Of a stretch of 64,000 nucleotides of DNA, positions 1 through 64,000 are shown piece after piece. The notes beneath the pieces are model-generated. The model was not told where the DNA came from, made no database searches, and worked only from the letters and a program-made list of their open reading frames with translations. The number at the start of each line of letters is the position of its first letter. Within the stretch, counting starts at the first letter, position 1. Origin of the DNA: Salinisphaera hydrothermalis C41B8 (GTDB lineage Bacteria > Pseudomonadota > Gammaproteobacteria > Nevskiales > Salinisphaeraceae); assembly GCF_000732535.1 (NCBI RefSeq), contig NZ_APNK01000016.1:1-64000 (forward strand), given 5' to 3'. The position numbers and the translations under genes were made by a program.

Positions 1-56
1 CGAGATCCCCAGCCATTCTTTTATCCGCCAAACCAGTTGTTGGCGGGACTGGACAC

Positions 57-680
57 CTAGGACCGGGGCGGTAGGCTGCGGCGTCGACGCACGCCCCAGC
101 CGAGCAGGGCCAGGCCGAAGCCGAACAGTAGCCAGGCCGGGGGTTCCGGAATATTCGTGTTACCGCCGGGCGGCGAGGGCGAACGATTGTCGACCTGGCC
201 GAGCAGTACGCCGCTCCCCTGGCGTGCGGTCTCGTAGCTGGCGACAAAGCGGCCCGGACTTCCATACACCGCCAGATTCAGACTGCAACCGGCGCAGTGA
301 GTATTCCAGAGCGGCAATGTCAGTTGATAGAACAAGCCGTCGAGATGCATCCCCTGGTCCGAGGTATGACCCGTGATTTGGCTGGCTGCCGGTTCATTGA
401 GGCTCGTGGTGAAATCCAGGCCACCGATCTGGAGGTCGAGCCGGGCGACATCGGCGGCATTGAAGACGCCGCCGCGATAAGCGTCGATGAAGCGAAGCTG
501 GCCGGTGAGAACGCTGTGGCCGTCGACTGCCTTGGCGCCCGGCGAGAGCGCCATAAAATCCGGCGTTCCCGTGAACGCAATCACGGTGGCGCCGGCCGGG
601 CCACACAAGCCGGCGCAAAGCGCAGCGGCGAACAGGCGTGGCCCGATGGCGCGGACGAGCCGCCGATATCGATCGATCAT
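57..680 (-). CDS. PEP-CTERM sorting-domain exported protein
   Basis: Exported protein of about 207 residues and unknown function. The N-terminus has a basic stretch followed by a hydrophobic signal segment ending near an Ala-Gly-Ala-Thr run. The C-terminus carries Pro-Glu-Pro, a roughly 17-residue hydrophobic helix and an Arg cluster, the layout of PEP-CTERM sorting signals recognised by exosortase/archaeosortase systems. No exosortase gene lies in this window. The start at 680 is preferred over the in-frame upstream start at 725 because GGGGGA sits just upstream and the signal peptide then begins correctly. Two Cys in a Cys-Ala-Gly-Cys context may form a disulfide. The middle region matches no family I recognise. 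Confidence 0.75.
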   Translation of the reverse strand: MIDRYRRLVRAIGPRLFAAALCAGLCGPAGATVIAFTGTPDFMALSPGAKAVDGHSVLTGQLRFIDAYRGGVFNAADVARLDLQIGGLDFTTSLNEPAASQITGHTSDQGMHLDGLFYQLTLPLWNTHCAGCSLNLAVYGSPGRFVASYETARQGSGVLLGQVDNRSPSPPGGNTNIPEPPAWLLFGFGLALLGWGVRRRRSLPPRS

Positions 681-860
681 GAATCCCCCAACTGTCCACT
701 GGCCCCTGGCGATATGATGCACCAATCGTCGTGTGCTCGACGTGCGATCGCGTCGAGCCGGACGTAGGCGCGGGCGGCCTTCGATGGTGTTGCCTGGAGG
801 CGTCGTCCTATGAAAGCCCCATATCGGAGCGGCGGGTGACGGTACGGCGAGGACGAGGAG

Positions 861-936
861 TGGCGCTCCCTAGGGGACTCGAACCCCTGTTTTCGCCGTG
901 AGAGGGCGACGTCCTAGACCGCTAGACGAAGGGAGC
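861..936 (-). tRNA. tRNA-Glu (anticodon CTC)
   Basis: A 76-nt cloverleaf is readable on the minus strand. The acceptor stem GCTCCCT pairs with AGGGAGC, the discriminator is G, and CCA is encoded. The D-arm is of the TCTAGCGGTCTAGGA type. The anticodon loop CTCTCAC is closed by a GCC/GGC stem, giving anticodon CTC for GAG codons. The T-arm contains GGTTCGAGTCC. It lies 14 bp downstream of the stop codon of the FAD oxidoreductase gene on the same strand, so it may be processed from a read-through transcript or have its own promoter. Confidence 0.95.
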
Positions 937-950
937 GCGTTGGCCGCGGA

Positions 951-2120
951 TTATACGCCCGAGCGATGCATGATGCGAGCGATTTTGCCGGCGTCGTAGC
1001 GCTCGATGAAGCGTTGGTCGATGGCCTGCTTGAGCCGCCATACGGCATAACCGCTCGGCGCAATCGGCCAGCCACGGGCGGCGACGGCGCGTCGGGCGCC
1101 CAGACCGATCAGGGCGAGTGCTCTGGGTTGGGCTTCGAACGCGCGCAGCGGACGGCCGGTCGCGGTGCGCTCGATGTTGTCGGCCAGGACCGGGGCCGCG
1201 CGTACCGCGAACACGCCGGATTTTGGGCGGGGCAACGGCAGGCTGGCGATATCGCCAGCGGCGAATACCTCGGGCGCTTCGACACTGCGCAACGTAGCGT
1301 CGACGCGCACGAAACCCTGGGCATCTCGAACCAGGCCGCGGCTGCCGAGCCCAGGCGCCGTCGCTGCGCCGGTGGCCAGCACCACCGCATCGGCCGGAAA
1401 GATGCGGCCGTCGTCGCTCGCGATCGTATCGGAGGCGATGCGCGTAATGGACGCTTCGGGGTGGCGCCCGATGCCGGCGTCGCACAGTGCTTGCGCCAGG
1501 GTTTCTGCCGCGGCTGGCTCGGCGCCGCCGAGCAGTGCCGGGCCGCGATGGTACAAATCGATCCGCGGATTCGGGCGGCATCGACGCCAGCGATACGCTA
1601 ATGCGAGGGCCAGTTCCACGCCGCCCGCGCCGCCGCCGATCACGGCGATCCGCAACGGCGCGCGCGCGGTTTCGAGCCGATGCTCGATTCGCGCCAGCCC
1701 CCGCCAGAGCGTGGCCACCGGCTTGACGGGCACGACGTGCGCCTGATGGTCGCCGGCGACCACCGGCGGCTCGGTCCCGATATTGAGCGACAAGAGGTCG
1801 TAAGCTTGCTGCGTGCCGTCGGCGAGGTGGACCCGACGGGCCGTCGCGTCGATTCGTGTCACCCGGCCACGGTGCCAGTTCACCGCGGCAAGCCGGGCGA
1901 GTGCAGCGACATCGATCTGCATGTCGTGGCGCGCGTAGTGCCCGGCCACCGTGGCCGGCAGTAGCCCGGAATAAGCCATGGTGTCTTCAGGCTCGATCAG
2001 ATCGATGGCCGCGAACGCGCGCCGCAGCGCCGGCCGCAGCGCCAGCCGGCGCAATAATTCCACGTGGGCGTGCCCGGCGCCGGTGAGCACGAGGCGCGGG
2101 CTTTCGTTTGCCAAATCCAT
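951..2120 (-). CDS. FAD-dependent pyridine nucleotide-disulfide oxidoreductase (SelD-N-terminal-like)
   Basis: A 389-residue flavoprotein with an N-terminal dinucleotide-binding motif GAGHAHVELLRR and a second, NAD(P)-binding Rossmann motif GGGAGGVELALA near residue 160. An ATG-x4-GLGSRGL-type FAD segment and a C-terminal VFAAGDIA motif follow. The GAGHAHV signature is typical of the NADH dehydrogenase-like subfamily that is sometimes fused in front of selenophosphate synthetase. Here it stands alone and no selD is in the window. It lacks the CxxxxC redox disulfide, so an NADH:quinone- or Ndh-2-like reaction is more likely than disulfide reduction. It is the last gene of a three-gene minus-strand cluster after the rhomboid and the small membrane protein. 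Confidence 0.78.
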   Translation of the reverse strand: MDLANESPRLVLTGAGHAHVELLRRLALRPALRRAFAAIDLIEPEDTMAYSGLLPATVAGHYARHDMQIDVAALARLAAVNWHRGRVTRIDATARRVHLADGTQQAYDLLSLNIGTEPPVVAGDHQAHVVPVKPVATLWRGLARIEHRLETARAPLRIAVIGGGAGGVELALALAYRWRRCRPNPRIDLYHRGPALLGGAEPAAAETLAQALCDAGIGRHPEASITRIASDTIASDDGRIFPADAVVLATGAATAPGLGSRGLVRDAQGFVRVDATLRSVEAPEVFAAGDIASLPLPRPKSGVFAVRAAPVLADNIERTATGRPLRAFEAQPRALALIGLGARRAVAARGWPIAPSGYAVWRLKQAIDQRFIERYDAGKIARIMHRSGV

Positions 2121-2129
2121 ATTCAGTAT

Positions 2130-2342
2130 TCAGTACAGCGTATTCCAACCGCCCACGAACAGCCGATAGCCGATCAACAGGCCATAGACCAGCAACAAAG
2201 CGATGACGACCAGCGTGATGGTGCGCGGCCCTTGTTGCTCCGGCTCCGGCTCTCCCCGGCGGCGGCGCTGCCAGCGTTGCCAGCGCGCGCGTACCAGCAG
2301 CACGACGACGGCGAGTGCGGCCAGCCAGAAGAGTACCCGCAT
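2130..2342 (-). CDS. small two-helix membrane protein
   Basis: A 70-residue protein with two hydrophobic segments, roughly residues 4-18 and 43-62. They are separated by a strongly basic Arg-rich stretch and a Glu/Pro/Gln linker, consistent with a hairpin inner-membrane protein. Its start lies 1 bp after the rhomboid stop and its stop is 9 bp before the FAD oxidoreductase start, which argues for one operon. The family is not recognised. It may be an accessory subunit anchoring the downstream flavoprotein to the membrane, but that is inference from position only. Confidence 0.6.
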   Translation of the reverse strand: MRVLFWLAALAVVVLLVRARWQRWQRRRRGEPEPEQQGPRTITLVVIALLLVYGLLIGYRLFVGGWNTLY

Positions 2343-2343
2343 A

Positions 2344-2952
2344 TCAGAACTGGGCCCCGGGCGAGGTGATCTGTGCCAGGAACAGTGGCCCCAACCGCGG
2401 TTCCATGATCAATGTGAAGACCACGCCGAAGGCCGCCCCCCATAGATGCGCGCTGTGGTTGATGTGGTCGTGGCCGAGCCGGCCGGCATAGAGACCGTAG
2501 GCGGTGAACAGCACGCCGTAGAGAATCGCCGGCACCGGTACCACGAAAACATAGATCGTCGACCATGGCGCGAGCAGGATAAAGGCAAACAGAACGGCCG
2601 AAACGGCGCCCGATGCGCCCAGGCTGCGATAGCGCGAATCTTGGCGATGCTGGAGATAGCTCGGCACGGTCGAAACCACGGCCGCAGCAAAATAAAAGAG
2701 TACGAAGCCCACCGCGCCGATATAGCGCTCGAAGAACCCCTCGATCACACGGCCAAAGAAGAACAGCGTGATCATGTTGAACGCTAGATGCGCGCCATCG
2801 GCATGCACGAACGCGTTGGTGACGAGGCGGAAATATTCGCCGCGGTTGACCGCCGGCGGCCAGAGCAGCAGCCGATCGAGCAGGCGCTCATTGGAAAAAC
2901 AGGTGATCGAGACCGCGCAGGTGATCGCGATCAATAGAACGGTGACCCACAT
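2344..2952 (-). CDS. rhomboid-family intramembrane serine protease
   Basis: A 202-residue polytopic protein with about six transmembrane helices. The catalytic serine lies in Gly-Ala-Ser-Gly (Ser114) and the partner histidine is His169 in AHLWG of the last helix. The HLAFN segment (His55, Asn59) matches the oxyanion-hole residues of E. coli GlpG. It should cleave transmembrane segments of membrane proteins within the inner membrane. It is first gene of the cluster with the small membrane protein and the FAD oxidoreductase. The all-in-one bacterial rhomboid core is present without the GlpG cytosolic domain. Confidence 0.9.
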   Translation of the reverse strand: MWVTVLLIAITCAVSITCFSNERLLDRLLLWPPAVNRGEYFRLVTNAFVHADGAHLAFNMITLFFFGRVIEGFFERYIGAVGFVLFYFAAAVVSTVPSYLQHRQDSRYRSLGASGAVSAVLFAFILLAPWSTIYVFVVPVPAILYGVLFTAYGLYAGRLGHDHINHSAHLWGAAFGVVFTLIMEPRLGPLFLAQITSPGAQF

Positions 2953-3083
2953 GCTGATGTCCGGTGGCGGGCGAAATCGGCACGAGTATACGGGGTTGTT
3001 TCCGCGTGCCGAACCGACGGAACGCGATCGCGCTGTGGCGTCGCGGCGATGCGAGGTTGCCCCGCGCGTCGAACCGAACGTCG

Positions 3084-3443
3084 TCAGCGCTGCTGGTCGA
3101 CCCGAATGGCCGGATGATCGAAGGCGATCAGGCCGGCGATCGTCGCCACGTCTGCCAACGGTTCGTCGTAGGACCAGGCGGCATCGGTATAAGTTCGGTC
3201 GCCGGCGACCACATGGAAATAGCGCGCGTCGCCCTTGTAGGGGCAGTGCGTGCGCGTGTCCGACTCGATCAGCGCACCGGCCGCGACATCGCCGCGTGGC
3301 ACATACAGCTTTGGTCGATAGCCGCGTTCGTTAAGCAGTACGGCGCGCCGCGTATTCGCGATCAAACGCGTGTCGGCGCTCACGCTGACGGTCTCGGATA
3401 CGGCCTGCGTGGTGATGCGGGGTTCGGTGTCTTGTGCGGACAT
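3084..3443 (-). CDS. DUF427 domain protein
   Basis: A 119-residue protein matching DUF427, recognised by the THCPYKGDARYF segment and the flanking YVPRGDV and WSYDEPL motifs. The fold is a small beta-barrel; the biochemical role is unknown. It starts 23 bp after the stop of the DUF6314 gene on the same strand, so the two are probably co-transcribed. Both are typically small soluble proteins. No signal peptide is seen. Confidence 0.85.
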   Translation of the reverse strand: MSAQDTEPRITTQAVSETVSVSADTRLIANTRRAVLLNERGYRPKLYVPRGDVAAGALIESDTRTHCPYKGDARYFHVVAGDRTYTDAAWSYDEPLADVATIAGLIAFDHPAIRVDQQR

Positions 3444-3466
3444 GGGGGCTCCGTGACGTCAGTCGA

Positions 3467-3958
3467 TCATGATCCACGATAGCGATAATGCAGATGCTCG
3501 TCCTTGCGCGGTCCGGTGATCGACCAGTCGAGATCGAACCCGGTCTCGGCCAGGACCAGCGTGCCGCGATAAACGTCGTCGCCGCAAAGATGCGGTTGTT
3601 GGCAGATCAGCCGGTCCGCGCTCTCGGCGACGAGTTCGAACAGAAACACCGCGGCATCGGTGCCGAAACGCTCGTGGTAGAGCCGTAGGCGGTCGCCGAC
3701 ACGTTGCCAGCGATAGACGTTGTTCATGGTCACGCCGCGCGCGGCCCCGGCGGGCACGAATCGGCCGCGCTCGATCAGGCGCCAATCGTTGCCTGCCCGC
3801 TCCGTGCGGATTCCGGCCGTACCGCGGCCGCGCCAGTCCGTTTGCGACGCGGGGCCCGGTTCGGCGGTGAACGACAGCGAGCGCAGCCCGGGCAGGCATT
3901 GCCAGGCCCGTATAATCGCGTCGCTTCCCTCGTTGTCCGCTGCCGCTGCGATCGTCAT
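3467..3958 (-). CDS. DUF6314 family protein
   Basis: A 163-residue soluble protein resembling DUF6314. It has Trp-x-Gly-x-Gly after an N-terminal helix, then a NNVYRW segment, LRLYHERFG, and a C-terminal HLCGDDVYRG. That pattern (a lipocalin-like beta sheet with C-x-x-D-x-Y) characterises the family, whose function is unknown. Its ATG (3958-3956) overlaps the ATG of the divergent EamA transporter by two bases, so either this start is too long or the two genes are transcribed from promoters inside one another. A downstream non-ATG start cannot be excluded. Confidence 0.65.
   Translation of the reverse strand: MTIAAAADNEGSDAIIRAWQCLPGLRSLSFTAEPGPASQTDWRGRGTAGIRTERAGNDWRLIERGRFVPAGAARGVTMNNVYRWQRVGDRLRLYHERFGTDAAVFLFELVAESADRLICQQPHLCGDDVYRGTLVLAETGFDLDWSITGPRKDEHLHYRYRGS
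3911..3916 (+). promoter_or_regulatory. candidate -10 box for the EamA transporter
   Basis: A perfect TATAAT lies 40 bp upstream of the ATG at 3957, inside the divergent DUF6314 coding sequence. No good -35 hexamer is found at 16-18 bp, so this is only suggestive. It does support the start at 3957 over the in-frame ATG at 3720. Confidence 0.3.
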
Positions 3959-4823
3959 GAGCTATCTCGTCGCCGTCACTATTCTCTGGGCGTTCTCTTT
4001 CAGCCTGATCGGCGTTTATCTTGCCGGCCAGGTCGACGTCTATTTTGCCGTGTTGACCCGGATCACGCTGGCGCTGCTCGTTTTCGCGCCGATGCTGCGG
4101 CCACGGGCAACCGGACGAGGCCCCGCGCTCGGGCTGATGGCCGTCGGCGCGGTGCAGATCGGGCTGATGTATCTGTTTTTCTACCAGTCTTTTCTGTTCA
4201 TCTCGGTGCCCGAGGTGCTGTTGTTCTCGATCGTCACGCCGATCTACATCACGCTGCTCGAGGATCTGCTGGTCGGCCGCTTCGCGCCGCGCTATCTGCT
4301 GGTCGCCGTGCTGGCCGTGGCCGGGGCAGCGGTCATCCGTTATACCGAGGTCGGTGAGAACGTCTGGCTTGGCTTCGCGCTCATGCAGGGGGCGAATCTC
4401 TGCTTCGCCATCGGCCAGGTCGGGTATCGCCGTCTGGCGCCGCGCCTGCCCGCGGGAGTGCCGCTGCATCGTCAGTTCGCATGGTTCTTCGCCGGCGCCT
4501 GGCCGGTCGCCGCGATCTCGTTCGCCGTGCTGGGCAACCGCAACGCTATCGCCGATACGCCCACCGAATGGGCGGTGTTGCTATGGCTCGGCATCGCGGC
4601 CTCGGGCGTGGGTTATTACGCCTGGAATCGCGGTGTGACCCGGGTCGATGCCGGCACGCTCGCGGTGATGAACAACGCGCTGATACCGGCCGGACTGATC
4701 GTGAATCTGTTGATCTGGAACCATCAGGCCGATCTGGTCCGCCTCGCGCTCGGCGCGACGATCATCGGCGGCGCCCTGGCCGTCAACGCGGGCTGGGCTC
4801 GGCGCGCCGGGTCGCGCGGCTGA
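3957..4823 (+). CDS. EamA/DMT-family transporter
   Basis: A 288-residue inner-membrane protein with about ten hydrophobic helices arranged as two EamA repeats. The N-terminal ILWAFSFSLIGVY and the C-terminal GVGYYAWNRGV segments are characteristic. Members export or import amino acids, carboxylates or other small metabolites; the substrate cannot be read from the sequence. The start ATGAGCTAT is chosen because the hydrophobic segment begins immediately. An upstream in-frame start would add a basic, non-hydrophobic 79-residue extension read from the opposite strand's gene. No clear Shine-Dalgarno is visible. Confidence 0.82.
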   Translation: MSYLVAVTILWAFSFSLIGVYLAGQVDVYFAVLTRITLALLVFAPMLRPRATGRGPALGLMAVGAVQIGLMYLFFYQSFLFISVPEVLLFSIVTPIYITLLEDLLVGRFAPRYLLVAVLAVAGAAVIRYTEVGENVWLGFALMQGANLCFAIGQVGYRRLAPRLPAGVPLHRQFAWFFAGAWPVAAISFAVLGNRNAIADTPTEWAVLLWLGIAASGVGYYAWNRGVTRVDAGTLAVMNNALIPAGLIVNLLIWNHQADLVRLALGATIIGGALAVNAGWARRAGSRG

Positions 4824-4955
4824 GCTGCATCATCGTGCGCGGCGTGTAGTCAGCGGGCTGCGTTGACGGTTGTCCTCGGCCTGGGCGAATTGGTCCTCGC
4901 ACGAAGCGGTGACAGGCACTACGCTTGCCTTCAGCCCAACCGCGAGGAGTCCGCC

Positions 4956-6581
4956 ATGGAATTCTTTTTTAATGCCGCTGACGACGTGGTCGACGACGCC
5001 CTGTCGGGTCTGGCACGCATTGCGCCCGTACGCATCAGCGAACGCGGCTCCGGCATGCGGTTGATCGTCGATCGGGACTTCGACCGCGACCGGGTGGCGG
5101 TGATCTCCGGGGGCGGTGCCGGGCACGAACCGTCGCATGCCGGGCTGGTCGGTCGCGGCATGCTGGCGGCGGCCATCGCCGGTGATCTGTTCACCTCACC
5201 CAGTGTCGAGGCCGTGCTGGCCGCGATCCGCGAGGTCACCGGGCCGGCGGGCTGTCTGCTGGTGATCAAGAACTACACCGGCGACCGGCTCAATTTCGGC
5301 CTGGCCGCGGAGCGCGCCACGCGCGAGGGATACAAGGTTCGGACCGTGATCGTGGCCGATGACGTCTCGCTGCCCGAAGATGTTGGTGCCCGCGGGCTGG
5401 CCGGCACGGTGTTCGTACACAAGATCGCCGGACATCACGCCGCCGCCGGAGCTGATCTGGATGCGGTCGCCGACGCAGCCGAAGCCACGACTCGAGATCT
5501 CGTGTCGATCGGCCTCTCGCTGTCGAGCGCGACGTTGCCCGGAACCGCGCGCGAGCCGCGGTCTCCCGAACTCGGACTCGGCATTCACAACGAACCGGGC
5601 GTGTCGGAAGTCGCGCCCGAGGACGCCGCCGAGGCCGTTGCCATGGCGCTCGAGCCGCTGCTGAAAGCCGCCGATGCGCGGCACGGTCGCGATGCGCGTT
5701 GGGCCGTGCTGGTCAACAATCTCGGCGGCTGCTCGACTCAGGAAATGGGCGTACTGACCGATCAGGTGCTGCGGCAGCTCCCCGAGGGCCGGGCGCGCAT
5801 CGCCGTAGTGCCGGCGGCCTTGATGACGTCGATGAACATGCACGGTTTTTCGATCACGCTGCTGCCCTGCGACGACGCCACCGAAGCCGCGCTGGCCAGC
5901 GATACGGCGGCGGTCGGCTGGCCGGGCGCCGCCTCGGTCACCGAACCCGCGACTTTCGCGCCCACCCCCAGCGCCGACAAACAGCCGGGGGGCGGTGGTC
6001 GCGATGCGCGTATCGGCGAGCAGATACGCGCTGCCGCCGATGCGCTCTCGGCGGCGCGATCCGAGCTCGACGAGCTGGATGCTTCGGCCGGCGACGGCGA
6101 TACCGGCACGGCGTTCGATCGCGGCGCCACGGCCATTCGCCGCGCGCTCGACGACGACCGGCTCTCGACCGGCGATCCGGCGCGTCTGGCCGAGGAAATC
6201 GGCGACGTGCTCGCCCGCGACATGGGCGGCTCGTCCGGCGTGCTGCTGTCGATCCTGTTCACGGCCACTGCTGCCGCACTGGCCGATGGCCGGCCGCTGG
6301 GCGAGGCGCTCACGGCCGGCATCGGTCGCATGCAGGATTACGGCGGTGCGCGGCCGGGCGATCGCACCATGCTCGATGCACTTTCCCCGGCGGCCGAAGC
6401 GCTGACCGACGGCTCGCTGGCCGCTGCCGCCGCGGCTGCCCGCCAGGGCGCGGACGCTACCGCCGACATGGGCCACGCCGGCGCCGGTCGTGCGGCCTAT
6501 GTACGTGACGACGCGCTCGCGGGCATCAAGGACCCGGGCGCGGAAGCCGTGGCCCGCGTGTTTGAGGCACTGGCCGGCTGA
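4956..6581 (+). CDS. dihydroxyacetone kinase, fused DhaK-DhaL
   Basis: An ATP-dependent dihydroxyacetone (glycerone) kinase of about 541 residues. The N-terminal DhaK domain has SGGGAGHEPSH (residues 51-61), KNYTGDRLNF, and the substrate-binding His in GIHNEPG (His211), which forms a hemiaminal with dihydroxyacetone in this family. The C-terminal DhaL domain, after a Pro/Ala-rich linker near residue 330, carries the Mg-ATP-binding DGDTGT motif, MGGSSGVL and GDRTMLD. The single-chain form fits the ATP-dependent rather than the PTS-dependent enzyme. GAGGAG lies 7 bases before the ATG, which decides this start over the longer ORF from 4863. Convergent with the next gene, 12 bp apart. Confidence 0.93.
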   Translation: MEFFFNAADDVVDDALSGLARIAPVRISERGSGMRLIVDRDFDRDRVAVISGGGAGHEPSHAGLVGRGMLAAAIAGDLFTSPSVEAVLAAIREVTGPAGCLLVIKNYTGDRLNFGLAAERATREGYKVRTVIVADDVSLPEDVGARGLAGTVFVHKIAGHHAAAGADLDAVADAAEATTRDLVSIGLSLSSATLPGTAREPRSPELGLGIHNEPGVSEVAPEDAAEAVAMALEPLLKAADARHGRDARWAVLVNNLGGCSTQEMGVLTDQVLRQLPEGRARIAVVPAALMTSMNMHGFSITLLPCDDATEAALASDTAAVGWPGAASVTEPATFAPTPSADKQPGGGGRDARIGEQIRAAADALSAARSELDELDASAGDGDTGTAFDRGATAIRRALDDDRLSTGDPARLAEEIGDVLARDMGGSSGVLLSILFTATAAALADGRPLGEALTAGIGRMQDYGGARPGDRTMLDALSPAAEALTDGSLAAAAAAARQGADATADMGHAGAGRAAYVRDDALAGIKDPGAEAVARVFEALAG

Positions 6582-6593
6582 GCGCCGGCCGGG

Positions 6594-7670
6594 TCAGGAA
6601 GTCGATGCCGCATCGACCTCCAGCCGGCCGCGAATCGCCTGCAGCCCGGTGAGCCAGAGAATGGGCACCGCCTCGATGAAGATGCGGTGTTCGGCGATGC
6701 GGCCGATCACGAGCCCGACCAGCACGAGCGGAACCACCAGCCCCAGCACGGCGGCCTGCAGTCGACGCTCGATATAACGCCACCACAAGGCGACCACGAG
6801 CCAGCAACCGCCGACGAACCGTACCGGCTCGGTGAGCAGATAAACCGGATGCGAGAGCAGTTTGAGATTTTCCGTGACGTGCAGTTCGTAATCGGTATCG
6901 CCGAGCGCGGCGTGCGGATTCGGCTGATCCGCGAATATCCAGTGCAGCGGCCATTGCACCGCGACGTAGAGCGCGCCCATCAGCCCCAGCAACAGCGCCA
7001 GCCTGGCTACCGGCAGCCGGCCTGCGAGCATGAGCGCGGCCATGGGTATGACGAACAGAGTGGTTTCGCGATTGACCGTGCCGATCGCGAACAACAGCGC
7101 AAGACCGATCAGGCGTCGCGGCTCGGGCCGGTCGCCCCAGTCGGCCACGGCCAGCAACAGCGCGAGCGTGAACGCAGCGGCCGGCAGATCGTAGGGGTAG
7201 TAGAACAGCGTGCGTGCGCTCCAATGCCCGAAGTCGAGCGTACCGGCCTCGGGCGATAGCAATGGCCAGACCCGAAGATCCGGCAACAACACAACGATCG
7301 CCAGCGGCAGCACGAGGGTCAACGCAAGCAGCCGTTTGAGGGCCTCGTTCTCGGCGATGCCAAAACGCTCGACCGCGCGATAGGCCAGCGCGATCAAAAT
7401 CAGCCACGTCACCACTTCCAGCAGGCCGAACACGATGTGGTGGCCGAGCGGGGCGAGATGTTCGATCGCTGCGGCCAACGCCGGGATCAATACGCGATGC
7501 TGGAACGGTTCCACCGCCGTGAAATGCGCCATGCGCGCAAAGCTGGTGAGATGGTAAGGCGCTGTGATGGATAGCTGAATCGCCGTACAGAACAACGACA
7601 CGAACAGGGCGGCGGCCCACCATACGCCGCGTTCGAAGCGGCTGACGGACGGATTGGAGATCGGTGCCAA
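6594..7670 (-). CDS. polytopic inner-membrane protein, GT-C-like
   Basis: About 358 residues with eight or more hydrophobic helices and a loop containing NRETTLF near residue 200. The general look is that of GT-C membrane glycosyltransferases and related polytopic proteins of unknown function, but no catalytic motif can be assigned. Translation probably begins at TTG 7670, with a GGGGG stretch about 9 bases upstream; there is no ATG before the first helix. The tail VDAASTS is hydrophilic. A second protein of similar type lies at 23361-24512. Confidence 0.6.
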   Translation of the reverse strand: MAPISNPSVSRFERGVWWAAALFVSLFCTAIQLSITAPYHLTSFARMAHFTAVEPFQHRVLIPALAAAIEHLAPLGHHIVFGLLEVVTWLILIALAYRAVERFGIAENEALKRLLALTLVLPLAIVVLLPDLRVWPLLSPEAGTLDFGHWSARTLFYYPYDLPAAAFTLALLLAVADWGDRPEPRRLIGLALLFAIGTVNRETTLFVIPMAALMLAGRLPVARLALLLGLMGALYVAVQWPLHWIFADQPNPHAALGDTDYELHVTENLKLLSHPVYLLTEPVRFVGGCWLVVALWWRYIERRLQAAVLGLVVPLVLVGLVIGRIAEHRIFIEAVPILWLTGLQAIRGRLEVDAASTS

Positions 7671-7873
7671 GTGATGTGCCCCCGGACGATTCGAAGCAGC
7701 GGCCAGGGCCGCGCGTCATGTCGTACTCACCGGGTTCCACACCCCGCCACCCGATGCGCGCACCGCCGCCCACGGGGCACGGTACGCCCAAAGCGCATAG
7801 TGTGGCATGCCGCGGTACGGAACAGGCGAATGTTGACGGTAAACTGAGGGTTTACCCCAGTCCGAATATCGCC

Positions 7874-8410
7874 ATGGATATTTCATCGCGCTCACCGTTT
7901 CGTATTATGTTGCTGGCCACCGGTGGCACCATCGAGAAAAGCTACGACGCCTCGGCTGGCGCACTGACGCTGGATGTACCCGTGATCGACACGCTATTGG
8001 CGACACTGGACCAGCCCGATGTTCAGGTCGACGTTCGGCGCGTGATGTCGATCGATTCGCTGGACATGGGCGAAGCCGAGCGCGCCGAGGTGGTGACGGC
8101 TGCCCGGGCGGCCCTGGCCGCGAGCGACGTCGATGCCGTCGTGATCACCCACGGCACCGATACGCTGGCACAGACGGCCCAAGCACTCGCCACCGCTCTG
8201 GATACGCCGCGCCTGCCGATCGTGCTGACCGGCGCCATGCGACCGTATCGCGTGGCCGACAGCGACGCCGCGCAGAACGTCGCCCAGGCGCTCATGGCCG
8301 CCCGGTTGCTGACGCCTGGCGTCTATGCCGCGTTTCATGGCCGGGTGATTCCGGCGGGCCGTATCGTCAAAGACTACGAACGACTGACGTTGATCGAATC
8401 CGCGACTTGA
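7874..8410 (+). CDS. single-domain asparaginase-like protein
   Basis: A 178-residue protein covering only the N-terminal domain of type I/II L-asparaginases. It retains the nucleophile motif ATGGTIE, the second active-site THGTDT and TGAMRP. The C-terminal domain, usually another 130-150 residues, is absent and no remnant of it follows; the next gene begins 81 bp on. Short stand-alone members are known in proteobacteria as asparaginase domain-containing proteins of uncertain activity. The ATG at 7874 is chosen because family homology starts at once; the longer ORF from 7664 adds a low-complexity Pro-rich stretch. Confidence 0.75.
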   Translation: MDISSRSPFRIMLLATGGTIEKSYDASAGALTLDVPVIDTLLATLDQPDVQVDVRRVMSIDSLDMGEAERAEVVTAARAALAASDVDAVVITHGTDTLAQTAQALATALDTPRLPIVLTGAMRPYRVADSDAAQNVAQALMAARLLTPGVYAAFHGRVIPAGRIVKDYERLTLIESAT

Positions 8411-8491
8411 AAACGGCGGATCGTGCGCAAGGTTCTTGTTGTCAATGCTTTATGGGCCATGCGGTAGCGGCCCGGCAACTGGAGTTCTGTC

Positions 8492-9226
8492 ATGCAATAT
8501 CGCGATCTGACCGACAACATCTGTGTGATCACGGGCGCCTCGAGCGGCATCGGCGAAGCCACCGCGCGGGCGCTCGTCGCCGAAGGCGCGCAGGTGATTC
8601 TCGTCGCGCGCAGCGCCGACAAGATCGAAAAACTGGCGGCTGAATTGGGCGACAAGGCTCGGGCCATGCCCACCGACGTCGGCGATGCCGACGCTGTGCG
8701 GGCGCTGTTCGAACGCGTCAACGCCGATTACGGCGCCGTCGACCTCATGTTCAACAACGCCGGCGTTGGCTACAACGACCCGTTCGCCGAGTCCAAGCCG
8801 GAGGAATGGAAGAAGCAGATCGACGCCAACCTGTATGGCGTGCTCAACTGCACCCACGCCGCGATCCCGCTCATGAAGGGGCGCGAGGCGCCGATGATCT
8901 CGACTGTTTCCAGCGTCGGCGGCCGCTACGGCGTGCCCGGCTGGTCGGTCTATTGCGCGACCAAGTTCGCCGTAGTGGGTTTCCACGACACGCTGCGTAA
9001 GGAACTCGGCGGCGATGGCATTCGCGTATCGCTGATCGAGCCCGGTGCGGTCTATACCAACTGGGGCTTCAATGTCACCGAAGACGCGATGAAGGAACGT
9101 CGCGACAAGGTCGAGGCGCTGACCGCGGAAGACATCGCCAACTCGCTGGTCTACGCGTTCGCCCAGCCGGGCCACGTCAATGCCCAGGAAATTTTGGTGA
9201 TGCCGACCAAGCAAGTTTCGCCGTAA
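8492..9226 (+). CDS. SDR-family NAD(P)-dependent oxidoreductase
   Basis: A 244-residue classical short-chain dehydrogenase. It has TGASSGIGEA (cofactor binding), NNAGVGY, and the catalytic Ser in STVSSVGG with YCATK (Tyr-x-x-x-Lys). The end carries no membrane segment. The substrate is unknown. GGAG lies 7 bases before the ATG. It stands alone on the plus strand between the asparaginase-like gene and the repeat block, with 81 bp upstream, so it could share a transcript with the asparaginase-like gene. Confidence 0.88.
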   Translation: MQYRDLTDNICVITGASSGIGEATARALVAEGAQVILVARSADKIEKLAAELGDKARAMPTDVGDADAVRALFERVNADYGAVDLMFNNAGVGYNDPFAESKPEEWKKQIDANLYGVLNCTHAAIPLMKGREAPMISTVSSVGGRYGVPGWSVYCATKFAVVGFHDTLRKELGGDGIRVSLIEPGAVYTNWGFNVTEDAMKERRDKVEALTAEDIANSLVYAFAQPGHVNAQEILVMPTKQVSP

Positions 9227-9388
9227 GCGCGCCTTTCGAAAACTGAAGATGGAGGAGTCATGGATGCCGGATGCGCCCAGCGTTATCCGTCATCCACGGC
9301 ACGCCGAGAGGAGCGGCGAGGCCCGCTCGCGGCCCGAGCCGACCTACGCCTGACGCCAGGCGCCGTTAATCTCGGGCTCCGTTTGTGG

Positions 9389-10140
9389 AAGAAGACTGTC
9401 CGCAGATCGACGCCGATTCACGCAGATGCGGTCTGGCTTTCGCGGCATAGTGGATTCGAGGCGCTAAACGAAGGCGGAGTTCACTTTCGCGCCTAACGCG
9501 AAGGCGGTGCTCGGGAACAAAGCGGCAAAGACCATTCGCGCCACGATCGAAGCAGCGTCTCCAACGATCAACCCCGATCTGTGTGCATCGCTGTCGATCT
9601 GCGGATCGCGGCCTTACGGAACGAAGAGAGCAGTCGTGCGGCGACTCCAAACCGCTGACGTCGTCAATCGAGTCCGCCAATCAACGCCAATTACGCTAAT
9701 GGCGGATCTGCATTCGACCTGGCCGAGGCTGTGCGCCGTTGTGTTTTTCGAGCCTCGTTCGGCCGAAGAAACTGTCCGCAGATCGACGCCGATTCACGCA
9801 GATGCGGTTTGGCTTTCGCGGCATGGCGGATTCGAGGCGCTAAACGAAGGCGGAGTTCACCGGCACGCCCGACTCGACGGCGGTGCTCGGGAACGAAGCC
9901 GCAAAGACCATTCGCGCCACGATCAAAGCAGGGTCTCCAGCGTCAACCGCGATCTGTGTGCATCTGTGTCGATCTGCGGACGAATTGCCTTAAGGAACAA
10001 AGAGAGCAGTCGTGCGGCGCCTGCCAACCGCGCACGTCGTACATCGAGTCCGCCAATCAATCTGTGCAATCTGTGAAATCTGCGGATCAATGCCTTCATG
10101 AACGAGGCAAAAGGCCGCGCGGCGCCCCGGAACCGGGGAT
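9389..10140 (+). repeat. non-coding repeat block A: two tandem 376-bp units plus tail
   Basis: Two head-to-tail copies of a 376-bp unit can be read. For example, ACTGTCCGCAGATCGACGCC occurs at 9395 and 9771, and AGTCCGCCAATCAA at 9671 and 10047. Within each unit a left arm (9399-9431) and a right arm (9575-9605 in unit 1) are near-complementary, so the arms form imperfect terminal inverted repeats about 207 bp apart. Further TCCGC...GCGGA palindromes follow. Open frames across the block are not conserved between copies and look spurious. The whole block recurs inverted at 19770-20520. The rest of this 1.1-kb gene-free stretch (9227-9388 and 10141-10329) shows nothing recognisable apart from a weak GCCGCC/GGCGGC hairpin at 10154-10172. 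Confidence 0.85.
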
Positions 10141-10329
10141 ATCGCGAACCCGGGCCGCCATGGGCGGCTTTTGGGCGTTCTCTGACGGACGGAATGCATC
10201 AGACGCTAACGAACCAAGCCGCCCCCTAAAATCCGCATCAACGCCTTGCGGAACGAATAAAGCGATCGCGCGGCGACGGGGCAAGATTCTTTTTCGACGG
10301 TCCCCGGACGCTTATGGGATGCTCTTGAC

Positions 10330-11118
10330 ATGCCGAAGGTTGAACGCATCCAACGCCTGTCGCCGAATACGCGCGGCGAGGACTACGTCGTGGGCGACAT
10401 CCACGGCCATTTCTCGGTGCTGGAAGCCGCGCTGTCGCATATCGGTTTCGACGTGCATCGAGACCGGCTGTTGTCGGTCGGCGATCTCATCGATCGCGGG
10501 CCGGAGAGTCATCGCGCTGCGGATTTTCTCGGCCAGCCCTGGTTTGTTGCCGCGCGCGGCAACCACGAACAGATGATGCTCGATACCGTGGGCGGCGATA
10601 CGATCGCCCCCGGCGCCCGGGCGCTCTGGTATCAGAACGGTGGGCGCTGGTTCGAAGAGGTGGACGAGTACGAAGCGCATGTCCTGTGCTCGGCCCTGGC
10701 CGAGCTGCCCTACGCGCTGGCCGTGGAGCGGGCCGATGGCCGTCAGGTCGGCGTGGTGCATGCGGATCTGCCGGCGCAACGATGGGCGACAGCAGTGGCC
10801 GCCATTGCCGATGCGGCCGACGAGTCGACGGTGCTCCAGCACACGATCTGGAGTCGTGAGCGCGCTGGCGCGATCCAAGCCCGTCTCGACGGCCAGCGGT
10901 CGCGGCGCGCCGTGGACGTCGGCGGTATCGACCGTGTGTTCTTCGGCCACACGCCGATGCCGGCGGCGATCGCCTGTAGCAATACGCGCTGGCTGGATAC
11001 CGGCGTGTTCCTGCCGCGCGGACGGTTGTCGATCGCGGCCTTGTCCGACGACAGCCTGTGGTCGTTCGCGGTCGACGATGCGCGCGATATCCGCCGGGGA
11101 TGGCGCAAGCTCAGCTGA
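10330..11118 (+). CDS. PPP-family metallophosphoesterase (PrpA/PrpB-like)
   Basis: A 262-residue serine/threonine protein phosphatase-like enzyme. The metal-binding motifs are in order: GDIHGH (22-27), GDLIDRGPE (51-59), RGNHE (76-80), VHADLP near residue 142, and FGHTPM near residue 210. The set is complete for a dinuclear metal site. Related bacterial proteins include PrpA/PrpB and diadenosine tetraphosphatases, so protein-phosphate or nucleotide substrates are both possible. Convergent with the lipase gene, 15 bp apart. Confidence 0.88.
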   Translation: MPKVERIQRLSPNTRGEDYVVGDIHGHFSVLEAALSHIGFDVHRDRLLSVGDLIDRGPESHRAADFLGQPWFVAARGNHEQMMLDTVGGDTIAPGARALWYQNGGRWFEEVDEYEAHVLCSALAELPYALAVERADGRQVGVVHADLPAQRWATAVAAIADAADESTVLQHTIWSRERAGAIQARLDGQRSRRAVDVGGIDRVFFGHTPMPAAIACSNTRWLDTGVFLPRGRLSIAALSDDSLWSFAVDDARDIRRGWRKLS

Positions 11119-11133
11119 ACTCGTCGAACCTCG

Positions 11134-12594
11134 TTACGACGACGGTTCGGTCGGCCATCGGCGGCGAATGTCGGGGCAATCGTCGGTCGGCCGATGGCCG
11201 CGCGGAGTCTCGTGGCTATCGAAACGGGCGGCCAGAAAATCCATGGCCTCGTTCGCGCCGGTGACCGCGCTGAGCAGGTGATCGCCGAGTTTCCAGTCGA
11301 AATGCACGACCGTGCCGCGGTCGCAATAGCGGCGTGCCAGCGCGCCGGCCTCGTCGCGCGGCGTGAGTTGGTCGAACCAGGCGGCGTAGTAATACAGCGG
11401 CGCGGGCAGGCCATGCCCGCCGAGCCGATTGGCGCGGGCAACGGTCGCCACCGTCGGCATCGACAATAGATTATCCACCGTCACGTAGCGCTTCATCCGG
11501 GTGAAGCTGTAGCCGGAGAACAACGGATCGCGTACCCCGGCGAGTTCCTGGGCCAGACAACTGCGCGCGAGCTTGTGCTTCATCGCCCGGCCGCGTTCGT
11601 TGAGCCGTCGGTCGAGATCGATCTGCGGATAGGCGCGGGCGAGCCCGAGCGCGGCTTCGAAATAGATGCCGGCAAAAGCGCCGCCGTCGATATGACGGGC
11701 GCTGGCGAGAAGATTGGCCGGCGGTGCGCCGGCGGCAATGCCGATAATCGGCAGCCGGGGCGCATAGTTGCCGGCCAGCTCGCCGGCCCAGAGGCTGGCG
11801 AAGGCGCCGCCGGAATAGCCCCACAGCGCGACCGGCGTCCGGCGGTTGATGAGCTGCGGCGGGGCCAACGCGCGCGCCGCGCGAATCGCGTCCAGCACGG
11901 CATAGCCGGCGTTGCGCCCGGCACCGAAGGCGAGTTTGGGGCCCTCGTAGTCCGGCAGCACGACCGGCCAGTGTCGTTTCAGCGCCTTTGACACGAACCA
12001 CTGCTCGATCATCGTGCCGCGCACGATTTCCTGCGACGGCGCGCAGACCGGGTTCAGCGCATCGTACGCGACCTGGTATGACAGCAAACGTCGGCGCGGC
12101 TTCGGCGGCACCAGCAGTGTCGCCACGTCCGCGATTGGGGCGCCTTGGGTATCGGTGCTGCGATAAACGAACTGCCAGGCGCGTGCCTGGACATGGCTAA
12201 TGCGATAGGCGCGCGGCGAAATCGGGCGATAACGGATAATCCTGCCCGGCGCCATGCCGGCCAGCCGAGCAGGTGCCGGCTGGCGATAGAACGGATCGTT
12301 GGTGCTGGCCGGATAGGGCGGCCCCGGTTCCGGATAAGCGATCGCGCCGACGGGCGCCGGGCCAGGCGCGGTTGGTGTGGTGCCGGGCAGCGGGCTGTGG
12401 ATACAGCCGGCCAGCAACGCCGTCGCGCCGCTCGTAATGACGGCGCGGCGGAGACTGGTTCTAGGGCGTGTTGAGGTTTGGTGCGAGTCCGCGCCAAGCG
12501 CTGTTTTGCGGCAAGACGAGGCGTAGCGAACGTGGCGTAGCGGGCCTACGCGAGAGAGCAACAACGCTGGATTGCCGTCGTGTCGTGAATTCAT
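11134..12594 (-). CDS. LIP-family lipase; 5' end interrupted by a miniature element
   Basis: A secretory triacylglycerol lipase of the Candida antarctica lipase A-like (LIP) family. The nucleophile is in GYSGGA, the Asp candidate in WFDQLTP and the His in GDHLLS. A lipoprotein signal (basic LRR, hydrophobic stretch, LLAGC) is still visible, but no start codon precedes it directly. The DNA just upstream is the 295-bp element at 12464-12758. The first ATG in frame (12594) lies inside that element and adds about 48 residues before the signal core. The present product may therefore be mis-targeted. Frame is kept because the insertion plus duplicated TA totals 297 bp. Confidence in the family is high, in the start low. 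Confidence 0.8.
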   Translation of the reverse strand: MNSRHDGNPALLLSRVGPLRHVRYASSCRKTALGADSHQTSTRPRTSLRRAVITSGATALLAGCIHSPLPGTTPTAPGPAPVGAIAYPEPGPPYPASTNDPFYRQPAPARLAGMAPGRIIRYRPISPRAYRISHVQARAWQFVYRSTDTQGAPIADVATLLVPPKPRRRLLSYQVAYDALNPVCAPSQEIVRGTMIEQWFVSKALKRHWPVVLPDYEGPKLAFGAGRNAGYAVLDAIRAARALAPPQLINRRTPVALWGYSGGAFASLWAGELAGNYAPRLPIIGIAAGAPPANLLASARHIDGGAFAGIYFEAALGLARAYPQIDLDRRLNERGRAMKHKLARSCLAQELAGVRDPLFSGYSFTRMKRYVTVDNLLSMPTVATVARANRLGGHGLPAPLYYYAAWFDQLTPRDEAGALARRYCDRGTVVHFDWKLGDHLLSAVTGANEAMDFLAARFDSHETPRGHRPTDDCPDIRRRWPTEPSS

Positions 12595-12758
12595 GGGCGC
12601 TTGTCCCTTCGGGTTGGGCCGCCCATAAAAAATTAACCAGGGGCGCCCGGCAGCGTTGCAAGTCTGGGTCGTGGCACGCCACGACGCGGCGACTCGCGCC
12701 TTGCCGGTCACGATTTGCGGACGCCAACGCGGCACTCGCACGAAACCTCAACACGCCC
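12464..12758. mobile_element. miniature inverted-repeat element, copy 1, TA-flanked
   Basis: A 295-bp element with near-perfect terminal inverted repeats. The left end reads GGGCGTGTTGAGGTTT and the right end is its exact complement over 16 bases, extending imperfectly to about 40. It is flanked by TA on both sides (12462-12463 and 12759-12760), consistent with a 2-bp TA target duplication as made by IS630/Tc1-like transposases. It has no transposase gene. The interior is closely similar to copy 2 at 40947-41226. It sits between the MFS gene, whose TAG stop spans its edge, and the lipase gene, whose signal peptide it splits. Confidence 0.85.
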
Positions 12759-13948
12759 TAAGATGCGACGACCTGACGATCACGGCCGGCGCCGAGCGCG
12801 GCGGCCATGGCAGCCAGGCCGATTACGCCCAGCAGCCCGCCGATCGCCGACCAGCTGCCGAAGAACTGATGGATGAGGCCGACGGCGAGCGGGCCGAACG
12901 CGGCCGTCACATAACCCACGCCCTGGGCCATGCCCGACAGTTCCGAGGCCGTCTCGGCATCCGGTGCGCGCAGGGCGAGCAGGGTAAGCGCCATGCTGAA
13001 ACTGCCGCCCTGACCGAGCCCGAGCACCACGATCCACAGCCAGATGCTCGCGATCGGCGCATACAGACAGCCCGCCAGCCCGGCCAGCGTGGTGGCGAGC
13101 ACGACGCACAATACCGCCCGCTGATCGCGCATCCGCGCACCGATGGCCGGCGCGACGAGGGCACTCGCGACCTGCACCAGAATCGAGATCGACAACGCCA
13201 GCCCCGCGGTCACCGGCGCCATGCCGCGATCAGCGAGAATGGTGGGCAGCCAGCCGAATACGATATAGGCCAGCGAGCTTTGCAGGCCCATGAAGGCGGT
13301 GACCTGCCAGGCGAGCGGATCGCGATACAGCCGCTTCGGCCCGCCGGTGCCGGTTCTCGGCTTGGCCACGGCATGCATCTGGGCGATCCAGGCGACCGCC
13401 GCGATCACGGCCGGCGCGAGCCAGAAGGCGAGCGCGGCGCGCCAGTCGTCGCCGAACGCGAGTCGCAGCGGTTCGGTGGCGCCGGCCGCCAGTGAAGCGC
13501 CAAGATTGAGTGCCATCGTATACAGCCCGGTCATCAGGCCGATGCTGTTCGGGAAATCGCGTTTGACCAGCCCGGGCAACAGCACGCCCATCACGCCGAT
13601 CGCGCCGCCGGCGACCGCGGTCCCCAGAAACAGGCCGGCGGTGGCGGTATACGGGCGTACGATCAGCGCGAATGCGAGCACGATCAGCACCGCGAGTACG
13701 GCGCGCTCGGGCCCGATTCGACGTGCCAGCCGCGGCGCCAGGGGCGCGGCGAGCCCGAGGCAGAGCACGGGCAGCGTGGTCAGCACACCCTGGCCAGCCG
13801 AGGCCAGCCCCAGATCGTGACCGATACGGGTGAGCACCGGCGAGACGCTGGTCAGGGCCGGCCGCAGGTTTAACGCCACCAGCAACAGGCCAGCCAGGGT
13901 CAGCAGCCGTCGAGTTGCCGGCCCGGAGGCCGCGCGCGAATCGGTCAT
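12758..13948 (-). CDS. MFS transporter, CynX/NimT-like
   Basis: A 396-residue protein with about twelve transmembrane helices. The first helix carries the LNLRPALTSVSPVL motif typical of the cyanate / 2-nitroimidazole (CynX/NimT) MFS subfamily; the substrate here is unknown. The ATG at 13948 is preferred over an upstream in-frame start at 14008, which would overlap the GNAT gene. The stop codon TAG is formed by the TA next to the inserted element plus the first base of the element. Restoring the target site without the element also gives TAG, so the protein end is unaffected. Confidence 0.85.
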   Translation of the reverse strand: MTDSRAASGPATRRLLTLAGLLLVALNLRPALTSVSPVLTRIGHDLGLASAGQGVLTTLPVLCLGLAAPLAPRLARRIGPERAVLAVLIVLAFALIVRPYTATAGLFLGTAVAGGAIGVMGVLLPGLVKRDFPNSIGLMTGLYTMALNLGASLAAGATEPLRLAFGDDWRAALAFWLAPAVIAAVAWIAQMHAVAKPRTGTGGPKRLYRDPLAWQVTAFMGLQSSLAYIVFGWLPTILADRGMAPVTAGLALSISILVQVASALVAPAIGARMRDQRAVLCVVLATTLAGLAGCLYAPIASIWLWIVVLGLGQGGSFSMALTLLALRAPDAETASELSGMAQGVGYVTAAFGPLAVGLIHQFFGSWSAIGGLLGVIGLAAMAAALGAGRDRQVVAS

Positions 13949-13977
13949 GAGAGCCGGAGTGAATAAAGCGAAGCGCG

Positions 13978-14511
13978 TTATTCTGCGGCGGATGGTTGCT
14001 GATTGCACTCATTCGGCGCCCCGTCGTCGTGCAATGCACGGGTCATGAATATGCTGGCGGGGTCCGGCTGGTAGTCGGCGAACGGCGCGCATTCGATGAA
14101 GCCGTGACGTCGATAGAAAGCACGCGCGGCGTCGTAGTAAGACTCGGTCCCGGTTTCCAGGCTCACGCGCGCAAAGCCCGCCGCGCGCGCCTCGGCGAGC
14201 AGCCTGTCCAGCAGCCGGCCGGCCACGCCGCGACGGCCGTAGCCGCAGGCCGTGCGCATGGATTTCAGTTCCGCATGGCCCGCGCCGAGATCGGCCAGCG
14301 CAGCGATGCCGGCGAGTTCGCCGTTGATGCGAGCGCTGCGTACCCGAATCGCCGGGTCGCGCAGTGCGGCGATATCCAGCCCGTGCATGCTCTCGCCGGG
14401 CGAGGCATCGGCCATGGCCTGCCAGTGCTCGGCGACCAGCGCGCGGATATCGGGCGCGTCGAGATCGGCCGCTTCGATGACGAGCTCGCCGACCGCTGAT
14501 GCGCGACTCAT
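13978..14511 (-). CDS. GNAT-family N-acetyltransferase
   Basis: A 177-residue acyl-CoA-dependent acetyltransferase. The acetyl-CoA-binding motif A is in YGRRGVAGRLLDRLL near residue 90-105, followed by the ARVSLETGTESYYDAARAFYRRHGF segment read in pieces, which is typical of the YncA/PhnO-like GNAT group. The substrate is unknown. GAGGT lies a few bases before the ATG at 14511, which is why this start is chosen over the longer ORF from 14640. It is upstream of the MFS gene on the same strand (29 bp apart) and divergent from the LysR gene. Confidence 0.85.
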   Translation of the reverse strand: MSRASAVGELVIEAADLDAPDIRALVAEHWQAMADASPGESMHGLDIAALRDPAIRVRSARINGELAGIAALADLGAGHAELKSMRTACGYGRRGVAGRLLDRLLAEARAAGFARVSLETGTESYYDAARAFYRRHGFIECAPFADYQPDPASIFMTRALHDDGAPNECNQQPSAAE

Positions 14512-14675
14512 GCCCGACCTCGATAAGCCGGAAGCCCGTTGCAATGGGGCAGGGCAGGGATAACGAACGGGGCGTGGCGCATGAGTGTCGGCATGATCGA
14601 TGGCCCGATCCAATATGCCAGAGCGTACGGGCGCGGACATGGCACGGGCGTGCCGGCGCCCGTTATATTCATGCC

Positions 14676-15593
14676 ATGAATATTCGCGACGTCGACCTCA
14701 ATCTTTTGGTGATGCTGGATGCGTTGCTGCGCGAACGCAGCGTCACGCGGGCGGCGGAGGCGATGAACATCACCCAGCCGGCGATGAGCAACGCGCTCAA
14801 GCGTCTGCGCAAGCTGCTCGGCGATCCGATTCTGGTGCGTACCGCCGGCGGCATGCAGCCCACGGCGCGCGCCGAGCAGCTCCAGCGCCCGGTGCGCAAC
14901 GCGCTGGCCCAGATGGAGGCCGCGATCGCGCCCAATCGGGCGTTCGAGCCGAGCACGGCCGAGCGCCTGTTCACCATCCTGATCACCGACTATGCCGCGT
15001 CGGTGCTCATGCCGCATGTCGTGGCCGTGCTGGAAACCGAGGCGCCCGGCATCGCGCTCAACATCCTGTCGGCCTCGGGTGATGCGATCGGCCAGATCGA
15101 GCGCGGCGAGGCGGATTTTCTGGTCAATCAGTTCGGCCAGCTGCCGGCCAATTTCCATCACCAGCGGCTGTGGGAAGATCGGCTTGCCTGTCTTATCCGT
15201 AGCGATCATCCCGCGCTGGCCGAAGCCGGCGGTGAGCTGACGCTGGAGGCGTTTCTGGCCCAGCGGCATATTCTGATCACTCAGACCGGCGTGGGTTTGT
15301 CGCGCCTGGACGAGGTACTGGCCGATCGCGGCCTGTCGCGCGAAATCAGCGTGCTTACCCGTCATTACCAGTTGCCCCGCCAGCTGGTGGCCGAGAGCCA
15401 TATGATCGCGACCCTGCCGGCGCGCATCGCGCGCTATCAGGCGCGTCATCTCGGCCTGGCCGTGCTCGAGCCGCCGGTCGAACTGCCGACCTTTCAGATC
15501 GGCATCGCCTGGGGCGCGCTCGATCATCACGATCCGGCCCATCGCTGGCTGCGCGAACGCATTGTGCGTATCGCCCGTGACACCATCGGTTGA
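14676..15593 (+). CDS. LysR-family transcriptional regulator
   Basis: A 305-residue regulator. The N-terminal winged helix-turn-helix begins LNLLVMLDALL and contains SVTRAAEAMNITQPAMSNAL; the C-terminal half is the LysR co-inducer-binding fold of the NodD/NahR-like subgroup. It is divergent from the GNAT-MFS pair, with 164 bp between starts. By the usual LysR arrangement it may control those genes, although the SDR gene 82 bp downstream is also a candidate. The DNA just before the start is AT-rich (GTTATATTC). Confidence 0.9.
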   Translation: MNIRDVDLNLLVMLDALLRERSVTRAAEAMNITQPAMSNALKRLRKLLGDPILVRTAGGMQPTARAEQLQRPVRNALAQMEAAIAPNRAFEPSTAERLFTILITDYAASVLMPHVVAVLETEAPGIALNILSASGDAIGQIERGEADFLVNQFGQLPANFHHQRLWEDRLACLIRSDHPALAEAGGELTLEAFLAQRHILITQTGVGLSRLDEVLADRGLSREISVLTRHYQLPRQLVAESHMIATLPARIARYQARHLGLAVLEPPVELPTFQIGIAWGALDHHDPAHRWLRERIVRIARDTIG

Positions 15594-15674
15594 GGGGCGT
15601 CATGACAGCGGCTTGCACGAGCGCCGTGCAACGCGCCACCTTCGAGGTCTGATTCAAGCGCGCGAGAGCAGGCT

Positions 15675-16442
15675 GTGCTGGAACGTTTTCGACTGGATGA
15701 TCGTGTGGCGCTGGTGACCGGCGCCGGCAGCGGGCTCGGCCGGCGCTTTGCCGTCGCGCTGGCGATGGCCGGGGCCGAGGTCGTGCTCTGCGGGCGGCGC
15801 CGCGAGCCGCTCGAAGCGACAGCCGCCGCCGTCGACGCCGAGCAGGGCAAGTTCCGGGTGTTGCCGATGGACGTTACCGATCGAGCGTCGGTGACGCCGG
15901 TTTTCGATGAACTGGCCGCGGTCGGACGCATCCCCGATATCGTCGTGTGCAACGCCGGCGTGGCACGGCCGGATTCGGCGCTGACGCTGTCCGAACAGGA
16001 CTGGCAGGCCACGATCGAGACCAATCTCAGCGGCTGTTGGCGCGTGGCGCAGATCGCGGCCCAGCGTCTGGCGGATGCCGGACGGCCGGGCGCGATCGTG
16101 AACGTGGGTTCGATCCTCGGCCAGCGCGTGGCCGGGTCGCTATCCGCCTATGCCGCCTCCAAGGCCGGGTTGGAACATCTGACCCGCGCTCTGGCGCTGG
16201 AATGGGCGGCGCACGATATTCGCGTGAATGCGCTGGCACCGGGCTATATCGATACCGAGATGAATCGGGCGTTTTTCGAGACCGAAGCCGGCCAGCGCAT
16301 GATCCGGCGGATTCCGCAGAAACGTCTGGGGGCGCCGGAAGATCTGGATGGCGCCTTATGGCTGCTGGTGTCCGATGCCGGGCGTTATATCACCGGCACC
16401 ACGATTGCGGTGGATGGCGGCCATCGCCAGTCGTCGCTGTGA
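15675..16442 (+). CDS. SDR-family oxidoreductase, FabG-like
   Basis: A 255-residue short-chain dehydrogenase with TGAGSGLGRR (cofactor loop), CNAGVA, the catalytic Ser in NVGSILG, and YAASK. The end TGTTIAVDGGH is typical of 3-oxoacyl-ACP-reductase-like SDRs, which work as tetramers. The substrate is unknown. GTG at 15675 is the likely start: there is no ATG before the nucleotide-binding motif. It follows the LysR gene on the same strand. Confidence 0.87.
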   Translation: MLERFRLDDRVALVTGAGSGLGRRFAVALAMAGAEVVLCGRRREPLEATAAAVDAEQGKFRVLPMDVTDRASVTPVFDELAAVGRIPDIVVCNAGVARPDSALTLSEQDWQATIETNLSGCWRVAQIAAQRLADAGRPGAIVNVGSILGQRVAGSLSAYAASKAGLEHLTRALALEWAAHDIRVNALAPGYIDTEMNRAFFETEAGQRMIRRIPQKRLGAPEDLDGALWLLVSDAGRYITGTTIAVDGGHRQSSL

Positions 16443-16467
16443 GCGCCCGCGCCGGCCCGTCAACGCT

Positions 16468-16800
16468 TCAGGAGTGGACGATCAGCGTGTCGCCGTTTTG
16501 AACCACCTGCAGCTTGGTCGGCGCCAGGGCGCGGGACAGGGCAGCGGCGATCGACAGATGACCGGACACGGCGGCGACCTGGATCGAGCCGGTATCGGCC
16601 AGATCGGTCTTGATGAAGCAGCCGCTGGCATGGGCCAGGGCCTGGGCGGTCACATCGAAGCGCTGGGCCGGCAGATCGACGTCGCGCAGACGATTGCACG
16701 GCGAGATTTCCGGCGAGGAAGACGAGATCGAACTATCCGACTGGCAGGCCGTCAGTACGGCACAGAAAAAAATCGGAGCCAGCAGTAGGGTGCGACGCAT
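16468..16800 (-). CDS. small lipoprotein with an STN (secretin/TonB short N-terminal) domain
   Basis: A 110-residue lipoprotein. The signal peptide ends in the lipobox LTAC (Cys19), then comes a Ser-rich spacer, and residues about 45-110 match the STN fold: FDVTAQALAHASG, VSGHLSIAAALSRAL and a final VVQNGDTLIV strand. STN domains usually precede TonB-dependent receptors or secretins and contact periplasmic partners. Here the domain is free-standing on a membrane anchor. No receptor or secretin is adjacent. Convergent with the SDR gene, 25 bp apart. Confidence 0.72.
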   Translation of the reverse strand: MRRTLLLAPIFFCAVLTACQSDSSISSSSPEISPCNRLRDVDLPAQRFDVTAQALAHASGCFIKTDLADTGSIQVAAVSGHLSIAAALSRALAPTKLQVVQNGDTLIVHS

Positions 16801-16990
16801 CGATCGGGTCTCGCGAGAGATGAAGCCAGAGTTCGACAATAACTCGGCGAGGATATACGTATGTTTGCGAAGTGAAAAGTCGACTTCTGACGAATGGTTA
16901 CGGCGCTGTGAGCGCGATGACTCATACATCTCTATTCAAGACCAGCGCCAGCCCCCTGGACGATCGCTTGAGACTTTGGTCTTATATTTT

Positions 16991-17020
16991 CGCGGACTCG
17001 CACGAAACCTCAACACGCCC
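16991..17020. repeat. solitary end of the miniature element
   Basis: The sequence ending CACGAAACCTCAACACGCCC followed by TA is nearly identical to the right end of the element at 12464-12758. No matching left end or interior is clear upstream. A more decayed look-alike (ACCTCAACACGCGCC) lies at about 17149-17176, just before the dehydrogenase start. The rest of the roughly 390-bp gene-free stretch 16801-17188 shows nothing else recognisable. Confidence 0.65.
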
Positions 17021-17188
17021 TAGGCTTCGGGCTGCGAGCGGCTGGGAGACGGCCTCGCGTTACAGCGCTTTTGCCGGGCGTGACTACGCTATGGCCGCGC
17101 CCTGGGTATTGCCGCCGCTCACACATTTTTCGGGCCGCGCTCGGCGCGGGCTCGGATGACACCTCAACACGCGCCAGGACATGCCGGC

Positions 17189-19636
17189 ATGAACGACACG
17201 CCTCAACGACAGCCATCGCGACTGCTGCCGATCGTCATCGGCATCATCCTGCTCGTGGCCGGGCTGGCGATGCTGGCGGGCGGCATCAAGTTGTTGTCGT
17301 TGGACGGTACCCGTTACTACGCGATCGCCGGGGTGGCTTTCGCCATCGACGGGGTGCTGCTGATCGCCGCGCGCTCCTCGGCGCTCGGGTTGTACGGGCT
17401 CATCCTGATGGGGTCGATCGTCTGGTCGGTCTATGAAGTCGGCTTTTCGTGGTGGGCGCTGGTGCCGCGCCTGGCGCTGTGGGCCGTGCTTGGGTTGGTT
17501 CTGCTCCTGCCCTGGGTGCGCCGCCCGCTGGCCGCACGCGGGCGGCGCGTCGGCAACGGCTTGTCCACGCCGACGCTGGTCGTGGCCGTGCTGGGGGCTT
17601 TCGGTCTGGCGCTCGGCAGCCAGTTCACGCCCGATCCGACCACTATCGTCGGCCAAATCCCGGCGCATCGCGATCACCCGGTTAAGCCAGCCTATGCCGC
17701 CGGCGCGGACTGGCCGTCGTACGGCGGGACCGATGCCGGGACGCATTATTCATCGCTGGCGCAGATCAATACGCATAACGTCGGGCAGCTCAAGGTGGCC
17801 TGGAAGATCGAGACCGGCGATCTGCCGGGGCCGCATCATCCGGCCGAAATCACCGACGAAAACACGCCGCTCAAGGTCAATCACACGCTCTATGTGTGCA
17901 CGCCGCACAGCAAGCTGCTGGCACTCGACCCGACCACCGGCAAAACGAAGTGGCGCTACAACACCCAGCTGAGCCAGGAAGGCGCCAAGAACTTCTCCGG
18001 CTGGGCGCATATGACCTGTCGCGGCATGGCTTATCAGGCGACCGGCGACGCCAGCGACAAGCCGGCTCCACCGGCGCATGCGATCCAGGACAAGAACAAC
18101 ACCCAGAACGCGCCCGCGACCTCGAGTTGCCCGCGCCGGATCTTTCTGCCGACGGCCGATGCCCGCCTGATCGCGATCAATGCCGACACCGGCCAGCGCT
18201 GTGCGAACTTCGGCGATGACGGCCAGGTGGATCTGGCCCGACACCAGCACCCATTCAAACCCGGTGGTTATTACTCGACGTCGCCGCCGGTGGTGGCCGA
18301 CGGCCTGGTGATCGTCGGTGGCCATGTCACCGACAACAGTTCGACCAACGAGCCGTCGGGCGTGGTGCGCGCCTACGACGCGACCACGGGGAAACTGGTT
18401 TGGAACTGGGATGCCGGCAATCCGGATCAGACCCAGCCGATCGGCCCGAAGCAGCACTACACGCGCAATTCGCCCAACGTCTGGGCGCCGATGAGCGTGG
18501 ACCACAAAAACGGTCTGCTTTACCTCCCGGTCGGCAATGCCATGCCGGACCAGTTCGGCGGCAATCGCACGTCGGCAGACGAGAAATACAGTTCGTCGCT
18601 GGTGGCGTTGCACGTCAAGACCGGGCAGATTGCCTGGCACCGCCAGCTCACCCATCACGATCTCTGGGACATGGACCCGCCGGCCCAGCCGGTGCTCACC
18701 GATATGACCACACGCGACGGCATGCAGCCGGTCGTCATCCAGCCGACCAAGCAGGGCCAGCTGTATGTGTTCAATCGCGTGACCGGTAAACCGGTGGTGC
18801 CGATCCACGAGCGCCCCGCGCCGCAGGGCGCGGTCAAGGGCGATCACACCGCGCCGACCCAGCCGCATTCCGCGTTGAATCTGGTGCCGCCGCGGCTGAC
18901 CGGGGCGGATATGTGGGGCGCTACGCCGTTCGATCAGCTGGCCTGCCGGATCCGGTTTCGTTCGCTGCGCTATGACGGCCAGTTCACGCCGCCGTCGCTT
19001 CAGGGCTCTATTTCCTATCCGGGCAACGTCGGCGTGATGAACTGGGGCGGCGTGGCCGTCAATCCGGCCGACCAGAGCCTGTTCGTCGCGCCCAAGTATC
19101 TGGCGTTCGTACTACAGCTCGTGCCGCAGGAGCAGGCCAAACGGATGGAACAAGCCAAGTCGGAGAACGGTGGCCTGCAGCCCAATACCGGCGCGCCGTA
19201 TGCTGTGAAGATCGGCCCGTTGATGTCGCCGCTGGGTCTGCCGTGCCAGGCGCCCTCCTGGGGCGACGTGGCCGGCATCGATCTGCAGAAACGCAAGATC
19301 GCATGGCGACATCCCAACGGCACCGCGCGTGACGAGACGCCCATCGTGCCCCTGCCGTTGCCGGTGGGTGTGCCGGCCCTCGGCGGGCCGATCACGACCG
19401 CCGGCGGCGTCGCGTTCGAATCCGGCACGTTGGATTACTATGTGCGCGCTTATAACGCGTCCACGGGCCGCCAGCTCTGGCAGGCACGCCTGCCGGCCGG
19501 CGGCAACGCCACGCCGATGACTTACGAGGCCGACGGTCAGCAGTATTTACTCGTTACGGCCGGCGGTCACGGCACGTTCGGTACGAAATTCGGCGATTAC
19601 GTGATCGCCTACAAGCTGCCGGGCAAATCCGATTAA
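17189..19636 (+). CDS. membrane-bound PQQ-dependent dehydrogenase, glucose/quinate/shikimate family
   Basis: An 815-residue quinoprotein. The N-terminus (about residues 1-140) has five transmembrane helices. The rest is a periplasmic eight-bladed propeller with family segments WPSYGGTDAGTHYS, WKIETGD, CTPHSKLLALDPTTG, DLWDMDPPAQP and NWGGVAVN. It should oxidise an aldose (glucose to gluconolactone) or quinate/shikimate with PQQ and pass electrons to ubiquinone. Length agrees with E. coli Gcd (about 800). Which substrate is used cannot be decided from motifs alone. No PQQ biosynthesis genes are in the window. The ATG at 17189 is chosen because the first helix starts soon after. Confidence 0.9.
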   Translation: MNDTPQRQPSRLLPIVIGIILLVAGLAMLAGGIKLLSLDGTRYYAIAGVAFAIDGVLLIAARSSALGLYGLILMGSIVWSVYEVGFSWWALVPRLALWAVLGLVLLLPWVRRPLAARGRRVGNGLSTPTLVVAVLGAFGLALGSQFTPDPTTIVGQIPAHRDHPVKPAYAAGADWPSYGGTDAGTHYSSLAQINTHNVGQLKVAWKIETGDLPGPHHPAEITDENTPLKVNHTLYVCTPHSKLLALDPTTGKTKWRYNTQLSQEGAKNFSGWAHMTCRGMAYQATGDASDKPAPPAHAIQDKNNTQNAPATSSCPRRIFLPTADARLIAINADTGQRCANFGDDGQVDLARHQHPFKPGGYYSTSPPVVADGLVIVGGHVTDNSSTNEPSGVVRAYDATTGKLVWNWDAGNPDQTQPIGPKQHYTRNSPNVWAPMSVDHKNGLLYLPVGNAMPDQFGGNRTSADEKYSSSLVALHVKTGQIAWHRQLTHHDLWDMDPPAQPVLTDMTTRDGMQPVVIQPTKQGQLYVFNRVTGKPVVPIHERPAPQGAVKGDHTAPTQPHSALNLVPPRLTGADMWGATPFDQLACRIRFRSLRYDGQFTPPSLQGSISYPGNVGVMNWGGVAVNPADQSLFVAPKYLAFVLQLVPQEQAKRMEQAKSENGGLQPNTGAPYAVKIGPLMSPLGLPCQAPSWGDVAGIDLQKRKIAWRHPNGTARDETPIVPLPLPVGVPALGGPITTAGGVAFESGTLDYYVRAYNASTGRQLWQARLPAGGNATPMTYEADGQQYLLVTAGGHGTFGTKFGDYVIAYKLPGKSD

Positions 19637-19769
19637 GCCGGCCCAAGAGCAGTGGACGAGCAGTCGAGGGGGGGGGCTGGGGCGTTATAGGGGCTGGCGC
19701 TGGTGTTTGACGTTTTCAGTCCGCCAATGAACGCCAAATATGCAAATGGCGGACTGAGGTTTGCGACCT

Positions 19770-20520
19770 CCGCGGTTTCGGGGTGCCGCGTGGCCTTTTG
19801 CTTCGTTCATTAAGGCGTTTATCCGCAGATTTCACAGATTGCACAGATTGATTGGCGGGCTCGATTTACGACATGCGCGGTTTGGAGGCGCCGCACGACT
19901 GCTCTCTTCGTTCCGTAAGGCATTGATCCGCAGATCGACACCGATGCACACAGATCGCGGTTGACGCCGGAGACCCTGCTTTGATCGTGGCGCGAATGGT
20001 CTTTGCCACTTTGTTCCCGAGCACCGCCTTCGAGTCAGGCGTGACAGTGAACTCCGCCTCCGCTTGGCGCCTCGAAGCGGCTATGCCGCGAAAGCCGAAC
20101 CGCATCTGCGTGAATCGGTGTCGATCTGCGGACAGTTTCTTTGGCCGAACGAAGTTCAAAAACACAACGGCGCACAGCCCCGGCCGCGTCGAATGCAGAT
20201 CCGCCATTAGCGTCATTGGCGTTGATTGGCGGACTCGATTTACGACGTCAGCGGGTTGGAGCGCGCCGGACGATTGTTTCCTTCGTTCCGTAAGGCCGTG
20301 ATCCGCAGATCGGCACCGATGCACACAGATCGCGGTTGATCGTTGGAGACGCTGCTTCGATCATGGCGCGAATGGTCTTTGCGGCTTCGTTTCGCGAACC
20401 GCCTTCGCGTTAGGCGTGCCGGCCAACGCCACCTACGGTTTGCGCCTCGAATCCGCTATATCGCGAAAGTCAAACCGCCATCTGTGTAATCGGCGTCATC
20501 TGCGGATCGTTTTCTTCAAG
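19770..20520 (-). repeat. non-coding repeat block B: inverted copy of block A
   Basis: Read on the minus strand, this block follows block A (9389-10140) almost from end to end with scattered substitutions. It has the same two tandem units (period about 374-376 bp, for example CTCGATTTACGAC at 19860 and 20234) and the same tail with CAATCTGTGAAATCTGCGGAT. Each unit again has the paired TCCGCAGATCG... arms. A further palindrome, TCCGCCA...TGGCGGA, lies just outside at 19720-19753. The flanking gene-free parts, 19637-19769 and 20521-20668, show nothing else recognisable. Confidence 0.85.
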
Positions 20521-20668
20521 TAGCGACGCCCGAACGAGATAACGGGGCTGAGAGGGCGGCTCCGTTCAGCTTTAATTGGATTGCGCGCTCAAGATTCGCG
20601 GGTCGCGGTCGATAGGCCCGGTCTGATATGCAAACAGCTGCGCCGTCGTGTCACGGGCGGAGCGACCG

Positions 20669-22309
20669 ATGACCAAAACGCTGCGCTGGGAAAATCTCGA
20701 CACCGGGCTTGCGCTGCTTGATGAGCGTAATGTCGTGGTCTACGCCAATCCGGCGTTCGCCACGCTCCTGGCTCTTGAAACCGTCTCTGGGCGACCCGCG
20801 ATCACGAGCTGGGCTTGCGATCTCGGTCCCGACACCCGCCAGACGCTCGAGCGGCGGTTGTGCTCCAACGAGGCCGGGGCAGTGACGCTGAATGAGCAAG
20901 CGCCGAATCCGGTGACGCTGTATATCGGCGCAAGCCGGGACGGTCAGCGATTGGTGGTGGGCGCTCGCGGCTGGCCGGTGGCCGACGACTGTGGGCTGGC
21001 GGCCCAGCTGGATCCCCTGACCGGAATCGGCAATCGTCTGATGTATGAACGTCATCTCGCCACGCTGTGCGAGCATGCCGTTCGCCCGGCGGTGGCTGCG
21101 CTGATGATCGATCTCGATCGTTTCAAGCAGGTCAACGATACACTCGGCCACGCCGCCGGTGACGAGCTGTTACGTCTCACGGCCGATCGGCTACGCAAAC
21201 TCACCCGCGAGGACGACGTGCTGATCCGGCTTGGCGGCGACGAATTTCTCGTGCTGCAAACCGATGCACGTCAACCGGACGCGGCCCACGGGCTGGCCCA
21301 GCGTCTCACCGAGGTCATGAGTCGGCTGTTTCTGATCGAGGGTAATTCGGTGGAGATCAGCGCCAGTGTCGGCGTCGCGATGCTCGGTCATGGCACGGCT
21401 GCACTCGACGATCTGCTCAAGCATGCCGCCTTGGCGTTGTACCAGGCCAAGGGGTTGGGGCGGGCGCGGTACTGTGTGTTCGACCCGGATTTGGAAGCCC
21501 GTGCGCTGGCGCGTCACCAGATCGAATTCGATCTGCGGCGCGCGCTCGGCCTACGCGAATTCGTGCTTGTCTATCAGCCCCAGAATTCGACCCGGGATGG
21601 GCGGATTTCGGGCTTCGAGGCGCTGCTGCGATGGATGCAACCGGTGCGCGGGCCGATTTCCCCGGCCGAGTTCATCCCTCTGGCCGAAGAGATCGGCGAG
21701 ATCCATGCCATCGGCGCCTGGGTGATTCGCAGTGCCTGTTTCGAAGCGGCGGGCTGGGCGGACCCGACCCTTACCGTGGCGGTCAATGTGTCGCCGGTCC
21801 AGTTCGAAAATGACAATATCATCCAAATCGTCTCCGCCGCGCTTAAGGACAGCGGCCTGGCGGCCTCGCGGCTCGAAATCGAGGTGACCGAAGGCGTGTT
21901 GCTGACGGAATCGCCCGAGGTGCTGGAGCGGCTCTGGTCGCTGAATCGCATGGGCGTGTCGATCGCCATGGACGATTTCGGCACGGGCTATGCCTCGCTG
22001 AGCTATCTCAATAGTTTTCCGTTTTCCAAGATCAAGATCGACAAATCGTTCGTGCAGAGCGAGCATTCGTCGCGATCGCAGGCGCTCATTTCGGCGATTC
22101 TGGCGATCGGAACGAGCCTCGGTGTTACGACCATCGCCGAAGGCGTGGAAACGCCGGATCAATTCGCCGCGATCCGGGCGATCGGCTGCCACAGCGTCCA
22201 GGGCTACTACATCTCGCGGCCGATGCCGGCCGAAGACGTGGCGGACTATATAAGCCGCTTCGATCCGGAACCCTTTCTGCGGCATGCCGAGCAGGAACAA
22301 ATCGCATGA
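20669..22309 (+). CDS. GGDEF-EAL bifunctional c-di-GMP enzyme with PAS-like N-terminus
   Basis: A 546-residue soluble protein. Residues about 1-105 look like a degenerate PAS sensor. The diguanylate cyclase domain has an intact GGDEF (189-193) and an RxxD inhibitory site (180-183) exactly five residues before it. The phosphodiesterase domain has EAL (317-319), VNVSP, EVTEG, MDDFGTGYASL, KIDKSFV, AEGVET and QGYYISRP, so both activities look retained. GGAG lies 8 bases before the ATG at 20669. Its stop overlaps the BLUF gene start (ATGA), which implies translational coupling. Blue light sensed by the BLUF protein is a plausible control input. Confidence 0.93.
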   Translation: MTKTLRWENLDTGLALLDERNVVVYANPAFATLLALETVSGRPAITSWACDLGPDTRQTLERRLCSNEAGAVTLNEQAPNPVTLYIGASRDGQRLVVGARGWPVADDCGLAAQLDPLTGIGNRLMYERHLATLCEHAVRPAVAALMIDLDRFKQVNDTLGHAAGDELLRLTADRLRKLTREDDVLIRLGGDEFLVLQTDARQPDAAHGLAQRLTEVMSRLFLIEGNSVEISASVGVAMLGHGTAALDDLLKHAALALYQAKGLGRARYCVFDPDLEARALARHQIEFDLRRALGLREFVLVYQPQNSTRDGRISGFEALLRWMQPVRGPISPAEFIPLAEEIGEIHAIGAWVIRSACFEAAGWADPTLTVAVNVSPVQFENDNIIQIVSAALKDSGLAASRLEIEVTEGVLLTESPEVLERLWSLNRMGVSIAMDDFGTGYASLSYLNSFPFSKIKIDKSFVQSEHSSRSQALISAILAIGTSLGVTTIAEGVETPDQFAAIRAIGCHSVQGYYISRPMPAEDVADYISRFDPEPFLRHAEQEQIA

Positions 22310-22740
22310 CCGAATCGTTGTATCGGCTGGTGTATTTCAGCCGCAACGCCCTAGCAGGCGATGCCGAGGCGGTTCGCGCTGAGATTGAGAGCATTCTCGA
22401 ATGCTCGCGGCGTAACAACGCGGCCGCGAATGTCACCGGCGCTTTGATGTTCAATGGCGGCTGCTTCGCGCAGGTTCTGGAAGGCCCGTATGGGGCGATC
22501 CAGGTTACCCTCGAACGTATTCAATGCGACGCCCGGCATTCAGGGTTGAAAGTACTGGCGTTCGATCGCCGCAGCGCGCGCGGTTTCGCACACTGGTCGA
22601 TGGCCTATGTCGGCGCCGCAGCGAACGTCGACCGGTTCGCCCACATCGCGAAGACCTCCGCGTTCGATCCGTCGGCGTTGGACGGCGAGGCCATCTACGA
22701 CACGCTCAAGGCCAACCTGGCAGACAGCGCGCTGGCTTAG
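22306..22740 (+). CDS. BLUF-domain blue-light sensor
   Basis: A 144-residue FAD-binding photoreceptor. The key residues are present: Tyr10 in LVYFS, Asn42 in NVTGALMF, Gln56 in FAQVLEG, and Trp97/Met99 in HWSMAYV, equivalent to Tyr21, Asn45, Gln63, Trp104 and Met106 of AppA. About 35 residues follow the BLUF core. It overlaps the GGDEF-EAL stop by 4 bp. In other bacteria separate BLUF proteins such as PapB regulate an EAL partner by direct contact. Its stop codon overlaps that of the convergent DUF454 gene. Confidence 0.93.
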   Translation: MTESLYRLVYFSRNALAGDAEAVRAEIESILECSRRNNAAANVTGALMFNGGCFAQVLEGPYGAIQVTLERIQCDARHSGLKVLAFDRRSARGFAHWSMAYVGAAANVDRFAHIAKTSAFDPSALDGEAIYDTLKANLADSALA

Positions 22741-23150
22741 TTTCGGCTTTCGGACTCCGGCGGTGCCGGCTCGGGGCGGGTGAAAAGAAACACGGCCATC
22801 GCCGCGAGCATAGCGCCCACCAGCCCGATGACACCGCGATGTTCGATGCTGAACCACAGCAGGATCCAGCTGGCGGCCATCAGAGTAACGGCCAGCCATT
22901 TTGCGCGCCGCGGGATCGCGCCGTGGTCCTGCCAAGCCACCAGGGCCGGGCCGAAGTGCGGGTGCGCACGCAATCGGCGGCGCAGCGCGGGCGACGATTT
23001 GCCCGCGGCCCACGCCGCGACCAGCAGAAACGGCGTGGTCGGCAGCCCGGGTAATACGATGCCGATTGCGCCGAGGCCGATGCACAACCCCGCAAGCGCC
23101 CGCAGTAGCCAGCGCAGCACCCGCGAATTGACAACGCTTTGTTCGTCCAT
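22737..23150 (-). CDS. DUF454 (YbaN-like) inner-membrane protein
   Basis: A 137-residue membrane protein with the DUF454 signature GIVLPGLPTTPFLLVAAWAA, followed by the basic loop and FGPALVAW...PRRAK segments, and three to four helices. Function is unknown. Convergent with the BLUF gene with a 4-bp overlap of stop codons. Confidence 0.88.
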   Translation of the reverse strand: MDEQSVVNSRVLRWLLRALAGLCIGLGAIGIVLPGLPTTPFLLVAAWAAGKSSPALRRRLRAHPHFGPALVAWQDHGAIPRRAKWLAVTLMAASWILLWFSIEHRGVIGLVGAMLAAMAVFLFTRPEPAPPESESRN

Positions 23151-23194
23151 GCCGGCATGATTGCAGATCGCTGGTTGACGGGCGACCGGTTTTG

Positions 23195-23218
23195 CACAGT
23201 CGCTGTGGACAACCCTGT
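23195..23218. repeat. 24-bp direct repeat, left copy, with DnaA-box-like core
   Basis: A 24-bp sequence, beginning CACAGTCGC and ending CAACCCTGT, recurs without mismatch at 24532-24555 in the same orientation. It contains TGTGGACAA, one mismatch from the DnaA box TGTGGATAA. The two copies bracket the membrane-protein gene at 23361-24512. Confidence 0.75.
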
Positions 23219-23360
23219 TCGAAACCGATGGCGAGCGTCGTCGAATCGTTGCTGAGTGGTGTTTCCGGCAAGCTCTGATCAGAATTTGACCAATGTGAAG
23301 GCCCGCGCGGCCCGGCTCGTCTATGATGCGAACCCGTTGGGGGCATCAATTGCGGTGACA

Positions 23361-24512
23361 ATGACCAATACGGCCCGATGGCTGGGGGTAACGACGGCGC
23401 TTTTCGGGGCCGGGCTGGCCTGCGCGGCCTTCGGCCTGCTCGAGGTGCATCAGTTCTCGCCGCGCCTCGTCGACTCGCTGATGCAGCCGGACAAGATCGT
23501 CTGGCTGTATCACTACACGCTGGCCCACTACGAAATCAATTACTTCCAGTACGGCTTCGTCAAACGGGCCTTGTTGTCCAACCTGTTCGCGCCGTTTCAC
23601 GGCCAACGCTGGGTGGACGCCACGCTGTTATTCAACCTGGTCGTGGACGCGACGCTGGCGGCACTCGCGGCTGTTTTTCTCACCCGGCTCTGGCGCGAGA
23701 CACGTTGGCCGACGGCGGCCGTGTTCACGGCCGCGACGTTGTTCGGTTCCTTCGGCCTGATCAATCTCGGTTCCGATATCGGGCGCTTTGATTTCGTGCT
23801 GCTGGTCATGCTCGTCGGCTCGTTGGCCTGGATCCGGCAGGGCGCGGTGCTTGGGCCGGCGCTGGTGACGGCCGCGGCGCTGCTGACGCACGAGATTTAT
23901 TTTTTCATCGGCGTGCCGATGCTGATCGCCTATACGCTGGATCGGCTGCACGACGCGGCTCGGCTCGACCGGCGTACGGTGTGGCGCCATCTGTGGCCGC
24001 TGCTGGCGGTGGTGCTGGCCGTCGGCATCGCGCTGCTGCTCTGGGGGCGTTACGAACCGGGCTATCAGGCGCTGGCGGATCGCCTCGGGCGGTTCGTCTT
24101 TCCAGCAGCGGTCAAGGTCTGGACACGCCCGCTCGAGGGTAATGTCGTGCTGGTGGACCAGTACTGGCGCCACGGCGTCTATACCGGGTTCGACGTCGTC
24201 TGCGGGGCGATCGTCTGGCTGCTGCTGGTCGCGCTGATCGCGGTGCTTTATCGCGCGCGGCGTGCCTCGGCGCTGATTCTGCTGACGCCGTTGGCCGTGC
24301 TGCCGATGTATGCGCTGGGCACCGACTATGCGCGCTGGTGCAAGCTCGGCTTCGCGCTGCTTATTGTGGCCATCGCGTTTGCCGCCAGTGATCGGCGGCT
24401 GGCGGATGGCATGCTCGATCGGCCGCTCGTGCGGCTGCTGATGCTGGGTCTGGTCGGCTTGCCCTTCGTGCCGTTCGGCATCGAACATGCGTTTCAGATG
24501 CTGAGGCCGTAG
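23361..24512 (+). CDS. polytopic inner-membrane protein of unknown function
   Basis: A 383-residue protein with about ten hydrophobic helices. An early periplasmic loop has HYEINYFQYGFVKRALL, and a later loop has THEIYFF. Such layouts occur in GT-C-like glycosyltransferases and polymer-related membrane proteins, but no catalytic motif is certain. The ATG at 23361 is chosen because the first helix follows directly, with GGTGA just upstream. The gene is bracketed by a perfect 24-bp direct repeat. It resembles the protein at 6594-7670 in general type only. Confidence 0.6.
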   Translation: MTNTARWLGVTTALFGAGLACAAFGLLEVHQFSPRLVDSLMQPDKIVWLYHYTLAHYEINYFQYGFVKRALLSNLFAPFHGQRWVDATLLFNLVVDATLAALAAVFLTRLWRETRWPTAAVFTAATLFGSFGLINLGSDIGRFDFVLLVMLVGSLAWIRQGAVLGPALVTAAALLTHEIYFFIGVPMLIAYTLDRLHDAARLDRRTVWRHLWPLLAVVLAVGIALLLWGRYEPGYQALADRLGRFVFPAAVKVWTRPLEGNVVLVDQYWRHGVYTGFDVVCGAIVWLLLVALIAVLYRARRASALILLTPLAVLPMYALGTDYARWCKLGFALLIVAIAFAASDRRLADGMLDRPLVRLLMLGLVGLPFVPFGIEHAFQMLRP

Positions 24513-24531
24513 TGGGATGCGCGACGTTACA

Positions 24532-24555
24532 CACAGTCGCTGTGGACAACCCTGT
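24532..24555. repeat. 24-bp direct repeat, right copy, with DnaA-box-like core
   Basis: Identical to 23195-23218, 1337 bp apart, same orientation. It lies 20 bp after the stop of the membrane-protein gene and about 90 bp before mnmC. Confidence 0.75.
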
Positions 24556-24647
24556 GCGCGACATGGGTGGAACCGTCTCGATTGTCGGCGCGGCGGGCGC
24601 TCGGGGCGTATTGGTCATAAATTGATCAAGCCACGGCGGGCCCCGAT

Positions 24648-26633
24648 ATGAGCCAGGACGACGGGCGTACGCTCGGTATCGAACCGGCCACGATCGATAT
24701 CGCCGGGCGCACGCCGCGTGCGCCGGCCTATGACGACGTGTATTTCTCGGCGGATGACGGCCTCGCCGAATCGCGGCACGTGTTTCTCGACGGCAACGAT
24801 CTGGCCACTCGTTGGGCCCGCTGGTCGGCATCGCGGGCGTTCGTGATCGGCGAGACCGGCTTCGGTACCGGGCGCAATATGTTGCTGGCCTGGCGTTTGT
24901 TCCGCGAGGTGGCGCCTGCAGCGGCGCGGCTGCATCTGGTGTCGATCGAACGCCATCCGCTCGGTGCGGACGATCTGCGCGCGTTGTGGGCCGATGATCC
25001 GGAACTGCACGGCAACGCTTGCCGGCTGGCGAATGGCTGGCCGGCGTTGCTGCGCGGCACGCATCGCCTGCGGCTGGATGATCGCGTCACGCTCGACCTG
25101 ATCTTCGATGACGTCGACACGGCGCTGAATGGGTTCGACGGTCGTGTCGATGCCTGGTTTCTGGATGGTTTTGCGCCCGCGCGCAATCCGGCGATGTGGA
25201 GCGCGCGCGTGTTTGCCGGATTGGCCGCGGCCAGCCGGCCCGGCGCAACCTTCGCCACTTACAGCTGTGCTCGAGCCGTGCGCGAGCACGCTGCCGCGGT
25301 CGGCTTCGAATGCGAAAAACGTCCCGGTGCCGGCCGCAAGCGCGAGATGCTGCAGGGCAGGCTGGCGAGCACGACGAGCGCGCCGGCGATCGCCGCGGCG
25401 CGTCGACGGCGGCCCTGGTTCGAGCCACCGCGGGCGGGCCCGGTGGGGCGTATCGCCGTGATCGGCGCCGGTATTGCGGGCACATCGGTGGCCGAAGCGC
25501 TGGCCCGGCGCGGTCAGCGTTGCGATCTCTACGATCCGCTCGGCGTGGCCGGTGCCGCCTCGGGCAACGCTCAGGCGGCGTTGCACGTCCGCCCGGCGGC
25601 CAACGGCGACGCGCGGACGCGCTTCCAGCTGGCCGCGCTGGATTATGTCCGGCGCTGGCTGGCCGATCTCGATAGTACACGCACGCTCTGGTCCGACTGT
25701 GGCCTGCTGCAGCTGGCGCGCGATGAGGCGGAGGCCGCCCGTCAGCGCAAATGCCTCGACCGGCTGGCCGTGCCGCCGACCCTCATGCGCGGGGTGGATG
25801 CGGCAACGGCGGCCCGCCTCGCGGGTACGCCGCTGTCCGGCGACGTCCGCGGCGGGCTGTACTACTCGTCGGCCGGCTGGGTGCGCCCGGATCGCCTGTG
25901 TCGATTGTTGTTCGAACGCAGTGGCGCGACGTTGTATCGCCGCGCGGTCACCGCGCTCGAGTCGATCGACTCGGGTTGGCGGCTGGCCAATGCCGACGGC
26001 GGCCGGGCCGATTACGAGCACGTGGTGTTGGCATGCGCGGGTGCGGCGCCGGCGCTGTGTGTTGATCTGCCGCCGCTGACGACGGTGCGGGGACAGGTCA
26101 GCGCGTTCGCGTCGACCGATCCTGCGTTTGCGCCGGATTGCGTGATCTGTGGGCGGGGCTACGCGCTGCCGGCGCTGGAAGATCGGCTGTATGCGGGCGC
26201 GAGTTTCCAGCGCGACCGGGCGGACGCGGCCGCGCGCAGCGCCGACGACGACGCGAACCGCGCCATGCTGGCCGAGATCGCCCCGGCGCTGGCTACCCGT
26301 CTGGGCCCGCCGGTGGCGGCACGCGTGGCGTTTCGTTGTACCGGGCACGATCGCATGCCCTGTGTTGGGCCGGTGCCGGATACCGCCGCCTGGCGCCGCG
26401 ATTATGCCGCGCTGGCGCTCGATGCGCAGCGTATCCCCGATGTGCCGGGCAGGCATCGCCGTGGCCTGTGGACCAGTCTGGCCCATGGCGCGCACGGGCT
26501 GGTCAGCGCGCCGCTGAGCGCCGAGATTCTGGCCTCGCGACTGTGCGACGAGCCGGTGCCGCGGGCGGCCGGCGAAGTGGATGCGTTGCATCCCGGCCGC
26601 TGGTTCGTGCGTGAACTGATTCGCGGCGGTTGA
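24648..26633 (+). CDS. mnmC: bifunctional tRNA-modifying protein MnmC
   Basis: A 661-residue enzyme that finishes mnm5s2U34 in the tRNA wobble position. The N-terminal (about 1-245) is the SAM-dependent methyltransferase (MnmC2) with ETGFGTGRN (69-77) and WFLDGFAPARNP. The C-terminal is the FAD-dependent cmnm5-demodifying domain (MnmC1), starting at IGAGIAGTSVAEAL near residue 270 and including GAASGNAQAAL. Order and length agree with E. coli MnmC (668). Monocistronic in appearance; the DAHP synthase leader begins right after its stop. Confidence 0.95.
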   Translation: MSQDDGRTLGIEPATIDIAGRTPRAPAYDDVYFSADDGLAESRHVFLDGNDLATRWARWSASRAFVIGETGFGTGRNMLLAWRLFREVAPAAARLHLVSIERHPLGADDLRALWADDPELHGNACRLANGWPALLRGTHRLRLDDRVTLDLIFDDVDTALNGFDGRVDAWFLDGFAPARNPAMWSARVFAGLAAASRPGATFATYSCARAVREHAAAVGFECEKRPGAGRKREMLQGRLASTTSAPAIAAARRRRPWFEPPRAGPVGRIAVIGAGIAGTSVAEALARRGQRCDLYDPLGVAGAASGNAQAALHVRPAANGDARTRFQLAALDYVRRWLADLDSTRTLWSDCGLLQLARDEAEAARQRKCLDRLAVPPTLMRGVDAATAARLAGTPLSGDVRGGLYYSSAGWVRPDRLCRLLFERSGATLYRRAVTALESIDSGWRLANADGGRADYEHVVLACAGAAPALCVDLPPLTTVRGQVSAFASTDPAFAPDCVICGRGYALPALEDRLYAGASFQRDRADAAARSADDDANRAMLAEIAPALATRLGPPVAARVAFRCTGHDRMPCVGPVPDTAAWRRDYAALALDAQRIPDVPGRHRRGLWTSLAHGAHGLVSAPLSAEILASRLCDEPVPRAAGEVDALHPGRWFVRELIRGG

Positions 26634-26659
26634 TTTCCGGGCCCGACCTGGCCTAATCT
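26630..26659 (+). promoter_or_regulatory. candidate promoter of the DAHP synthase leader
   Basis: TTGATT at 26630-26635, overlapping the mnmC stop region, is followed after 18 bp by TAATCT at 26654-26659. Both are moderate matches to the sigma-70 consensus. Initiation would fall near 26666, just ahead of the leader ORF. Confidence 0.4.
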
Positions 26660-26669
26660 CGGTCCCGTT

Positions 26670-26789
26670 ATGCGTGAACCCGTTCTCAATACACGACCGA
26701 TGTCTGTCGCCGCGGCGACGGCGTGTTCGTGCGCGGAATCACAATCGCACAAGTTTTACGGGTATTGGTTTAGCCGCACAGGCGCCTGA
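26670..26789 (+). CDS. aromatic leader peptide upstream of DAHP synthase
   Basis: A 39-codon ORF (or 29 codons from the second ATG at 26700) ending in TGA at 26787. Near its end it reads His-Lys-Phe-Tyr-Gly-Tyr-Trp-Phe-Ser-Arg, with codons TTT TAC GGG TAT TGG TTT at 26754-26771, covering all three aromatic amino acids. The Tyr-Trp-Phe codons lie in the 5' arm of a 12-bp hairpin, and the stop lies in its 3' arm. This is the layout of trpL/pheL-type attenuation leaders. The start is uncertain because no good Shine-Dalgarno is seen for either ATG. Confidence 0.65.
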   Translation: MREPVLNTRPMSVAAATACSCAESQSHKFYGYWFSRTGA

Positions 26790-26827
26790 ACCAATACGGA
26801 CAGGCGCCCGGACTCGGGAGCCTGACC
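26762..26827 (+). promoter_or_regulatory. attenuator: mutually exclusive leader hairpins
   Basis: Three helices compete. Helix A pairs 26762-26773 with 26786-26797 (GTATTGGTT with AACCAATAC plus three inner pairs). Helix B pairs 26781-26788 (GGCGCCTG) with 26801-26808 (CAGGCGCC). Helix C pairs 26801-26805 with 26820-26824 and 26807-26810 with 26815-26818. CTGACC (26822-26827) can also pair with GGTCGG (26848-26853), the terminator's 5' arm. Stalling at Tyr/Trp/Phe codons would open A, allow B, prevent C and free CTGACC as antiterminator. Without stalling, A and C form and the terminator folds. The pairings are read directly; the switching is inferred. Confidence 0.6.
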
Positions 26828-26842
26828 ACGCGTTTGCCAAAA

Positions 26843-26876
26843 CCCTCGGTCGGATCTCCCGGCCGGGGGTTTTTTT
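26843..26876 (+). terminator. rho-independent terminator of the aromatic attenuator
   Basis: An 11-bp stem (26843-26853 with 26859-26869, two G-U pairs) has a 5-nt loop and is followed by seven T. It lies 164 bp before the DAHP synthase start and 210 bp after the mnmC stop. The position relative to the leader ORF fits an attenuator; it could also end mnmC transcription. Confidence 0.8.
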
Positions 26877-27039
26877 CTTGCCGTGAAGACGGCATCGATG
26901 CAACGCGAGGATCGAAAGACGATGTTCAGCCCCTACGAGTTTTACCGGGATGCGGCCTACGGCCGTTTTGCGACCGCTCAACATGCCACCACACAACCTA
27001 ACGGCGCCCTATGTGCGTCATGCGATCAGGGAGCCGACC

Positions 27040-28095
27040 ATGTCCCGGCAAAACGCCACGGTTCGTAACCTCGACCTCGAATCCGCCCCCGCGGCGACGC
27101 CCACGCTTGTGGCCACTCCGGCCGAGCTCGCCGAGCAACTGCCGGTAGAGCCGATGCTCGCGGCGCGCATCGCGCATCAACGCGAACTGATCCGCGAGAT
27201 TCTCGCCGGTCGCGACGATCGTCTTTTGATTGTGGCCGGGCCGTGCTCGCTGCACGACCGCGCCTCGGCGCTCGACTACGGTGCCCGGCTGGCCGAACTG
27301 GCCGAAGAATGCGCCGACGATGCCGTGTTGGTCATGCGCGCCTACGTCGAAAAGCCGCGGACCACGGTCGGCTGGAAAGGCCTGCTGCACGATCCGCATC
27401 TCGACGGCCGCAACGACATCGGCGCCGGTCTGGCGACCGCCCGTGGTCTGTTGATCGAGCTGGCCGAGCTGGGCCTGCCGATCGCGACCGAACTGCTCAC
27501 GCCGCTCGCGGCGGATTATCTGTCGGACGTGTTGTCCTGGGCCGCGATCGGGGCGCGCACCACCGAGTCGCAGACGCATCGCGAGCGTGCCAGCGCGCTG
27601 GATCTGCCGGTCGGCTTCAAGAATGGTACGGACGGCTCGATCGGCACCGCGATCGACGCCATTTCGGCGGCCTCTCATCCGCAGCATTATCTCGGCACCG
27701 ATCGCCACGGCCGGCCGGCGGCGATCGCGACACCCGGCAACCCGGATGCCCATCTGATCCTGCGCGGCGGGCGCAGCGGCGCTAATCACGATGTCGAAAG
27801 CGTCGCGCGCGCCAGCCAGGCGCTGGCCGCGGTCGGCTGCCCGGAGCGGCTGATCGTCGATTGCAGCCATGCCAACAGCGGCAAGGTCGCGGCGCGTCAG
27901 GCCGAGGTCATGACCGAGCTGGGCGCGCGTCGGCGGGCCGGCGAAACCGCGATTGCCGGGCTGATGCTGGAAAGCCATATCGCGCACGGCAAGCAATCGC
28001 TGGGCGGCGAGTTGGCTTATGGCGTGTCGGTGACCGACGAATGCCTGGGCTGGGATGCGACTGCCGAAGCGATCCGCGCGGCCTGTCGGCGCTAA
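27040..28095 (+). CDS. 3-deoxy-7-phosphoheptulonate (DAHP) synthase, type I
   Basis: A 351-residue enzyme joining phosphoenolpyruvate and erythrose 4-phosphate, the first step of the shikimate pathway. Motifs in order: VAGPCSLHD, EKPRTTVGWKGL, GARTTESQTHRE, GFKNGTDG, LRGG, DCSHANSGK, ESHIAHGKQ and YGVSVTDECLGW. Length agrees with AroF/AroG/AroH (about 350); which isozyme type cannot be assigned. GGGAG lies about 6 bases before the ATG at 27040. The 27-residue segment before the core is Ala/Pro-rich. Expression is probably controlled by the upstream attenuator responding to Phe, Tyr and Trp. Confidence 0.94.
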   Translation: MSRQNATVRNLDLESAPAATPTLVATPAELAEQLPVEPMLAARIAHQRELIREILAGRDDRLLIVAGPCSLHDRASALDYGARLAELAEECADDAVLVMRAYVEKPRTTVGWKGLLHDPHLDGRNDIGAGLATARGLLIELAELGLPIATELLTPLAADYLSDVLSWAAIGARTTESQTHRERASALDLPVGFKNGTDGSIGTAIDAISAASHPQHYLGTDRHGRPAAIATPGNPDAHLILRGGRSGANHDVESVARASQALAAVGCPERLIVDCSHANSGKVAARQAEVMTELGARRRAGETAIAGLMLESHIAHGKQSLGGELAYGVSVTDECLGWDATAEAIRAACRR

Positions 28096-28103
28096 ATCGC
28101 TGG

Positions 28104-28132
28104 ACAACGGCCGGTCGACGACCGGCCGTTGT
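28104..28132. terminator. perfect palindrome between convergent genes
   Basis: A 13-bp stem ACAACGGCCGGTC with its complement and a 3-nt loop lies 9 bp after the DAHP synthase stop. There is no T-tract, so it may act as a transcript-stabilising hairpin or weak bidirectional terminator. Confidence 0.5.
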
Positions 28133-28210
28133 CGGGCCGGGGCGAGTGGCTGTGTCGCCCATGTCGCCAGAGGTATGTGACCGGCAGACGCCGGTCCGGT
28201 GCCGAGGCGG

Positions 28211-28786
28211 TCAGTCGTCGTCGCGGGCCGCGGCGTCGGTCAACAAGCCGCGGGCTTCGTCGTAGGACAAGCCGCTGATACCGGACGCGCTCATCGAACG
28301 CGACAGCGAATGGGCGACGCCGAAGGCCGAGGCGCGGCGATAGAACGACAATCGCGATTCATAGACCGGCAGGATGTCGTCCACTTTTTCGGCGTCACCG
28401 AGCCGGCGTTCGAAGGCGGCCCGCTTGGCCGCAAGCCAGGCCATGAATTCATCGTCGGCGGCGACCGCCTCGGCGAGTTCGAGCGTCCAGGTCATGTCGG
28501 TCTGCAGCACGCAGTGGCCGATGAAGCGCCCGGCCACCGCCTCGCCGAGCATGTCGGGCGGGGTGAGGCCGAGCCAGAACCGCTCGGGCTGGCGATAGAG
28601 GTAATAGGTCTTGCCCACCACCGGCTTGAAGCGGAATTCCGATTCGAGCACGAATAACGAGGTGAACAGCTCGGTGGTGACCTGATCGATCTGCTTGGGC
28701 GCGGCCACCGTCAGCCCGCCACGGGCTTCGTCCAGCGTGGCCAGAACCGACGACACGCCCTTGCCATCGGGATTGGGGTTGTTCAT
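28211..28786 (-). CDS. DUF2452 family protein
   Basis: A 191-residue soluble protein matching DUF2452: an N-terminal NPNPDGKGV, then PKQ, ELFTSLFVLESEFRFKPVVG and YYLYRQPERFWLGL. The family is described from proteobacteria with unknown role. ATG 28786 is chosen over GTG 28792 because GGAG lies five bases upstream of it. Divergent from sthA, 132 bp between starts. Confidence 0.85.
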   Translation of the reverse strand: MNNPNPDGKGVSSVLATLDEARGGLTVAAPKQIDQVTTELFTSLFVLESEFRFKPVVGKTYYLYRQPERFWLGLTPPDMLGEAVAGRFIGHCVLQTDMTWTLELAEAVAADDEFMAWLAAKRAAFERRLGDAEKVDDILPVYESRLSFYRRASAFGVAHSLSRSMSASGISGLSYDEARGLLTDAAARDDD

Positions 28787-28918
28787 ACGCACTCCAAGAG
28801 CGAATGATCGAACGTCAGTCTAAGCGCCCGCGGGCGGTTCGTGCGAGGCGGCATGGGCGGCGACTCGGCACGCAACGTGCGACAATTCCTGCTTTATACA
28901 GGTTCGAGCGAGCGGTTC

Positions 28919-30424
28919 ATGGCGGAAAAGCGTTACGAAGTCGTGGTCATCGGTACCGGCCCGTCGGGCGAGAGTGCGGCGCTGAATGCGGCCAAGCACG
29001 GGCGTTCGGTGGCGGTGATCGAACGGGTCGCGGATGTCGGTGGCAACTGCACGCATCGGGGCACGATCCCGTCCAAGGCATTACGTCAGGCGGTCAAGCA
29101 GCTGCTCGCCGTGCAGTCCTCGCAAATGCTCTACGATCTGCGCACGCCGGAGGCGCCGTTGTCCTGGTTGCTCGAACGCTGGCATCGCGTCGTCGATCAG
29201 CAGGTCAAGATGCGTTCGAGTTTCTATGGCCGTAATGGCGTTGATGTCATCGGCGGCCATGCGCGCTTCACCGACGAACACCATATATCGGTGACCCACG
29301 GCAACGGCCGGGAGGAGCTGATCGCCTTCGATCAGGCGATTATTGCCACGGGCTCGCGGCCGTACGAGCCACCGGACGTCGATTTTTCGCATCCGCGGAT
29401 TTTCAACTCGGATACGATCCTGGACCCGGGTTTCACGCCCCGGTCGATGATCATCTACGGCGCCGGTGTGATCGGCAGTGAGTATGCCTCGATCTTTTCC
29501 GGGATCGGCGTCAAGGTGCAGCTCATCAACAGTCGCGAGCGGCTGCTGGAGTTCCTCGACGACGAGATCAGCGATGCGCTGTCCTACCACCTGCGCCTGA
29601 CCCACGGCGTGCTGATTCGTCACAACGAAGAATACGACCGCATCGCGGCCGACGACGACGGCGTGACGCTACACCTCAAATCCGGCAAGAAGGTCCGAGC
29701 GGATGCGCTGCTCTGGGCCAACGGCCGGACCGGCAATACCGACGACATGGGCCTGGATCAGCTCGGCATCGAGCCGAACCAGCGTGGCCAGATTGCCGTC
29801 GACGATCGCTATCGCACCCGGGTGCGCCATATCCATGCCGTCGGCGACGTGATTGGCATCCCCAGTCTGGCCAGCGCCGGCTACGGTCAGGGGCGGGCGG
29901 CCAGCGCGGACGCCATCGGCGTGCCGGGCTTTCGCTACGTCGACGATGTGCCGACCGGCATCTATACGATCCCCGAAATCAGCTCGCTCGGCCCGACCGA
30001 GCGCGAACTGACCGAATCGTGCACCCCATACGAAGTCGGCCAGGCGTTGTTCCAGGAAACCGCAAGAGCCCAGATCACCGGCGATACGGTCGGCATGCTC
30101 AAGCTGTTGTTCGATCCGGTGACGCATCAAATCCTCGGCATTCACTGCTTCGGCGACCAGGCCTCCGAAATCGTGCATATCGGCCAGGCCATCATGAGTC
30201 AGGACGGGGCCGGCAACACGATCGATTATTTCGTGAACACCACCTTCAACTATCCGACCATGGCCGAGGCCTATCGCACGGCCGCTTTGGACGGATTGAA
30301 TCGTATCGACGGCGTATTCACGGAGCCGGCCGAGCAGCTGGCCGACCCGACCCCGGCCGACGCCGTGGCGTCAGTTGTGGATGAGCCGGCCGAAGCCGAA
30401 GAGAGCGCCGGCAACGACGACTGA
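28919..30424 (+). CDS. sthA: soluble pyridine nucleotide transhydrogenase
   Basis: A 501-residue flavoprotein that exchanges reducing equivalents between NADPH and NAD+ in the cytosol. It carries [11 protein letters not shown] (FAD), [15 protein letters not shown] with a single Cys44 instead of the CxxxxC pair (diagnostic of SthA/UdhA), a second Rossmann motif [11 protein letters not shown] near residue 183, and HAVGDVIG. Relative to E. coli SthA (466 residues) it has an additional C-terminal tail of about 35 residues rich in Glu, Asp and Ala. ATG 28919 is chosen because family homology starts there; the ORF from 28841 adds an Arg/Gly-rich stretch. Confidence 0.95.
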
Positions 30425-30440
30425 ATACCGCGACGATCCG

Positions 30441-30466
30441 CCCGGCAGGGAACATCCCTGGCCGGG
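30441..30466. terminator. hairpin between convergent sthA and tricorn-like gene
   Basis: CCCGGCAGGGA (30441-30451) pairs with TCCCTGGCCGGG (30455-30466) with one bulged base and a 3-nt loop. It has no T-tract. The position suits a bidirectional terminator for both neighbours. Confidence 0.5.
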
Positions 30467-30480
30467 TGGCAACGTGCTCG

Positions 30481-33400
30481 TTAGTCGCGTGCCGGATGCG
30501 TCAGCGGTTTCACCGGATGAGCCATCGGGTGGTCGCCCTGCAGTGACGGAATCTTCTGTGCCTTGAGCGGTTTGATCGGTGACTGCTGGAGCTGGTGTTC
30601 GAGATAGCGGATCGCGCGCGTCAACTGCGCGTCGTGACCTTCATAGCTGGCATGTGGCGCGTTCACCACGGCGATATCCGGACTGATGCCGCGGCCCTCG
30701 ACCAGCCAGCGGCCGCCGATCTCGAACTGCGGGAATTCGGCGATCCGGGCATGACCGCCGTCTTCCAGCGTATGGCTGTCGGATAGCCACACGCCGGCGC
30801 CGGCCGTGCGCTGGCCGATGAGGGGCGCGATGCCCAACGCCTTGATGCCGGCGGCGAAGGTCTCGCCGTCGGAATACGTGAGCGCATCGGTCAGCACCAC
30901 GATATGGGCCCGCGTGGCCTGTTGCATGTTGACCTGTGGGTCGGCGCCGCGCGACTTCCAGAACATCCACGGCCGGCGCATGAGCTGGTCCAGCACCCAG
31001 CTGTCGATATCGCCGCCGCGGTTGCGCCGGACGTCGATGATCAGCCCCTGTTTGCGGTACTGCGCCTTGAAATCGCGCACGAACTGGGCCGCGTCGTCGG
31101 CGACCATGGCATACAGATGCAGATAGCCGATACGGCCGTGGCTGGCCCGGGCGACTTTCTCGCGATTGCCGATGGCCCAATCGCGATAGCGCAGATGGGC
31201 GTCCTGCTTGAGATCGACGGGCTCGACCACGGTCTTGTGGGTCTTGCCGTCGCGCTTGATCGTCAGCAGCACCTGATGGCCGACCTCGTTGCGCAGGGCA
31301 TCGTAGAGGCCGCCGAGCCGGGTCACCGGCTGGCCGTTGACGGCCACGATGACGTCGCCGTTGCGGGCATCCACGCCGGGCCGGGCGAGCGGGCCGGCGG
31401 CCTCCGGCAGGTCGGGGTCGGTGCGATAGATATGCGCGATGCGCACGCCATGTGTGGCCTGGACCAGATGGGCGCCGAGCGATGCGCCCTTGACTGGGTG
31501 CGTGGGCTTGTCGACATCGCCACCGTAGACCTGCGAGTGCATGGCCGAGAGCTGGGTCTTCATCTGCGCCAGCACGTCGGACAGATCGCGCCGGTCGGCC
31601 ACGCGATCGACCAGCGCACCGTAGCGTTTCTTCACGGCATTCCAGTCGGCGCCGCGCATGTTCGGGTCGAAGAAGGCGCTGCGATGCATGCGCCAGGCGT
31701 CGTCGAACATCTCGTGCCATTCGGCGACCGGGTCGATCTCGAAACGCCAGTCGCCGGTGCGGACATGCGCGCTCGACAGATCCTGCGGGAGCTTGGCCGA
31801 AGCATCGACGATCAGCAGCTTGTGGCCGTCTTTGCCGCGCGCCAGCAGCAGGCGCTTGCCGTCGGCGGTGAGATCGAAGCCGGCGATGTTGTCACTATAC
31901 GTCTTGGCCTTGACGTCGACGCGCTTGATCTCGATCGACAGCAACCGCGTGGCGGCCTTGCCGTCGTGATCCTGCTCGGACACCGATGGATTGTCGGCCA
32001 GCACGTACAGACGCTTCTTGGTCACGCCCAGGTCGTGATAGTTGCCGGCATCGACCGGCACTTGCCATAGGCGGCCACTCAGGCCCGACCAGGCCACGCG
32101 CGGTGCGGCGTCGGTCTTGTTGTCTTTTCCGCTCGCGGCATTCCGGGCGTCGGCGGAGTCGCCGCTGGGCTTGCCCTGTTTTTCATCGGGCTCCAGCGGG
32201 TTCAGCTCGGTCGGCGGGGCGAAGCCGAAGGCCGCTTTCGGAGTCAGGGCCAGGGCGAAAATCTGGGTGCGGTCGGTAAACGCCGGGCCGAGATTACGAT
32301 CGCCCCAGGGCGAGGCGGGTGTCGGTACGAACCGTCGATCGGACAGGAAATACAGCCATCGCCCGCCGGCGCCGAAGGCCGGGGCGAAACTCTTGTAGCG
32401 ATCGTCGGTGACGACAGCGCTCCGGTGTTCGCGTACGCCGTATAACGAGATGCGTTCGCGTTCGTCGCCGCGCTTCTGCCAGGCAACGGCCAGATACTGG
32501 CTGTTCGGCGACCAGCGGATGGCATCAGCGGCCGTGCCGCCCATGCCGCCGGTCAGAATCTTTCGATCGGCGCCGGAATCCAGGTTCAGCAGCCAGATAT
32601 TGCCGCGATTGTCGTCGTGGGCGATGAAGCCTCCGTCGGGCGAGGGATGCAGGCTCCAGCGCATACCGACACCGTTGTGGGTGAGCGCCTTGCCATGCCC
32701 GCTGCCGTCGGCGGCAAAACGCCAGATTTCTTGCACTCCGGTGGCATCGCTGATGGCATAGACCCAGCGGCCTTTCGGCCCGGTCACCGCGGCGCGCAGG
32801 CGCGGTGCATTCTCGGGGCTGATGGGGATGATGCGCGCGGCGTTGGTGCCGATGGTCGCCACATGGCCGCGGGCGGTGAGCACGGCACGACGGCCGTCAC
32901 CGGACAGGCTGACGTGCTCCAGATCCTGCATCGGATCGTCGATCCAGCGCGGCTGGCGGTGCCGGAAATCCGAGGCCAGGGTGAGCGGCACGGTTCGCGT
33001 CTTGCCGTCGGCGAGATTCAGACAATCGATATCGGCGCCGAGCTGATAGACGATATGGCCGTCGTTCAGCATCGGCGAGCGCGGCGTGAACCCGGTGTAA
33101 TGCGTGATCTGGCGCCGATCCTTGCCGTCGAACCGGGTCGACCAGATATTCGGATGGCCATCGGCATCCGAGATGAAGTACAACCGGTGGTGCCACACCA
33201 TGGGCGCGCTGACCGAGCCTTTGGTGGGCAGGCGCTGTGCCTCGCCGCGGCCGTTCATGGCATAGCGCCAGAGCTGGCCCATGGCACCGCCGCGATACAC
33301 GCGGGCATTGTCGCCGGTCAGGGCCAGGCCGAAACGGGTGAAGAACAGCGTCCGGCCGTTGCCGGCGAAATGGCCGTCGATCGCATCCTGCAGCGGCACC

Positions 33401-33879
33401 GGCTGCGTCTTGCCAGTGTCCGGATTCACGATCTTGAGCCGCCACTGGCTCGTCGGCCCCACGCCGCCGTCCGTGGCATACAGCAGCCGGCCGTCGGGCA
33501 GCCAGCCGCGCAGCCGCACCGTCGCTTGTTCAAAGGTCACGCGCTTCGGCAGGCCGCCGGCCGTGGGCATCACGTAGACCTCGGGCGGGCCATCGCGATC
33601 GGAGACGAAGGCCACCCGTTTGCCGTCGGGCGAGATGAAGGGGCTGGTCTCGGCGCCGGGCGTGCTGGTCAGCCGGCGCGCGGCGCCGCCCTCGAGCGTG
33701 GCCAGCCAGATATCGCCTTCGGCGACGAAGGCCAGCTGCTGGCCGGACAGGCTCGGGTCGCGGTAATAGCCGACATTGCTCGCGGCAGCGGCCGAGCCGG
33801 CCAGGGCGGTCCAACCGACCATAGTGCCGGCAATGGCCGCGAAGACGACGGCGCGGCGTTGGAGATGTGAGTAAATAAT
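30481..33879 (-). CDS. tricorn-like S41 family peptidase, exported
   Basis: About 1132 residues. A signal peptide ending in an Ala-rich run is followed by a six/seven-bladed propeller of PD40/WD40-like repeats (SPDGKRVAFVSDRDG, GTAADAIRWSPNSQYLAVAW). Next come a second beta region, a tricorn C1 segment, a PDZ domain (GDVIVAVNGQPV) and the S41 catalytic domain, with the serine in TYSDGETFAAG. Such enzymes degrade oligopeptides released by other proteases. No ATG/GTG precedes the signal peptide. ATT at 33879 (with CTG 33885 and ATC 33882 alternatives) sits at correct distance from GGGGGA at 33891-33886; TTG at 33918 is another option, so the start is uncertain. Confidence 0.85.
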   Translation of the reverse strand: MIYSHLQRRAVVFAAIAGTMVGWTALAGSAAAASNVGYYRDPSLSGQQLAFVAEGDIWLATLEGGAARRLTSTPGAETSPFISPDGKRVAFVSDRDGPPEVYVMPTAGGLPKRVTFEQATVRLRGWLPDGRLLYATDGGVGPTSQWRLKIVNPDTGKTQPVPLQDAIDGHFAGNGRTLFFTRFGLALTGDNARVYRGGAMGQLWRYAMNGRGEAQRLPTKGSVSAPMVWHHRLYFISDADGHPNIWSTRFDGKDRRQITHYTGFTPRSPMLNDGHIVYQLGADIDCLNLADGKTRTVPLTLASDFRHRQPRWIDDPMQDLEHVSLSGDGRRAVLTARGHVATIGTNAARIIPISPENAPRLRAAVTGPKGRWVYAISDATGVQEIWRFAADGSGHGKALTHNGVGMRWSLHPSPDGGFIAHDDNRGNIWLLNLDSGADRKILTGGMGGTAADAIRWSPNSQYLAVAWQKRGDERERISLYGVREHRSAVVTDDRYKSFAPAFGAGGRWLYFLSDRRFVPTPASPWGDRNLGPAFTDRTQIFALALTPKAAFGFAPPTELNPLEPDEKQGKPSGDSADARNAASGKDNKTDAAPRVAWSGLSGRLWQVPVDAGNYHDLGVTKKRLYVLADNPSVSEQDHDGKAATRLLSIEIKRVDVKAKTYSDNIAGFDLTADGKRLLLARGKDGHKLLIVDASAKLPQDLSSAHVRTGDWRFEIDPVAEWHEMFDDAWRMHRSAFFDPNMRGADWNAVKKRYGALVDRVADRRDLSDVLAQMKTQLSAMHSQVYGGDVDKPTHPVKGASLGAHLVQATHGVRIAHIYRTDPDLPEAAGPLARPGVDARNGDVIVAVNGQPVTRLGGLYDALRNEVGHQVLLTIKRDGKTHKTVVEPVDLKQDAHLRYRDWAIGNREKVARASHGRIGYLHLYAMVADDAAQFVRDFKAQYRKQGLIIDVRRNRGGDIDSWVLDQLMRRPWMFWKSRGADPQVNMQQATRAHIVVLTDALTYSDGETFAAGIKALGIAPLIGQRTAGAGVWLSDSHTLEDGGHARIAEFPQFEIGGRWLVEGRGISPDIAVVNAPHASYEGHDAQLTRAIRYLEHQLQQSPIKPLKAQKIPSLQGDHPMAHPVKPLTHPARD

Positions 33880-33940
33880 GATCAGTTCCCCCGTAAGGCA
33901 CGTTCGCGGCCCAAGCAAGAAACGTGCGCATCGGGGCTTG

Positions 33941-33946
33941 ATTATA
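33941..33946 (-). promoter_or_regulatory. candidate -10 box for the tricorn-like protease
   Basis: A perfect TATAAT on the minus strand at 33946-33941 would place initiation near 33934, ahead of every proposed start codon. The -35 region is weak. Confidence 0.35.
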
Positions 33947-34012
33947 GTCCGGCGCTGTGTGGGCGTTGCCGTGGCCGTCTTGCTCCCCGGGGCACGGCAA
34001 CCCCGACGAGCG

Positions 34013-34798
34013 CTACGGCTGCGGCCGCGCTGCCTGCAGTACCGGTGGTAGCAAGCCGGTGGCGCAGTATCGATACAGGGTCGCGGACTGTCCGTTGGCG
34101 GCGACCGCCATATGGTGGGCATCCGGCACCGAGATGGTCTCGTTGGCGCCGCCGCCGGCGTTGATGCCGGCACAGCGATCGTCGAGATGAAAAATCATGC
34201 CCTGCTGGCCGACCAGCCGGGCCTGACAGGCGTTCTGGCCTGGCCGCGCCAGCGCCTTGCCGGTAAAGAACAGCGTATCGGTGCGCTGGGCGGCGTGACA
34301 CGGTGTTTTCACGGCCACGTAGGCGCCACGGTCCAGCGGCAGGGCATCGGCCGAGTCGGCGCGGCGGCAATACCCGCCACCGTCGGGTACGACCAGAAGA
34401 CAGTCGCTGAGGCCGGCCAGCGCCGGGTCGCCGGTTTCGCTGCCGCGGCCCGGCCGAATCGCCAGGGTTTTGCCGAGCCGCTGAAAATACAGCCGTCCGC
34501 CGGTGGCGGTCGCCAGATAATGCGTGCTCACGCCCTGGGCGTTGCGCCGCTCGATCATGAAATGGTCGTCCGCCCGCGGCATGATGGTCAGCGCCCTGGC
34601 GCCGGGCCCGTGCCAGCGCCCGACCCATTCTCCGGGGTCGGCGGGCGCCGTTGCCGATTTCGTTGGGGTCGGGGTGGTGGTTCGAGCAGCAGGCGGGGTG
34701 GCACAGCCGGTTACCAGCAGCCCGGCGGTCAGTGCGACCCCCAGACTTGCGAGAGTCCGTGCAATGGCGAGCGAAAACAATGACGACAGAATGCGCAT
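34013..34798 (-). CDS. lipoprotein of unknown function
   Basis: A 261-residue predicted lipoprotein. The signal peptide ends with the lipobox LVTGC (Cys32), followed by a Thr/Pro/Ala-rich linker to about residue 55. The rest has no recognised domain; segments such as EWVGRWHGPGARALTI and several Cys pairs suggest a small beta-rich periplasmic fold. It lies between the tricorn-like gene and the MATE gene on the same strand, about 65 bp after the MATE stop, so it may be co-transcribed with MATE. Confidence 0.65.
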   Translation of the reverse strand: MRILSSLFSLAIARTLASLGVALTAGLLVTGCATPPAARTTTPTPTKSATAPADPGEWVGRWHGPGARALTIMPRADDHFMIERRNAQGVSTHYLATATGGRLYFQRLGKTLAIRPGRGSETGDPALAGLSDCLLVVPDGGGYCRRADSADALPLDRGAYVAVKTPCHAAQRTDTLFFTGKALARPGQNACQARLVGQQGMIFHLDDRCAGINAGGGANETISVPDAHHMAVAANGQSATLYRYCATGLLPPVLQAARPQP

Positions 34799-34862
34799 GA
34801 AACAGAACAGCGGGCCAGAGTGCGCCTAATCTATCAGCGACCGGGGCTTGCGTGGGGCCGGC

Positions 34863-36293
34863 TCACCGACCGATCTCGGGCGGACGCGTCACGTCGGCGG
34901 TATGCCGTAGACGCCAGCCCAGCAAAATCGCGGCCACGCTCAGCCCGGCGATCAGGCCGATCCAGTAGCCGTAGACACCCAGCCCAGGGAACACACCGGG
35001 CCAACCTTCGCCGAGCCCGTAGCCGGTGCCGAGGCCCACGACCCAGTAGGCGAATAGCGTCACCGCCATGATGATGCGTGTGTCCTTGTACCCGCGCAGG
35101 GCCCCGGCGATGGCGGCCTGGGCGGCATCCGAGAATTGGTAGAGCGCGGCCACCAGCAACAGGTTGATGGCCAGCGCCTGCACCGCCGGCTCGTCGGTAT
35201 ACAGGGCCACCGCATAAGGCCCGCCAAAGATCAGGATGGCATCGATCAGCACGGCGACGCCCAGGGCGCAAGCGACCCCGTTCCAGGCCACGAACCGGGC
35301 ATGCCGATACTTGCCGCGGCCGCGCGCCTGACCGATGCGCACGGTCAGCGCCATCCCGAGCGACAAGGGCAGCATGAACAACACCGAACTGAAGTTGAGC
35401 GCCACCGTGTGCGCCGAGATCACCACCTCGCCGTAACCGGCCAGGAACAATGCAATCGCGGTGAACAACGACACCTCGGCGAAAATCGACACCCCCACCG
35501 GAAAGCCGATACGCAGCTGCTCGGCGATCAGCGCCGGCGCCGGCGCGGACCAGGCCGGGCCCGTGCGCGACGGCGCATACACCGCGGCGCGCCGGGTATA
35601 CACGAACAAGGCCAGCGCCATCAGCGCCATGGATATCGCGGTGGCGATGCCGCAGCCCAGCGCCCCGAGTGCCGGCAGGTTCGCCAGCCAGGCCGGCAGG
35701 CCCGGGCCGAACAGACTCGTGAGCCCGGGGCCGCCGAATATGAGCACGCCGTCGGCGACGATATTCACCGCCAGCCCGAACACGGCGAAGATGAGCGAGG
35801 CGCGGGTATGGCCGATGCCGTCGGAGAAGAAACGCAGCGTCTCGTAGATCGCGATCGCCGGCAGGCCGAACGCGACCGCATCCAGATAGATGGTGGCCGG
35901 CGCGGCGACCGCGGCCGGCACGTCCATGAGCGCGAAGATCGGCGGGCCGGCGTAGACGATCGCCAGCGCGCTCGCCATACCCAGCACCAACGCCACCCAC
36001 AGCGCCTGGTGTACGGCCGGGCGAATGAGCTCGGGCCGGCGGGCGCCGGCATGCTGGGCCACGATCGGCGTCAGGCCCATGAGCGTGCCGACCATGAACA
36101 CCACCAGCGGGATCCAGACGCTCGAACCCACCGAAACGGCGGCCAGCGTCGTCGCATCGACATGCCCAGCCATGGCCACGTCCACCGTGCCCATGCCGAT
36201 CTGGGCCAGCTGCGCACCGAGGATAGGCAGGGCGAGCCGGGCCAGACGGCCGGCCTCGATACGGGACAATCGCGCGCGACGGGACATAGACAT
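34863..36293 (-). CDS. MATE-family multidrug/Na+ efflux transporter (NorM-like)
   Basis: A 476-residue inner-membrane protein with about twelve helices in two MATE halves. The N-terminal half has GTVDVAMAGHVD and TPIVAQHAGAR. The C-terminal half has GFPVGVSIFAEVSLF, MALTVRIGQARG and ALRGYKDTRI. These match NorM-type Na+ or H+ coupled exporters of cationic drugs. Either of two Met codons (36293, 36287) can be the start. Divergent from nadB. Confidence 0.9.
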   Translation of the reverse strand: MSMSRRARLSRIEAGRLARLALPILGAQLAQIGMGTVDVAMAGHVDATTLAAVSVGSSVWIPLVVFMVGTLMGLTPIVAQHAGARRPELIRPAVHQALWVALVLGMASALAIVYAGPPIFALMDVPAAVAAPATIYLDAVAFGLPAIAIYETLRFFSDGIGHTRASLIFAVFGLAVNIVADGVLIFGGPGLTSLFGPGLPAWLANLPALGALGCGIATAISMALMALALFVYTRRAAVYAPSRTGPAWSAPAPALIAEQLRIGFPVGVSIFAEVSLFTAIALFLAGYGEVVISAHTVALNFSSVLFMLPLSLGMALTVRIGQARGRGKYRHARFVAWNGVACALGVAVLIDAILIFGGPYAVALYTDEPAVQALAINLLLVAALYQFSDAAQAAIAGALRGYKDTRIIMAVTLFAYWVVGLGTGYGLGEGWPGVFPGLGVYGYWIGLIAGLSVAAILLGWRLRHTADVTRPPEIGR

Positions 36294-36690
36294 GGCAGGA
36301 ACAACGAACCGCCGGCATCGCCGGCTACCGCAGGGCCGCCATCTTGCGCGATCGCCCGGCGTTCGTCGATAAATTGCACGCGATTCGATCGTCGCGGTCG
36401 GCATGACTGAACATCGGGCGCGGAATCGGGTATGTTGTGGGGCTGACGTCGCGCCAAGCGTCTCGTGCCGACGGCCTGCCGTCGGTTGATCGACGCGCCG
36501 GACGCCGGCATCGCGCCGCGTGGTTGGCGCGTGCGACATGGAGGGCCACGACGATCGCCCCGTCATGGCCGGTGCCATTGCGGGCCGGTCGCGGGTCCAG
36601 ATATGCACCGCGTGGCCACAAGGCCGCAGTGCAACAAGACGATCGTCTTTATCGATTGAACCGGGTTGGGACGCCCTTTTAAGAGCGAGC
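36294..36690. other. divergent intergenic region between MATE and nadB genes
   Basis: A 397-bp gene-free stretch that should carry the promoters of both divergent genes. Overlapping open frames on both strands here show no family resemblance. A short GACGGCctGCCGTC palindrome is visible near 36468. Nothing else is recognised. Confidence 0.5.
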
Positions 36691-38253
36691 GTGACAGTGG
36701 ACACCCTGGATTGTGATTTCCTGGTGCTGGGCAGCGGCGCGGCCGGCCTTTATGCGGCTTGGCAGGCGGCCGCGCTCGGTCGTGTGATTCTGGTCACCGA
36801 CGGCGCGCTGGCCTCCGGCAGCAGCTATTGGGCCCAGGGCGGCATCGCCGCGGTCACGACCGACGACGACACGCTGGAAGCGCATGTCGCCGATACGCTC
36901 GCCGCCGGCCGCGGGCTATGCGATCGCGCGGCGGTGGAATTGCTGGTCGCCGAGGGCGCGGCCGCTGTGCGCGCGTTGATCGCCGCCGGCATGCCGTTCG
37001 ACCGCCAAGCCGACGGCCGCCTGCGGCGGGGTCTGGAAGGCGGCCATTCTCATCACCGTATCCTGCACGCCTTGGGTGTTCAGACCGGCAAAGCGCTGGT
37101 CGACTTCCTGATCGAACGGATTCGCGATTGCGCCACGGTCACTGTGGTCGAGCACGGGTTTGCGCATCGGCTGTTGCGTGATGCGGCAGGCGATTGCGCG
37201 GGCGCTCGGATTCATCGCCGCGATACGGGCGGCTCACTGATCGTGCGGTCGCCCGCGACGATTCTGGCCACCGGCGGTTATTCGGCGTTGTTCGAGCGCA
37301 CGACCAACCCGCCCGGTGCTCTCGGGGTCGGATTGGGTCTGGCCTACGACGCCGGCGCGCGTTGCATCGATCTGGAATTCGTTCAGTTTCACCCGACCGC
37401 CTTCTACGAGCGCGAGGGGCGGACGTTTCTCATCAGCGAAGCGCTGCGCGGGGCCGGTGCGACGCTGGTCAACGAGGCCGGCGAACGGTTCCTGGCGGAT
37501 GCGCCCGGTGCCGAACTGGCCCCGCGTGATGCCGTCGCCGCGGCTATTACGGCCGAGATCGGGCGTCAGCACCAGCCGTATGTCGGGCTGGATCTGCGCC
37601 ATCTCGATCCGGCGATGCTGGAACAGTCCTTCGGCTTCATCATGGCCGCGATCGCCGAACGCGGCATCGACGCGCGACGCGAGCCGGTTCCGGTCGCGCC
37701 GGCAGCCCACTATTGCATCGGCGGCGTGGCCACCGATCGTCACGGCGCGACCGACGTGCCGGGGCTGTATGCCGCCGGCGAGGTCGCGGTGACCGGCGTG
37801 CACGGCGCGAATCGTCTGGCCAGCAATTCGTTGCTGGAATGTCTGGTGTTCGGACATCGCGCGGTGGCGCATGCGGCCGAACGCGACAGGCCCCGCCGGG
37901 TCGCGGTCGAGCCCGGCCATGCGCTCGTGGTCGATCCGGCGCGCCGCGATCGTTTCATGAGGCGACGCCGCGAGCTGGCGGCGCTGATGATGCGCCACGT
38001 CGGACTCGAACGCGAGCGAGCCGGGCTGGAAGCCGCGTTGACCGCGATCGAGGCCGCGCGTGCCGAGTCGTCGCCGATCGCGGGCGTGCCGGAATATTTT
38101 TCCTCGCTCGATCGTCATATCCACGGCCTGGCCGGGGCTATCGCGCGCGCGGCCCTGGCACGTAACGTCAGCGTCGGCGTCCATCGGCGGCGCGATACGC
38201 GGGCCGGCGCCGCCGCGCGTGGTCGGGCCGCTTTTGCATCGGTGACTTCATGA
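36691..38253 (+). CDS. nadB: L-aspartate oxidase
   Basis: A 520-residue flavoenzyme oxidising L-aspartate to iminoaspartate in de novo NAD synthesis. It has LGSGAAGLYAAW (FAD), SYWAQGGIAA, EGGHSHHRILHA, FVQFHPTAF, APAAHYCIGGV and GANRLASNSLLE, all diagnostic of NadB. Translation is likely from GTG 36691 (or 36697): the hydrophobic FAD-binding strand starts ten residues later and AAGAG lies just upstream. The stop overlaps the nadC start by 4 bp. Confidence 0.95.
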   Translation: MTVDTLDCDFLVLGSGAAGLYAAWQAAALGRVILVTDGALASGSSYWAQGGIAAVTTDDDTLEAHVADTLAAGRGLCDRAAVELLVAEGAAAVRALIAAGMPFDRQADGRLRRGLEGGHSHHRILHALGVQTGKALVDFLIERIRDCATVTVVEHGFAHRLLRDAAGDCAGARIHRRDTGGSLIVRSPATILATGGYSALFERTTNPPGALGVGLGLAYDAGARCIDLEFVQFHPTAFYEREGRTFLISEALRGAGATLVNEAGERFLADAPGAELAPRDAVAAAITAEIGRQHQPYVGLDLRHLDPAMLEQSFGFIMAAIAERGIDARREPVPVAPAAHYCIGGVATDRHGATDVPGLYAAGEVAVTGVHGANRLASNSLLECLVFGHRAVAHAAERDRPRRVAVEPGHALVVDPARRDRFMRRRRELAALMMRHVGLERERAGLEAALTAIEAARAESSPIAGVPEYFSSLDRHIHGLAGAIARAALARNVSVGVHRRRDTRAGAAARGRAAFASVTS

Positions 38254-39116
38254 GCCAGGCATCGAATTCCATCGAATCTGCCATTGAAACGGCGATCGAT
38301 CTCGACCGCATCGATCGTTGGCTGGCCGAGGACGTGCGTACCGGCGACGTCACCACCGACGCTGTGCTGGACGCCAGCGCGCCGGTCGCGGCGCGCTGGG
38401 TCGCCAAGGCCGAGGGTGTAGTGGCGGGGCTGGCCGAGGCCGAGGCCGTGTTCCGGCGGCTCGACCCGGCGCTGGACTGGCGCGCGGCCGTGGCCGAGGG
38501 CGAGGCCGTGGTCGCCGGCACCGAGCTGGTGACGTTCGAGGGCGCCGGGCGGGCCGTGCTCACCGGCGAGCGCACGGCCCTGAACATCGCCCAGCGCATG
38601 TCCGGCATCGCGACCGCCACGCGTGGCTATGTCGAGCTGATCGCTGAGCATCCGGCCCGGATTCTGGATACCCGCAAGACGGTTCCCGGCCTGCGCGATC
38701 TGGACAAGAAAGCCGTGGCCATCGGCGGCGGCGTGAATCATCGCGCCGGGCTCTACGATCTGGCCATGATCAAGGACAACCATATCGTCGCCGCCGGCGG
38801 TATTACGGCAGCGGTCGCCGCCGTGCGGGCTCATGCGCCGGACATCGGCATCGAGGTCGAAACCACGACGCTCGACGAGCTCGACGAGGCGTTGGCCGCC
38901 GGCGTCGAGATGATCATGCTCGACAACATGGCGCCCGAGACCATGGTCTTGGCAGTCGAACGCACGGCCGGCCGCGCCAGGCTCGAGGCCTCCGGCAACG
39001 TCGGACGCGACAACATCGTCACCATCGCCGCCACGGGCGTGGACTTCATCTCGATCGGCGCGCTCACCCATTCGGTGATCGCATTCGACATCAGCCAGCG
39101 CATCGATCGCATTTAA
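38250..39116 (+). CDS. nadC: nicotinate-nucleotide pyrophosphorylase (quinolinate phosphoribosyltransferase)
   Basis: A 288-residue cytosolic enzyme converting quinolinate and PRPP to nicotinate mononucleotide. Motifs: EDVRTGDVTTDA, GERTALNIAQRMSGIAT, DTRKTVPGLR, GGGVNHRAGLYD, IKDNHI, EVETTTLDE and EASGNV. Overlaps nadB (ATGA), so the two are translationally coupled; nadA follows 67 bp later. Confidence 0.96.
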   Translation: MSQASNSIESAIETAIDLDRIDRWLAEDVRTGDVTTDAVLDASAPVAARWVAKAEGVVAGLAEAEAVFRRLDPALDWRAAVAEGEAVVAGTELVTFEGAGRAVLTGERTALNIAQRMSGIATATRGYVELIAEHPARILDTRKTVPGLRDLDKKAVAIGGGVNHRAGLYDLAMIKDNHIVAAGGITAAVAAVRAHAPDIGIEVETTTLDELDEALAAGVEMIMLDNMAPETMVLAVERTAGRARLEASGNVGRDNIVTIAATGVDFISIGALTHSVIAFDISQRIDRI

Positions 39117-39183
39117 TCGCTCGTATTGATGTCGATCGCCTGATGCGATTGGCGTGCTGCGAGCCGCGAGGGCATTCATCATC

Positions 39184-40131
39184 ATGACGACCGAACACGA
39201 ACAACTCGTTGCTGACATCCAGCGGCTCAAGGCCGCGAAGAACGCCGTTATTCTGGCGCATAACTACGAGCGACCCGAGATCCAGGACATCTGCGACTAT
39301 CTTGGCGATTCACTCGGCCTGTCGCGTCAGGCCGCGGCCACCGATGCCGATGTGATCGTCTTCTGCGGCGTGCATTTCATGGCCGAGACGGCGTCCATCA
39401 TCTCGCCGGACAAGACCGTGCTCATTCCCGATCTCAATGCCGGCTGTTCGCTGGCCGAGAGCATCACGCTGGAACAGCTTCAGACCTGGAAGGCTGAGCA
39501 TCCGGGCGCGACCGTCGTGGCTTACGTGAACACGTCCGCAGCGATCAAGGCCGAATGCGACTACTGCGTGACGTCATCCAACGCCGTGCAGGTGATCGAG
39601 GCGATCCCGGAAGACGAAGAGATCCTGTTCCTGCCGGACCGCTTCCTCGGCACCTACGTCGAGATGATGACTGGACGCAAGCTGCATATCTGGCCGGGCT
39701 CCTGCCACGTGCACGAAAAGATCGGCGACATGAACCTGGCCGCCAAGCAGCGCGAGTACCCGAACGCCGAGATCCTCATCCACCCGGAATGCGGCTGTTC
39801 GACCGCCTGCATGATGAATTCGGCGATGAGCTTCGACTGCAAGGACGCCCACATCCATTCGACCAGCGGCATGCTCACGCACGCCCACGAGTCCGAAGCC
39901 AAGGAGTTCGTGGTCGCCACCGAGACCGGCATTCTGCATCGGATGAAAAAAGAAAACCCGGGCAAGACCTTTCACCCGGCGAGCGAGCATTCGGTCTGCG
40001 AATACATGAAGTTGACCACGCTGGCGAAGCTGCGCGATGCGCTGGCCTACGATCGTTATGAAGTGAAGGTGGATGCCGCACTAGCCGATGCGGCCCGCCG
40101 GCCGATCGATCGCATGCTGGCGATCGGCTGA
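39184..40131 (+). CDS. nadA: quinolinate synthase
   Basis: A 315-residue [4Fe-4S] enzyme condensing iminoaspartate with dihydroxyacetone phosphate into quinolinate. The three cluster-ligand cysteines are Cys88 (NAGCSLAE), Cys203 (HPECGCS) and Cys272 (SVCEYMKL). Other family motifs are AHNYERPEIQD, GVHFMAETA and YVNTSAAIKA. Length is that of the short NadA type rather than the 347-residue E. coli form. ATG 39184 is chosen over an upstream start at 39154. With nadB and nadC it completes the aspartate route to NaMN. Confidence 0.95.
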   Translation: MTTEHEQLVADIQRLKAAKNAVILAHNYERPEIQDICDYLGDSLGLSRQAAATDADVIVFCGVHFMAETASIISPDKTVLIPDLNAGCSLAESITLEQLQTWKAEHPGATVVAYVNTSAAIKAECDYCVTSSNAVQVIEAIPEDEEILFLPDRFLGTYVEMMTGRKLHIWPGSCHVHEKIGDMNLAAKQREYPNAEILIHPECGCSTACMMNSAMSFDCKDAHIHSTSGMLTHAHESEAKEFVVATETGILHRMKKENPGKTFHPASEHSVCEYMKLTTLAKLRDALAYDRYEVKVDAALADAARRPIDRMLAIG

Positions 40132-40145
40132 TCGCGGATCGACAT

Positions 40146-40167
40146 CCGGGCGCCGTTCGGCGCCCGG
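40146..40167. terminator. hairpin between convergent nadA and YSC84 genes
   Basis: CCGGGCGCC pairs with GGCGCCCGG across a GTTC loop, 15 bp after the nadA stop. There is no T-tract; a bidirectional terminator is plausible. Confidence 0.5.
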
Positions 40168-40184
40168 GCGTTATCGAAGCGGCC

Positions 40185-40901
40185 TCAGCTGCCGTCGTGG
40201 CGGGTGAACGATTCCAGCGCGTTCACATAAGTCTGCATCGACTGCGGCACGCGGTCGGTCTGTAGCAGGACCTTGCGCGGATCCGGATTCGGGCCGTAGA
40301 TGGCGGTGTTGGCCTCGGTATCGAAGGCGACCTTGCCGCCGCCCAGGTTCAGGCCGGCATACAAGCCTTTCTTGGCAATGCCATAGGCGACGATCGGGGC
40401 CGCGGTATCCACACTCCGGTCATATCCGGTCGGCCCGGCCGACACGCTGACCTGCGAGCCCAGCTTGACCAGCGAATCCAGCACCGCGCGCACGCTTTGC
40501 TGCGTGGTAAACAACAGCACCACCGCGCGCTGCGCTGCGCCGGCCTGTAGGCCGATGCTGGCGGCGGACAAGGTATAGACCGCTGGCGGCGCGTTGGTGA
40601 AATTGCCCGAGCGCTGGCGGCAGCTGATCAGCCCGCGGCCGCGCTGGCCGCCGACGATGAATCCAGCCTGGGTGACTTTGGGGAACACCGCGATACAGCG
40701 TGCCTTGTCGACCAGATCCTTGGGGATACGACGCTGGCTGGGCTGCAGCATCTGTTGTTGCAGCACGGTCGCGGCCCGCCCGGCCAGGGTGGCCTGCTTC
40801 TGCAGCTTCTCGGTGTAGTTGTCTTTCTGGCTGGTGGTGGCACAGCCAGCGACAAGCGCCACGGCCGCTGCCGCGGCCGTCATGCGTAAAAAACCCTGCA
40901 T
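40185..40901 (-). CDS. YSC84-domain lipoprotein
   Basis: A 238-residue predicted lipoprotein: signal peptide with lipobox LVAGC, then a YSC84 (lipid-binding SYLF-type) domain recognised by CIAVFPKVTQAGFIVGGQRGRGL, SIGLQAGAQ-like text (IGLQAGAAQ), and the C-terminal AGLNLGGGKVAFDTEANTAIYG region. SYLF domains bind phosphoinositides in eukaryotes; the bacterial role is unclear, probably envelope related. Single gene; the miniature element lies upstream. Confidence 0.87.
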   Translation of the reverse strand: MQGFLRMTAAAAAVALVAGCATTSQKDNYTEKLQKQATLAGRAATVLQQQMLQPSQRRIPKDLVDKARCIAVFPKVTQAGFIVGGQRGRGLISCRQRSGNFTNAPPAVYTLSAASIGLQAGAAQRAVVLLFTTQQSVRAVLDSLVKLGSQVSVSAGPTGYDRSVDTAAPIVAYGIAKKGLYAGLNLGGGKVAFDTEANTAIYGPNPDPRKVLLQTDRVPQSMQTYVNALESFTRHDGS

Positions 40902-40946
40902 TGCGATTCTCCCTAAAATGCCGTCAACGGCGTGTGCCCTACCTTA

Positions 40947-41226
40947 GGGCCTGTTGCCGTTTCGTGCGAGTCCGCGCCAAGCGCTGTTTTGCGGCAAGAC
41001 GAGGCGTAGCGAACGCGGCGTAGTGGGCCTACGCGAGAGAGCGACAACGCTGTATTGCCGCAAAACAGCACTTGTCCCGAAGGGTTGGGCCGCCCATGAA
41101 AAATTAACCAGGGCCGCCCGGCGGCGTTGCGAGTCTGGGTCGTGGCACGCCACGACCCAGACTCGCGCCTTGCCGGACACGATTTGCGGACGCCAACGCG
41201 GGCCCGCACGAAACGGCAACAGGCCC
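40947..41226. mobile_element. miniature inverted-repeat element, copy 2, TA-flanked
   Basis: A 280-bp element with the same interior as copy 1 (CCGCGCCAAGCGCTGTTTTG, GGGTTGGGCCGCCCAT, ATTAACCAGGG, CACGATTTGCGGACGCCAAC). The terminal repeats read GGGCCTGTTGCCGTTT at the left and its complement at the right, flanked by TA at 40945-40946 and 41227-41228. The ends differ from copy 1 at the same positions on both sides, so pairing is kept. It lies between the YSC84 gene and the ABC permease, within a 373-bp gene-free stretch that holds nothing else recognisable. Confidence 0.85.
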
Positions 41227-41274
41227 TAGGGGGGTCGCGCGAGGCTTGACTACTCGCCCGGCAGACCGCGGCGG

Positions 41275-42210
41275 TCAGACGAGCGTCGTGCACCGGTGGC
41301 GATACACGGTCGCCCCGACGAGGCAGGCGACGGCGAAGACCAGGCCGAGCCAGAGATCGAGCGTGGCCAGCGGGCGATACAGGAGCGCGAGCGCGTGCTG
41401 GAATCCGCCAGCATGGCCGAGCGAAGACAGCGCGGCGGTATAGCCGGTCGGCAGAATCTGGCCCACGAGTAGATGCCAGACCGGGTTCGGCAGGCCGAGC
41501 GCCCCGAGCACGGCGAACAGGGCGGGCACCAGGATCGCCATCAGCATTGGATGACGTCGTGAGACGGCCGAGCACAGCATCATCCAACCGGTGACCGGGG
41601 CGATGGTGAGGATGTAGATCGGCAGCGCGGCCAGGGTGAGCGCGGTGGTTGCGCCGAGATGGGTTTCGGCAAGCAGCTGGGCGGCGCTAGCGCCCGAGCC
41701 AAGCAACAACAGGAGATACGTGCCGATCGTCACCCAACCGGTGATGAGTGCGGCCACGGTGTAGAGCACCGGCAGGGCGAGCATGGCGATCAGAGCCTTG
41801 GCCGCGACGCTCTGGCCGTCGGTGGTCGGCAGCGATTTCCAGAACAGGATGCTGCGATCGCGACGCTCCTCGAACAGACAGCCCAGCGCGTAATTCAGGG
41901 TTGCCGCTCCGAAGGCGAGCAGGAACAGCAGCAGTACGGCGAGCAGCAGTAGCGCGATTGCCTGCCCGAGGTCCGCCATCTCGCCCGGGTCGAGCGTGTT
42001 GAGGTTGAGAGCGAGCGCATTGAGCACGCTGCCGCTCTCGAACTGGATCCGGATGCTCGTATGTGTGTGGTTGATCAGGCCGATGGCCAGCATGATCAGA
42101 TTCAGCCCGATCACGACCCCGCCGAGTATCGCCGGCGCATAGAGTAGCCGGCGATGCTCCATGGTCTCGCGTCGCAACAGCCACGCGATGTTGTGCCAGG
42201 CGGAGTTCAT
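41275..42210 (-). CDS. ABC-2 type transport permease
   Basis: A 311-residue inner-membrane protein with six hydrophobic segments. A segment LFEERRDRSILFWKSLPTTDGQSVAAK matches permeases paired with YtrB/YxlF-like ATPases (text read in pieces: EERRDRSILFWKSLP). Its start overlaps the stop of the ATPase gene (42207-42210). The cargo is unknown; members often export peptides, antibiotics or lantibiotics, or respond to envelope stress. Confidence 0.82.
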   Translation of the reverse strand: MNSAWHNIAWLLRRETMEHRRLLYAPAILGGVVIGLNLIMLAIGLINHTHTSIRIQFESGSVLNALALNLNTLDPGEMADLGQAIALLLLAVLLLFLLAFGAATLNYALGCLFEERRDRSILFWKSLPTTDGQSVAAKALIAMLALPVLYTVAALITGWVTIGTYLLLLLGSGASAAQLLAETHLGATTALTLAALPIYILTIAPVTGWMMLCSAVSRRHPMLMAILVPALFAVLGALGLPNPVWHLLVGQILPTGYTAALSSLGHAGGFQHALALLYRPLATLDLWLGLVFAVACLVGATVYRHRCTTLV

Positions 42211-43088
42211 GCGCGGGCCTCGTGGTTGTTCATGCAGGCGGTGAACAGATCGGCCAGGGCCGGGGTTCGCGGATTGTCGTCGAGTGTCGCAAGGGCGTCG
42301 GTATCGGCCGCCGCCTCGCGATCGAAGATCAGGGCATGGGCGCCGAGCAGGCGGCGTTCGCCGATTGGCCCTAGTGCCCGCGCCGCGTCGAGTTCGCCCG
42401 GCGCGACATGGGTCTCGACGAAGCGCTCGGCCAGTTCGTCCATCGAGGCGTCCAGAATCTTGCGGCCGTCGCGCAGGAAGATGACGTCGGTGAGGATGTT
42501 CTCGATCTCCTCGACCTGATGCGTGGTGACCAGAATGGTGCGGTTCTCGTCGAAGTAGTCGCCGAGCAGGTTGTCGTAGAACGCCCGCCGGAACAGCAGA
42601 TCGAGCCCGAGGGTCGGCTCGTCGAGCACGAGCAGGCGCGCATCGATCGCCATGATCAGTGCAAGATGCAGCTGTACCGTCATGCCCTTGGAAAGCTGGC
42701 TTACGCGGGTGTTCGGATCCAGTGACGAGCGGGCGAGAAAACGCGCGCAGCGCTCGGCGGAGAACCGGGGGTGCAGACCGCCGACCAGCGATACGGCCTC
42801 GCGTACGCGCAACCAGCGGGGCAGGGTGGCGACATCGGAAATGAAACAGACATCGCGCATGAGCGCGTCACGCTCGCGGATCGGGTCGTGGCCCAGCACA
42901 CGCAGCGTGCCGTCGCCGCCGGACAAGCCGAGCAACCGGTTGAGAAGGGTCGTTTTGCCCGCCCCGTTGGGGCCGATCAGTCCGACGATGCGTCCACTGA
43001 TGATCTTCAGATCGATATCGGCGAGGGCGACCTTGCGCTGAAAGCGCTTCCCGACGCCGCGCGCCTCGATGACCGGGGTATCGCTCAT
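42207..43088 (-). CDS. ABC transporter ATP-binding protein
   Basis: A 293-residue ATPase with Walker A GPNGAGKTT, signature LSKGM, Walker B LLVLDEPT and the switch histidine in TTHQ. LSKGM in place of LSGGQ is common in the GntR-linked YtrB/YxlF-like group. A roughly 75-residue C-terminal part follows the core. Overlaps the GntR gene and the permease gene by 4 bp each, forming a tight regulator-ATPase-permease operon. Confidence 0.9.
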   Translation of the reverse strand: MSDTPVIEARGVGKRFQRKVALADIDLKIISGRIVGLIGPNGAGKTTLLNRLLGLSGGDGTLRVLGHDPIRERDALMRDVCFISDVATLPRWLRVREAVSLVGGLHPRFSAERCARFLARSSLDPNTRVSQLSKGMTVQLHLALIMAIDARLLVLDEPTLGLDLLFRRAFYDNLLGDYFDENRTILVTTHQVEEIENILTDVIFLRDGRKILDASMDELAERFVETHVAPGELDAARALGPIGERRLLGAHALIFDREAAADTDALATLDDNPRTPALADLFTACMNNHEARA

Positions 43089-43453
43089 GACGAACTATCC
43101 TGGGTAGGCGTGGCGAGAAGCATCGCCGGGTCCAGGCCGAGCCGATCGATACGAGCACGGATCGCCGGCCATTCCTCGTTGACGAACCGGTCGCGCTCGG
43201 AGGCCAGCAGGTGCTCGCGGGCGCCTTCGCGTACGAACATCCCCAACCCCCGGCGTTTTTCCACCAGATTGTCTTCGACCAGCGATTGATAGGCCTTGGA
43301 TACGGTCAGCGGGTTGATCTGATAGTCGGCCGCGACCTGGCGCACCGATGGCAGTGCATCGGTTTCGGCCAGCCGCCCGTCGAGAATCATCGCGACCACG
43401 CGGGCGCGCAGCTGACGATAGATCGGCTCGTTGTCGTTCCAGCGTTCGGGCAT
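43085..43453 (-). CDS. GntR-family transcriptional regulator (YtrA subfamily)
   Basis: A 122-residue repressor-like protein. The winged helix has PIYRQLRARV, LPSVRQVAADYQINPLTVSKAYQSL and KRRGLGMFV, followed by a short helical dimerisation tail rather than a large effector domain, as in YtrA. By context it most likely autoregulates this operon and the ABC transporter genes behind it. Confidence 0.9.
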   Translation of the reverse strand: MPERWNDNEPIYRQLRARVVAMILDGRLAETDALPSVRQVAADYQINPLTVSKAYQSLVEDNLVEKRRGLGMFVREGAREHLLASERDRFVNEEWPAIRARIDRLGLDPAMLLATPTQDSSS

Positions 43454-43489
43454 GAACAGTCCGCTGCCAGTGTGATTGCCAACGCATGA

Positions 43490-43807
43490 TCAACGCACGA
43501 CCACGCGCATCGGGGTATAGCACGCCATATCCGGTGTGCCGGATGCCGTACCGCGCTGGCGCGGCCTATTGTCGTCGGCCGGCGTGCCCGGTGGGGCTGT
43601 CTTGCCAGCACGCGCGATGCGCGCGGGCTTCGATTGTTCGTAGGTCGGCGTGACCGCCAGGGTTGGCAGCTCGAATACCGGGATCCCGTGGTCGAACGCG
43701 ATCGGTCCGATTGAAGCGGTGCTACCGGAATCCGGCGCCGCCGAGGCCATAGAAACCGCTAAAAGACAGGCCAGGCCAGCCAAGGAGTGCAATGTAGCGT
43801 GTTTCAT
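43490..43807 (-). CDS. small exported protein of unknown function
   Basis: About 105 residues. A clear signal peptide (MKHATLHSLAGLACLL, AxA cleavage near residue 23) precedes a low-complexity, Pro/Thr/Arg-rich segment with no recognised domain and two-residue-short Cys content. It lies 36 bp upstream of the GntR gene on the same strand, so it may be the first gene of that operon. The start at 43807 gives the signal peptide; the longer ORF from 43861 adds a His/Tyr-rich stretch. Confidence 0.55.
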   Translation of the reverse strand: MKHATLHSLAGLACLLAVSMASAAPDSGSTASIGPIAFDHGIPVFELPTLAVTPTYEQSKPARIARAGKTAPPGTPADDNRPRQRGTASGTPDMACYTPMRVVVR

Positions 43808-44022
43808 GTCGTTTGTCTTGGTGATGTAGTGATGTGGTGTTATGCATAAGTAAAACACCAAGTCACAACGTGCAACTTTTTCTTGCCGTCCCGGGCCAGG
43901 CGGTGGCGCTACGCGTCTCGATCCGGTTCTGTTTGTGCTGTGTGTTCAGTCGTTTGGGCTGATGAATACGTACCGGGCCCAGCGGGACAGTGTTGGCTAC
44001 GCGAAGCGTTCACGTGTGTGTT

Positions 44023-44044
44023 GGCGCGAAATGGCAACAGGCCC
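44023..44044. repeat. solitary end of the miniature element
   Basis: GGCGCGAAATGGCAACAGGCCC followed by TA resembles the right end of copy 2 at 40947-41226, in shortened form (written here up to 22 nt only as a coordinate-defined segment; core GGCAACAGGCCC). No partner end is clear. It lies 90 bp before the nucleoside hydrolase start. Confidence 0.5.
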
Positions 44045-44134
44045 TAATACACCCGCGTCCATGTTCGGCTGCGCAACATGCTCTGCTCGGATTTATGCTT
44101 GTCGAACGATCACGTATTCGACAGGGAGCAAGCG

Positions 44135-45259
44135 ATGGGGCGTTATTTGAGCGCGTGCTGGCTATGTCTGGCATTGATCTGTACCGCCGGGCCGGCAATG
44201 GCGGCAGCGGACTCGGGGCCGCGGCTGGTGGTCATCGATCAGGATGGTTCGGGGCCAGGCGGCAGCAACATGCGTTCGATGCTGGCGTTGATCCAGGCGC
44301 CGGACGTGAAAGTGCTGGGTATTTCCATGGTCACGGGCAACGCCTGGATGAAGGCCGAGACCGAGCACACGCTGCGCATGCTCGAACTCATCGGACGGCG
44401 CGATATCCCGGTGTACGAAGGCGCGGTCCATCCGCTGGTTCGCAGTCGGGTTCGTACGCTAGCCGAGCAACGGTTTTATGGGCATATCGCCTGGCTGGGC
44501 GCGTGGGGCGGCGATGGCAGCGATCCGGATGCCTATCCGGCTGATCCGAATGCGCGCCAGCCGATGCCGGAAGGGCGGCCGTCGATCAGCGCGCAGCACG
44601 AGGATGCCGCGCATTTCCTGATCGATGCGGTGCATGCTCATCCTGGGCAGGTGACGGTATTCGCCGCCGGCCCGTTGACCAATCTGGCCCTGGCGCAGCG
44701 TATCGATCCGAGTTTCGCCCGTACGGCGAAGCAGCTCGTGGTGATGGGCGGCTCAATCTCGCCGGTGAGCGACGACGCCGAGTTCACCACGACGCCCAGC
44801 CATGAATTCAATGTCTGGTTCGATCCGGAAGCCGCGCATATCGTGTTCACGGCCGATTGGCGAAAAATCATCGATACGCCGGTCGATATCTCGTTGCAGA
44901 GCTGGTATTCGGACCGGATGCAGTCGGCGATCGCCAAGTCGCACAGCCCGGCGGCGCAGTATCTGGCCGCGTACGACAACGAGCGCTATTACATGTGGGA
45001 CGAGATTGCCGCGCTCGCCTGGCTGCATCCGGATCTGGTCAAGAAAACACGGACGTTATATCTGGATGCGGATCTGAGCCACGGGCCGAGTTACGGCAAT
45101 ACCCTCGCCTGGACGAAACAGAGCAAGCCCGAGACCGCCGGGCCGGCCGTGATCGTCCAGATGAAGCTCGATCGACAGGCTTTCGATCGGGCATTCATCG
45201 ACCTCATGCGGGCACCGACGCCGAACGCCAGCCGGCCGGCCATCGAGCGCAGTGACTGA
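44135..45259 (+). CDS. exported nucleoside hydrolase-like protein
   Basis: About 374 residues. An N-terminal signal peptide ends near AMAAADSG. The body has the inosine-uridine nucleoside hydrolase fold: IDQDGSG start, then SMVTGNAW, VYEGAVHPL, FAAGPLTNLALA, VVMGGS, and EFNVWFDPEAAHIV. The usual calcium-binding DxDxxxDD loop is altered: the first two Asp remain but the following Asp-Asp pair is replaced by SN in GPGGSNM. Related variants exist among exported members. It may hydrolyse nucleosides in the periplasm. AGGGAG lies 7 bases before the ATG at 44135. Confidence 0.82.
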   Translation: MGRYLSACWLCLALICTAGPAMAAADSGPRLVVIDQDGSGPGGSNMRSMLALIQAPDVKVLGISMVTGNAWMKAETEHTLRMLELIGRRDIPVYEGAVHPLVRSRVRTLAEQRFYGHIAWLGAWGGDGSDPDAYPADPNARQPMPEGRPSISAQHEDAAHFLIDAVHAHPGQVTVFAAGPLTNLALAQRIDPSFARTAKQLVVMGGSISPVSDDAEFTTTPSHEFNVWFDPEAAHIVFTADWRKIIDTPVDISLQSWYSDRMQSAIAKSHSPAAQYLAAYDNERYYMWDEIAALAWLHPDLVKKTRTLYLDADLSHGPSYGNTLAWTKQSKPETAGPAVIVQMKLDRQAFDRAFIDLMRAPTPNASRPAIERSD

Positions 45260-45371
45260 GCGCGAAGGGCCGCCCTGATACTCGTATAAATGCCTATGGT
45301 CGTAACCACGGCACTGTTCTATGTTCTGACGATGGCATGCCCGACGTGCCGGTCGGAAGCGAGGAGCAGGC

Positions 45372-46553
45372 TTGAGCGAGCGAGGGAGCGACGACCGCGA
45401 TAGCACGGCGGAAACGACGACGAGCCGATCGGCGCAACGTCTGGCCTGTGGGGCTCGGATTGCGTTGATCGGCTTGTTCGTATTCGCCTGTATCGGCGTG
45501 CTGAGCATCGCCAAGGATTTCCTCGTGCCCGTGGTGCTCGCGTTCCTGCTGGCCATGGTGTTCGGCCCGGTCCGGCGGGTATTCGATCGTCGTGGCATCC
45601 CCACCGTCGTATCGTCGTTCGGGATTGTGGCGGTGTTGCTGATGCTGTTTCTCGGGTTGGTGTCGGCGCTGACCGTACCGGCGTCGGACTGGATCGATAA
45701 CGCGCCGCGTATCGAACGCCAGATCCAGCAACGCGTGGCCGAGCTGTCGCGCTCGATGAACGGGTTGATGGAAATCAACGCCAAAATCGAGAAGTTGACG
45801 AAACCGACGGACGATCACCACGTCGAGAAGGTCGAGGTCAAGCAGCGTGGTATGGCGGCGACCGCGATCATGCTGGCGCCGGCGATTCTCGGACAGTTCG
45901 TATTTACGCTCGTGCTGCTGCTGTTCCTGTTGGCCTCGGGCGACATGTTCTACGAAAAAATCGTGCATGTATTGCCCACGTTCCGGGACAAGCGGCGCGC
46001 AGTGGAGATCGCGTTCAATATCGAGCGCAAGCTCTCGCGCTACCTGCTCACGATCACGCTGATCAATCTGGGCGTCGGGATCGTGCTCGGCAGCGCCATG
46101 GCGCTGTTCGGCCTGCCCAACGCGTTGCTGATCGGGCTGATCGCGTTTCTGCTGAATTTCATTCCGTATTTGGGCGCGGCTGCCGGCATCGTATTGGTAA
46201 CGATCGTCGCCGCGCTCAGTTTCCACTGGATCGGTTGGGCGCCGATCGCTGGCGGCATCTATCTGGGCATCAGCATCATCGAAGGCCAGTTCGTCACGCC
46301 GTATCTGGTCGGGCGCAACTTGCGGCTCAATACGGTGGTCGTGTTCATCAGCGTCTCGTTCTGGGCCTGGCTGTGGTCCGTGGTCGGCATGGTCGTGGCC
46401 GTGCCGTTGCTGGTGGCCGTACGCACGCTGAGCGAGCACATCGACGTGCTACACAACCTGGGCGATTTTCTCTCCGAGCGGCACGCCGAACGCGAGGAGT
46501 CGTCAAATGGCAACGGCAACGGGGGCGAGCGGCTCCCACCGAAATCTGATTAG
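45372..46553 (+). CDS. AI-2E family transporter (PerM/TqsA-like)
   Basis: A 393-residue inner-membrane protein with about eight helices. The C-terminal half has NFIPYLGAAAGIV, GGIYLGISIIEGQFVTPYLVG (in pieces) and NLRLNTVVVF, diagnostic of the AI-2E/PerM family. A charged loop between helices 3 and 4 includes DDHHVEKVEV. Substrate is unknown; autoinducer export or a Na+/H+ antiport role have been described in the family. The likely start is TTG 45372, with GAGGAG about 5 bases upstream. Its stop overlaps that of the convergent gene by 4 bp. Confidence 0.87.
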   Translation: MSERGSDDRDSTAETTTSRSAQRLACGARIALIGLFVFACIGVLSIAKDFLVPVVLAFLLAMVFGPVRRVFDRRGIPTVVSSFGIVAVLLMLFLGLVSALTVPASDWIDNAPRIERQIQQRVAELSRSMNGLMEINAKIEKLTKPTDDHHVEKVEVKQRGMAATAIMLAPAILGQFVFTLVLLLFLLASGDMFYEKIVHVLPTFRDKRRAVEIAFNIERKLSRYLLTITLINLGVGIVLGSAMALFGLPNALLIGLIAFLLNFIPYLGAAAGIVLVTIVAALSFHWIGWAPIAGGIYLGISIIEGQFVTPYLVGRNLRLNTVVVFISVSFWAWLWSVVGMVVAVPLLVAVRTLSEHIDVLHNLGDFLSERHAEREESSNGNGNGGERLPPKSD

Positions 46554-46888
46554 CCGCCGGCCCGGCGTTCCTCCGCGCTAAGGCTAGCCCACCAATCGGC
46601 GTACGACGAGTTCGCCGGCGACCGGCGTGTTTCGTCAGCGGCGCCGTCATCCCACCAGACCGGCCCGCGTTCGCCGAGTGCTTCCTTGGCTTTCTGGACC
46701 TGTTGCCGGGCCGCTCGGACGGAGACATCGTCCCGGGCATCGCGGATAGCGCGACGGGCCGCCATCAGGGCCGATACCCAGGCCTGGCGTTGCGCCTCGT
46801 CGAGCGACGGATCGGTGCAGCGCCAGAGGCGGTTACGGGCGACGAAATATCGGCCGTCCGGCGTGTGCGGATAGCGAGCACGGCTCAT
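46550..46888 (-). CDS. conserved small protein of unknown function
   Basis: A 112-residue soluble basic protein. PDGRYFVARNRLWRC near the N-terminus, a central LMAARRAIR helix, ARQQVQKAKEALGERGPVWWDDGA and a final YADWW are conserved features I recall from short unnamed proteobacterial proteins. No catalytic motif is evident. The start at 46888 is chosen because this homology begins there. Convergent with the AI-2E gene. Confidence 0.7.
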   Translation of the reverse strand: MSRARYPHTPDGRYFVARNRLWRCTDPSLDEAQRQAWVSALMAARRAIRDARDDVSVRAARQQVQKAKEALGERGPVWWDDGAADETRRSPANSSYADWWASLSAEERRAGG

Positions 46889-47093
46889 GGATTGGGTTTG
46901 GCGCCGAAGGTCATCGTGTTGCGTCGTGTCGTTGCGTCGGGCCGCACTGACGATACCGTATGACGCGCCGCGAGATGAGGTCGCATCGCTCGTATCTTGC
47001 GGGCGGGTTCGACAAGGCCCGCCACGCGTGTGCCATGTCTCGTTCAGATTGTTCAGCATAAGTTGTACATTCCGAAGCCGACGGAGTCACGAC

Positions 47094-47339
47094 ATGAAAC
47101 GACTGCTCTTTGCGCTGCCTCTGCTGATGGTGCTGGCGGCTTGTGTCGAGCCGTACCACGATCACGACGGCTGGCGCCACCACGACGATCGCGGCTACCG
47201 CGTCGATCACGATCGATACTACGACAGCGATCATCGGCGGGATGACGACGGCTATCGAGACGATCGCCGCGATGACGATCACTACCGCGACTATCGTCGC
47301 GACAACGACGACCGCGATCACTGGGGCGACCGCGATTGA
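47094..47339 (+). CDS. low-complexity His/Asp/Arg/Tyr-rich lipoprotein
   Basis: An 81-residue predicted lipoprotein. The signal peptide ends in the lipobox LAAC (Cys17). Almost all remaining residues are His, Asp, Arg and Tyr in short repeating groups such as HDHDG, YRDD and RRDDD. GGAG lies 8 bases before the ATG. Such compositions suggest metal or polyanion binding on the envelope, but there is no direct support. It stands alone between divergent and convergent neighbours. Confidence 0.7.
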   Translation: MKRLLFALPLLMVLAACVEPYHDHDGWRHHDDRGYRVDHDRYYDSDHRRDDDGYRDDRRDDDHYRDYRRDNDDRDHWGDRD

Positions 47340-47381
47340 GCGTGACGCGGCAGCCGCGCGCGCGGCCGGCGCTCGCGTCGA

Positions 47382-48329
47382 TCACGTCAGTTCATGTCGT
47401 CGCGGCAGGCCGTCCGAGTCGCCGGGGTACTGAATGACGCGCGCGGCGATGGCGTTGGCGCGTGCCACGGCAACGCTCGGTGCCAGACCCTCGAGCCGGG
47501 CGCTGATGAAGCCCACGGCAAAGCCGTCGCCCGCGCCGACCGTATCCACGACGTGCGCCACCGGACAACCGGCGACCCGCGTGTGGGCATCGGCCGATTG
47601 CCAGTACGCGCCTTCGGCGCCGAGTTTGACTACGACTTCGTTCGAGCCCGCTGCGAGATAGTGTTCGGCGATCGCCGCGGGATCGCGTGACCCGGTCAGG
47701 ATCTCGCCTTCGTCGATGCCGGGGAGTACCCAGTCGGCCTTGGCGGCCAGTGCGTTGATGGCCTCGCGCATGGCTTGCGTGCTGGGCCACAGGCTGGGCC
47801 GCAGATTGGGATCGAACGAGATCGTGCCGCCCGCCGCGCGCATGGCGTCCATGGCGTGATGACAAAGCGCCTGCGCCGATTCGCTGATGGCGGCCGGAAT
47901 GCCGGTGCAGTGCAGATGGCGGGCGTGGTGCATGCGTTCGGCGGGCAGATCGTCCGGCGCCAGCGCGCTGGCCGCGGAGCCGTGGCGGAAATACTCGGTT
48001 TCCGGATCGCTGCCGTCCTTGGTGCGGGACTTGATCTGCAGCCCGGTAGGGCGCGCCTGATCCACTACGACGTGCCCGCAGTCGATGCCTTCGGCCGCCA
48101 ACGAAGCCAGGATGAAGCGACCGAAGGCATCGTTACCGACACGGCTGGTCCAATCCACACGCAGGCCGAGCCGCGACAGGCCGATCGCCACGTTGCTGTC
48201 GGCCCCGGCCAGACGACGCGTGAAATGCGCGACTTGGGCCAGATCGCCCGGCGTATCGGCTGCGAACAGCGCCATGCTCTCGCCGAACGTCACCACATCC
48301 ACGCGGGTTGCATCGTTGGCCGCCGTCAT
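47382..48329 (-). CDS. kdgK: 2-keto-3-deoxygluconate kinase (PfkB family)
   Basis: A 315-residue sugar kinase. The N-terminal substrate-binding part has TFGESMALFA and LAGADSNVAIGLSRLG; the C-terminal PfkB signature DTVGAGDGFAVGF contains the catalytic base Asp. It should phosphorylate 2-keto-3-deoxygluconate to KDPG in hexuronate or pectin catabolism. Its ATG overlaps the LacI stop (ATGA), so regulator and kinase are one unit. uxuA, the preceding pathway step, is divergently transcribed nearby. The KDG assignment leans on this context. Confidence 0.85.
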   Translation of the reverse strand: MTAANDATRVDVVTFGESMALFAADTPGDLAQVAHFTRRLAGADSNVAIGLSRLGLRVDWTSRVGNDAFGRFILASLAAEGIDCGHVVVDQARPTGLQIKSRTKDGSDPETEYFRHGSAASALAPDDLPAERMHHARHLHCTGIPAAISESAQALCHHAMDAMRAAGGTISFDPNLRPSLWPSTQAMREAINALAAKADWVLPGIDEGEILTGSRDPAAIAEHYLAAGSNEVVVKLGAEGAYWQSADAHTRVAGCPVAHVVDTVGAGDGFAVGFISARLEGLAPSVAVARANAIAARVIQYPGDSDGLPRRHELT

Positions 48330-49381
48330 GCCGCGGGCGCGGTCGAACCGCGAACGTTGAGCGTGGCAGGCAGGCGATGGATCGCCGCGGGCGTGGCATC
48401 GCCGTCGATCCGCGCCAGCAGCGTATCGATCGCGCGCCGGCCGATGGCGTCGACCGGCTGCGCCAGGGTCGAAATACCCGGGCCGGCCAGGGCGCACCAC
48501 GCGAGTTCGTCGATACCGAGCACGCCAAGCCGGTCGAAGCCGCCCAGCCGCTGCAGCGCATGACACACGGCCAGCGTCACCACGCCGTTGGCGCACAGCA
48601 CGGCGGTCGGCCGCGGTTCGGCAAGCAGTTCGGTCAGCCGCTGGTCGAGTGCGGCCGAATCGGCCGCTTCGACAGCGGCTTCTTCAATAATCGCCTCGTA
48701 CACCGTGGCGTCCAGGCTGCGGCGCCGGCATTCGGCCTCGAACGCCTCGGCGCGCGCCTGGCGCGAACTGATGCCGGCCACCGGCTCGATGATCAGTTCG
48801 AGTCGTTCGAAGCCGCGCGCCACCAGATGATCGATGGCGTCGGCGACGGCAGCTTCATCGTCCAGCCCCACCATGTCGCAGTCCAGCACCTCGATCTGGC
48901 GATCGACCAGCACCATGGGGATGCCGCGCTGGCGCATCGCTTCCAGCGCTTCCGTATTGCGCCCGACCGTGTTTACGATCAGGCCGTCCACGCTGTAGCC
49001 GTCCAGCACGTCCAGATGACGCCGCTCGAGCGTTTCGTCGTTGTCGGTGTTGCAGACCATCAGCGAATAGCCGGCGTCGCCACAGGCACGCTCGGCCGCA
49101 TGGATCAGCGCGACGCTGTAGGGATTGCGGATATCGGCGACCAGCGCGCCGATGAGCCGTGTCCGGCCGCCGCGCAGGCTGGCCGCGATCCGGTCCGGCC
49201 GGAAGCCGAGCCGTTCCACCGAGCGCTCGATCCGGGCCTGCATCGCTTCGGACAGGCGATGCCGTTCCTCGCCGAAATAACGCGAGACGCTGGTCTTCGA
49301 AATGCCCGCATCGCGCGCGACATCGCGAATGGTGGGCCGGCGTGTGTTGTCCTGGGCCTGCAGCGGCCACGAATCGCTCAT
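48326..49381 (-). CDS. LacI-family transcriptional regulator
   Basis: A 351-residue repressor-like protein. The N-terminal helix-turn-helix has TIRDVARDAGISKTSVSRYF and the hinge helix RIAASLRGGRT; the rest is the periplasmic-binding-protein-like effector domain (NPYSVALIHAAE, GIDELAW). AGGAG lies about 4 bases before the ATG at 49381. It likely controls kdgK and uxuA in response to a hexuronate intermediate, as KdgR-type LacI regulators do. Confidence 0.9.
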   Translation of the reverse strand: MSDSWPLQAQDNTRRPTIRDVARDAGISKTSVSRYFGEERHRLSEAMQARIERSVERLGFRPDRIAASLRGGRTRLIGALVADIRNPYSVALIHAAERACGDAGYSLMVCNTDNDETLERRHLDVLDGYSVDGLIVNTVGRNTEALEAMRQRGIPMVLVDRQIEVLDCDMVGLDDEAAVADAIDHLVARGFERLELIIEPVAGISSRQARAEAFEAECRRRSLDATVYEAIIEEAAVEAADSAALDQRLTELLAEPRPTAVLCANGVVTLAVCHALQRLGGFDRLGVLGIDELAWCALAGPGISTLAQPVDAIGRRAIDTLLARIDGDATPAAIHRLPATLNVRGSTAPAA

Positions 49382-49461
49382 CGGACTCCTCGTTACACCA
49401 CCCGCGTTCGTCGCGGACAGGCCGCGGCAACGAACACGGGGCGCAAATGACCATCGTTCGA

Positions 49462-49479
49462 CCAAGCGGGCCCGCTTGG
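49462..49479. promoter_or_regulatory. candidate LacI-family operator
   Basis: A perfect 18-bp palindrome, CCAAGCGGGCCCGCTTGG, lies in the 195-bp region between the divergent lacI-type and uxuA genes, 98 bp before the uxuA start. Perfect symmetry at this location suggests the binding site of the adjacent regulator. Confidence 0.45.
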
Positions 49480-49576
49480 CCGATGATGACGTTTTCGTTT
49501 CGTTATAGCGCAAGTATAGACATCGCGGCCGGCGCCTGCCGATCCCGCGAAGGCCCGCGAACAAGAGGAGATCACC

Positions 49577-50752
49577 ATGGAATATACCTGGCGCTGGTTC
49601 GGTCCGCCGGACCCGATCACGCTCGCCGAGATCCGCCAGACCGGCGCGACCGGTATCGTTACGGCTCTGCACGAGATCGACAACGATACCGCCTGGCCGG
49701 CGGCGGCGATCGCCGAGCGCAAGGCGGCGATCGAGGCCGCGGGGCTGACCTGGTCGGTGGTCGAGAGCATTCCGCTCACCGAGGCGATCCGGACCGGCGC
49801 GCCGGGGCGCGATGCCGATATCGATGCCTGGGCCACCACGTTGCGCCGGCTCGGCGCCGCCGGAATCCGGACCGTGGCCTACAACTTCATGCCGGTGGCC
49901 GACTGGACGCGAACCGAGCTGGCCCGTGCGCTGCCGGGCGGCGGCACCGCGCTGGCCTTCGATTACATCGCCTGCGCGGCGTTCGATCTGTTTCTGCTCG
50001 AGCGTCCCGGCGCGGAACACGACTACGACGAAGCTGAGCGAGCCGCGGCCCGGGCCTGTTTCCAGGCCATGGACGAGTCGGCCCGCCGGCGCCTGATCGA
50101 TAACGTCACGGCCGGCCTGCCCGGCGCCGATGCCGGCTATGACCTGGCGGGTTTCCGCAACGCGATCGCGGCCTATCGCGACATCGATCACGCCCGTCTG
50201 CGCGAGAATCTGCGTTATTTTCTCGAACGCGTGGTGCCGGTCGCCGAGGCCGCCGGGGTGAAGCTGGCGCTTCATCCGGACGACCCGCCGCGACCGTTAT
50301 TCGGACTGCCGCGCATCGTCTCCAACGCGGCCGACGTGCGCTGGATTCTCGACGCCGTCGACAGCCCGGCCCACGGGCTGACGTTCTGTACCGGCTCGTA
50401 CGGGGCGGCGGCCGACAATGATCTGGTGGCGATGGCGCGCGAGTTCGCCTCGCGTATCCATTTCGCGCATCTGCGCTCGGTCGCCCGCGATCTGGTCGAT
50501 CCGCGTTCCTTCGCCGAGGCCGAACACCTGGGCGGTGACGGCGATATCCCCGGTGTCATGGCCGTGCTGCTGGCCGAGGAGGATCGACGCATCGCCGCCG
50601 GCGGCCGGGCATTGCCGGTGCGGGCCGACCATGGCCATCATCTGTTGGGTGATGGCGCGCGCGATACGCGCCCCGGCTATCCGCTCTATGGCCGGCTACG
50701 CGGGCTGGCCGAGCTGCGCGGGTTGGAAGCCGGGCTGCGCTACGCCCGCTGA
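49577..50752 (+). CDS. uxuA: mannonate dehydratase
   Basis: A 391-residue enzyme dehydrating D-mannonate to 2-keto-3-deoxygluconate in glucuronate catabolism. Motifs: TWRWFGPPDPITL, ATGIVTALHEI, VAYNFMPV, LHPDDPPRPLFGLPRI, FCTGSYGA, HFAHLRSV and ADHGHHLLGD. GAGGAG lies 7 bases before the ATG. Its product is the substrate of KdgK encoded divergently. The last 13 bp overlap the end of the convergent MFS gene. Confidence 0.95.
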   Translation: MEYTWRWFGPPDPITLAEIRQTGATGIVTALHEIDNDTAWPAAAIAERKAAIEAAGLTWSVVESIPLTEAIRTGAPGRDADIDAWATTLRRLGAAGIRTVAYNFMPVADWTRTELARALPGGGTALAFDYIACAAFDLFLLERPGAEHDYDEAERAAARACFQAMDESARRRLIDNVTAGLPGADAGYDLAGFRNAIAAYRDIDHARLRENLRYFLERVVPVAEAAGVKLALHPDDPPRPLFGLPRIVSNAADVRWILDAVDSPAHGLTFCTGSYGAAADNDLVAMAREFASRIHFAHLRSVARDLVDPRSFAEAEHLGGDGDIPGVMAVLLAEEDRRIAAGGRALPVRADHGHHLLGDGARDTRPGYPLYGRLRGLAELRGLEAGLRYAR

Positions 50753-51921
50753 GCTTCCAGACCGGTCGTGGTGGTCCAGCCGAGCGGCAGGCAGAGCAGG
50801 TTCAGGCCGATCAGGAAATAGAGCGCGCTGTCGATCGCGCCGCTGGCGTCGATCAGCGCGCCCGCGCACAGGGGCAGCACGAACGCCAGCACATAGCCGA
50901 CCGCGAACATGCCGGCGGCCACTGCGCCGGCGCGTTCCGGCGCGAGCACGATCGAGGGCAGACTGGTCAGCGCGATGAGCTGGACGGCGGAGGCGAAGCT
51001 GATCGCGATCACCCCGGCGATCAGCCACAACGAACCGCTGACAAGAACCACCGCCAGCCCGGCGACGTGGATCACCACGGTCGCGAACAGCAATCGAGGC
51101 GTGGCCAGAACACGCCGGATGGTCGCCATCAGAAACAACGACGTGAACAGTTGCACGGCGTTGAAAATACCCAACACCAGCCCGACGTGCGCGGACAGCT
51201 GTTTGCTGGCCAACACGGCATCCATATAGGCGTTGAGGCCAAAGAAGGTCGAGGCGGTCAGCCCGAGCAGCCCACCGAAACGCCACACGCGCGGATCGCG
51301 CCAGTCCGGCCCATGTGCGACCTCGTCGCGGGTGGGGCGCCGGCCATGCAAGCGCGGCAGCAGCATGAACGGCGCCAGCACCACGATCGGCAGCGACAGC
51401 GCGAACAGGGCGGCACGCCAGCCACCGCCCACCGCGGGCAGCAGCGCCGGCAGGGTAAGCCCCGCGCCGATGAATTCACCCACCATCATGCCGTTGAGAT
51501 AGACCGTGGCGCCGAGGGCGACGAAGCCCGGGCACCAGCGCGCGACCAGCGCCGGAAGTGCGGGCTGCATGATGGCGATGCCGAGCCCGGTCACCGCGGT
51601 CGCAGTGAGCAGCATTGTCGCCTCGGGCGCGGCGCCCCGAGCGGCCGAAGCCAGTCCAGTGAGCACGACCGCCATCATCAGCGTATTGCGGGCGCCGAAC
51701 CGCGCGATCAGCCAGGCCGCGGGGATGGCGCCAAGCCCGAGCGCGAGCACGGGTAGCGTGGTCAGTGCGCCGACCCCGGTCTGATTCAGGTCCAGCGCGT
51801 CGGCGATGCGCGGGCCGAGCGGGGCGGCCACCAGAATCGGCGCCCGCATCGCCATGCCGGTGAGCCAGAGCAGAACGAGGATTGCGGCGCGTGTCGGTAT
51901 GCCGGGTTGATTCGCGGGCAT
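50740..51921 (-). CDS. MFS transporter
   Basis: A 393-residue protein with about twelve helices. RAPILVAAPLGPRI in helix 1 and FGARNTLMMA in the loop after helix 2 resemble the CynX/NimT and NarK-like MFS groups. The substrate is unknown; the position beside uxuA-kdgK makes a sugar acid possible, but the convergent orientation is weak support. Convergent with uxuA (13-bp overlap). Confidence 0.82.
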   Translation of the reverse strand: MPANQPGIPTRAAILVLLWLTGMAMRAPILVAAPLGPRIADALDLNQTGVGALTTLPVLALGLGAIPAAWLIARFGARNTLMMAVVLTGLASAARGAAPEATMLLTATAVTGLGIAIMQPALPALVARWCPGFVALGATVYLNGMMVGEFIGAGLTLPALLPAVGGGWRAALFALSLPIVVLAPFMLLPRLHGRRPTRDEVAHGPDWRDPRVWRFGGLLGLTASTFFGLNAYMDAVLASKQLSAHVGLVLGIFNAVQLFTSLFLMATIRRVLATPRLLFATVVIHVAGLAVVLVSGSLWLIAGVIAISFASAVQLIALTSLPSIVLAPERAGAVAAGMFAVGYVLAFVLPLCAGALIDASGAIDSALYFLIGLNLLCLPLGWTTTTGLEAQRA

Positions 51922-52128
51922 CGCCAGCCGGAAGCGGAGAATGGCCGGGCCAGTCTAACGAGTCCGCTCCCGAGGGGGTGCCCCGGGTGTAGTCGCCGCG
52001 ATCGAGCGCGCAGAGCTGCGCGGGATTGCGCGGCTCGGGACCGTTTTCACGGGCAGGAGCGATGATCTGACGCGGCTCGTGGCGACAGGGTCTGCCGCTT
52101 TTCAAATGGTTGTGCTAGCGTCCCCGCC

Positions 52129-53550
52129 ATGCATCGCAAAACCAAGATACTCGCTACCCTCGGCCCGGCCAGCGACAGTCCGGAAACTTTGAAGCGGTTG
52201 ATCGAAGCCGGCGTCAATGCCGTGCGCATCAACTTCTCGCACGGCGCTGCCGAAGAGCATCGTCGACGCGTGAATACCGTGCGCGACGTGGCCAAGGAGC
52301 TGGGCAAGCCTGTCGCCGTGCTGGGTGACTTGCAGGGCCCCAAGATCCGCATCGAATCCTTCGCCGACGGTTCGGTGGAGCTCGAGGACGGCCAGACCTT
52401 CACGCTCGATACCGAGATGGACGCCGACGCCGGCACCAAGGACGCGGTCGCCATCTACTTCAAGCCGCTGCTGGCGGACGTGAAGAAAGGCAGCCAGCTG
52501 ATGGTCAACGACGGCGCCATCGCGCTGACCGTGACCTCGGTCGAGGGCCCGCGCATCGTCACCCGCGTGGATGTGGGCGGTACGCTGTCGGGTCGCAAGG
52601 GCGTGAACCTGCGCGGCGGCGGCCTGTCGGCCGGCGGTCTCACCGATAAGGACATGAAGGACATCAAGCTCGCCGCCGAGCTGGAAGTGGACTTCCTGGC
52701 CGTGTCGTTCGTGCGCGGCGCCTCCGATATGCATCAGGCTCGGCGCCTGATGACCGAAGCCGGCGGCAACGCCCGTCTCTGCGCCAAGATCGAACGTGCC
52801 GAGGCGCTCGACGCGCTGGAAGAAATCATCGGCGCGTCGGACGTGGTGATGGTCGCGCGCGGCGACCTGGGCGTGGAAATCGGCGATCCCGAGCTGCCCG
52901 GCGTACAGAAACGCATTATCGCCCAGTCCCGCGAGATGAATCGTCTGGTAATCACCGCGACCCAGATGATGGAGTCGATGATCGAAAACCCGACGCCGAC
53001 GCGCGCCGAGGTACTGGACGTGGCCAACGCCACGCTGGACGGCACCGACGCCGTCATGCTCTCGGCCGAATCGGCGGTAGGCAAGTACCCGGTGCAGACG
53101 GTCGAGGCCATGAGCCGTATCTGTCTCGGCGCCGAGCGCGAGGCCGTCGCCGATCGTTCGCCCGCCGGTCTGGCCGCGCATTTCCGGCGTACCGACGAGG
53201 CCATTGCCATGGCCACGGTCTATACCGCCAGCCATATGCATGCCGATGCCATCATCTCGCTGACCGAGTCCGGCACCACGGCGATGCTCATGTCGCGTCA
53301 GGGCGCGCCGGTGCCGATTTTCGCGCTCACGCACTACCCGCGCACCGAGCAGTACCTGGCGCTGTGCCGCAACGTCTATCCGGTGGCCTTCAAGCCGAGC
53401 GAGCTGGATAGCATGGTGCCGAGCACTGAAGCCATGGCCTGCTTGAAGGAGCGTGGCGATGTGGTCGCCGGTCATCGCGTGCTGATCACCAAGGGTGATT
53501 TCACCGGCCCCGGCGGCACCAACACGATGAAGATTCTCACCGTCGAATAA
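52129..53550 (+). CDS. pyk: pyruvate kinase
   Basis: A 473-residue glycolytic enzyme making pyruvate and ATP from phosphoenolpyruvate and ADP. Motifs: KTKILATLGPAS, AVRINFSHG, GDLQGPKIR, GVNLRGGG, AKIERAEALD, VARGDLGVEIG, ITATQMMESMI and DGTDAVMLSAESAVG. Length and the ATLGPAS start fit the PykA-type short form. A rho-independent terminator follows 25 bp after the stop. Confidence 0.96.
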   Translation: MHRKTKILATLGPASDSPETLKRLIEAGVNAVRINFSHGAAEEHRRRVNTVRDVAKELGKPVAVLGDLQGPKIRIESFADGSVELEDGQTFTLDTEMDADAGTKDAVAIYFKPLLADVKKGSQLMVNDGAIALTVTSVEGPRIVTRVDVGGTLSGRKGVNLRGGGLSAGGLTDKDMKDIKLAAELEVDFLAVSFVRGASDMHQARRLMTEAGGNARLCAKIERAEALDALEEIIGASDVVMVARGDLGVEIGDPELPGVQKRIIAQSREMNRLVITATQMMESMIENPTPTRAEVLDVANATLDGTDAVMLSAESAVGKYPVQTVEAMSRICLGAEREAVADRSPAGLAAHFRRTDEAIAMATVYTASHMHADAIISLTESGTTAMLMSRQGAPVPIFALTHYPRTEQYLALCRNVYPVAFKPSELDSMVPSTEAMACLKERGDVVAGHRVLITKGDFTGPGGTNTMKILTVE

Positions 53551-53575
53551 TCGACGGTCCGGGATGCAGGATACG

Positions 53576-53612
53576 GCCGGCGTATCGCGAGTCGCGGTGC
53601 GCCGGCTTTTTT
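53576..53612 (+). terminator. rho-independent terminator after pyk
   Basis: GCCGGCG pairs with CGCCGGC (7 bp, 17-nt loop that can itself pair partly), followed by six T. It ends only 10 bp before the start codon of the patatin-like gene, so read-through or a promoter inside this hairpin must serve that gene. Confidence 0.75.
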
Positions 53613-53622
53613 GTTTCATGCC

Positions 53623-54702
53623 ATGACCGACAGCGCCCGCTATCTCACCCTCAAGGCCGGTCCCGCGGCGCGGGCCGCACTGGCCGAGTCGCCGCTGACG
53701 CCGGAGCGCATCGGTGCGCTCGCGGGCGCCGCCGGCGGCCCCAAATGGCTGGCGATCGCGGCCTTCTATCGCGCGCTGTTCACCGACTGGTTCGCCACCC
53801 GCGACACCCCGTTGCCGATCGTCGGCTCGTCGATCGGTGCCTGGGCCGGTGCGGCGGCCTGCCACCCGACCGATCCGGGCGGGGCGCTGGATGCCCTCAT
53901 CGACGCCTATATCGGCCAGCGTTACAGCATGAAGCCCGACGCGGCCGAGATCACCACGACCCTGGCCGGCATTCTCGATACCGTGCTCACGCCCGACGTG
54001 CGGACCGGCGTCCTCACGAATCCGCGCTACCGGCTGCATGCCATGACCGTGCGCTCGCGCTGGTCGACGGCCACCGACCGACGGGCACTGCTGGCGGCCG
54101 GTTCCGTGGCGGCCGGCATTGCCAACGCGGCCTCGCGGCGCTGGCTCGGCGCGTTCTTCGAACGCGTGGTGTTCGCGCGCGACGGCGACACGATGGTGTA
54201 TGCCAACGACGGCATTGCCAGCCGCACCGTAGCGCTGACCGAACACAACCTGCGGGATGCCGTCTTTGCCAGCGGCAACGTCCCGTTGATCATGCAGGCG
54301 GTGCAGAACCCGGCCGGCGCGCCGGCCGGGCTGTATCGTGACGGCGGTATCACCGACTATCACATCGACCAGCCGTTGCTGGCGCCCGGCACGAGCGCGC
54401 CGATCGTGCTCATGCCGCATTTCGATACCAAACTGGTGCCCGGCTGGCTCGACAAGCGGCTGGGCTGGCGCGCGCCGCGCCATGCCGACCATGTGCTGCT
54501 GGTCGGCCCCGGCCCGGCCATGACAGAGCGTCTGGTCGATGGCGCCGTACCCGAGCGCCGCGATTTCTATCGTTATGCCGGCGACGATGCCGCGCGCGAA
54601 CGGGTCTGGCGCCAGGCCATCGATGCCGGGCGATTCATGCGCGATGCGTTCTTCGATCTGGCCGCGAGCGGCCGTCTGGTCGACCACGTGGAGAGTTTAT
54701 GA
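53623..54702 (+). CDS. patatin-like phospholipase domain protein
   Basis: A 359-residue protein with the patatin catalytic pair: GSSIGAW (nucleophile Ser in GxSxG, near residue 69) and RDGGITDY (Asp-Gly-Gly). An oxyanion-hole candidate GAAGGPKW lies near residue 37. These suggest an acyl hydrolase acting on membrane lipids. There is no signal peptide. Overlaps maf by 4 bp. No good Shine-Dalgarno precedes the ATG; an upstream in-frame TTG at 53611 is not preferred. Confidence 0.78.
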   Translation: MTDSARYLTLKAGPAARAALAESPLTPERIGALAGAAGGPKWLAIAAFYRALFTDWFATRDTPLPIVGSSIGAWAGAAACHPTDPGGALDALIDAYIGQRYSMKPDAAEITTTLAGILDTVLTPDVRTGVLTNPRYRLHAMTVRSRWSTATDRRALLAAGSVAAGIANAASRRWLGAFFERVVFARDGDTMVYANDGIASRTVALTEHNLRDAVFASGNVPLIMQAVQNPAGAPAGLYRDGGITDYHIDQPLLAPGTSAPIVLMPHFDTKLVPGWLDKRLGWRAPRHADHVLLVGPGPAMTERLVDGAVPERRDFYRYAGDDAARERVWRQAIDAGRFMRDAFFDLAASGRLVDHVESL

Positions 54703-55301
54703 GCGAGTCCCTGATTCTGGCTTCGGCCTCGCCGCAACGTGCCCGCCTGCTGGAGCAGCTCGGGCTCGCGTTCACGGCGATTCCGGCGGATATCGACGAA
54801 ACACCGCGGGCCGGCGAGACGCCCGAGGCCCTGGCCGAGCGTCTGGCGCGGACCAAGGCCGAGGCGCTGTCGGCGGCCTACCCGGGTGCCCGCATTCTGG
54901 GTTCGGACACGGTGGTCGCCTACGGCAACGAGGCCTTCGGCAAGCCGGTCGATCTGGCCGACGCGATCCGCATGCTGACCGCGCTCGGCGGCACCACGCA
55001 TCGCGTGATTACCGGCGTGGCGTTGTTCTCGGCGGGCGTCACCGAAACCTGCACGGTCGTCAGCGAAGTCACGCTGGATGTGCTCGACGAAGCCGCGATC
55101 GCGGCCTATTGGGCCACTGGCGAGCCCCAGGGCGCGGCCGGCGCGTATGCGATTCAGGGTCACGCCGGGCAGTTCATTTCGCATCTGTCGGGCAGTTTCT
55201 CGGCGGTGATGGGCCTGCCGGTCTATGAAACCGCGGCGCTGCTGCGCGCCACCGGGCTCGATCCCCTGTACCAGAACAACGTCGACCGGAGGACGGCATG
55301 A
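54699..55301 (+). CDS. Maf-family nucleotide pyrophosphatase
   Basis: A 200-residue house-cleaning enzyme that hydrolyses nucleoside triphosphates such as dTTP/UTP and modified bases. Motifs: LASASPQRARLLEQLGL, DIDETPR, LGSDTVVAY, MLTALGGTTHRVITGVAL and GAYAIQGHAGQFI. The set fits the YhdE-type group. Overlaps the patatin-like gene and the BASS gene by 4 bp each. Confidence 0.93.
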   Translation: MSESLILASASPQRARLLEQLGLAFTAIPADIDETPRAGETPEALAERLARTKAEALSAAYPGARILGSDTVVAYGNEAFGKPVDLADAIRMLTALGGTTHRVITGVALFSAGVTETCTVVSEVTLDVLDEAAIAAYWATGEPQGAAGAYAIQGHAGQFISHLSGSFSAVMGLPVYETAALLRATGLDPLYQNNVDRRTA

Positions 55302-56254
55302 ACGCACCCAGCCCGGCACGGATTGCCGTTATGTTTCCGATCTGGGCCGCCGCGCTCGCGGTGGCCGGTTATCTGGCGCCGGCGGTGTTCAGCCCGGGCA
55401 AGTTTCTGATCGTGCCGTTTCTGATCGTGATCATGTTCGGCATGGGGCTGACGCTGCGTCCGGCCGATTTCTCGCGCGCCATCCGGCGCTGGCCGCTCGT
55501 GCTGCTTGGCCTGACGCTGCAGTTCGGCCTGATGCCGGCGACCGCCTGGGTGGTGGCGCATCTGCTCGGTCTGCCGCCGCAGCTCACGCTGGGGCTGATT
55601 CTGGTCGGGAGCGTGGCCGGCGGCACGGCCTCGAACGTCATCAGTTTCCTGGCCGGCGGCGACGTGGCCTTGTCGATCACGCTGACCAGCATCGCGACGT
55701 TGGCCTCGGTGGCGGCGACGCCGTTGCTGACCTGGGCCTATGCCGGCACGCATATCCCGGTGCCGGTGGGCTCGATGCTGGTTTCGATCGCCGAAATCGT
55801 GGTCGCGCCCGTCGCCGGCGGCATGATCGTGAACCGCGTGATCGGCGAGCGCTGGGCTGATCGCGACGGCTGGTGCGCGCTGGGTTCCGCGGCTGCGATC
55901 GGGCTGGTGATCGCGATCATTGTGGCGCTCAACGCCGCCTCGATCGCCACGCTCGGCGCGCTGGTGCTGTTGGCTGTAATACTTCACAACGGGATCGGCC
56001 TGGCGGCCGGCTTCGGTCTGACCTGGCTGGCCACGCGCGACAGCGTGGCCGCTCGCACCATCGCCATCGAGGTCGGCATGCAGAACTCCGGGCTGGCGGT
56101 CGCACTCGCCCAGCAGTATTTCTCGCCTGTGGCCGCGCTGCCGGGCGCCGTGTTCTCGGTCTGGCATAACCTGTCCGGCGCCGGCGTCGCCGCGCTCTGC
56201 AAGCGCTTCGACGGCCGCCGAGAGTACGATCGCCCGCTGAACGCCGCAGGCTAG
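55298..56254 (+). CDS. BASS-family (bile acid:Na+ symporter) transporter
   Basis: A 318-residue protein with about ten hydrophobic helices. FGMGLTLRPADF, GSVAGGTASNVISFLAGGDVALS (in pieces) and EVGMQNSGLAVALA match the BASS/PanS-like family of Na+-dependent organic anion importers. The substrate is unknown. It ends the overlapping patatin-maf-BASS set. Confidence 0.9.
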   Translation: MNAPSPARIAVMFPIWAAALAVAGYLAPAVFSPGKFLIVPFLIVIMFGMGLTLRPADFSRAIRRWPLVLLGLTLQFGLMPATAWVVAHLLGLPPQLTLGLILVGSVAGGTASNVISFLAGGDVALSITLTSIATLASVAATPLLTWAYAGTHIPVPVGSMLVSIAEIVVAPVAGGMIVNRVIGERWADRDGWCALGSAAAIGLVIAIIVALNAASIATLGALVLLAVILHNGIGLAAGFGLTWLATRDSVAARTIAIEVGMQNSGLAVALAQQYFSPVAALPGAVFSVWHNLSGAGVAALCKRFDGRREYDRPLNAAG

Positions 56255-56302
56255 GTTTCGCGACCGCTGTAGTGTCGGCGCGGCCTGGCAATATTCAGCC
56301 GA

Positions 56303-57649
56303 TCAGGCGGCCTGCTCGAGTTCCGGCAGGCCACGTGCGAGGATGGCGGCGGCCAGCGCCGGCACCGCGAGTACAGCGACCGCAACGGCCGGTCCGGCCT
56401 CGCCGATCGCGGCGACGATGCCGCCGCCCGCCAGTAGCACGACGCCGATCGTGGTGTTGGCCACGGCAGTGAGCTGGGCGCGATCCTCGCTGTTGCCGAG
56501 GTCGGTGAGATAGGTCTTGCGCCCAAGCCGGACCCCGGCGTGAACGCCGGCCAGCACGAAATAACCGACGGCGAACGGCCAGACGCCGGCGATATGGCCG
56601 AGGCCGGTCCAAACCGCCAGCGCGACCAGAACGTTCAATACGGCCGCCGCGACGCCGGTGAGCATCAGCACCTGGCGCGATGAATAATCCGAAAACCGTC
56701 CCCAGAACGGCGCCGACACCAGCGATGCCAAGCCGCTGACCAGCAGCAGAATCGCCAGATGCGCCAGGCTCGAACCGCCCGCGGCCCGGGCGAGTTGAGC
56801 GTAATAGGGCGCGGCCAGGGCGGTGGCGATCAGCAGCCCGCGCACGGCGATGAACCGGCCGAAGGCCGGCTTGTCGCGCAGCAGTGACAGGCTGGCCGCC
56901 GCGGTCTTGAGCGCGTTGCCGCCGCCTTCGGTGGCGCCCGGAAACTCGCGCAACGCGGCGAAGATCACGGCCGCCGCGATCCACAGCACGCCGGCCAGCG
57001 CCAGCAACAGCAGGATCGGAGTAAGGTGTTGCTGGGCCGGCACGAACCACAGGATCGCGCCCAGCAGCACGGCCAGCCCGCCCGCTGCGCTCGAGGCATA
57101 GCCGGACAGCGTGCCGCGCCGGGTTTTGGCAATGGTCTTGCCCTGAACGTCCTTGTACGACGCCGAGCACACGCCGCGTCCGAGCGAGAACACGATCAGC
57201 AGCAACAGGATCAGGCCGCCGGCAGCGGCGCCATTGAAGGCCAGGGCAGCGGCGATCATCGCCAGCACGGACAGTCCCTGCACCGCCGCGCCGCCGACCC
57301 AGAACCATTTGCGGATCGGGTGCGCACGCATCCAGCCGGCGATCACCAGCTGCGGCAGCAAGGCCAGCGATTCGCGAATCGGCACCAGCAGGCCCGCCAT
57401 CCAGGTCGGCGCGCCGAGCACGCCCAGCAGCCACGGCAGCACCAGTTTCGGGCTGGCGACCAGATCGCCGGCCTTGTTGGCGAACAGCGATACCAGATGG
57501 ATGAAGAAGTTGGTCGGCTGTTCGCGGCAGGCGTCGTCCGAGATGTCCTTGCACACGCGGGCATTCTCGTCGCCCGTGATCATGTCGTAGAGATCGCGCA
57601 ACGGGCCGTCGTCCCGTCGCCGCTGTTGTTGTGCGGAAGTTTGGCTCAC
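56303..57649 (-). CDS. MFS transporter
   Basis: A 448-residue protein with about twelve helices. The N-terminal 60 residues include a cytosolic segment with three Cys (CKDISDDAC). The body has LFANKAGDLVASPKLVLPW, SYKDVQGKTIAK and GVRLGRKTYLTDL. It is an unusual MFS subfamily I recognise only in general form; the substrate is unknown. It starts within the stop of the GGCT gene (4-bp overlap), so the two are one operon. Confidence 0.8.
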   Translation of the reverse strand: MSQTSAQQQRRRDDGPLRDLYDMITGDENARVCKDISDDACREQPTNFFIHLVSLFANKAGDLVASPKLVLPWLLGVLGAPTWMAGLLVPIRESLALLPQLVIAGWMRAHPIRKWFWVGGAAVQGLSVLAMIAAALAFNGAAAGGLILLLLIVFSLGRGVCSASYKDVQGKTIAKTRRGTLSGYASSAAGGLAVLLGAILWFVPAQQHLTPILLLLALAGVLWIAAAVIFAALREFPGATEGGGNALKTAAASLSLLRDKPAFGRFIAVRGLLIATALAAPYYAQLARAAGGSSLAHLAILLLVSGLASLVSAPFWGRFSDYSSRQVLMLTGVAAAVLNVLVALAVWTGLGHIAGVWPFAVGYFVLAGVHAGVRLGRKTYLTDLGNSEDRAQLTAVANTTIGVVLLAGGGIVAAIGEAGPAVAVAVLAVPALAAAILARGLPELEQAA

Positions 57650-58026
57650 GAAAGCGCTCCCTGTTGATCGCGTGAACGCCGGTAACCCGGCCAGTCGCCC
57701 GATTCGATCACCGGCCAGCCACGATTGCGTGTCGCCGCCCAGAGGTAGATCCAGGCGTCTCCGGCCGATGTGGTGATGCGACGTCGCGTGTAGAAGATCG
57801 GATAGCCCTCGAGCGTGTCGAGATCGGCGAAGGTTGCGGCGTCGACGTCGTACAGATCGCCCGCGATCGCGGTCTGGCCGTAGTCGAGCGCCGCGGGGTA
57901 ACGCCCGGCATCGACCAGCGTGAATGCGGGCTCGGTACGCGCCGCGCCGCGATGCCGTGCGCTGGCGAGCCGGGACGCATTGAGTTCACCGGCTCGCAGC
58001 GTGCCGTAGACGAATACGCGATGCAT
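57646..58026 (-). CDS. gamma-glutamylcyclotransferase-fold protein (AIG2-like)
   Basis: A 126-residue protein with the GGCT signature VFVYGTLRAGE at the N-terminus and the catalytic Glu candidate in DTLEGYP. Members cyclise gamma-glutamyl-amino acids or process related amides. The start at 58026 gives the standard MHRVFVYGT N-terminus; upstream open frame to 58296 is judged non-coding. It is first gene of the pair with the MFS transporter. Confidence 0.85.
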   Translation of the reverse strand: MHRVFVYGTLRAGELNASRLASARHRGAARTEPAFTLVDAGRYPAALDYGQTAIAGDLYDVDAATFADLDTLEGYPIFYTRRRITTSAGDAWIYLWAATRNRGWPVIESGDWPGYRRSRDQQGALS

Positions 58027-58243
58027 GATCGGTTTGAACGAGGTAATGCGGGATATCCTATGGCCTGTGGCTGTTTCGCGCGAGCGCCACGGCGGCCTCG
58101 TGTCCGGCAGGACGCGAATCGTTGGCTCTGGGCGTGTCGCGATACCGGCGCATAACGCCGCCGGACGCACGCTTGCCCCTCGGGCATTGACGTAGACTGC
58201 CGATGCACGCCGACTCACGAACGCGGGCCCACGCTCACACACG

Positions 58244-58903
58244 ATGTCTTCGACGACCGCCATGCCCGATCCGGTTCCTATTCGCGATGCCGCCACCGTC
58301 GCCGTACTGCGCGACGGCCGCGGCGGTGGTCTGGAGGTGCTCTTGCTGCGTCGTCACGCGAGCCATGTCTTCGGCGCCGGGGCGGATGTGTTCCCGGGCG
58401 GCGCGGTGGATCGCGACGACGTCGAACTCACGCGCGATGCCGACCTGACGGACGGGCCTTGGCGCATGGCGGCGCTGCGCGAATGTTTCGAGGAGGCTGG
58501 GCTGCTGTGTGCGACGCATGATGCGAAAACTGCCGATCAGATCGCCGATCAACGCCGCGCGCTCAATGCCGGACGTTGCGATTGGCGCGACGTCATCGAC
58601 GCGCTCGCGTTGGAACTCGATCTGAGCATGCCAGTGGCCTTTGCGCGTTGGACCACGCCGCCCGGTCCGCCCAAGCGTTATGCAACGCGGTTCTACGCGC
58701 TGGCGGCGCCGGACGAACAATGCGCCCAGGCCGATGGGCGCGAGACTGTGGCCGCGGAATGGATGGCGCCGGCGGCGGCGCTGGCCGACGCCGATGCCGG
58801 CCGGCGCTGGCTGATGACGCCGACCCGTGCCACGCTGATACAACTGGCGCATTATCGGGATACGGCCACGGCGCTGGCCGGTCTGCGTACCAAGGCCTGT
58901 TGA
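58244..58903 (+). CDS. Nudix hydrolase (NUDT19-like)
   Basis: A 219-residue hydrolase of nucleoside diphosphate-linked compounds. The Nudix box is split: GGAVDRDD, an insertion of about 16 residues, then ALRECFEEAG, as in the NUDT19/RP2p-like group that acts on CoA derivatives. The PGPPKRYATRFY segment later in the protein also fits that group. ATG 58244 is used; ATG 58262 is a close alternative. Followed 81 bp later by the MBL hydrolase, likely co-transcribed. Confidence 0.85.
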   Translation: MSSTTAMPDPVPIRDAATVAVLRDGRGGGLEVLLLRRHASHVFGAGADVFPGGAVDRDDVELTRDADLTDGPWRMAALRECFEEAGLLCATHDAKTADQIADQRRALNAGRCDWRDVIDALALELDLSMPVAFARWTTPPGPPKRYATRFYALAAPDEQCAQADGRETVAAEWMAPAAALADADAGRRWLMTPTRATLIQLAHYRDTATALAGLRTKAC

Positions 58904-58984
58904 TAGGTCGCCTGTGTGGGCACCGACCGGCGCCTGCTGACGCAGTGCCCCAGCGACATATCCACACGCTCCAAGGGGAAAGGG

Positions 58985-59824
58985 ATGATCGAGCTTGAAG
59001 ACCGGATCGCGGAGCCGGAGATGATTGGGGCGGGGCTGCGTCGCCTGACCGCGCCCAATCCGTCGCCGATGACCGGGCCGGGGACCAATACGTTCATCGT
59101 GGGCCACGGCCCTTATTTGATCGTGGATCCCGGCGTGGACGACGAATCGCACCTTCAGGCGTTGATCGACGCTTGTGGGGGCGATATCGCCGCGATCTGT
59201 CTGACCCATCGGCATCCCGATCATGTCGGCGGCGCGGCGTGGCTCGCCGAGCGCACCGGCGCGCCCGTCTGTGCCTGGCCGAAGGCCGAGTTGGCGCATT
59301 ACGACCGCCCGGTGCATGTCGACCGTCCCTTGATCGATAACGAAATTCTCACCGTGGGCGAGATGCCGGTCATCGTCCGACATACGCCCGGTCATGCAGC
59401 CGATCATGTCGCCTTCGAGTTGCCCGCAGCCGGTATTCTGCTGGCCGGCGATGCCTTGATGAGCGATGCGACCGTGGTGATTCTGCCACCGGACGGCCAC
59501 ATGGGCGCATATTTCGACACGCTGGCCCGTCTCGAACAGTTGCCCATCGAGCGTATTGCGCCGGCGCACGGCCATATCCTCGAACAGCCACAGCAGACCA
59601 TCGCCGATGTGCTGGCCCATCGTCGGCGCCGCGAAGCCCAGGTCGTGGCGGCCTTGATGCCGGATGAACTCCGTTCGGCCGAGGCGATCGCCGATAGACT
59701 CTATCCGCAACTCCATGATCGGCTGCGCACCATGGCGGCGCTGCAGGTTCAGGCGCACCTGTTACATCTGGCCGAGCGCGGTCGGGCCATCGACGAGGGG
59801 CGTGGTTGGCGTCGCACCGAATAA
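58985..59824 (+). CDS. MBL-fold metallo-hydrolase (LACTB2-like)
   Basis: A 279-residue hydrolase. The metal-binding motif is THRHPDH (His75, His77, Asp79, His80), with further ligands in HTPGHAADH, LLAGDALM and PAHGHI. The C-terminal winged-helix-like tail (residues about 215-275) is typical of LACTB2-like proteins, some of which are ribonucleases or thioesterases. AAGGGG lies 7 bases before ATG 58985. Confidence 0.87.
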   Translation: MIELEDRIAEPEMIGAGLRRLTAPNPSPMTGPGTNTFIVGHGPYLIVDPGVDDESHLQALIDACGGDIAAICLTHRHPDHVGGAAWLAERTGAPVCAWPKAELAHYDRPVHVDRPLIDNEILTVGEMPVIVRHTPGHAADHVAFELPAAGILLAGDALMSDATVVILPPDGHMGAYFDTLARLEQLPIERIAPAHGHILEQPQQTIADVLAHRRRREAQVVAALMPDELRSAEAIADRLYPQLHDRLRTMAALQVQAHLLHLAERGRAIDEGRGWRRTE

Positions 59825-59944
59825 GTTGGCCGCATAGAAACCTTCGTCGTCGATCCGCAAGCCAGCGAGCGCTGTGTATCGCGACGGCTCAAGTCTCGCA
59901 GGCGGTCGCCGATAAAGCGCTATTCCTGCGTCAACCGGCCGGTC

Positions 59945-60718
59945 ATGCCAGCCATCGCCGAAAACTCGTACACGCTGATCACTGAACCCGCCGCGGTGGC
60001 AGCCACGCTGGCCGATCTTCAGGCGCGTGGCGAGTCATTGCTGCTGCGGGGCATGGCGGATGGCCGCAGCCATCATGTACTTCTCACCACGATCGAAGAC
60101 GACCCGGGGCGGCTCATCTGGCAACGTGTGGACGCGGGCCATGGCACGCCGGTAGCCGTTGGTGACATGTTGCAGCTGGAATCGCGCCGCCGGTCCGGGC
60201 ATCTGGTGTCGTCGGCGATGTATTGCGACGGCGTATCGCACGATGCGCGCGCCGGCAGCCTCGAGCTGCGCACCCGGCTGCCGTTGCGGCTGACGCTCCG
60301 GCATGCACGTCAGGATTGGCGGGCGCGGGTCGTGCCCGGCGAGATGAGGGTCGAGGCCCGTTTGTCGCGGCCGGAGGCCCCGCCCGTACACGGTACGCTG
60401 GTCGATCTGTCGGTGGGCGGCTGCCGGCTGGTGCTCGCCCGCGACGCCGCCGCGGTCGAACCCGACGACTGGGTCAATCTTCGCCTGACGTTTCCCAACG
60501 GAGAACAGGCGCTGTTCGGCGCGCGGGTCGGCGATGTGGCGATTCATACCGGCGCGCGCCGCGAAGCGGGATTGATCTTTGTGGATCTGAGCGACGAACA
60601 GACGCGCCGGCTGTGGTTTCTGACCTGTGAGATCGATCGCGAGAGCGAGCGTTTGCAGAGTGTGCGCGACGAATTGCGGCCGCTGGCCCCGTCGACGTTG
60701 TTCCAGCCGCCGGTGTAG
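59945..60718 (+). CDS. PilZ-domain c-di-GMP receptor, YcgR-like
   Basis: A 257-residue protein with an N-terminal YcgR-like beta domain and a C-terminal PilZ domain. The c-di-GMP-binding motif pair is present: RQDWR (RxxxR) near residue 121 and DLSVGG (DxSxxG) near residue 155. YcgR proteins brake flagellar motors or alter chemotaxis on c-di-GMP binding. No flagellar genes are in the window. The c-di-GMP enzyme at 20669-22309 is a possible input. Confidence 0.85.
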   Translation: MPAIAENSYTLITEPAAVAATLADLQARGESLLLRGMADGRSHHVLLTTIEDDPGRLIWQRVDAGHGTPVAVGDMLQLESRRRSGHLVSSAMYCDGVSHDARAGSLELRTRLPLRLTLRHARQDWRARVVPGEMRVEARLSRPEAPPVHGTLVDLSVGGCRLVLARDAAAVEPDDWVNLRLTFPNGEQALFGARVGDVAIHTGARREAGLIFVDLSDEQTRRLWFLTCEIDRESERLQSVRDELRPLAPSTLFQPPV

Positions 60719-60754
60719 TGCGCTGGCGGCTCACTACGCCGGCGGGTTGTCGTG

Positions 60755-62350
60755 TCAGTGCTCTTCCTTGCCCGAGGACATGAGTAGCGACAGTGGCACC
60801 AGGCAGGCGATCACGATGCCGAGAATCCAGTAGTCGTCGATAAAGGACATCAGCTGGGATTGCTCGGCCACCAGATTGGCGATCGTGGCCTGAGCCTGAT
60901 GACGGGCTTCGTTGAAGGCCGCGCCGGCTGCCATGAAGTGCTGGGTGAGCTGATGTAGTAACGCCTGGGTCTGATGGTCGTAAGGCGTGACCGATGACGC
61001 CAACACTTCATGATGATACTGGCCGCGCCGGGCGAGCCAGGTCGTGACCAGCGAAATACCGACGCTGCCGCCGATGTTGCGCGTGAGATTGACCATGGCC
61101 GAGACCTGGTCGGTCTTGTCCGGCGGCACGCCAACGTACGCGATGCTGGTGACCGGGATGAAGATGAACGCCAGCCCCAGCGTCTGCAGACAGCGCGCGA
61201 GCACCAGCTGCGTGTACGAGCTGTCGAGATCGAATCCGGTCATGTGAAACATCGAGATCGAGACCAGCGACAGCCCGATGCCGACCATCCAGCGGGCATC
61301 GACTCGCCCCGATAGCATCCCGACGATCGGCATCATCACCACGATCACAAACCCGCCGGGCGATATCACCAGACCGGCGAGGGTGGCGGTGTAGCCGAGC
61401 ACCTGCTGTACGAACTGGGGGATCAACAGCGTCGAGCCGAACAACACGAAGCCCAGCATGAACATCATGATGTTGGCGATCGAGAAGTTCCGGTACCGGA
61501 ACAGGCTCAGATCCATGATCGGGTGGCGCTGGAATGGCTCCCACAGCACCAGGGCCAGCAACGATAGCCCCGAGGTCACGGCCATCGTGGTGATGAAAGT
61601 CGAGGAGAACCAGTCGTCGTCCTGACCCTTGTCGAGCATGATCTGCAGACAGCCCAGGCCGAGCGTGAGCAGGGCCAGGCCGATGTAGTCGACCGTGAAG
61701 CCGGCCGCCATCTTGGCCTTGCGGGCTTTTTCGTAGGCCGCGGTATCGTGTACCAGCAGCCAGGCGAGAATGGTCAGCACGATGCCGACCGGCACGTTGA
61801 GCAGGAAGATCCAGTGCCAGGACACGTTATCGGTGATCCAGCCGCCGAGCGTGGGCCCGATGGCGGGCGCGAACACCACCGCGACGCCGTAGATGGAGAA
61901 CGCCATGCCGCGCTCTCGTGGGGGAAACGAATCGGCGAGCACGGCCTGCGATACCGGCTGCAACCCGCCGCCGGCCGCCCCCTGGATGATGCGGAATACC
62001 ACGAGCCATGCCAGCGACGGCGCCATGCCGCAGGCCAGCGAGGCGATCGAGAACGCGACGATCGAAGTGATGAAGAACCGCTTGCGGCCCATCACCTGCG
62101 ACAGCCAGCCCGAGATCGGCAGAACGATCGCGTTGGACACGAGATAGGCGGTCAGGATCCAGGTGGCTTCATCCTGGCTGGCCGACAGCGACCCGGCGAT
62201 GTGCGACAACGACACGTTCGCGATGGAGATATCGAGCACCTCCATGAACGCCGCCAGGCCGACGACGGCCGCAATCAGCCAGCGGCCGGCCGGATATTCG
62301 GCCTGACCGGCGATGGCGGCTGGGTTGCCGTTCGCCGTGGTGTCGCTCAT
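60755..62350 (-). CDS. DHA2-family (EmrB-like) MFS drug exporter
   Basis: A 531-residue inner-membrane protein with about fourteen helices. MEVLDISIANVSL in helix 1, LSQVMGRKRFF after helix 2, RIIQGAAGGGL and FAPAIGPTLGGWITD in helix 5 match EmrB/DHA2 drug/H+ antiporters. Its start overlaps the HlyD gene stop by 4 bp. It forms the inner-membrane pump of a three-part efflux system with HlyD and TolC homologues. Confidence 0.94.
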   Translation of the reverse strand: MSDTTANGNPAAIAGQAEYPAGRWLIAAVVGLAAFMEVLDISIANVSLSHIAGSLSASQDEATWILTAYLVSNAIVLPISGWLSQVMGRKRFFITSIVAFSIASLACGMAPSLAWLVVFRIIQGAAGGGLQPVSQAVLADSFPPRERGMAFSIYGVAVVFAPAIGPTLGGWITDNVSWHWIFLLNVPVGIVLTILAWLLVHDTAAYEKARKAKMAAGFTVDYIGLALLTLGLGCLQIMLDKGQDDDWFSSTFITTMAVTSGLSLLALVLWEPFQRHPIMDLSLFRYRNFSIANIMMFMLGFVLFGSTLLIPQFVQQVLGYTATLAGLVISPGGFVIVVMMPIVGMLSGRVDARWMVGIGLSLVSISMFHMTGFDLDSSYTQLVLARCLQTLGLAFIFIPVTSIAYVGVPPDKTDQVSAMVNLTRNIGGSVGISLVTTWLARRGQYHHEVLASSVTPYDHQTQALLHQLTQHFMAAGAAFNEARHQAQATIANLVAEQSQLMSFIDDYWILGIVIACLVPLSLLMSSGKEEH

Positions 62351-63513
62351 TGCGCGTCAGCGGTCTCGGTCGCCGGAATGTCGCTGCGGTCCAGATGCTT
62401 GATTGGGCCCGCGACGTTGATGGTCGGCTCCACCGACAGGCCGGGCGAAATATCCAGCCCCTTCAGCTGCGACGGCTTGGAGAAGATGATCTTCACCGGC
62501 ACGCGTTGCACGATCTTGACGAAGTTACCGGTGGCGTTCTGCGGCGGCAGCAGCGAGAAGGTCACCCCGGTACCCGGCTGGATCGACTCCACCCGGCCGG
62601 CGAATTCACGATCCGGATACGCATCGATCGCGATCGAGACCGGCTGGCCCGGGCGAACGCGATCGAGCTGGGTTTCCTTGTAGTTGGCGACGACCCAGGG
62701 GTTGGTTTCCACCAAGGCCATAGCCGACTGGCCGGCACTGATCTGACTGCCGGCGACGATCGATTTCTTTGCGATCTTGCCGGCATGCGGGGCCCGGATT
62801 TCGGTATACGACAGGTTCAGTCGCGCCTGTTCCACCTGGGCCTTGGCCTGGGCGATCTTGGCCTGCGCCGACGACGCCTGGGATTGCTTGAGTTTGATCC
62901 GGTCCGGCGACGCCTTGGCTTGAGCGAGCTTGGCGCGCGCCTGACGTACCTGAGCCTCGGCCGATTTTGCCTGGGTGTTCTTCTGGTCGAGTTGTTGCTG
63001 GGAAACCTCGTGCTTGGCATACAGCGCGCGATAGCGCTTCGCGTCGGCCTCGGCGCGCTGAGCTTCGGCCTGCGCCGATTCGAGCGCTGCCTTGGCGTTG
63101 TCGATATCGGCCGCGCTGGTCTGGCGAGTCACCGACAGATCCTGCTGGCTGGCCGCGTACGATGCCCGCGCAGCCTCCAGGTTGGCTTCGGCCTTGGCCA
63201 GCGCGGCTCTGAAATCGGCCGGATCGAGCGTGAACAAGACATCGCCTTGCTTGACATGTTCGTTGTCGCGCACGAATACCTTGGCCACCGTGCCGGTCAC
63301 GCGCGGCGCCATCTGACCGATGTTGGCCTGCACGTAGGCATCGTCGGTGGAGACTTCATTGCGGTGCAAAAACCACCACACACCCCAGACCAGGCCGCAC
63401 AGTACGACCAGCGTCACCGCAATGAGCGCGACTCGTCGCCCCTTGCCGTTCTTTTTCGGCGCCTCGGCCGCCGCTTCTGCGGTTTGATCGTTGTCGGTAT
63501 CGGTCGAGCTCAT
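62347..63513 (-). CDS. HlyD/EmrA-family membrane fusion protein
   Basis: A 388-residue periplasmic adaptor. One N-terminal transmembrane helix (about residues 28-50) is followed by NEVSTDDAYVQANIGQMAPRV (in pieces), a long Ala/Gln/Lys-rich coiled coil, then SYTEIRAPHAGKI and GSQISAGQSAMALV, and the barrel segment NFVKIVQRVPVKI, all as in EmrA. It links the DHA2 pump to the outer-membrane channel. Overlaps both neighbours by 4 bp. Confidence 0.95.
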   Translation of the reverse strand: MSSTDTDNDQTAEAAAEAPKKNGKGRRVALIAVTLVVLCGLVWGVWWFLHRNEVSTDDAYVQANIGQMAPRVTGTVAKVFVRDNEHVKQGDVLFTLDPADFRAALAKAEANLEAARASYAASQQDLSVTRQTSAADIDNAKAALESAQAEAQRAEADAKRYRALYAKHEVSQQQLDQKNTQAKSAEAQVRQARAKLAQAKASPDRIKLKQSQASSAQAKIAQAKAQVEQARLNLSYTEIRAPHAGKIAKKSIVAGSQISAGQSAMALVETNPWVVANYKETQLDRVRPGQPVSIAIDAYPDREFAGRVESIQPGTGVTFSLLPPQNATGNFVKIVQRVPVKIIFSKPSQLKGLDISPGLSVEPTINVAGPIKHLDRSDIPATETADAQ

Positions 63514-64000
63514 GGCGTCACCGGCTGAGTGAGACTGAATTGCTGGGCCCGTCCGAGTGCGGCGGCGAGATTGATGCGCGCGCGCGTGTACTCGGCCAGG
63601 GCGTTGATGCGGCTGTTGCGGGCGTCGGCCAGGTTGGACTGGGCGTCTACCACTTCGACGTTGTCGCCCACGCCGTGGGCGAAGCGGTCCTGCGAAAGAC
63701 TCAGCTCCTGCTTGGCCAGCGTAAGATTGGCCCGTGCCGCGCGGACGCGCTGAGCCAGGGTGAGCAGCGTCTGGCGCGCGGTGCGCACATCCTGCTCGAT
63801 CTGGCGCTGGGTATCGCGGAAGCGAATGCGTTGCTGGTCAAGCTGGCTGGCGGCCGAATCGATCTTTCCCGAAATCTGGCCGCCGGCGAAGATCGGCACG
63901 CTCAGGCTGGCGCCGATGGCATAGGTCGGCCGGTCGTTCTGGTTCGGGGTGTTGCCCGACGCCCCGTAGTCGGCTTCTACCGACAGCGTGGGCAGGCGCT
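63510..64000 (-). CDS. TolC-family outer-membrane efflux protein, 5' part beyond the window
   Basis: The C-terminal about 163 codons of a TolC-like channel; the rest lies beyond the right edge. SLSVPIFAGGQISGKIDSA, then a long helix (RQTLLTLAQRVRAARANL), NVEVVDAQSNLADARNSRINALAEY and ARINLAAALG are typical of the second TolC repeat. It overlaps the HlyD stop by 4 bp and is the first known gene of the efflux operon. Confidence 0.93.
   Translation of the reverse strand, partial: RLPTLSVEADYGASGNTPNQNDRPTYAIGASLSVPIFAGGQISGKIDSAASQLDQQRIRFRDTQRQIEQDVRTARQTLLTLAQRVRAARANLTLAKQELSLSQDRFAHGVGDNVEVVDAQSNLADARNSRINALAEYTRARINLAAALGRAQQFSLTQPVTP

Follow-up and report, generated by a model that had tools for sequence, protein, structure and literature searches.

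Three end products depend on the first reaction of the shikimate pathway, and this shared step has to respond to all of them. According to the available text of PMC11802643, E. coli has three DAHP synthases and two repressors, and its aroF and aroH genes are repressed via TyrR and TrpR. In C. glutamicum, the aroR-aroF locus carries a leader peptide with Phe-Tyr-Phe, and ribosome stalling there leads to more transcription, as given in the accessible parts of PMC11802643 (which cites Neshat et al. 2014 for this leader) and PMC4046766. Shewanella aroF appears among predicted RNA motifs, in the accessible part of PMC2659441, as 'Attenuator sensing tyr-tRNA', with reference to a 1980 E. coli paper. 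Two leader peptides, ermBL and ermBL2, are described for ermB in the available text of PMC8274638. A literature search, made mostly without subscription papers, returned no DAHP synthase leader reported for Pseudomonas or Halomonas and no tandem aromatic leaders.

A leader peptide upstream of the DAHP synthase gene

The window analysed here is a stretch of 64,000 nucleotides from Salinisphaera hydrothermalis C41B8 (contig NZ_APNK01000016.1, positions 1 to 64,000). It had been predicted to carry, upstream of a DAHP synthase gene, a short ORF with Phe-Tyr-Gly-Tyr-Trp-Phe codons. This ORF was found (ORF1), with the codons at 26754-26771 and the stop codon at 26787-26789. The features of the locus are as follows.

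26630..26659, + strand: candidate promoter, TTGATT (26630-26635), 18-nt spacer and TAATCT (26654-26659), picked by eye
26670..26789, + strand: ORF1, leader peptide MREPVLNTRPMSVAAATACSCAESQSHKFYGYWFSRTGA and stop, by translation; alternative start at 26700
26754..26771, + strand: control codons TTT TAC GGG TAT TGG TTT (Phe Tyr Gly Tyr Trp Phe), by sequence and translation
26762-26773/26786-26797, + strand: helix A:B, protector or pause hairpin, 12 pairs including one T-G
26781-26788/26801-26808, + strand: helix B:C, 8 pairs, predicted to form on ribosome stall at the aromatic codons
26801..26824, + strand: hairpin C:D, 9 pairs and one mismatch
26815-26820/26856-26861 plus 26822-26827/26848-26853, + strand: putative antiterminator D:E, 12 possible pairs in the window
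26839..26876, + strand: intrinsic terminator E:F (26839-26873) with T-run to 26876, 15 pairs by scan
27040..28095, + strand: DAHP synthase gene (aroG), type I, aroFGH family (TIGR00034, E 2.2e-125; PF00793, E 5.4e-73)

Judging from a GGGAG sequence and from comparison with relatives, the true start of aroG is most likely 27040 and not 26950. An upstream ORF occupies 24648-26633.

The translation of 26670-26789 ends in KFYGYWFSRTGA and stop. Searches of NCBIfam and Pfam with the ORF1 peptide gave no family; a single NCBIfam match scored 15.5 bits, where the cut-off is 190. An Rfam scan of the window detected no leader family (amino acid leaders, T-box) at gathering score, only a tRNA. Sequences of the type TTGA...TAAnCT, recognised by eye like the candidate promoter itself, also precede the leader in loci L003, L062 and L063 (TAACTT in L072), and a stricter consensus promoter scan gave 0 sites.

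Conservation of the leader and its terminator

Among 17 genomes of the window's family, 14 orthologous loci were found; in the other three the only match was at the similarity level of the paralogue. Leader and terminator were kept in all 14, as was the aromatic core of ORF1. Loss of the codons or of the competing helices with retention of the terminator, the pattern named beforehand as telling against the idea, was thus not seen in any of these close relatives. In a set of 35 aligned leaders, made up of these 14 (not selected for the motif) and 21 picked from 80 loci for carrying it, Phe, Tyr and Trp occurred jointly in all 35, and each of the 35 had an intrinsic terminator between leader and gene.

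The fold of the 146-nt stretch was more stable than all of 200 dinucleotide shuffles (z -6.7). Helices A, B and C of the original prediction were present with 12, 8 and 9 pairs, respectively. The predicted terminator was likewise present, with its seven T at 26870-26876, but its stem counts 15 bp by scan instead of the 11 first given. Covariation in relatives, proposed as a check together with conservation of the aromatic codons (retained in 14/14), was found for the terminator-state helices. Of the cells of these helices, 89.5% were paired across 11 of the 14 family orthologues, and 12 had changed on both sides compared with 4.8 for shuffles, none of the 500 scoring as high; controls with slid registers scored lower. 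The 12 inner pairs of the terminator were 100% paired, with three compensatory pairs. For C:D, 86.7% of cells were paired and two pairs had changed on both sides; for A:B the figure was 82%, with two pairs broken in 7-8 of the 11 relatives. Helix B:C, which would form in the alternative state, was paired in 98.9% of cells and varied little.

The remaining pairing, D:E, is the weak link of the chain. CTGACC had been predicted to pair with the 5' arm of the terminator; it does so, yet the prediction understated the duplex, as CGGGAG-C-CTGACC (26815-26827) can pair with GGTCGG-AT-CTCCCG (26848-26861), the terminator 5' arm and loop, over 12 pairs. A D:E duplex could be drawn in 35/35 leaders, of which only five beat 95% of their own shuffles (median z -1.1). 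When D and E were recombined between five lineage groups, the matching-lineage combination ranked first of 120 permutations; in three of the five groups a foreign E binds D equally well or better. In the register of the window, 66.7% of D:E cells were paired across the 11 relatives, with no excess of covariation. A simulated stall raised the expected number of D:E pairs from 7.6 to 9.9 (17 of 35 leaders up, 9 down, p 0.056).

A model for transcription attenuation

The end of the upstream ORF would be a fitting place for a plain terminator, with ORF1 there by chance. This reading is very improbable, since leader peptide and terminator accompany DAHP synthase in three families. Instead, as originally proposed, the element before aroG very probably acts as a ribosome-mediated transcription attenuator and responds jointly to charged tRNA for Phe, Tyr and Trp. 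The joint presence of the three amino acids and the terminator in all 35 leaders, the covariation of the terminator state and the near-invariant B:C pairing all support it.

From the order of the helices we infer the following switch. With Phe, Tyr and Trp all plentiful, the ribosome would reach the ORF1 stop and cover B, allowing C:D to form and E:F to terminate. If any one of the three is short, the ribosome would stall in the codon run. This run stops just 5' of B, and given the footprint of a ribosome, one positioned at the last aromatic codon would leave most of B unmasked. B:C could then form and release D, which would pair with E, block the terminator and permit transcription of aroG. 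An untranslated leader would keep A:B and C:D, giving termination by default.

Distribution of the element

A covariance model was trained on the 35-leader set, including the 21 leaders picked for the motif. In the window's own genome it gave one strong match (1.5e-22; next 7.5e-4). It placed the element in 87 of 119 genomes of a Pseudomonadaceae-like family and 71 of 81 of a Halomonadaceae-like family, and all 60 loci opened from these two other families had DAHP synthase downstream. Across the class, 46 of the 369 genomes scanned matched at E up to 0.01, but only 6 below 1e-10; the matches in the other 40, at 4.8e-6 or weaker, were excluded from the counts. A plasmid collection gave no match. 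Host genera include Pseudomonas, Stutzerimonas, Halomonas and Chromohalobacter; Pseudomonas putida and members of the last three have laboratory and industrial use. Among the loci with the element are L064 and L070, both named P. putida, and those of Stutzerimonas stutzeri and Halomonas elongata (L069, L086).

In a quick tree of 119 DAHP synthases, 43 leader-bearing rows formed one clade together with one Marinobacter and one Acinetobacter sequence (support 100). Within this sample, the leader type was restricted to that single clade. Outside it, L090, L124 and L138 also have an aromatic-rich ORF with a terminator, so the leader concept is not confined to one clade.

A second aromatic-rich reading frame

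Transcripts reading through the terminator would include a further ORF that adjoins or overlaps the aroG start. This frame had no place in the original prediction.

26922..27068, + strand: ORF2, aromatic-rich, MFSPYEFYRDAAYGRFATAQHATTQPNGALCASCDQGADHVPAKRHGS and stop, between terminator and aroG, 29-nt overlap with the aroG start

An ORF was present at this position in 34 of the 35 aligned loci, and 28 had at least 4 aromatics in the first 30 residues. An aromatic-rich ORF2 was also found in 52 of 60 further loci; the eight misses were five loci without an ORF and L201, L204 and L225. The ORF2 chosen by script is probably in the wrong frame in L201 and L204, and the choice in L225 is aromatic-poor. 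Over the 34 ORF2s, aromatics made up 22.4% of codons 2-25 and 0.25% of those beyond (17.0% and 0.3% when only the window's family is counted), against 1.8% and 5.5% in the other frames of the same stretch. A second set of 55 ORF2s, not wholly independent of the first, gave 24.9% and 0.7%. The sequence TGGCGATTTA was shared by 73 of 89 ORF2s.

This packing of aromatics, with the other frames poor in them, speaks for a second sensor working by translational attenuation, a reading we put forward tentatively. Shortage of aromatic tRNA would stall ribosomes in the first 25 codons and free aroG initiation; the stall might alter the RNA or, as proposed for the window's genus, keep ribosomes off the aroG start. 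Consistent with this, the overlap of ORF2 with the aroG start measures 29 nt in 10 of the 14 family loci (23-26 nt in three, 4 nt in L007), a terminator scan of the window found no second terminator between ORF2 and aroG, and in Pseudomonas and halomonads two helices, S1 and S2, lie immediately 3' of the last aromatic codons. In these two groups the body of ORF2 may hold a pseudoknot. Other results are less favourable to a sensor. Just 8 of the 14 ORF2s from the window's family have at least 4 aromatics in the first 30 residues, the position of ORF2 relative to the gene varies between families, and ORF2 is missing in a Salinicola-like lineage. Masking ORF2 with a stalled ribosome made the aroG start less costly to open in 51 of 82 loci and more costly in 15, but the difference from a control with shuffled codons (cost lower in 23 of 42, p 0.07) was not clear. 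Taken over ORF1 and ORF2, the ribosome-mask simulations lean in the predicted direction without being significant.

ORF2 might also be no more than a coupling frame, which brings ribosomes to aroG or covers RNA while its aromatic codons sense nothing. Its Shine-Dalgarno-like sequence would suit such a role, as would its stop: in each of the 82 folded loci it fell within the interval from 49 nt upstream of the gene start to 29 nt downstream of it (gene start chosen by script). We consider this rather unlikely, as it explains neither the aromatics in codons 2-25 and their near absence beyond nor the recurrence of TGGCGATTTA.

A gene for a small functional protein is improbable, although pN/pS was lower in frame than in the two shifted frames in Pseudomonas (0.67 vs 1.08 and 1.01), halomonads (0.74 vs 1.22 and 0.94), L001/L003 (0.42 vs 1.26 and 2.03) and, on few differences, L008/L011 (0.37 vs 1.46 and 0.93). 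The Stutzerimonas type (0.89 vs 0.86 and 0.82), L012/13/15 (1.11 vs 1.09 and 0.76) and L006/9/10 (0.77 vs 0.75 and 1.28) lacked this signal, and the three ORF2s searched against Pfam and NCBIfam returned no family. Moreover, the constraint at nucleotide level is RNA-like and not all groups share the second half of ORF2. Fusion of ORF2 to DAHP synthase by frameshifting was also considered and rejected: the reading frame of the gene closes at too short a distance from it (e.g. in L067 and L068), and no usual slippery heptamer was seen by eye.

With ORF2 as a second sensor, the locus may form a two-stage sensor of Phe, Tyr and Trp in one gammaproteobacterial DAHP synthase clade, a possibility that we rate at slightly less than even odds. 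A transcription attenuator would be followed by ORF2 controlling aroG translation, with a conserved pseudoknot-like RNA in Pseudomonas and halomonads. If so, the locus would allow a direct test of attenuation acting first on transcription and then on translation, and would offer a target in strains producing aromatic compounds.

Comparison with known systems

The leader of the his operon has three hairpins with two alternative pairings, and the present element follows the same chain logic. With the E. coli trpL, pheL and his leaders it shares control codons, competing helices and an intrinsic terminator; those leaders, however, respond to one amino acid each and serve terminal branches. Compared with control of E. 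coli aroF, aroG and aroH, the reaction and the signal amino acids are the same. The original prediction draws a fair contrast with repression by TyrR and TrpR, but attenuation of a DAHP synthase through a leader peptide was already known from C. glutamicum. There, too, a leader peptide with aromatic codons precedes the DAHP synthase gene. In the available text of PMC11802643, that system answers to Phe and not to Tyr, Trp is unnamed, and a second ORF is not mentioned. Four actinobacterial DAHP synthases in our tree, none of them from C. glutamicum, fell outside the leader-bearing clade. Two leader ORFs ahead of a single gene are shared with ermB, where, in the accessible part of PMC8274638, the stall is drug-dependent and the attenuation translational. 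The novelty of the present element therefore lies in its lineage and its three-amino-acid form, in which a single RNA appears to monitor three tRNA pools for one enzyme. If ORF2 does act as a second sensor, this would be a new arrangement, with a single biosynthetic gene controlled at two levels by amino-acid leaders in tandem.

The leader of the DAHP synthase gene

The DAHP synthase of the window is a type I enzyme (TIGR00034, E 2.2e-125 in an NCBIfam-type profile match), and its gene (aroG) is separated from the upstream ORF by a leader of about 370 nt. The following features were located on the forward strand:

24648-26633, upstream ORF of 661 residues, which we take to be mnmC-like
26670 (or 26700) to 26787-26789, ORF1 (ATG to TGA), the leader-peptide ORF, with the C-terminal end ...HKFYGYWFSRTGA on translation
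26815-26827 with 26848-26861, helix D:E, the putative antiterminator
26839-26873, helix E:F, the predicted intrinsic terminator, with seven T at 26870-26876
26922-27068, ORF2, a second ORF located between the terminator and the gene, beginning MFSPYEFYRDAAYGRF...
27040, most likely start of aroG

The original prediction placed an aromatic amino acid attenuator at 26630-26876, and the helices it named were found in the window at the coordinates it gave. Its terminator of 11 bp with seven T proved correct in the T run but not in the pair count, which was 15, and its last helix, CTGACC pairing with the 5' arm of the terminator, was present but longer than described (12 pairs, interrupted by a single small internal loop). 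The folding energy of a 146-nt stretch was -73 kcal/mol, compared with -48 for shuffles (z -6.7).

A candidate -10 box at 26630-26670 ends 10 nt 5' of the ORF1 ATG, and at this distance the leader mRNA could be close to leaderless. By eye, a Shine-Dalgarno-like GGAGA was seen at the matching place in three other loci (L062, L063 and L072). The start of aroG was set at 27040 because it is preceded by GGGAG and agrees with the start position in relatives. The longest ATG frame begins at 26950, which is not likely the true start; automatic annotation from there would add 30 residues and hide ORF2.

Conservation and distribution

When 61 genomes were searched with the protein, orthologues turned up in 14 members of the family (Salinisphaeraceae), 13 of the window's genus and 1 of a second genus; in three further family members (G002, G015 and G016) the sole match was at the paralogue's level of similarity. 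Phe, Tyr and Trp codons in the leader ORF and the terminator were kept in all 14 orthologues, with ORF1 cores such as MFYGYWFSRTGA, YFYGYWFSRSGV, FSGYWFIRYGFMTPGA and FYYYWFGRMRA. No aromatic leader or terminator was found within 700 nt of the paralogue in the window's own genome (L002; G000:C17:69720-70679), and the GYWF core was missing from all 16 homologues (L016-L031) that came from the order's other families. Looser aromatic stretches were seen in L027 and L031, and L024, L026 and L031 each have a terminator some 70 nt upstream of the match.

Eleven of the 14 orthologues were used for the helix alignment, three with a longer spacer being left out. The helices of the terminating form were paired in 89.5% of cells (slid versions at most 60.5%), with 12 cells changed on both sides versus 4.8 in shuffles, a number reached in none of 500 shuffles. 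B:C was 98.9% paired with hardly any variation, two A:B pairs were broken in 7-8 of the 11 relatives, and D:E in the window's register was 66.7% paired, with no excess covariation.

Among the 80 named DAHP synthase loci listed, the same leader was present in Pseudomonas, Stutzerimonas, Halopseudomonas, Halomonas, Modicisalibacter, Chromohalobacter and Salinicola. A covariance model was built from 35 leaders, 14 of the family and 21 from outside it that entered the alignment on the basis of carrying the motif. It gave one strong match in the window's own genome. Of 369 genomes sampled from the class, 46 had a match at E <=0.01, but only 6 of these had one below 1e-10; three of the six belong to the window's genus, one to family f165 and two to family f175. 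These two families are called Pseudomonadaceae- and Halomonadaceae-like, respectively, because most of their treed enzymes group with named members. At E <=1e-6 the element was found in 87 of 119 f165 and 71 of 81 f175 genomes, with a single match in all but one of the matching genomes. The best-scoring 30 loci of each family were opened, and DAHP synthase lay downstream of the element in 60/60.

In a quick tree of 119 enzymes, 43 leader-bearing rows formed one clade with L089 (Marinobacter) and L100 (Acinetobacter), with support 100; most rows of the clade had been picked for their leader, and the two not so picked also carry one. The own-genome paralogue fell outside, in another clade. L089 and L100 each have a diverged aromatic leader and their own terminator, and are, like L229, on long branches. 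In L100 (about -323 to -48 of the match) a diverged tandem version was seen, with an ORF ending YFYFWQFR, a terminator and then MYTFNTSYFSNGYWFYFSQF preceded by AGGAG; in L089 (about -263 to -106) the leader is FFWWFGYGFYFSQSPGRP, and the terminator near the gene leaves little room for ORF2.

Three enzymes that fall outside the clade, those of L090 and L124 (both Chloroflexota) and of L138 (a Pseudomonadales MAG), are also preceded by an aromatic-rich ORF and a differently built terminator; these may be separate single-leader cases. Their ORFs before the gene read VYGYWYFFTG, RYFGYYFYR and GFFWFGFYYFF, respectively. Upstream of DAHP synthase, two Arthrobacter loci (L083 and L114) have in common the short ORF stretch MTNRWYAYFSLALE, which may represent an actinobacterial leader containing Trp, Tyr and Phe.

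Proposed mechanism of the first leader

In the chain A:B, B:C, C:D, D:E, E:F every helix would exclude the next one. With a ribosome footprint placed on the sequence, a ribosome on any codon of the run would leave most of B free and one at the stop would cover B. From these positions of the codon-run end and the stop relative to B, stalling would therefore favour read-through (B:C and D:E), and completion of ORF1 would favour termination (C:D and E:F). We consider it very likely that the first leader is a ribosome-mediated attenuator of DAHP synthase.

The exact antiterminator pairing is proposed with less confidence than the attenuator as a whole. A D:E duplex could be drawn in 35/35 leaders, and the matching lineage combination of D with E came first among the 120 permutations of the five groups; a foreign E bound as well or better in 3 of the 5. 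Halomonads have a different yet complementary pair, GGGTTGCC with GGCAACCC, and L005 of the family has CGGGAAG with CTTCCCG. Only 5 of the 35 duplexes scored better than 95% of their shuffles, the median z being -1.1, and a simulated stall gave a modest rise in D:E pairs (p 0.056).

A second aromatic-rich ORF

At the ORF2 position, an ORF with a Shine-Dalgarno-like sequence was found in 34/35 loci, the exception being L073. At least four aromatics within the first 30 residues were present in 28 of the 34, 20/20 outside the family and 8/14 inside (three in L007, L008 and L011, two in L004 and L014, one in L005). Aromatics made up 22.4% of codons 2-25 and 0.25% thereafter (17.0% and 0.3% in the family only); read in its two alternative frames, the stretch gave 1.8% and 5.5%. 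In the 60 opened loci, a second set not wholly independent because L178 and L067 encode identical enzyme stretches, ORF2 was found in 55, 52 with at least four aromatics (24.9% vs 0.7%). The Salinicola-like lineage (L073, L221, L225, L228, L230, L233 and L235) keeps the first leader and shows no aromatic-rich ORF2, and offers a natural single-leader comparison.

Judged from its codons, this packing of aromatics into the first 25 positions and their avoidance later is the make-up of a sensor. That ORF2 encodes a small protein appears improbable. In four groups, one of which offered few differences, its own frame gave a lower pN/pS than the shifted frames did; in three others it did not.

In the family ORF2 overlaps the aroG start in 14/14 loci, by 29 nt in 10, 26 in 2, 23 in 1 and 4 in L007, where its frame is shifted relative to its neighbours. 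With gene starts chosen by script, ORF2 ends 28-49 nt upstream of the gene in the Pseudomonas group, and in halomonads its end ranges from 45 nt upstream of the gene to 17 nt within it. ORF2 could be a plain translational coupling frame for aroG, which we regard as rather unlikely. The window scan revealed no second terminator between ORF2 and aroG, and the output of ORF2 is therefore likely to be aroG translation. In the window's genus, ribosomes completing ORF2 would have to cross the aroG start, and an early stall would prevent this. A simulated stall lowered the cost of opening the aroG start site in 51 of 82 loci and raised it in 15; however, the effect was not clearly beyond a codon-shuffled control (23/42, p 0.07). 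We tentatively favour ORF2 as a translational sensor of aromatic supply acting on aroG.

The motif TGGCGATTTA (W-R-F with a CGA codon) was present in 73/89 ORF2s; the window's ORF2 has GGCCGTTTTG in its place. Forty of the 73 (36 distinct, which were analysed) have Arg at 7 and Gly-Gly at 20-21 counted from Trp. Two helices, S1 (CGGTCGG with CCGACCG) and S2 (GCCACC with GGTGGC), had the two highest paired shares among the 1378 6-pair helices possible (94% and 100%, respectively); selection for Gly-Gly fixes four of the six letters on the 3' side of S2, and the stretch is also coding. Together S1 and S2 would form an interlocked H-type pseudoknot. Changes on both sides were seen in six cells versus 2.0 in shuffles (1/500); S2 alone was not significant (97/500). 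A slide by +3 columns gave 14 doubly changed cells, more than the true register, yet was 49% paired. The stretch is absent from the Stutzerimonas type, and none was seen by eye in the window's genus.

Comparison with known systems

The literature searched yielded no description of this element from either Pseudomonas or Halomonas, and the searched portions of an actinobacterial leader survey (PMC1262725) and a premature-terminator survey (PMC2965389) name no DAHP synthase leader. Shewanella aroF is included among the predicted RNA motifs listed in PMC2659441. The kind of control is already known from C. glutamicum, where aroR is described as attenuating DAHP synthase through a leader peptide with Phe-Tyr-Phe, responding to Phe and not Tyr (PMC11802643, PMC4046766), whereas the leader described here has Phe, Tyr and Trp codons. 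Two leaders ahead of a single gene, as ORF1 and ORF2 here, are known for ermB (PMC8274638).
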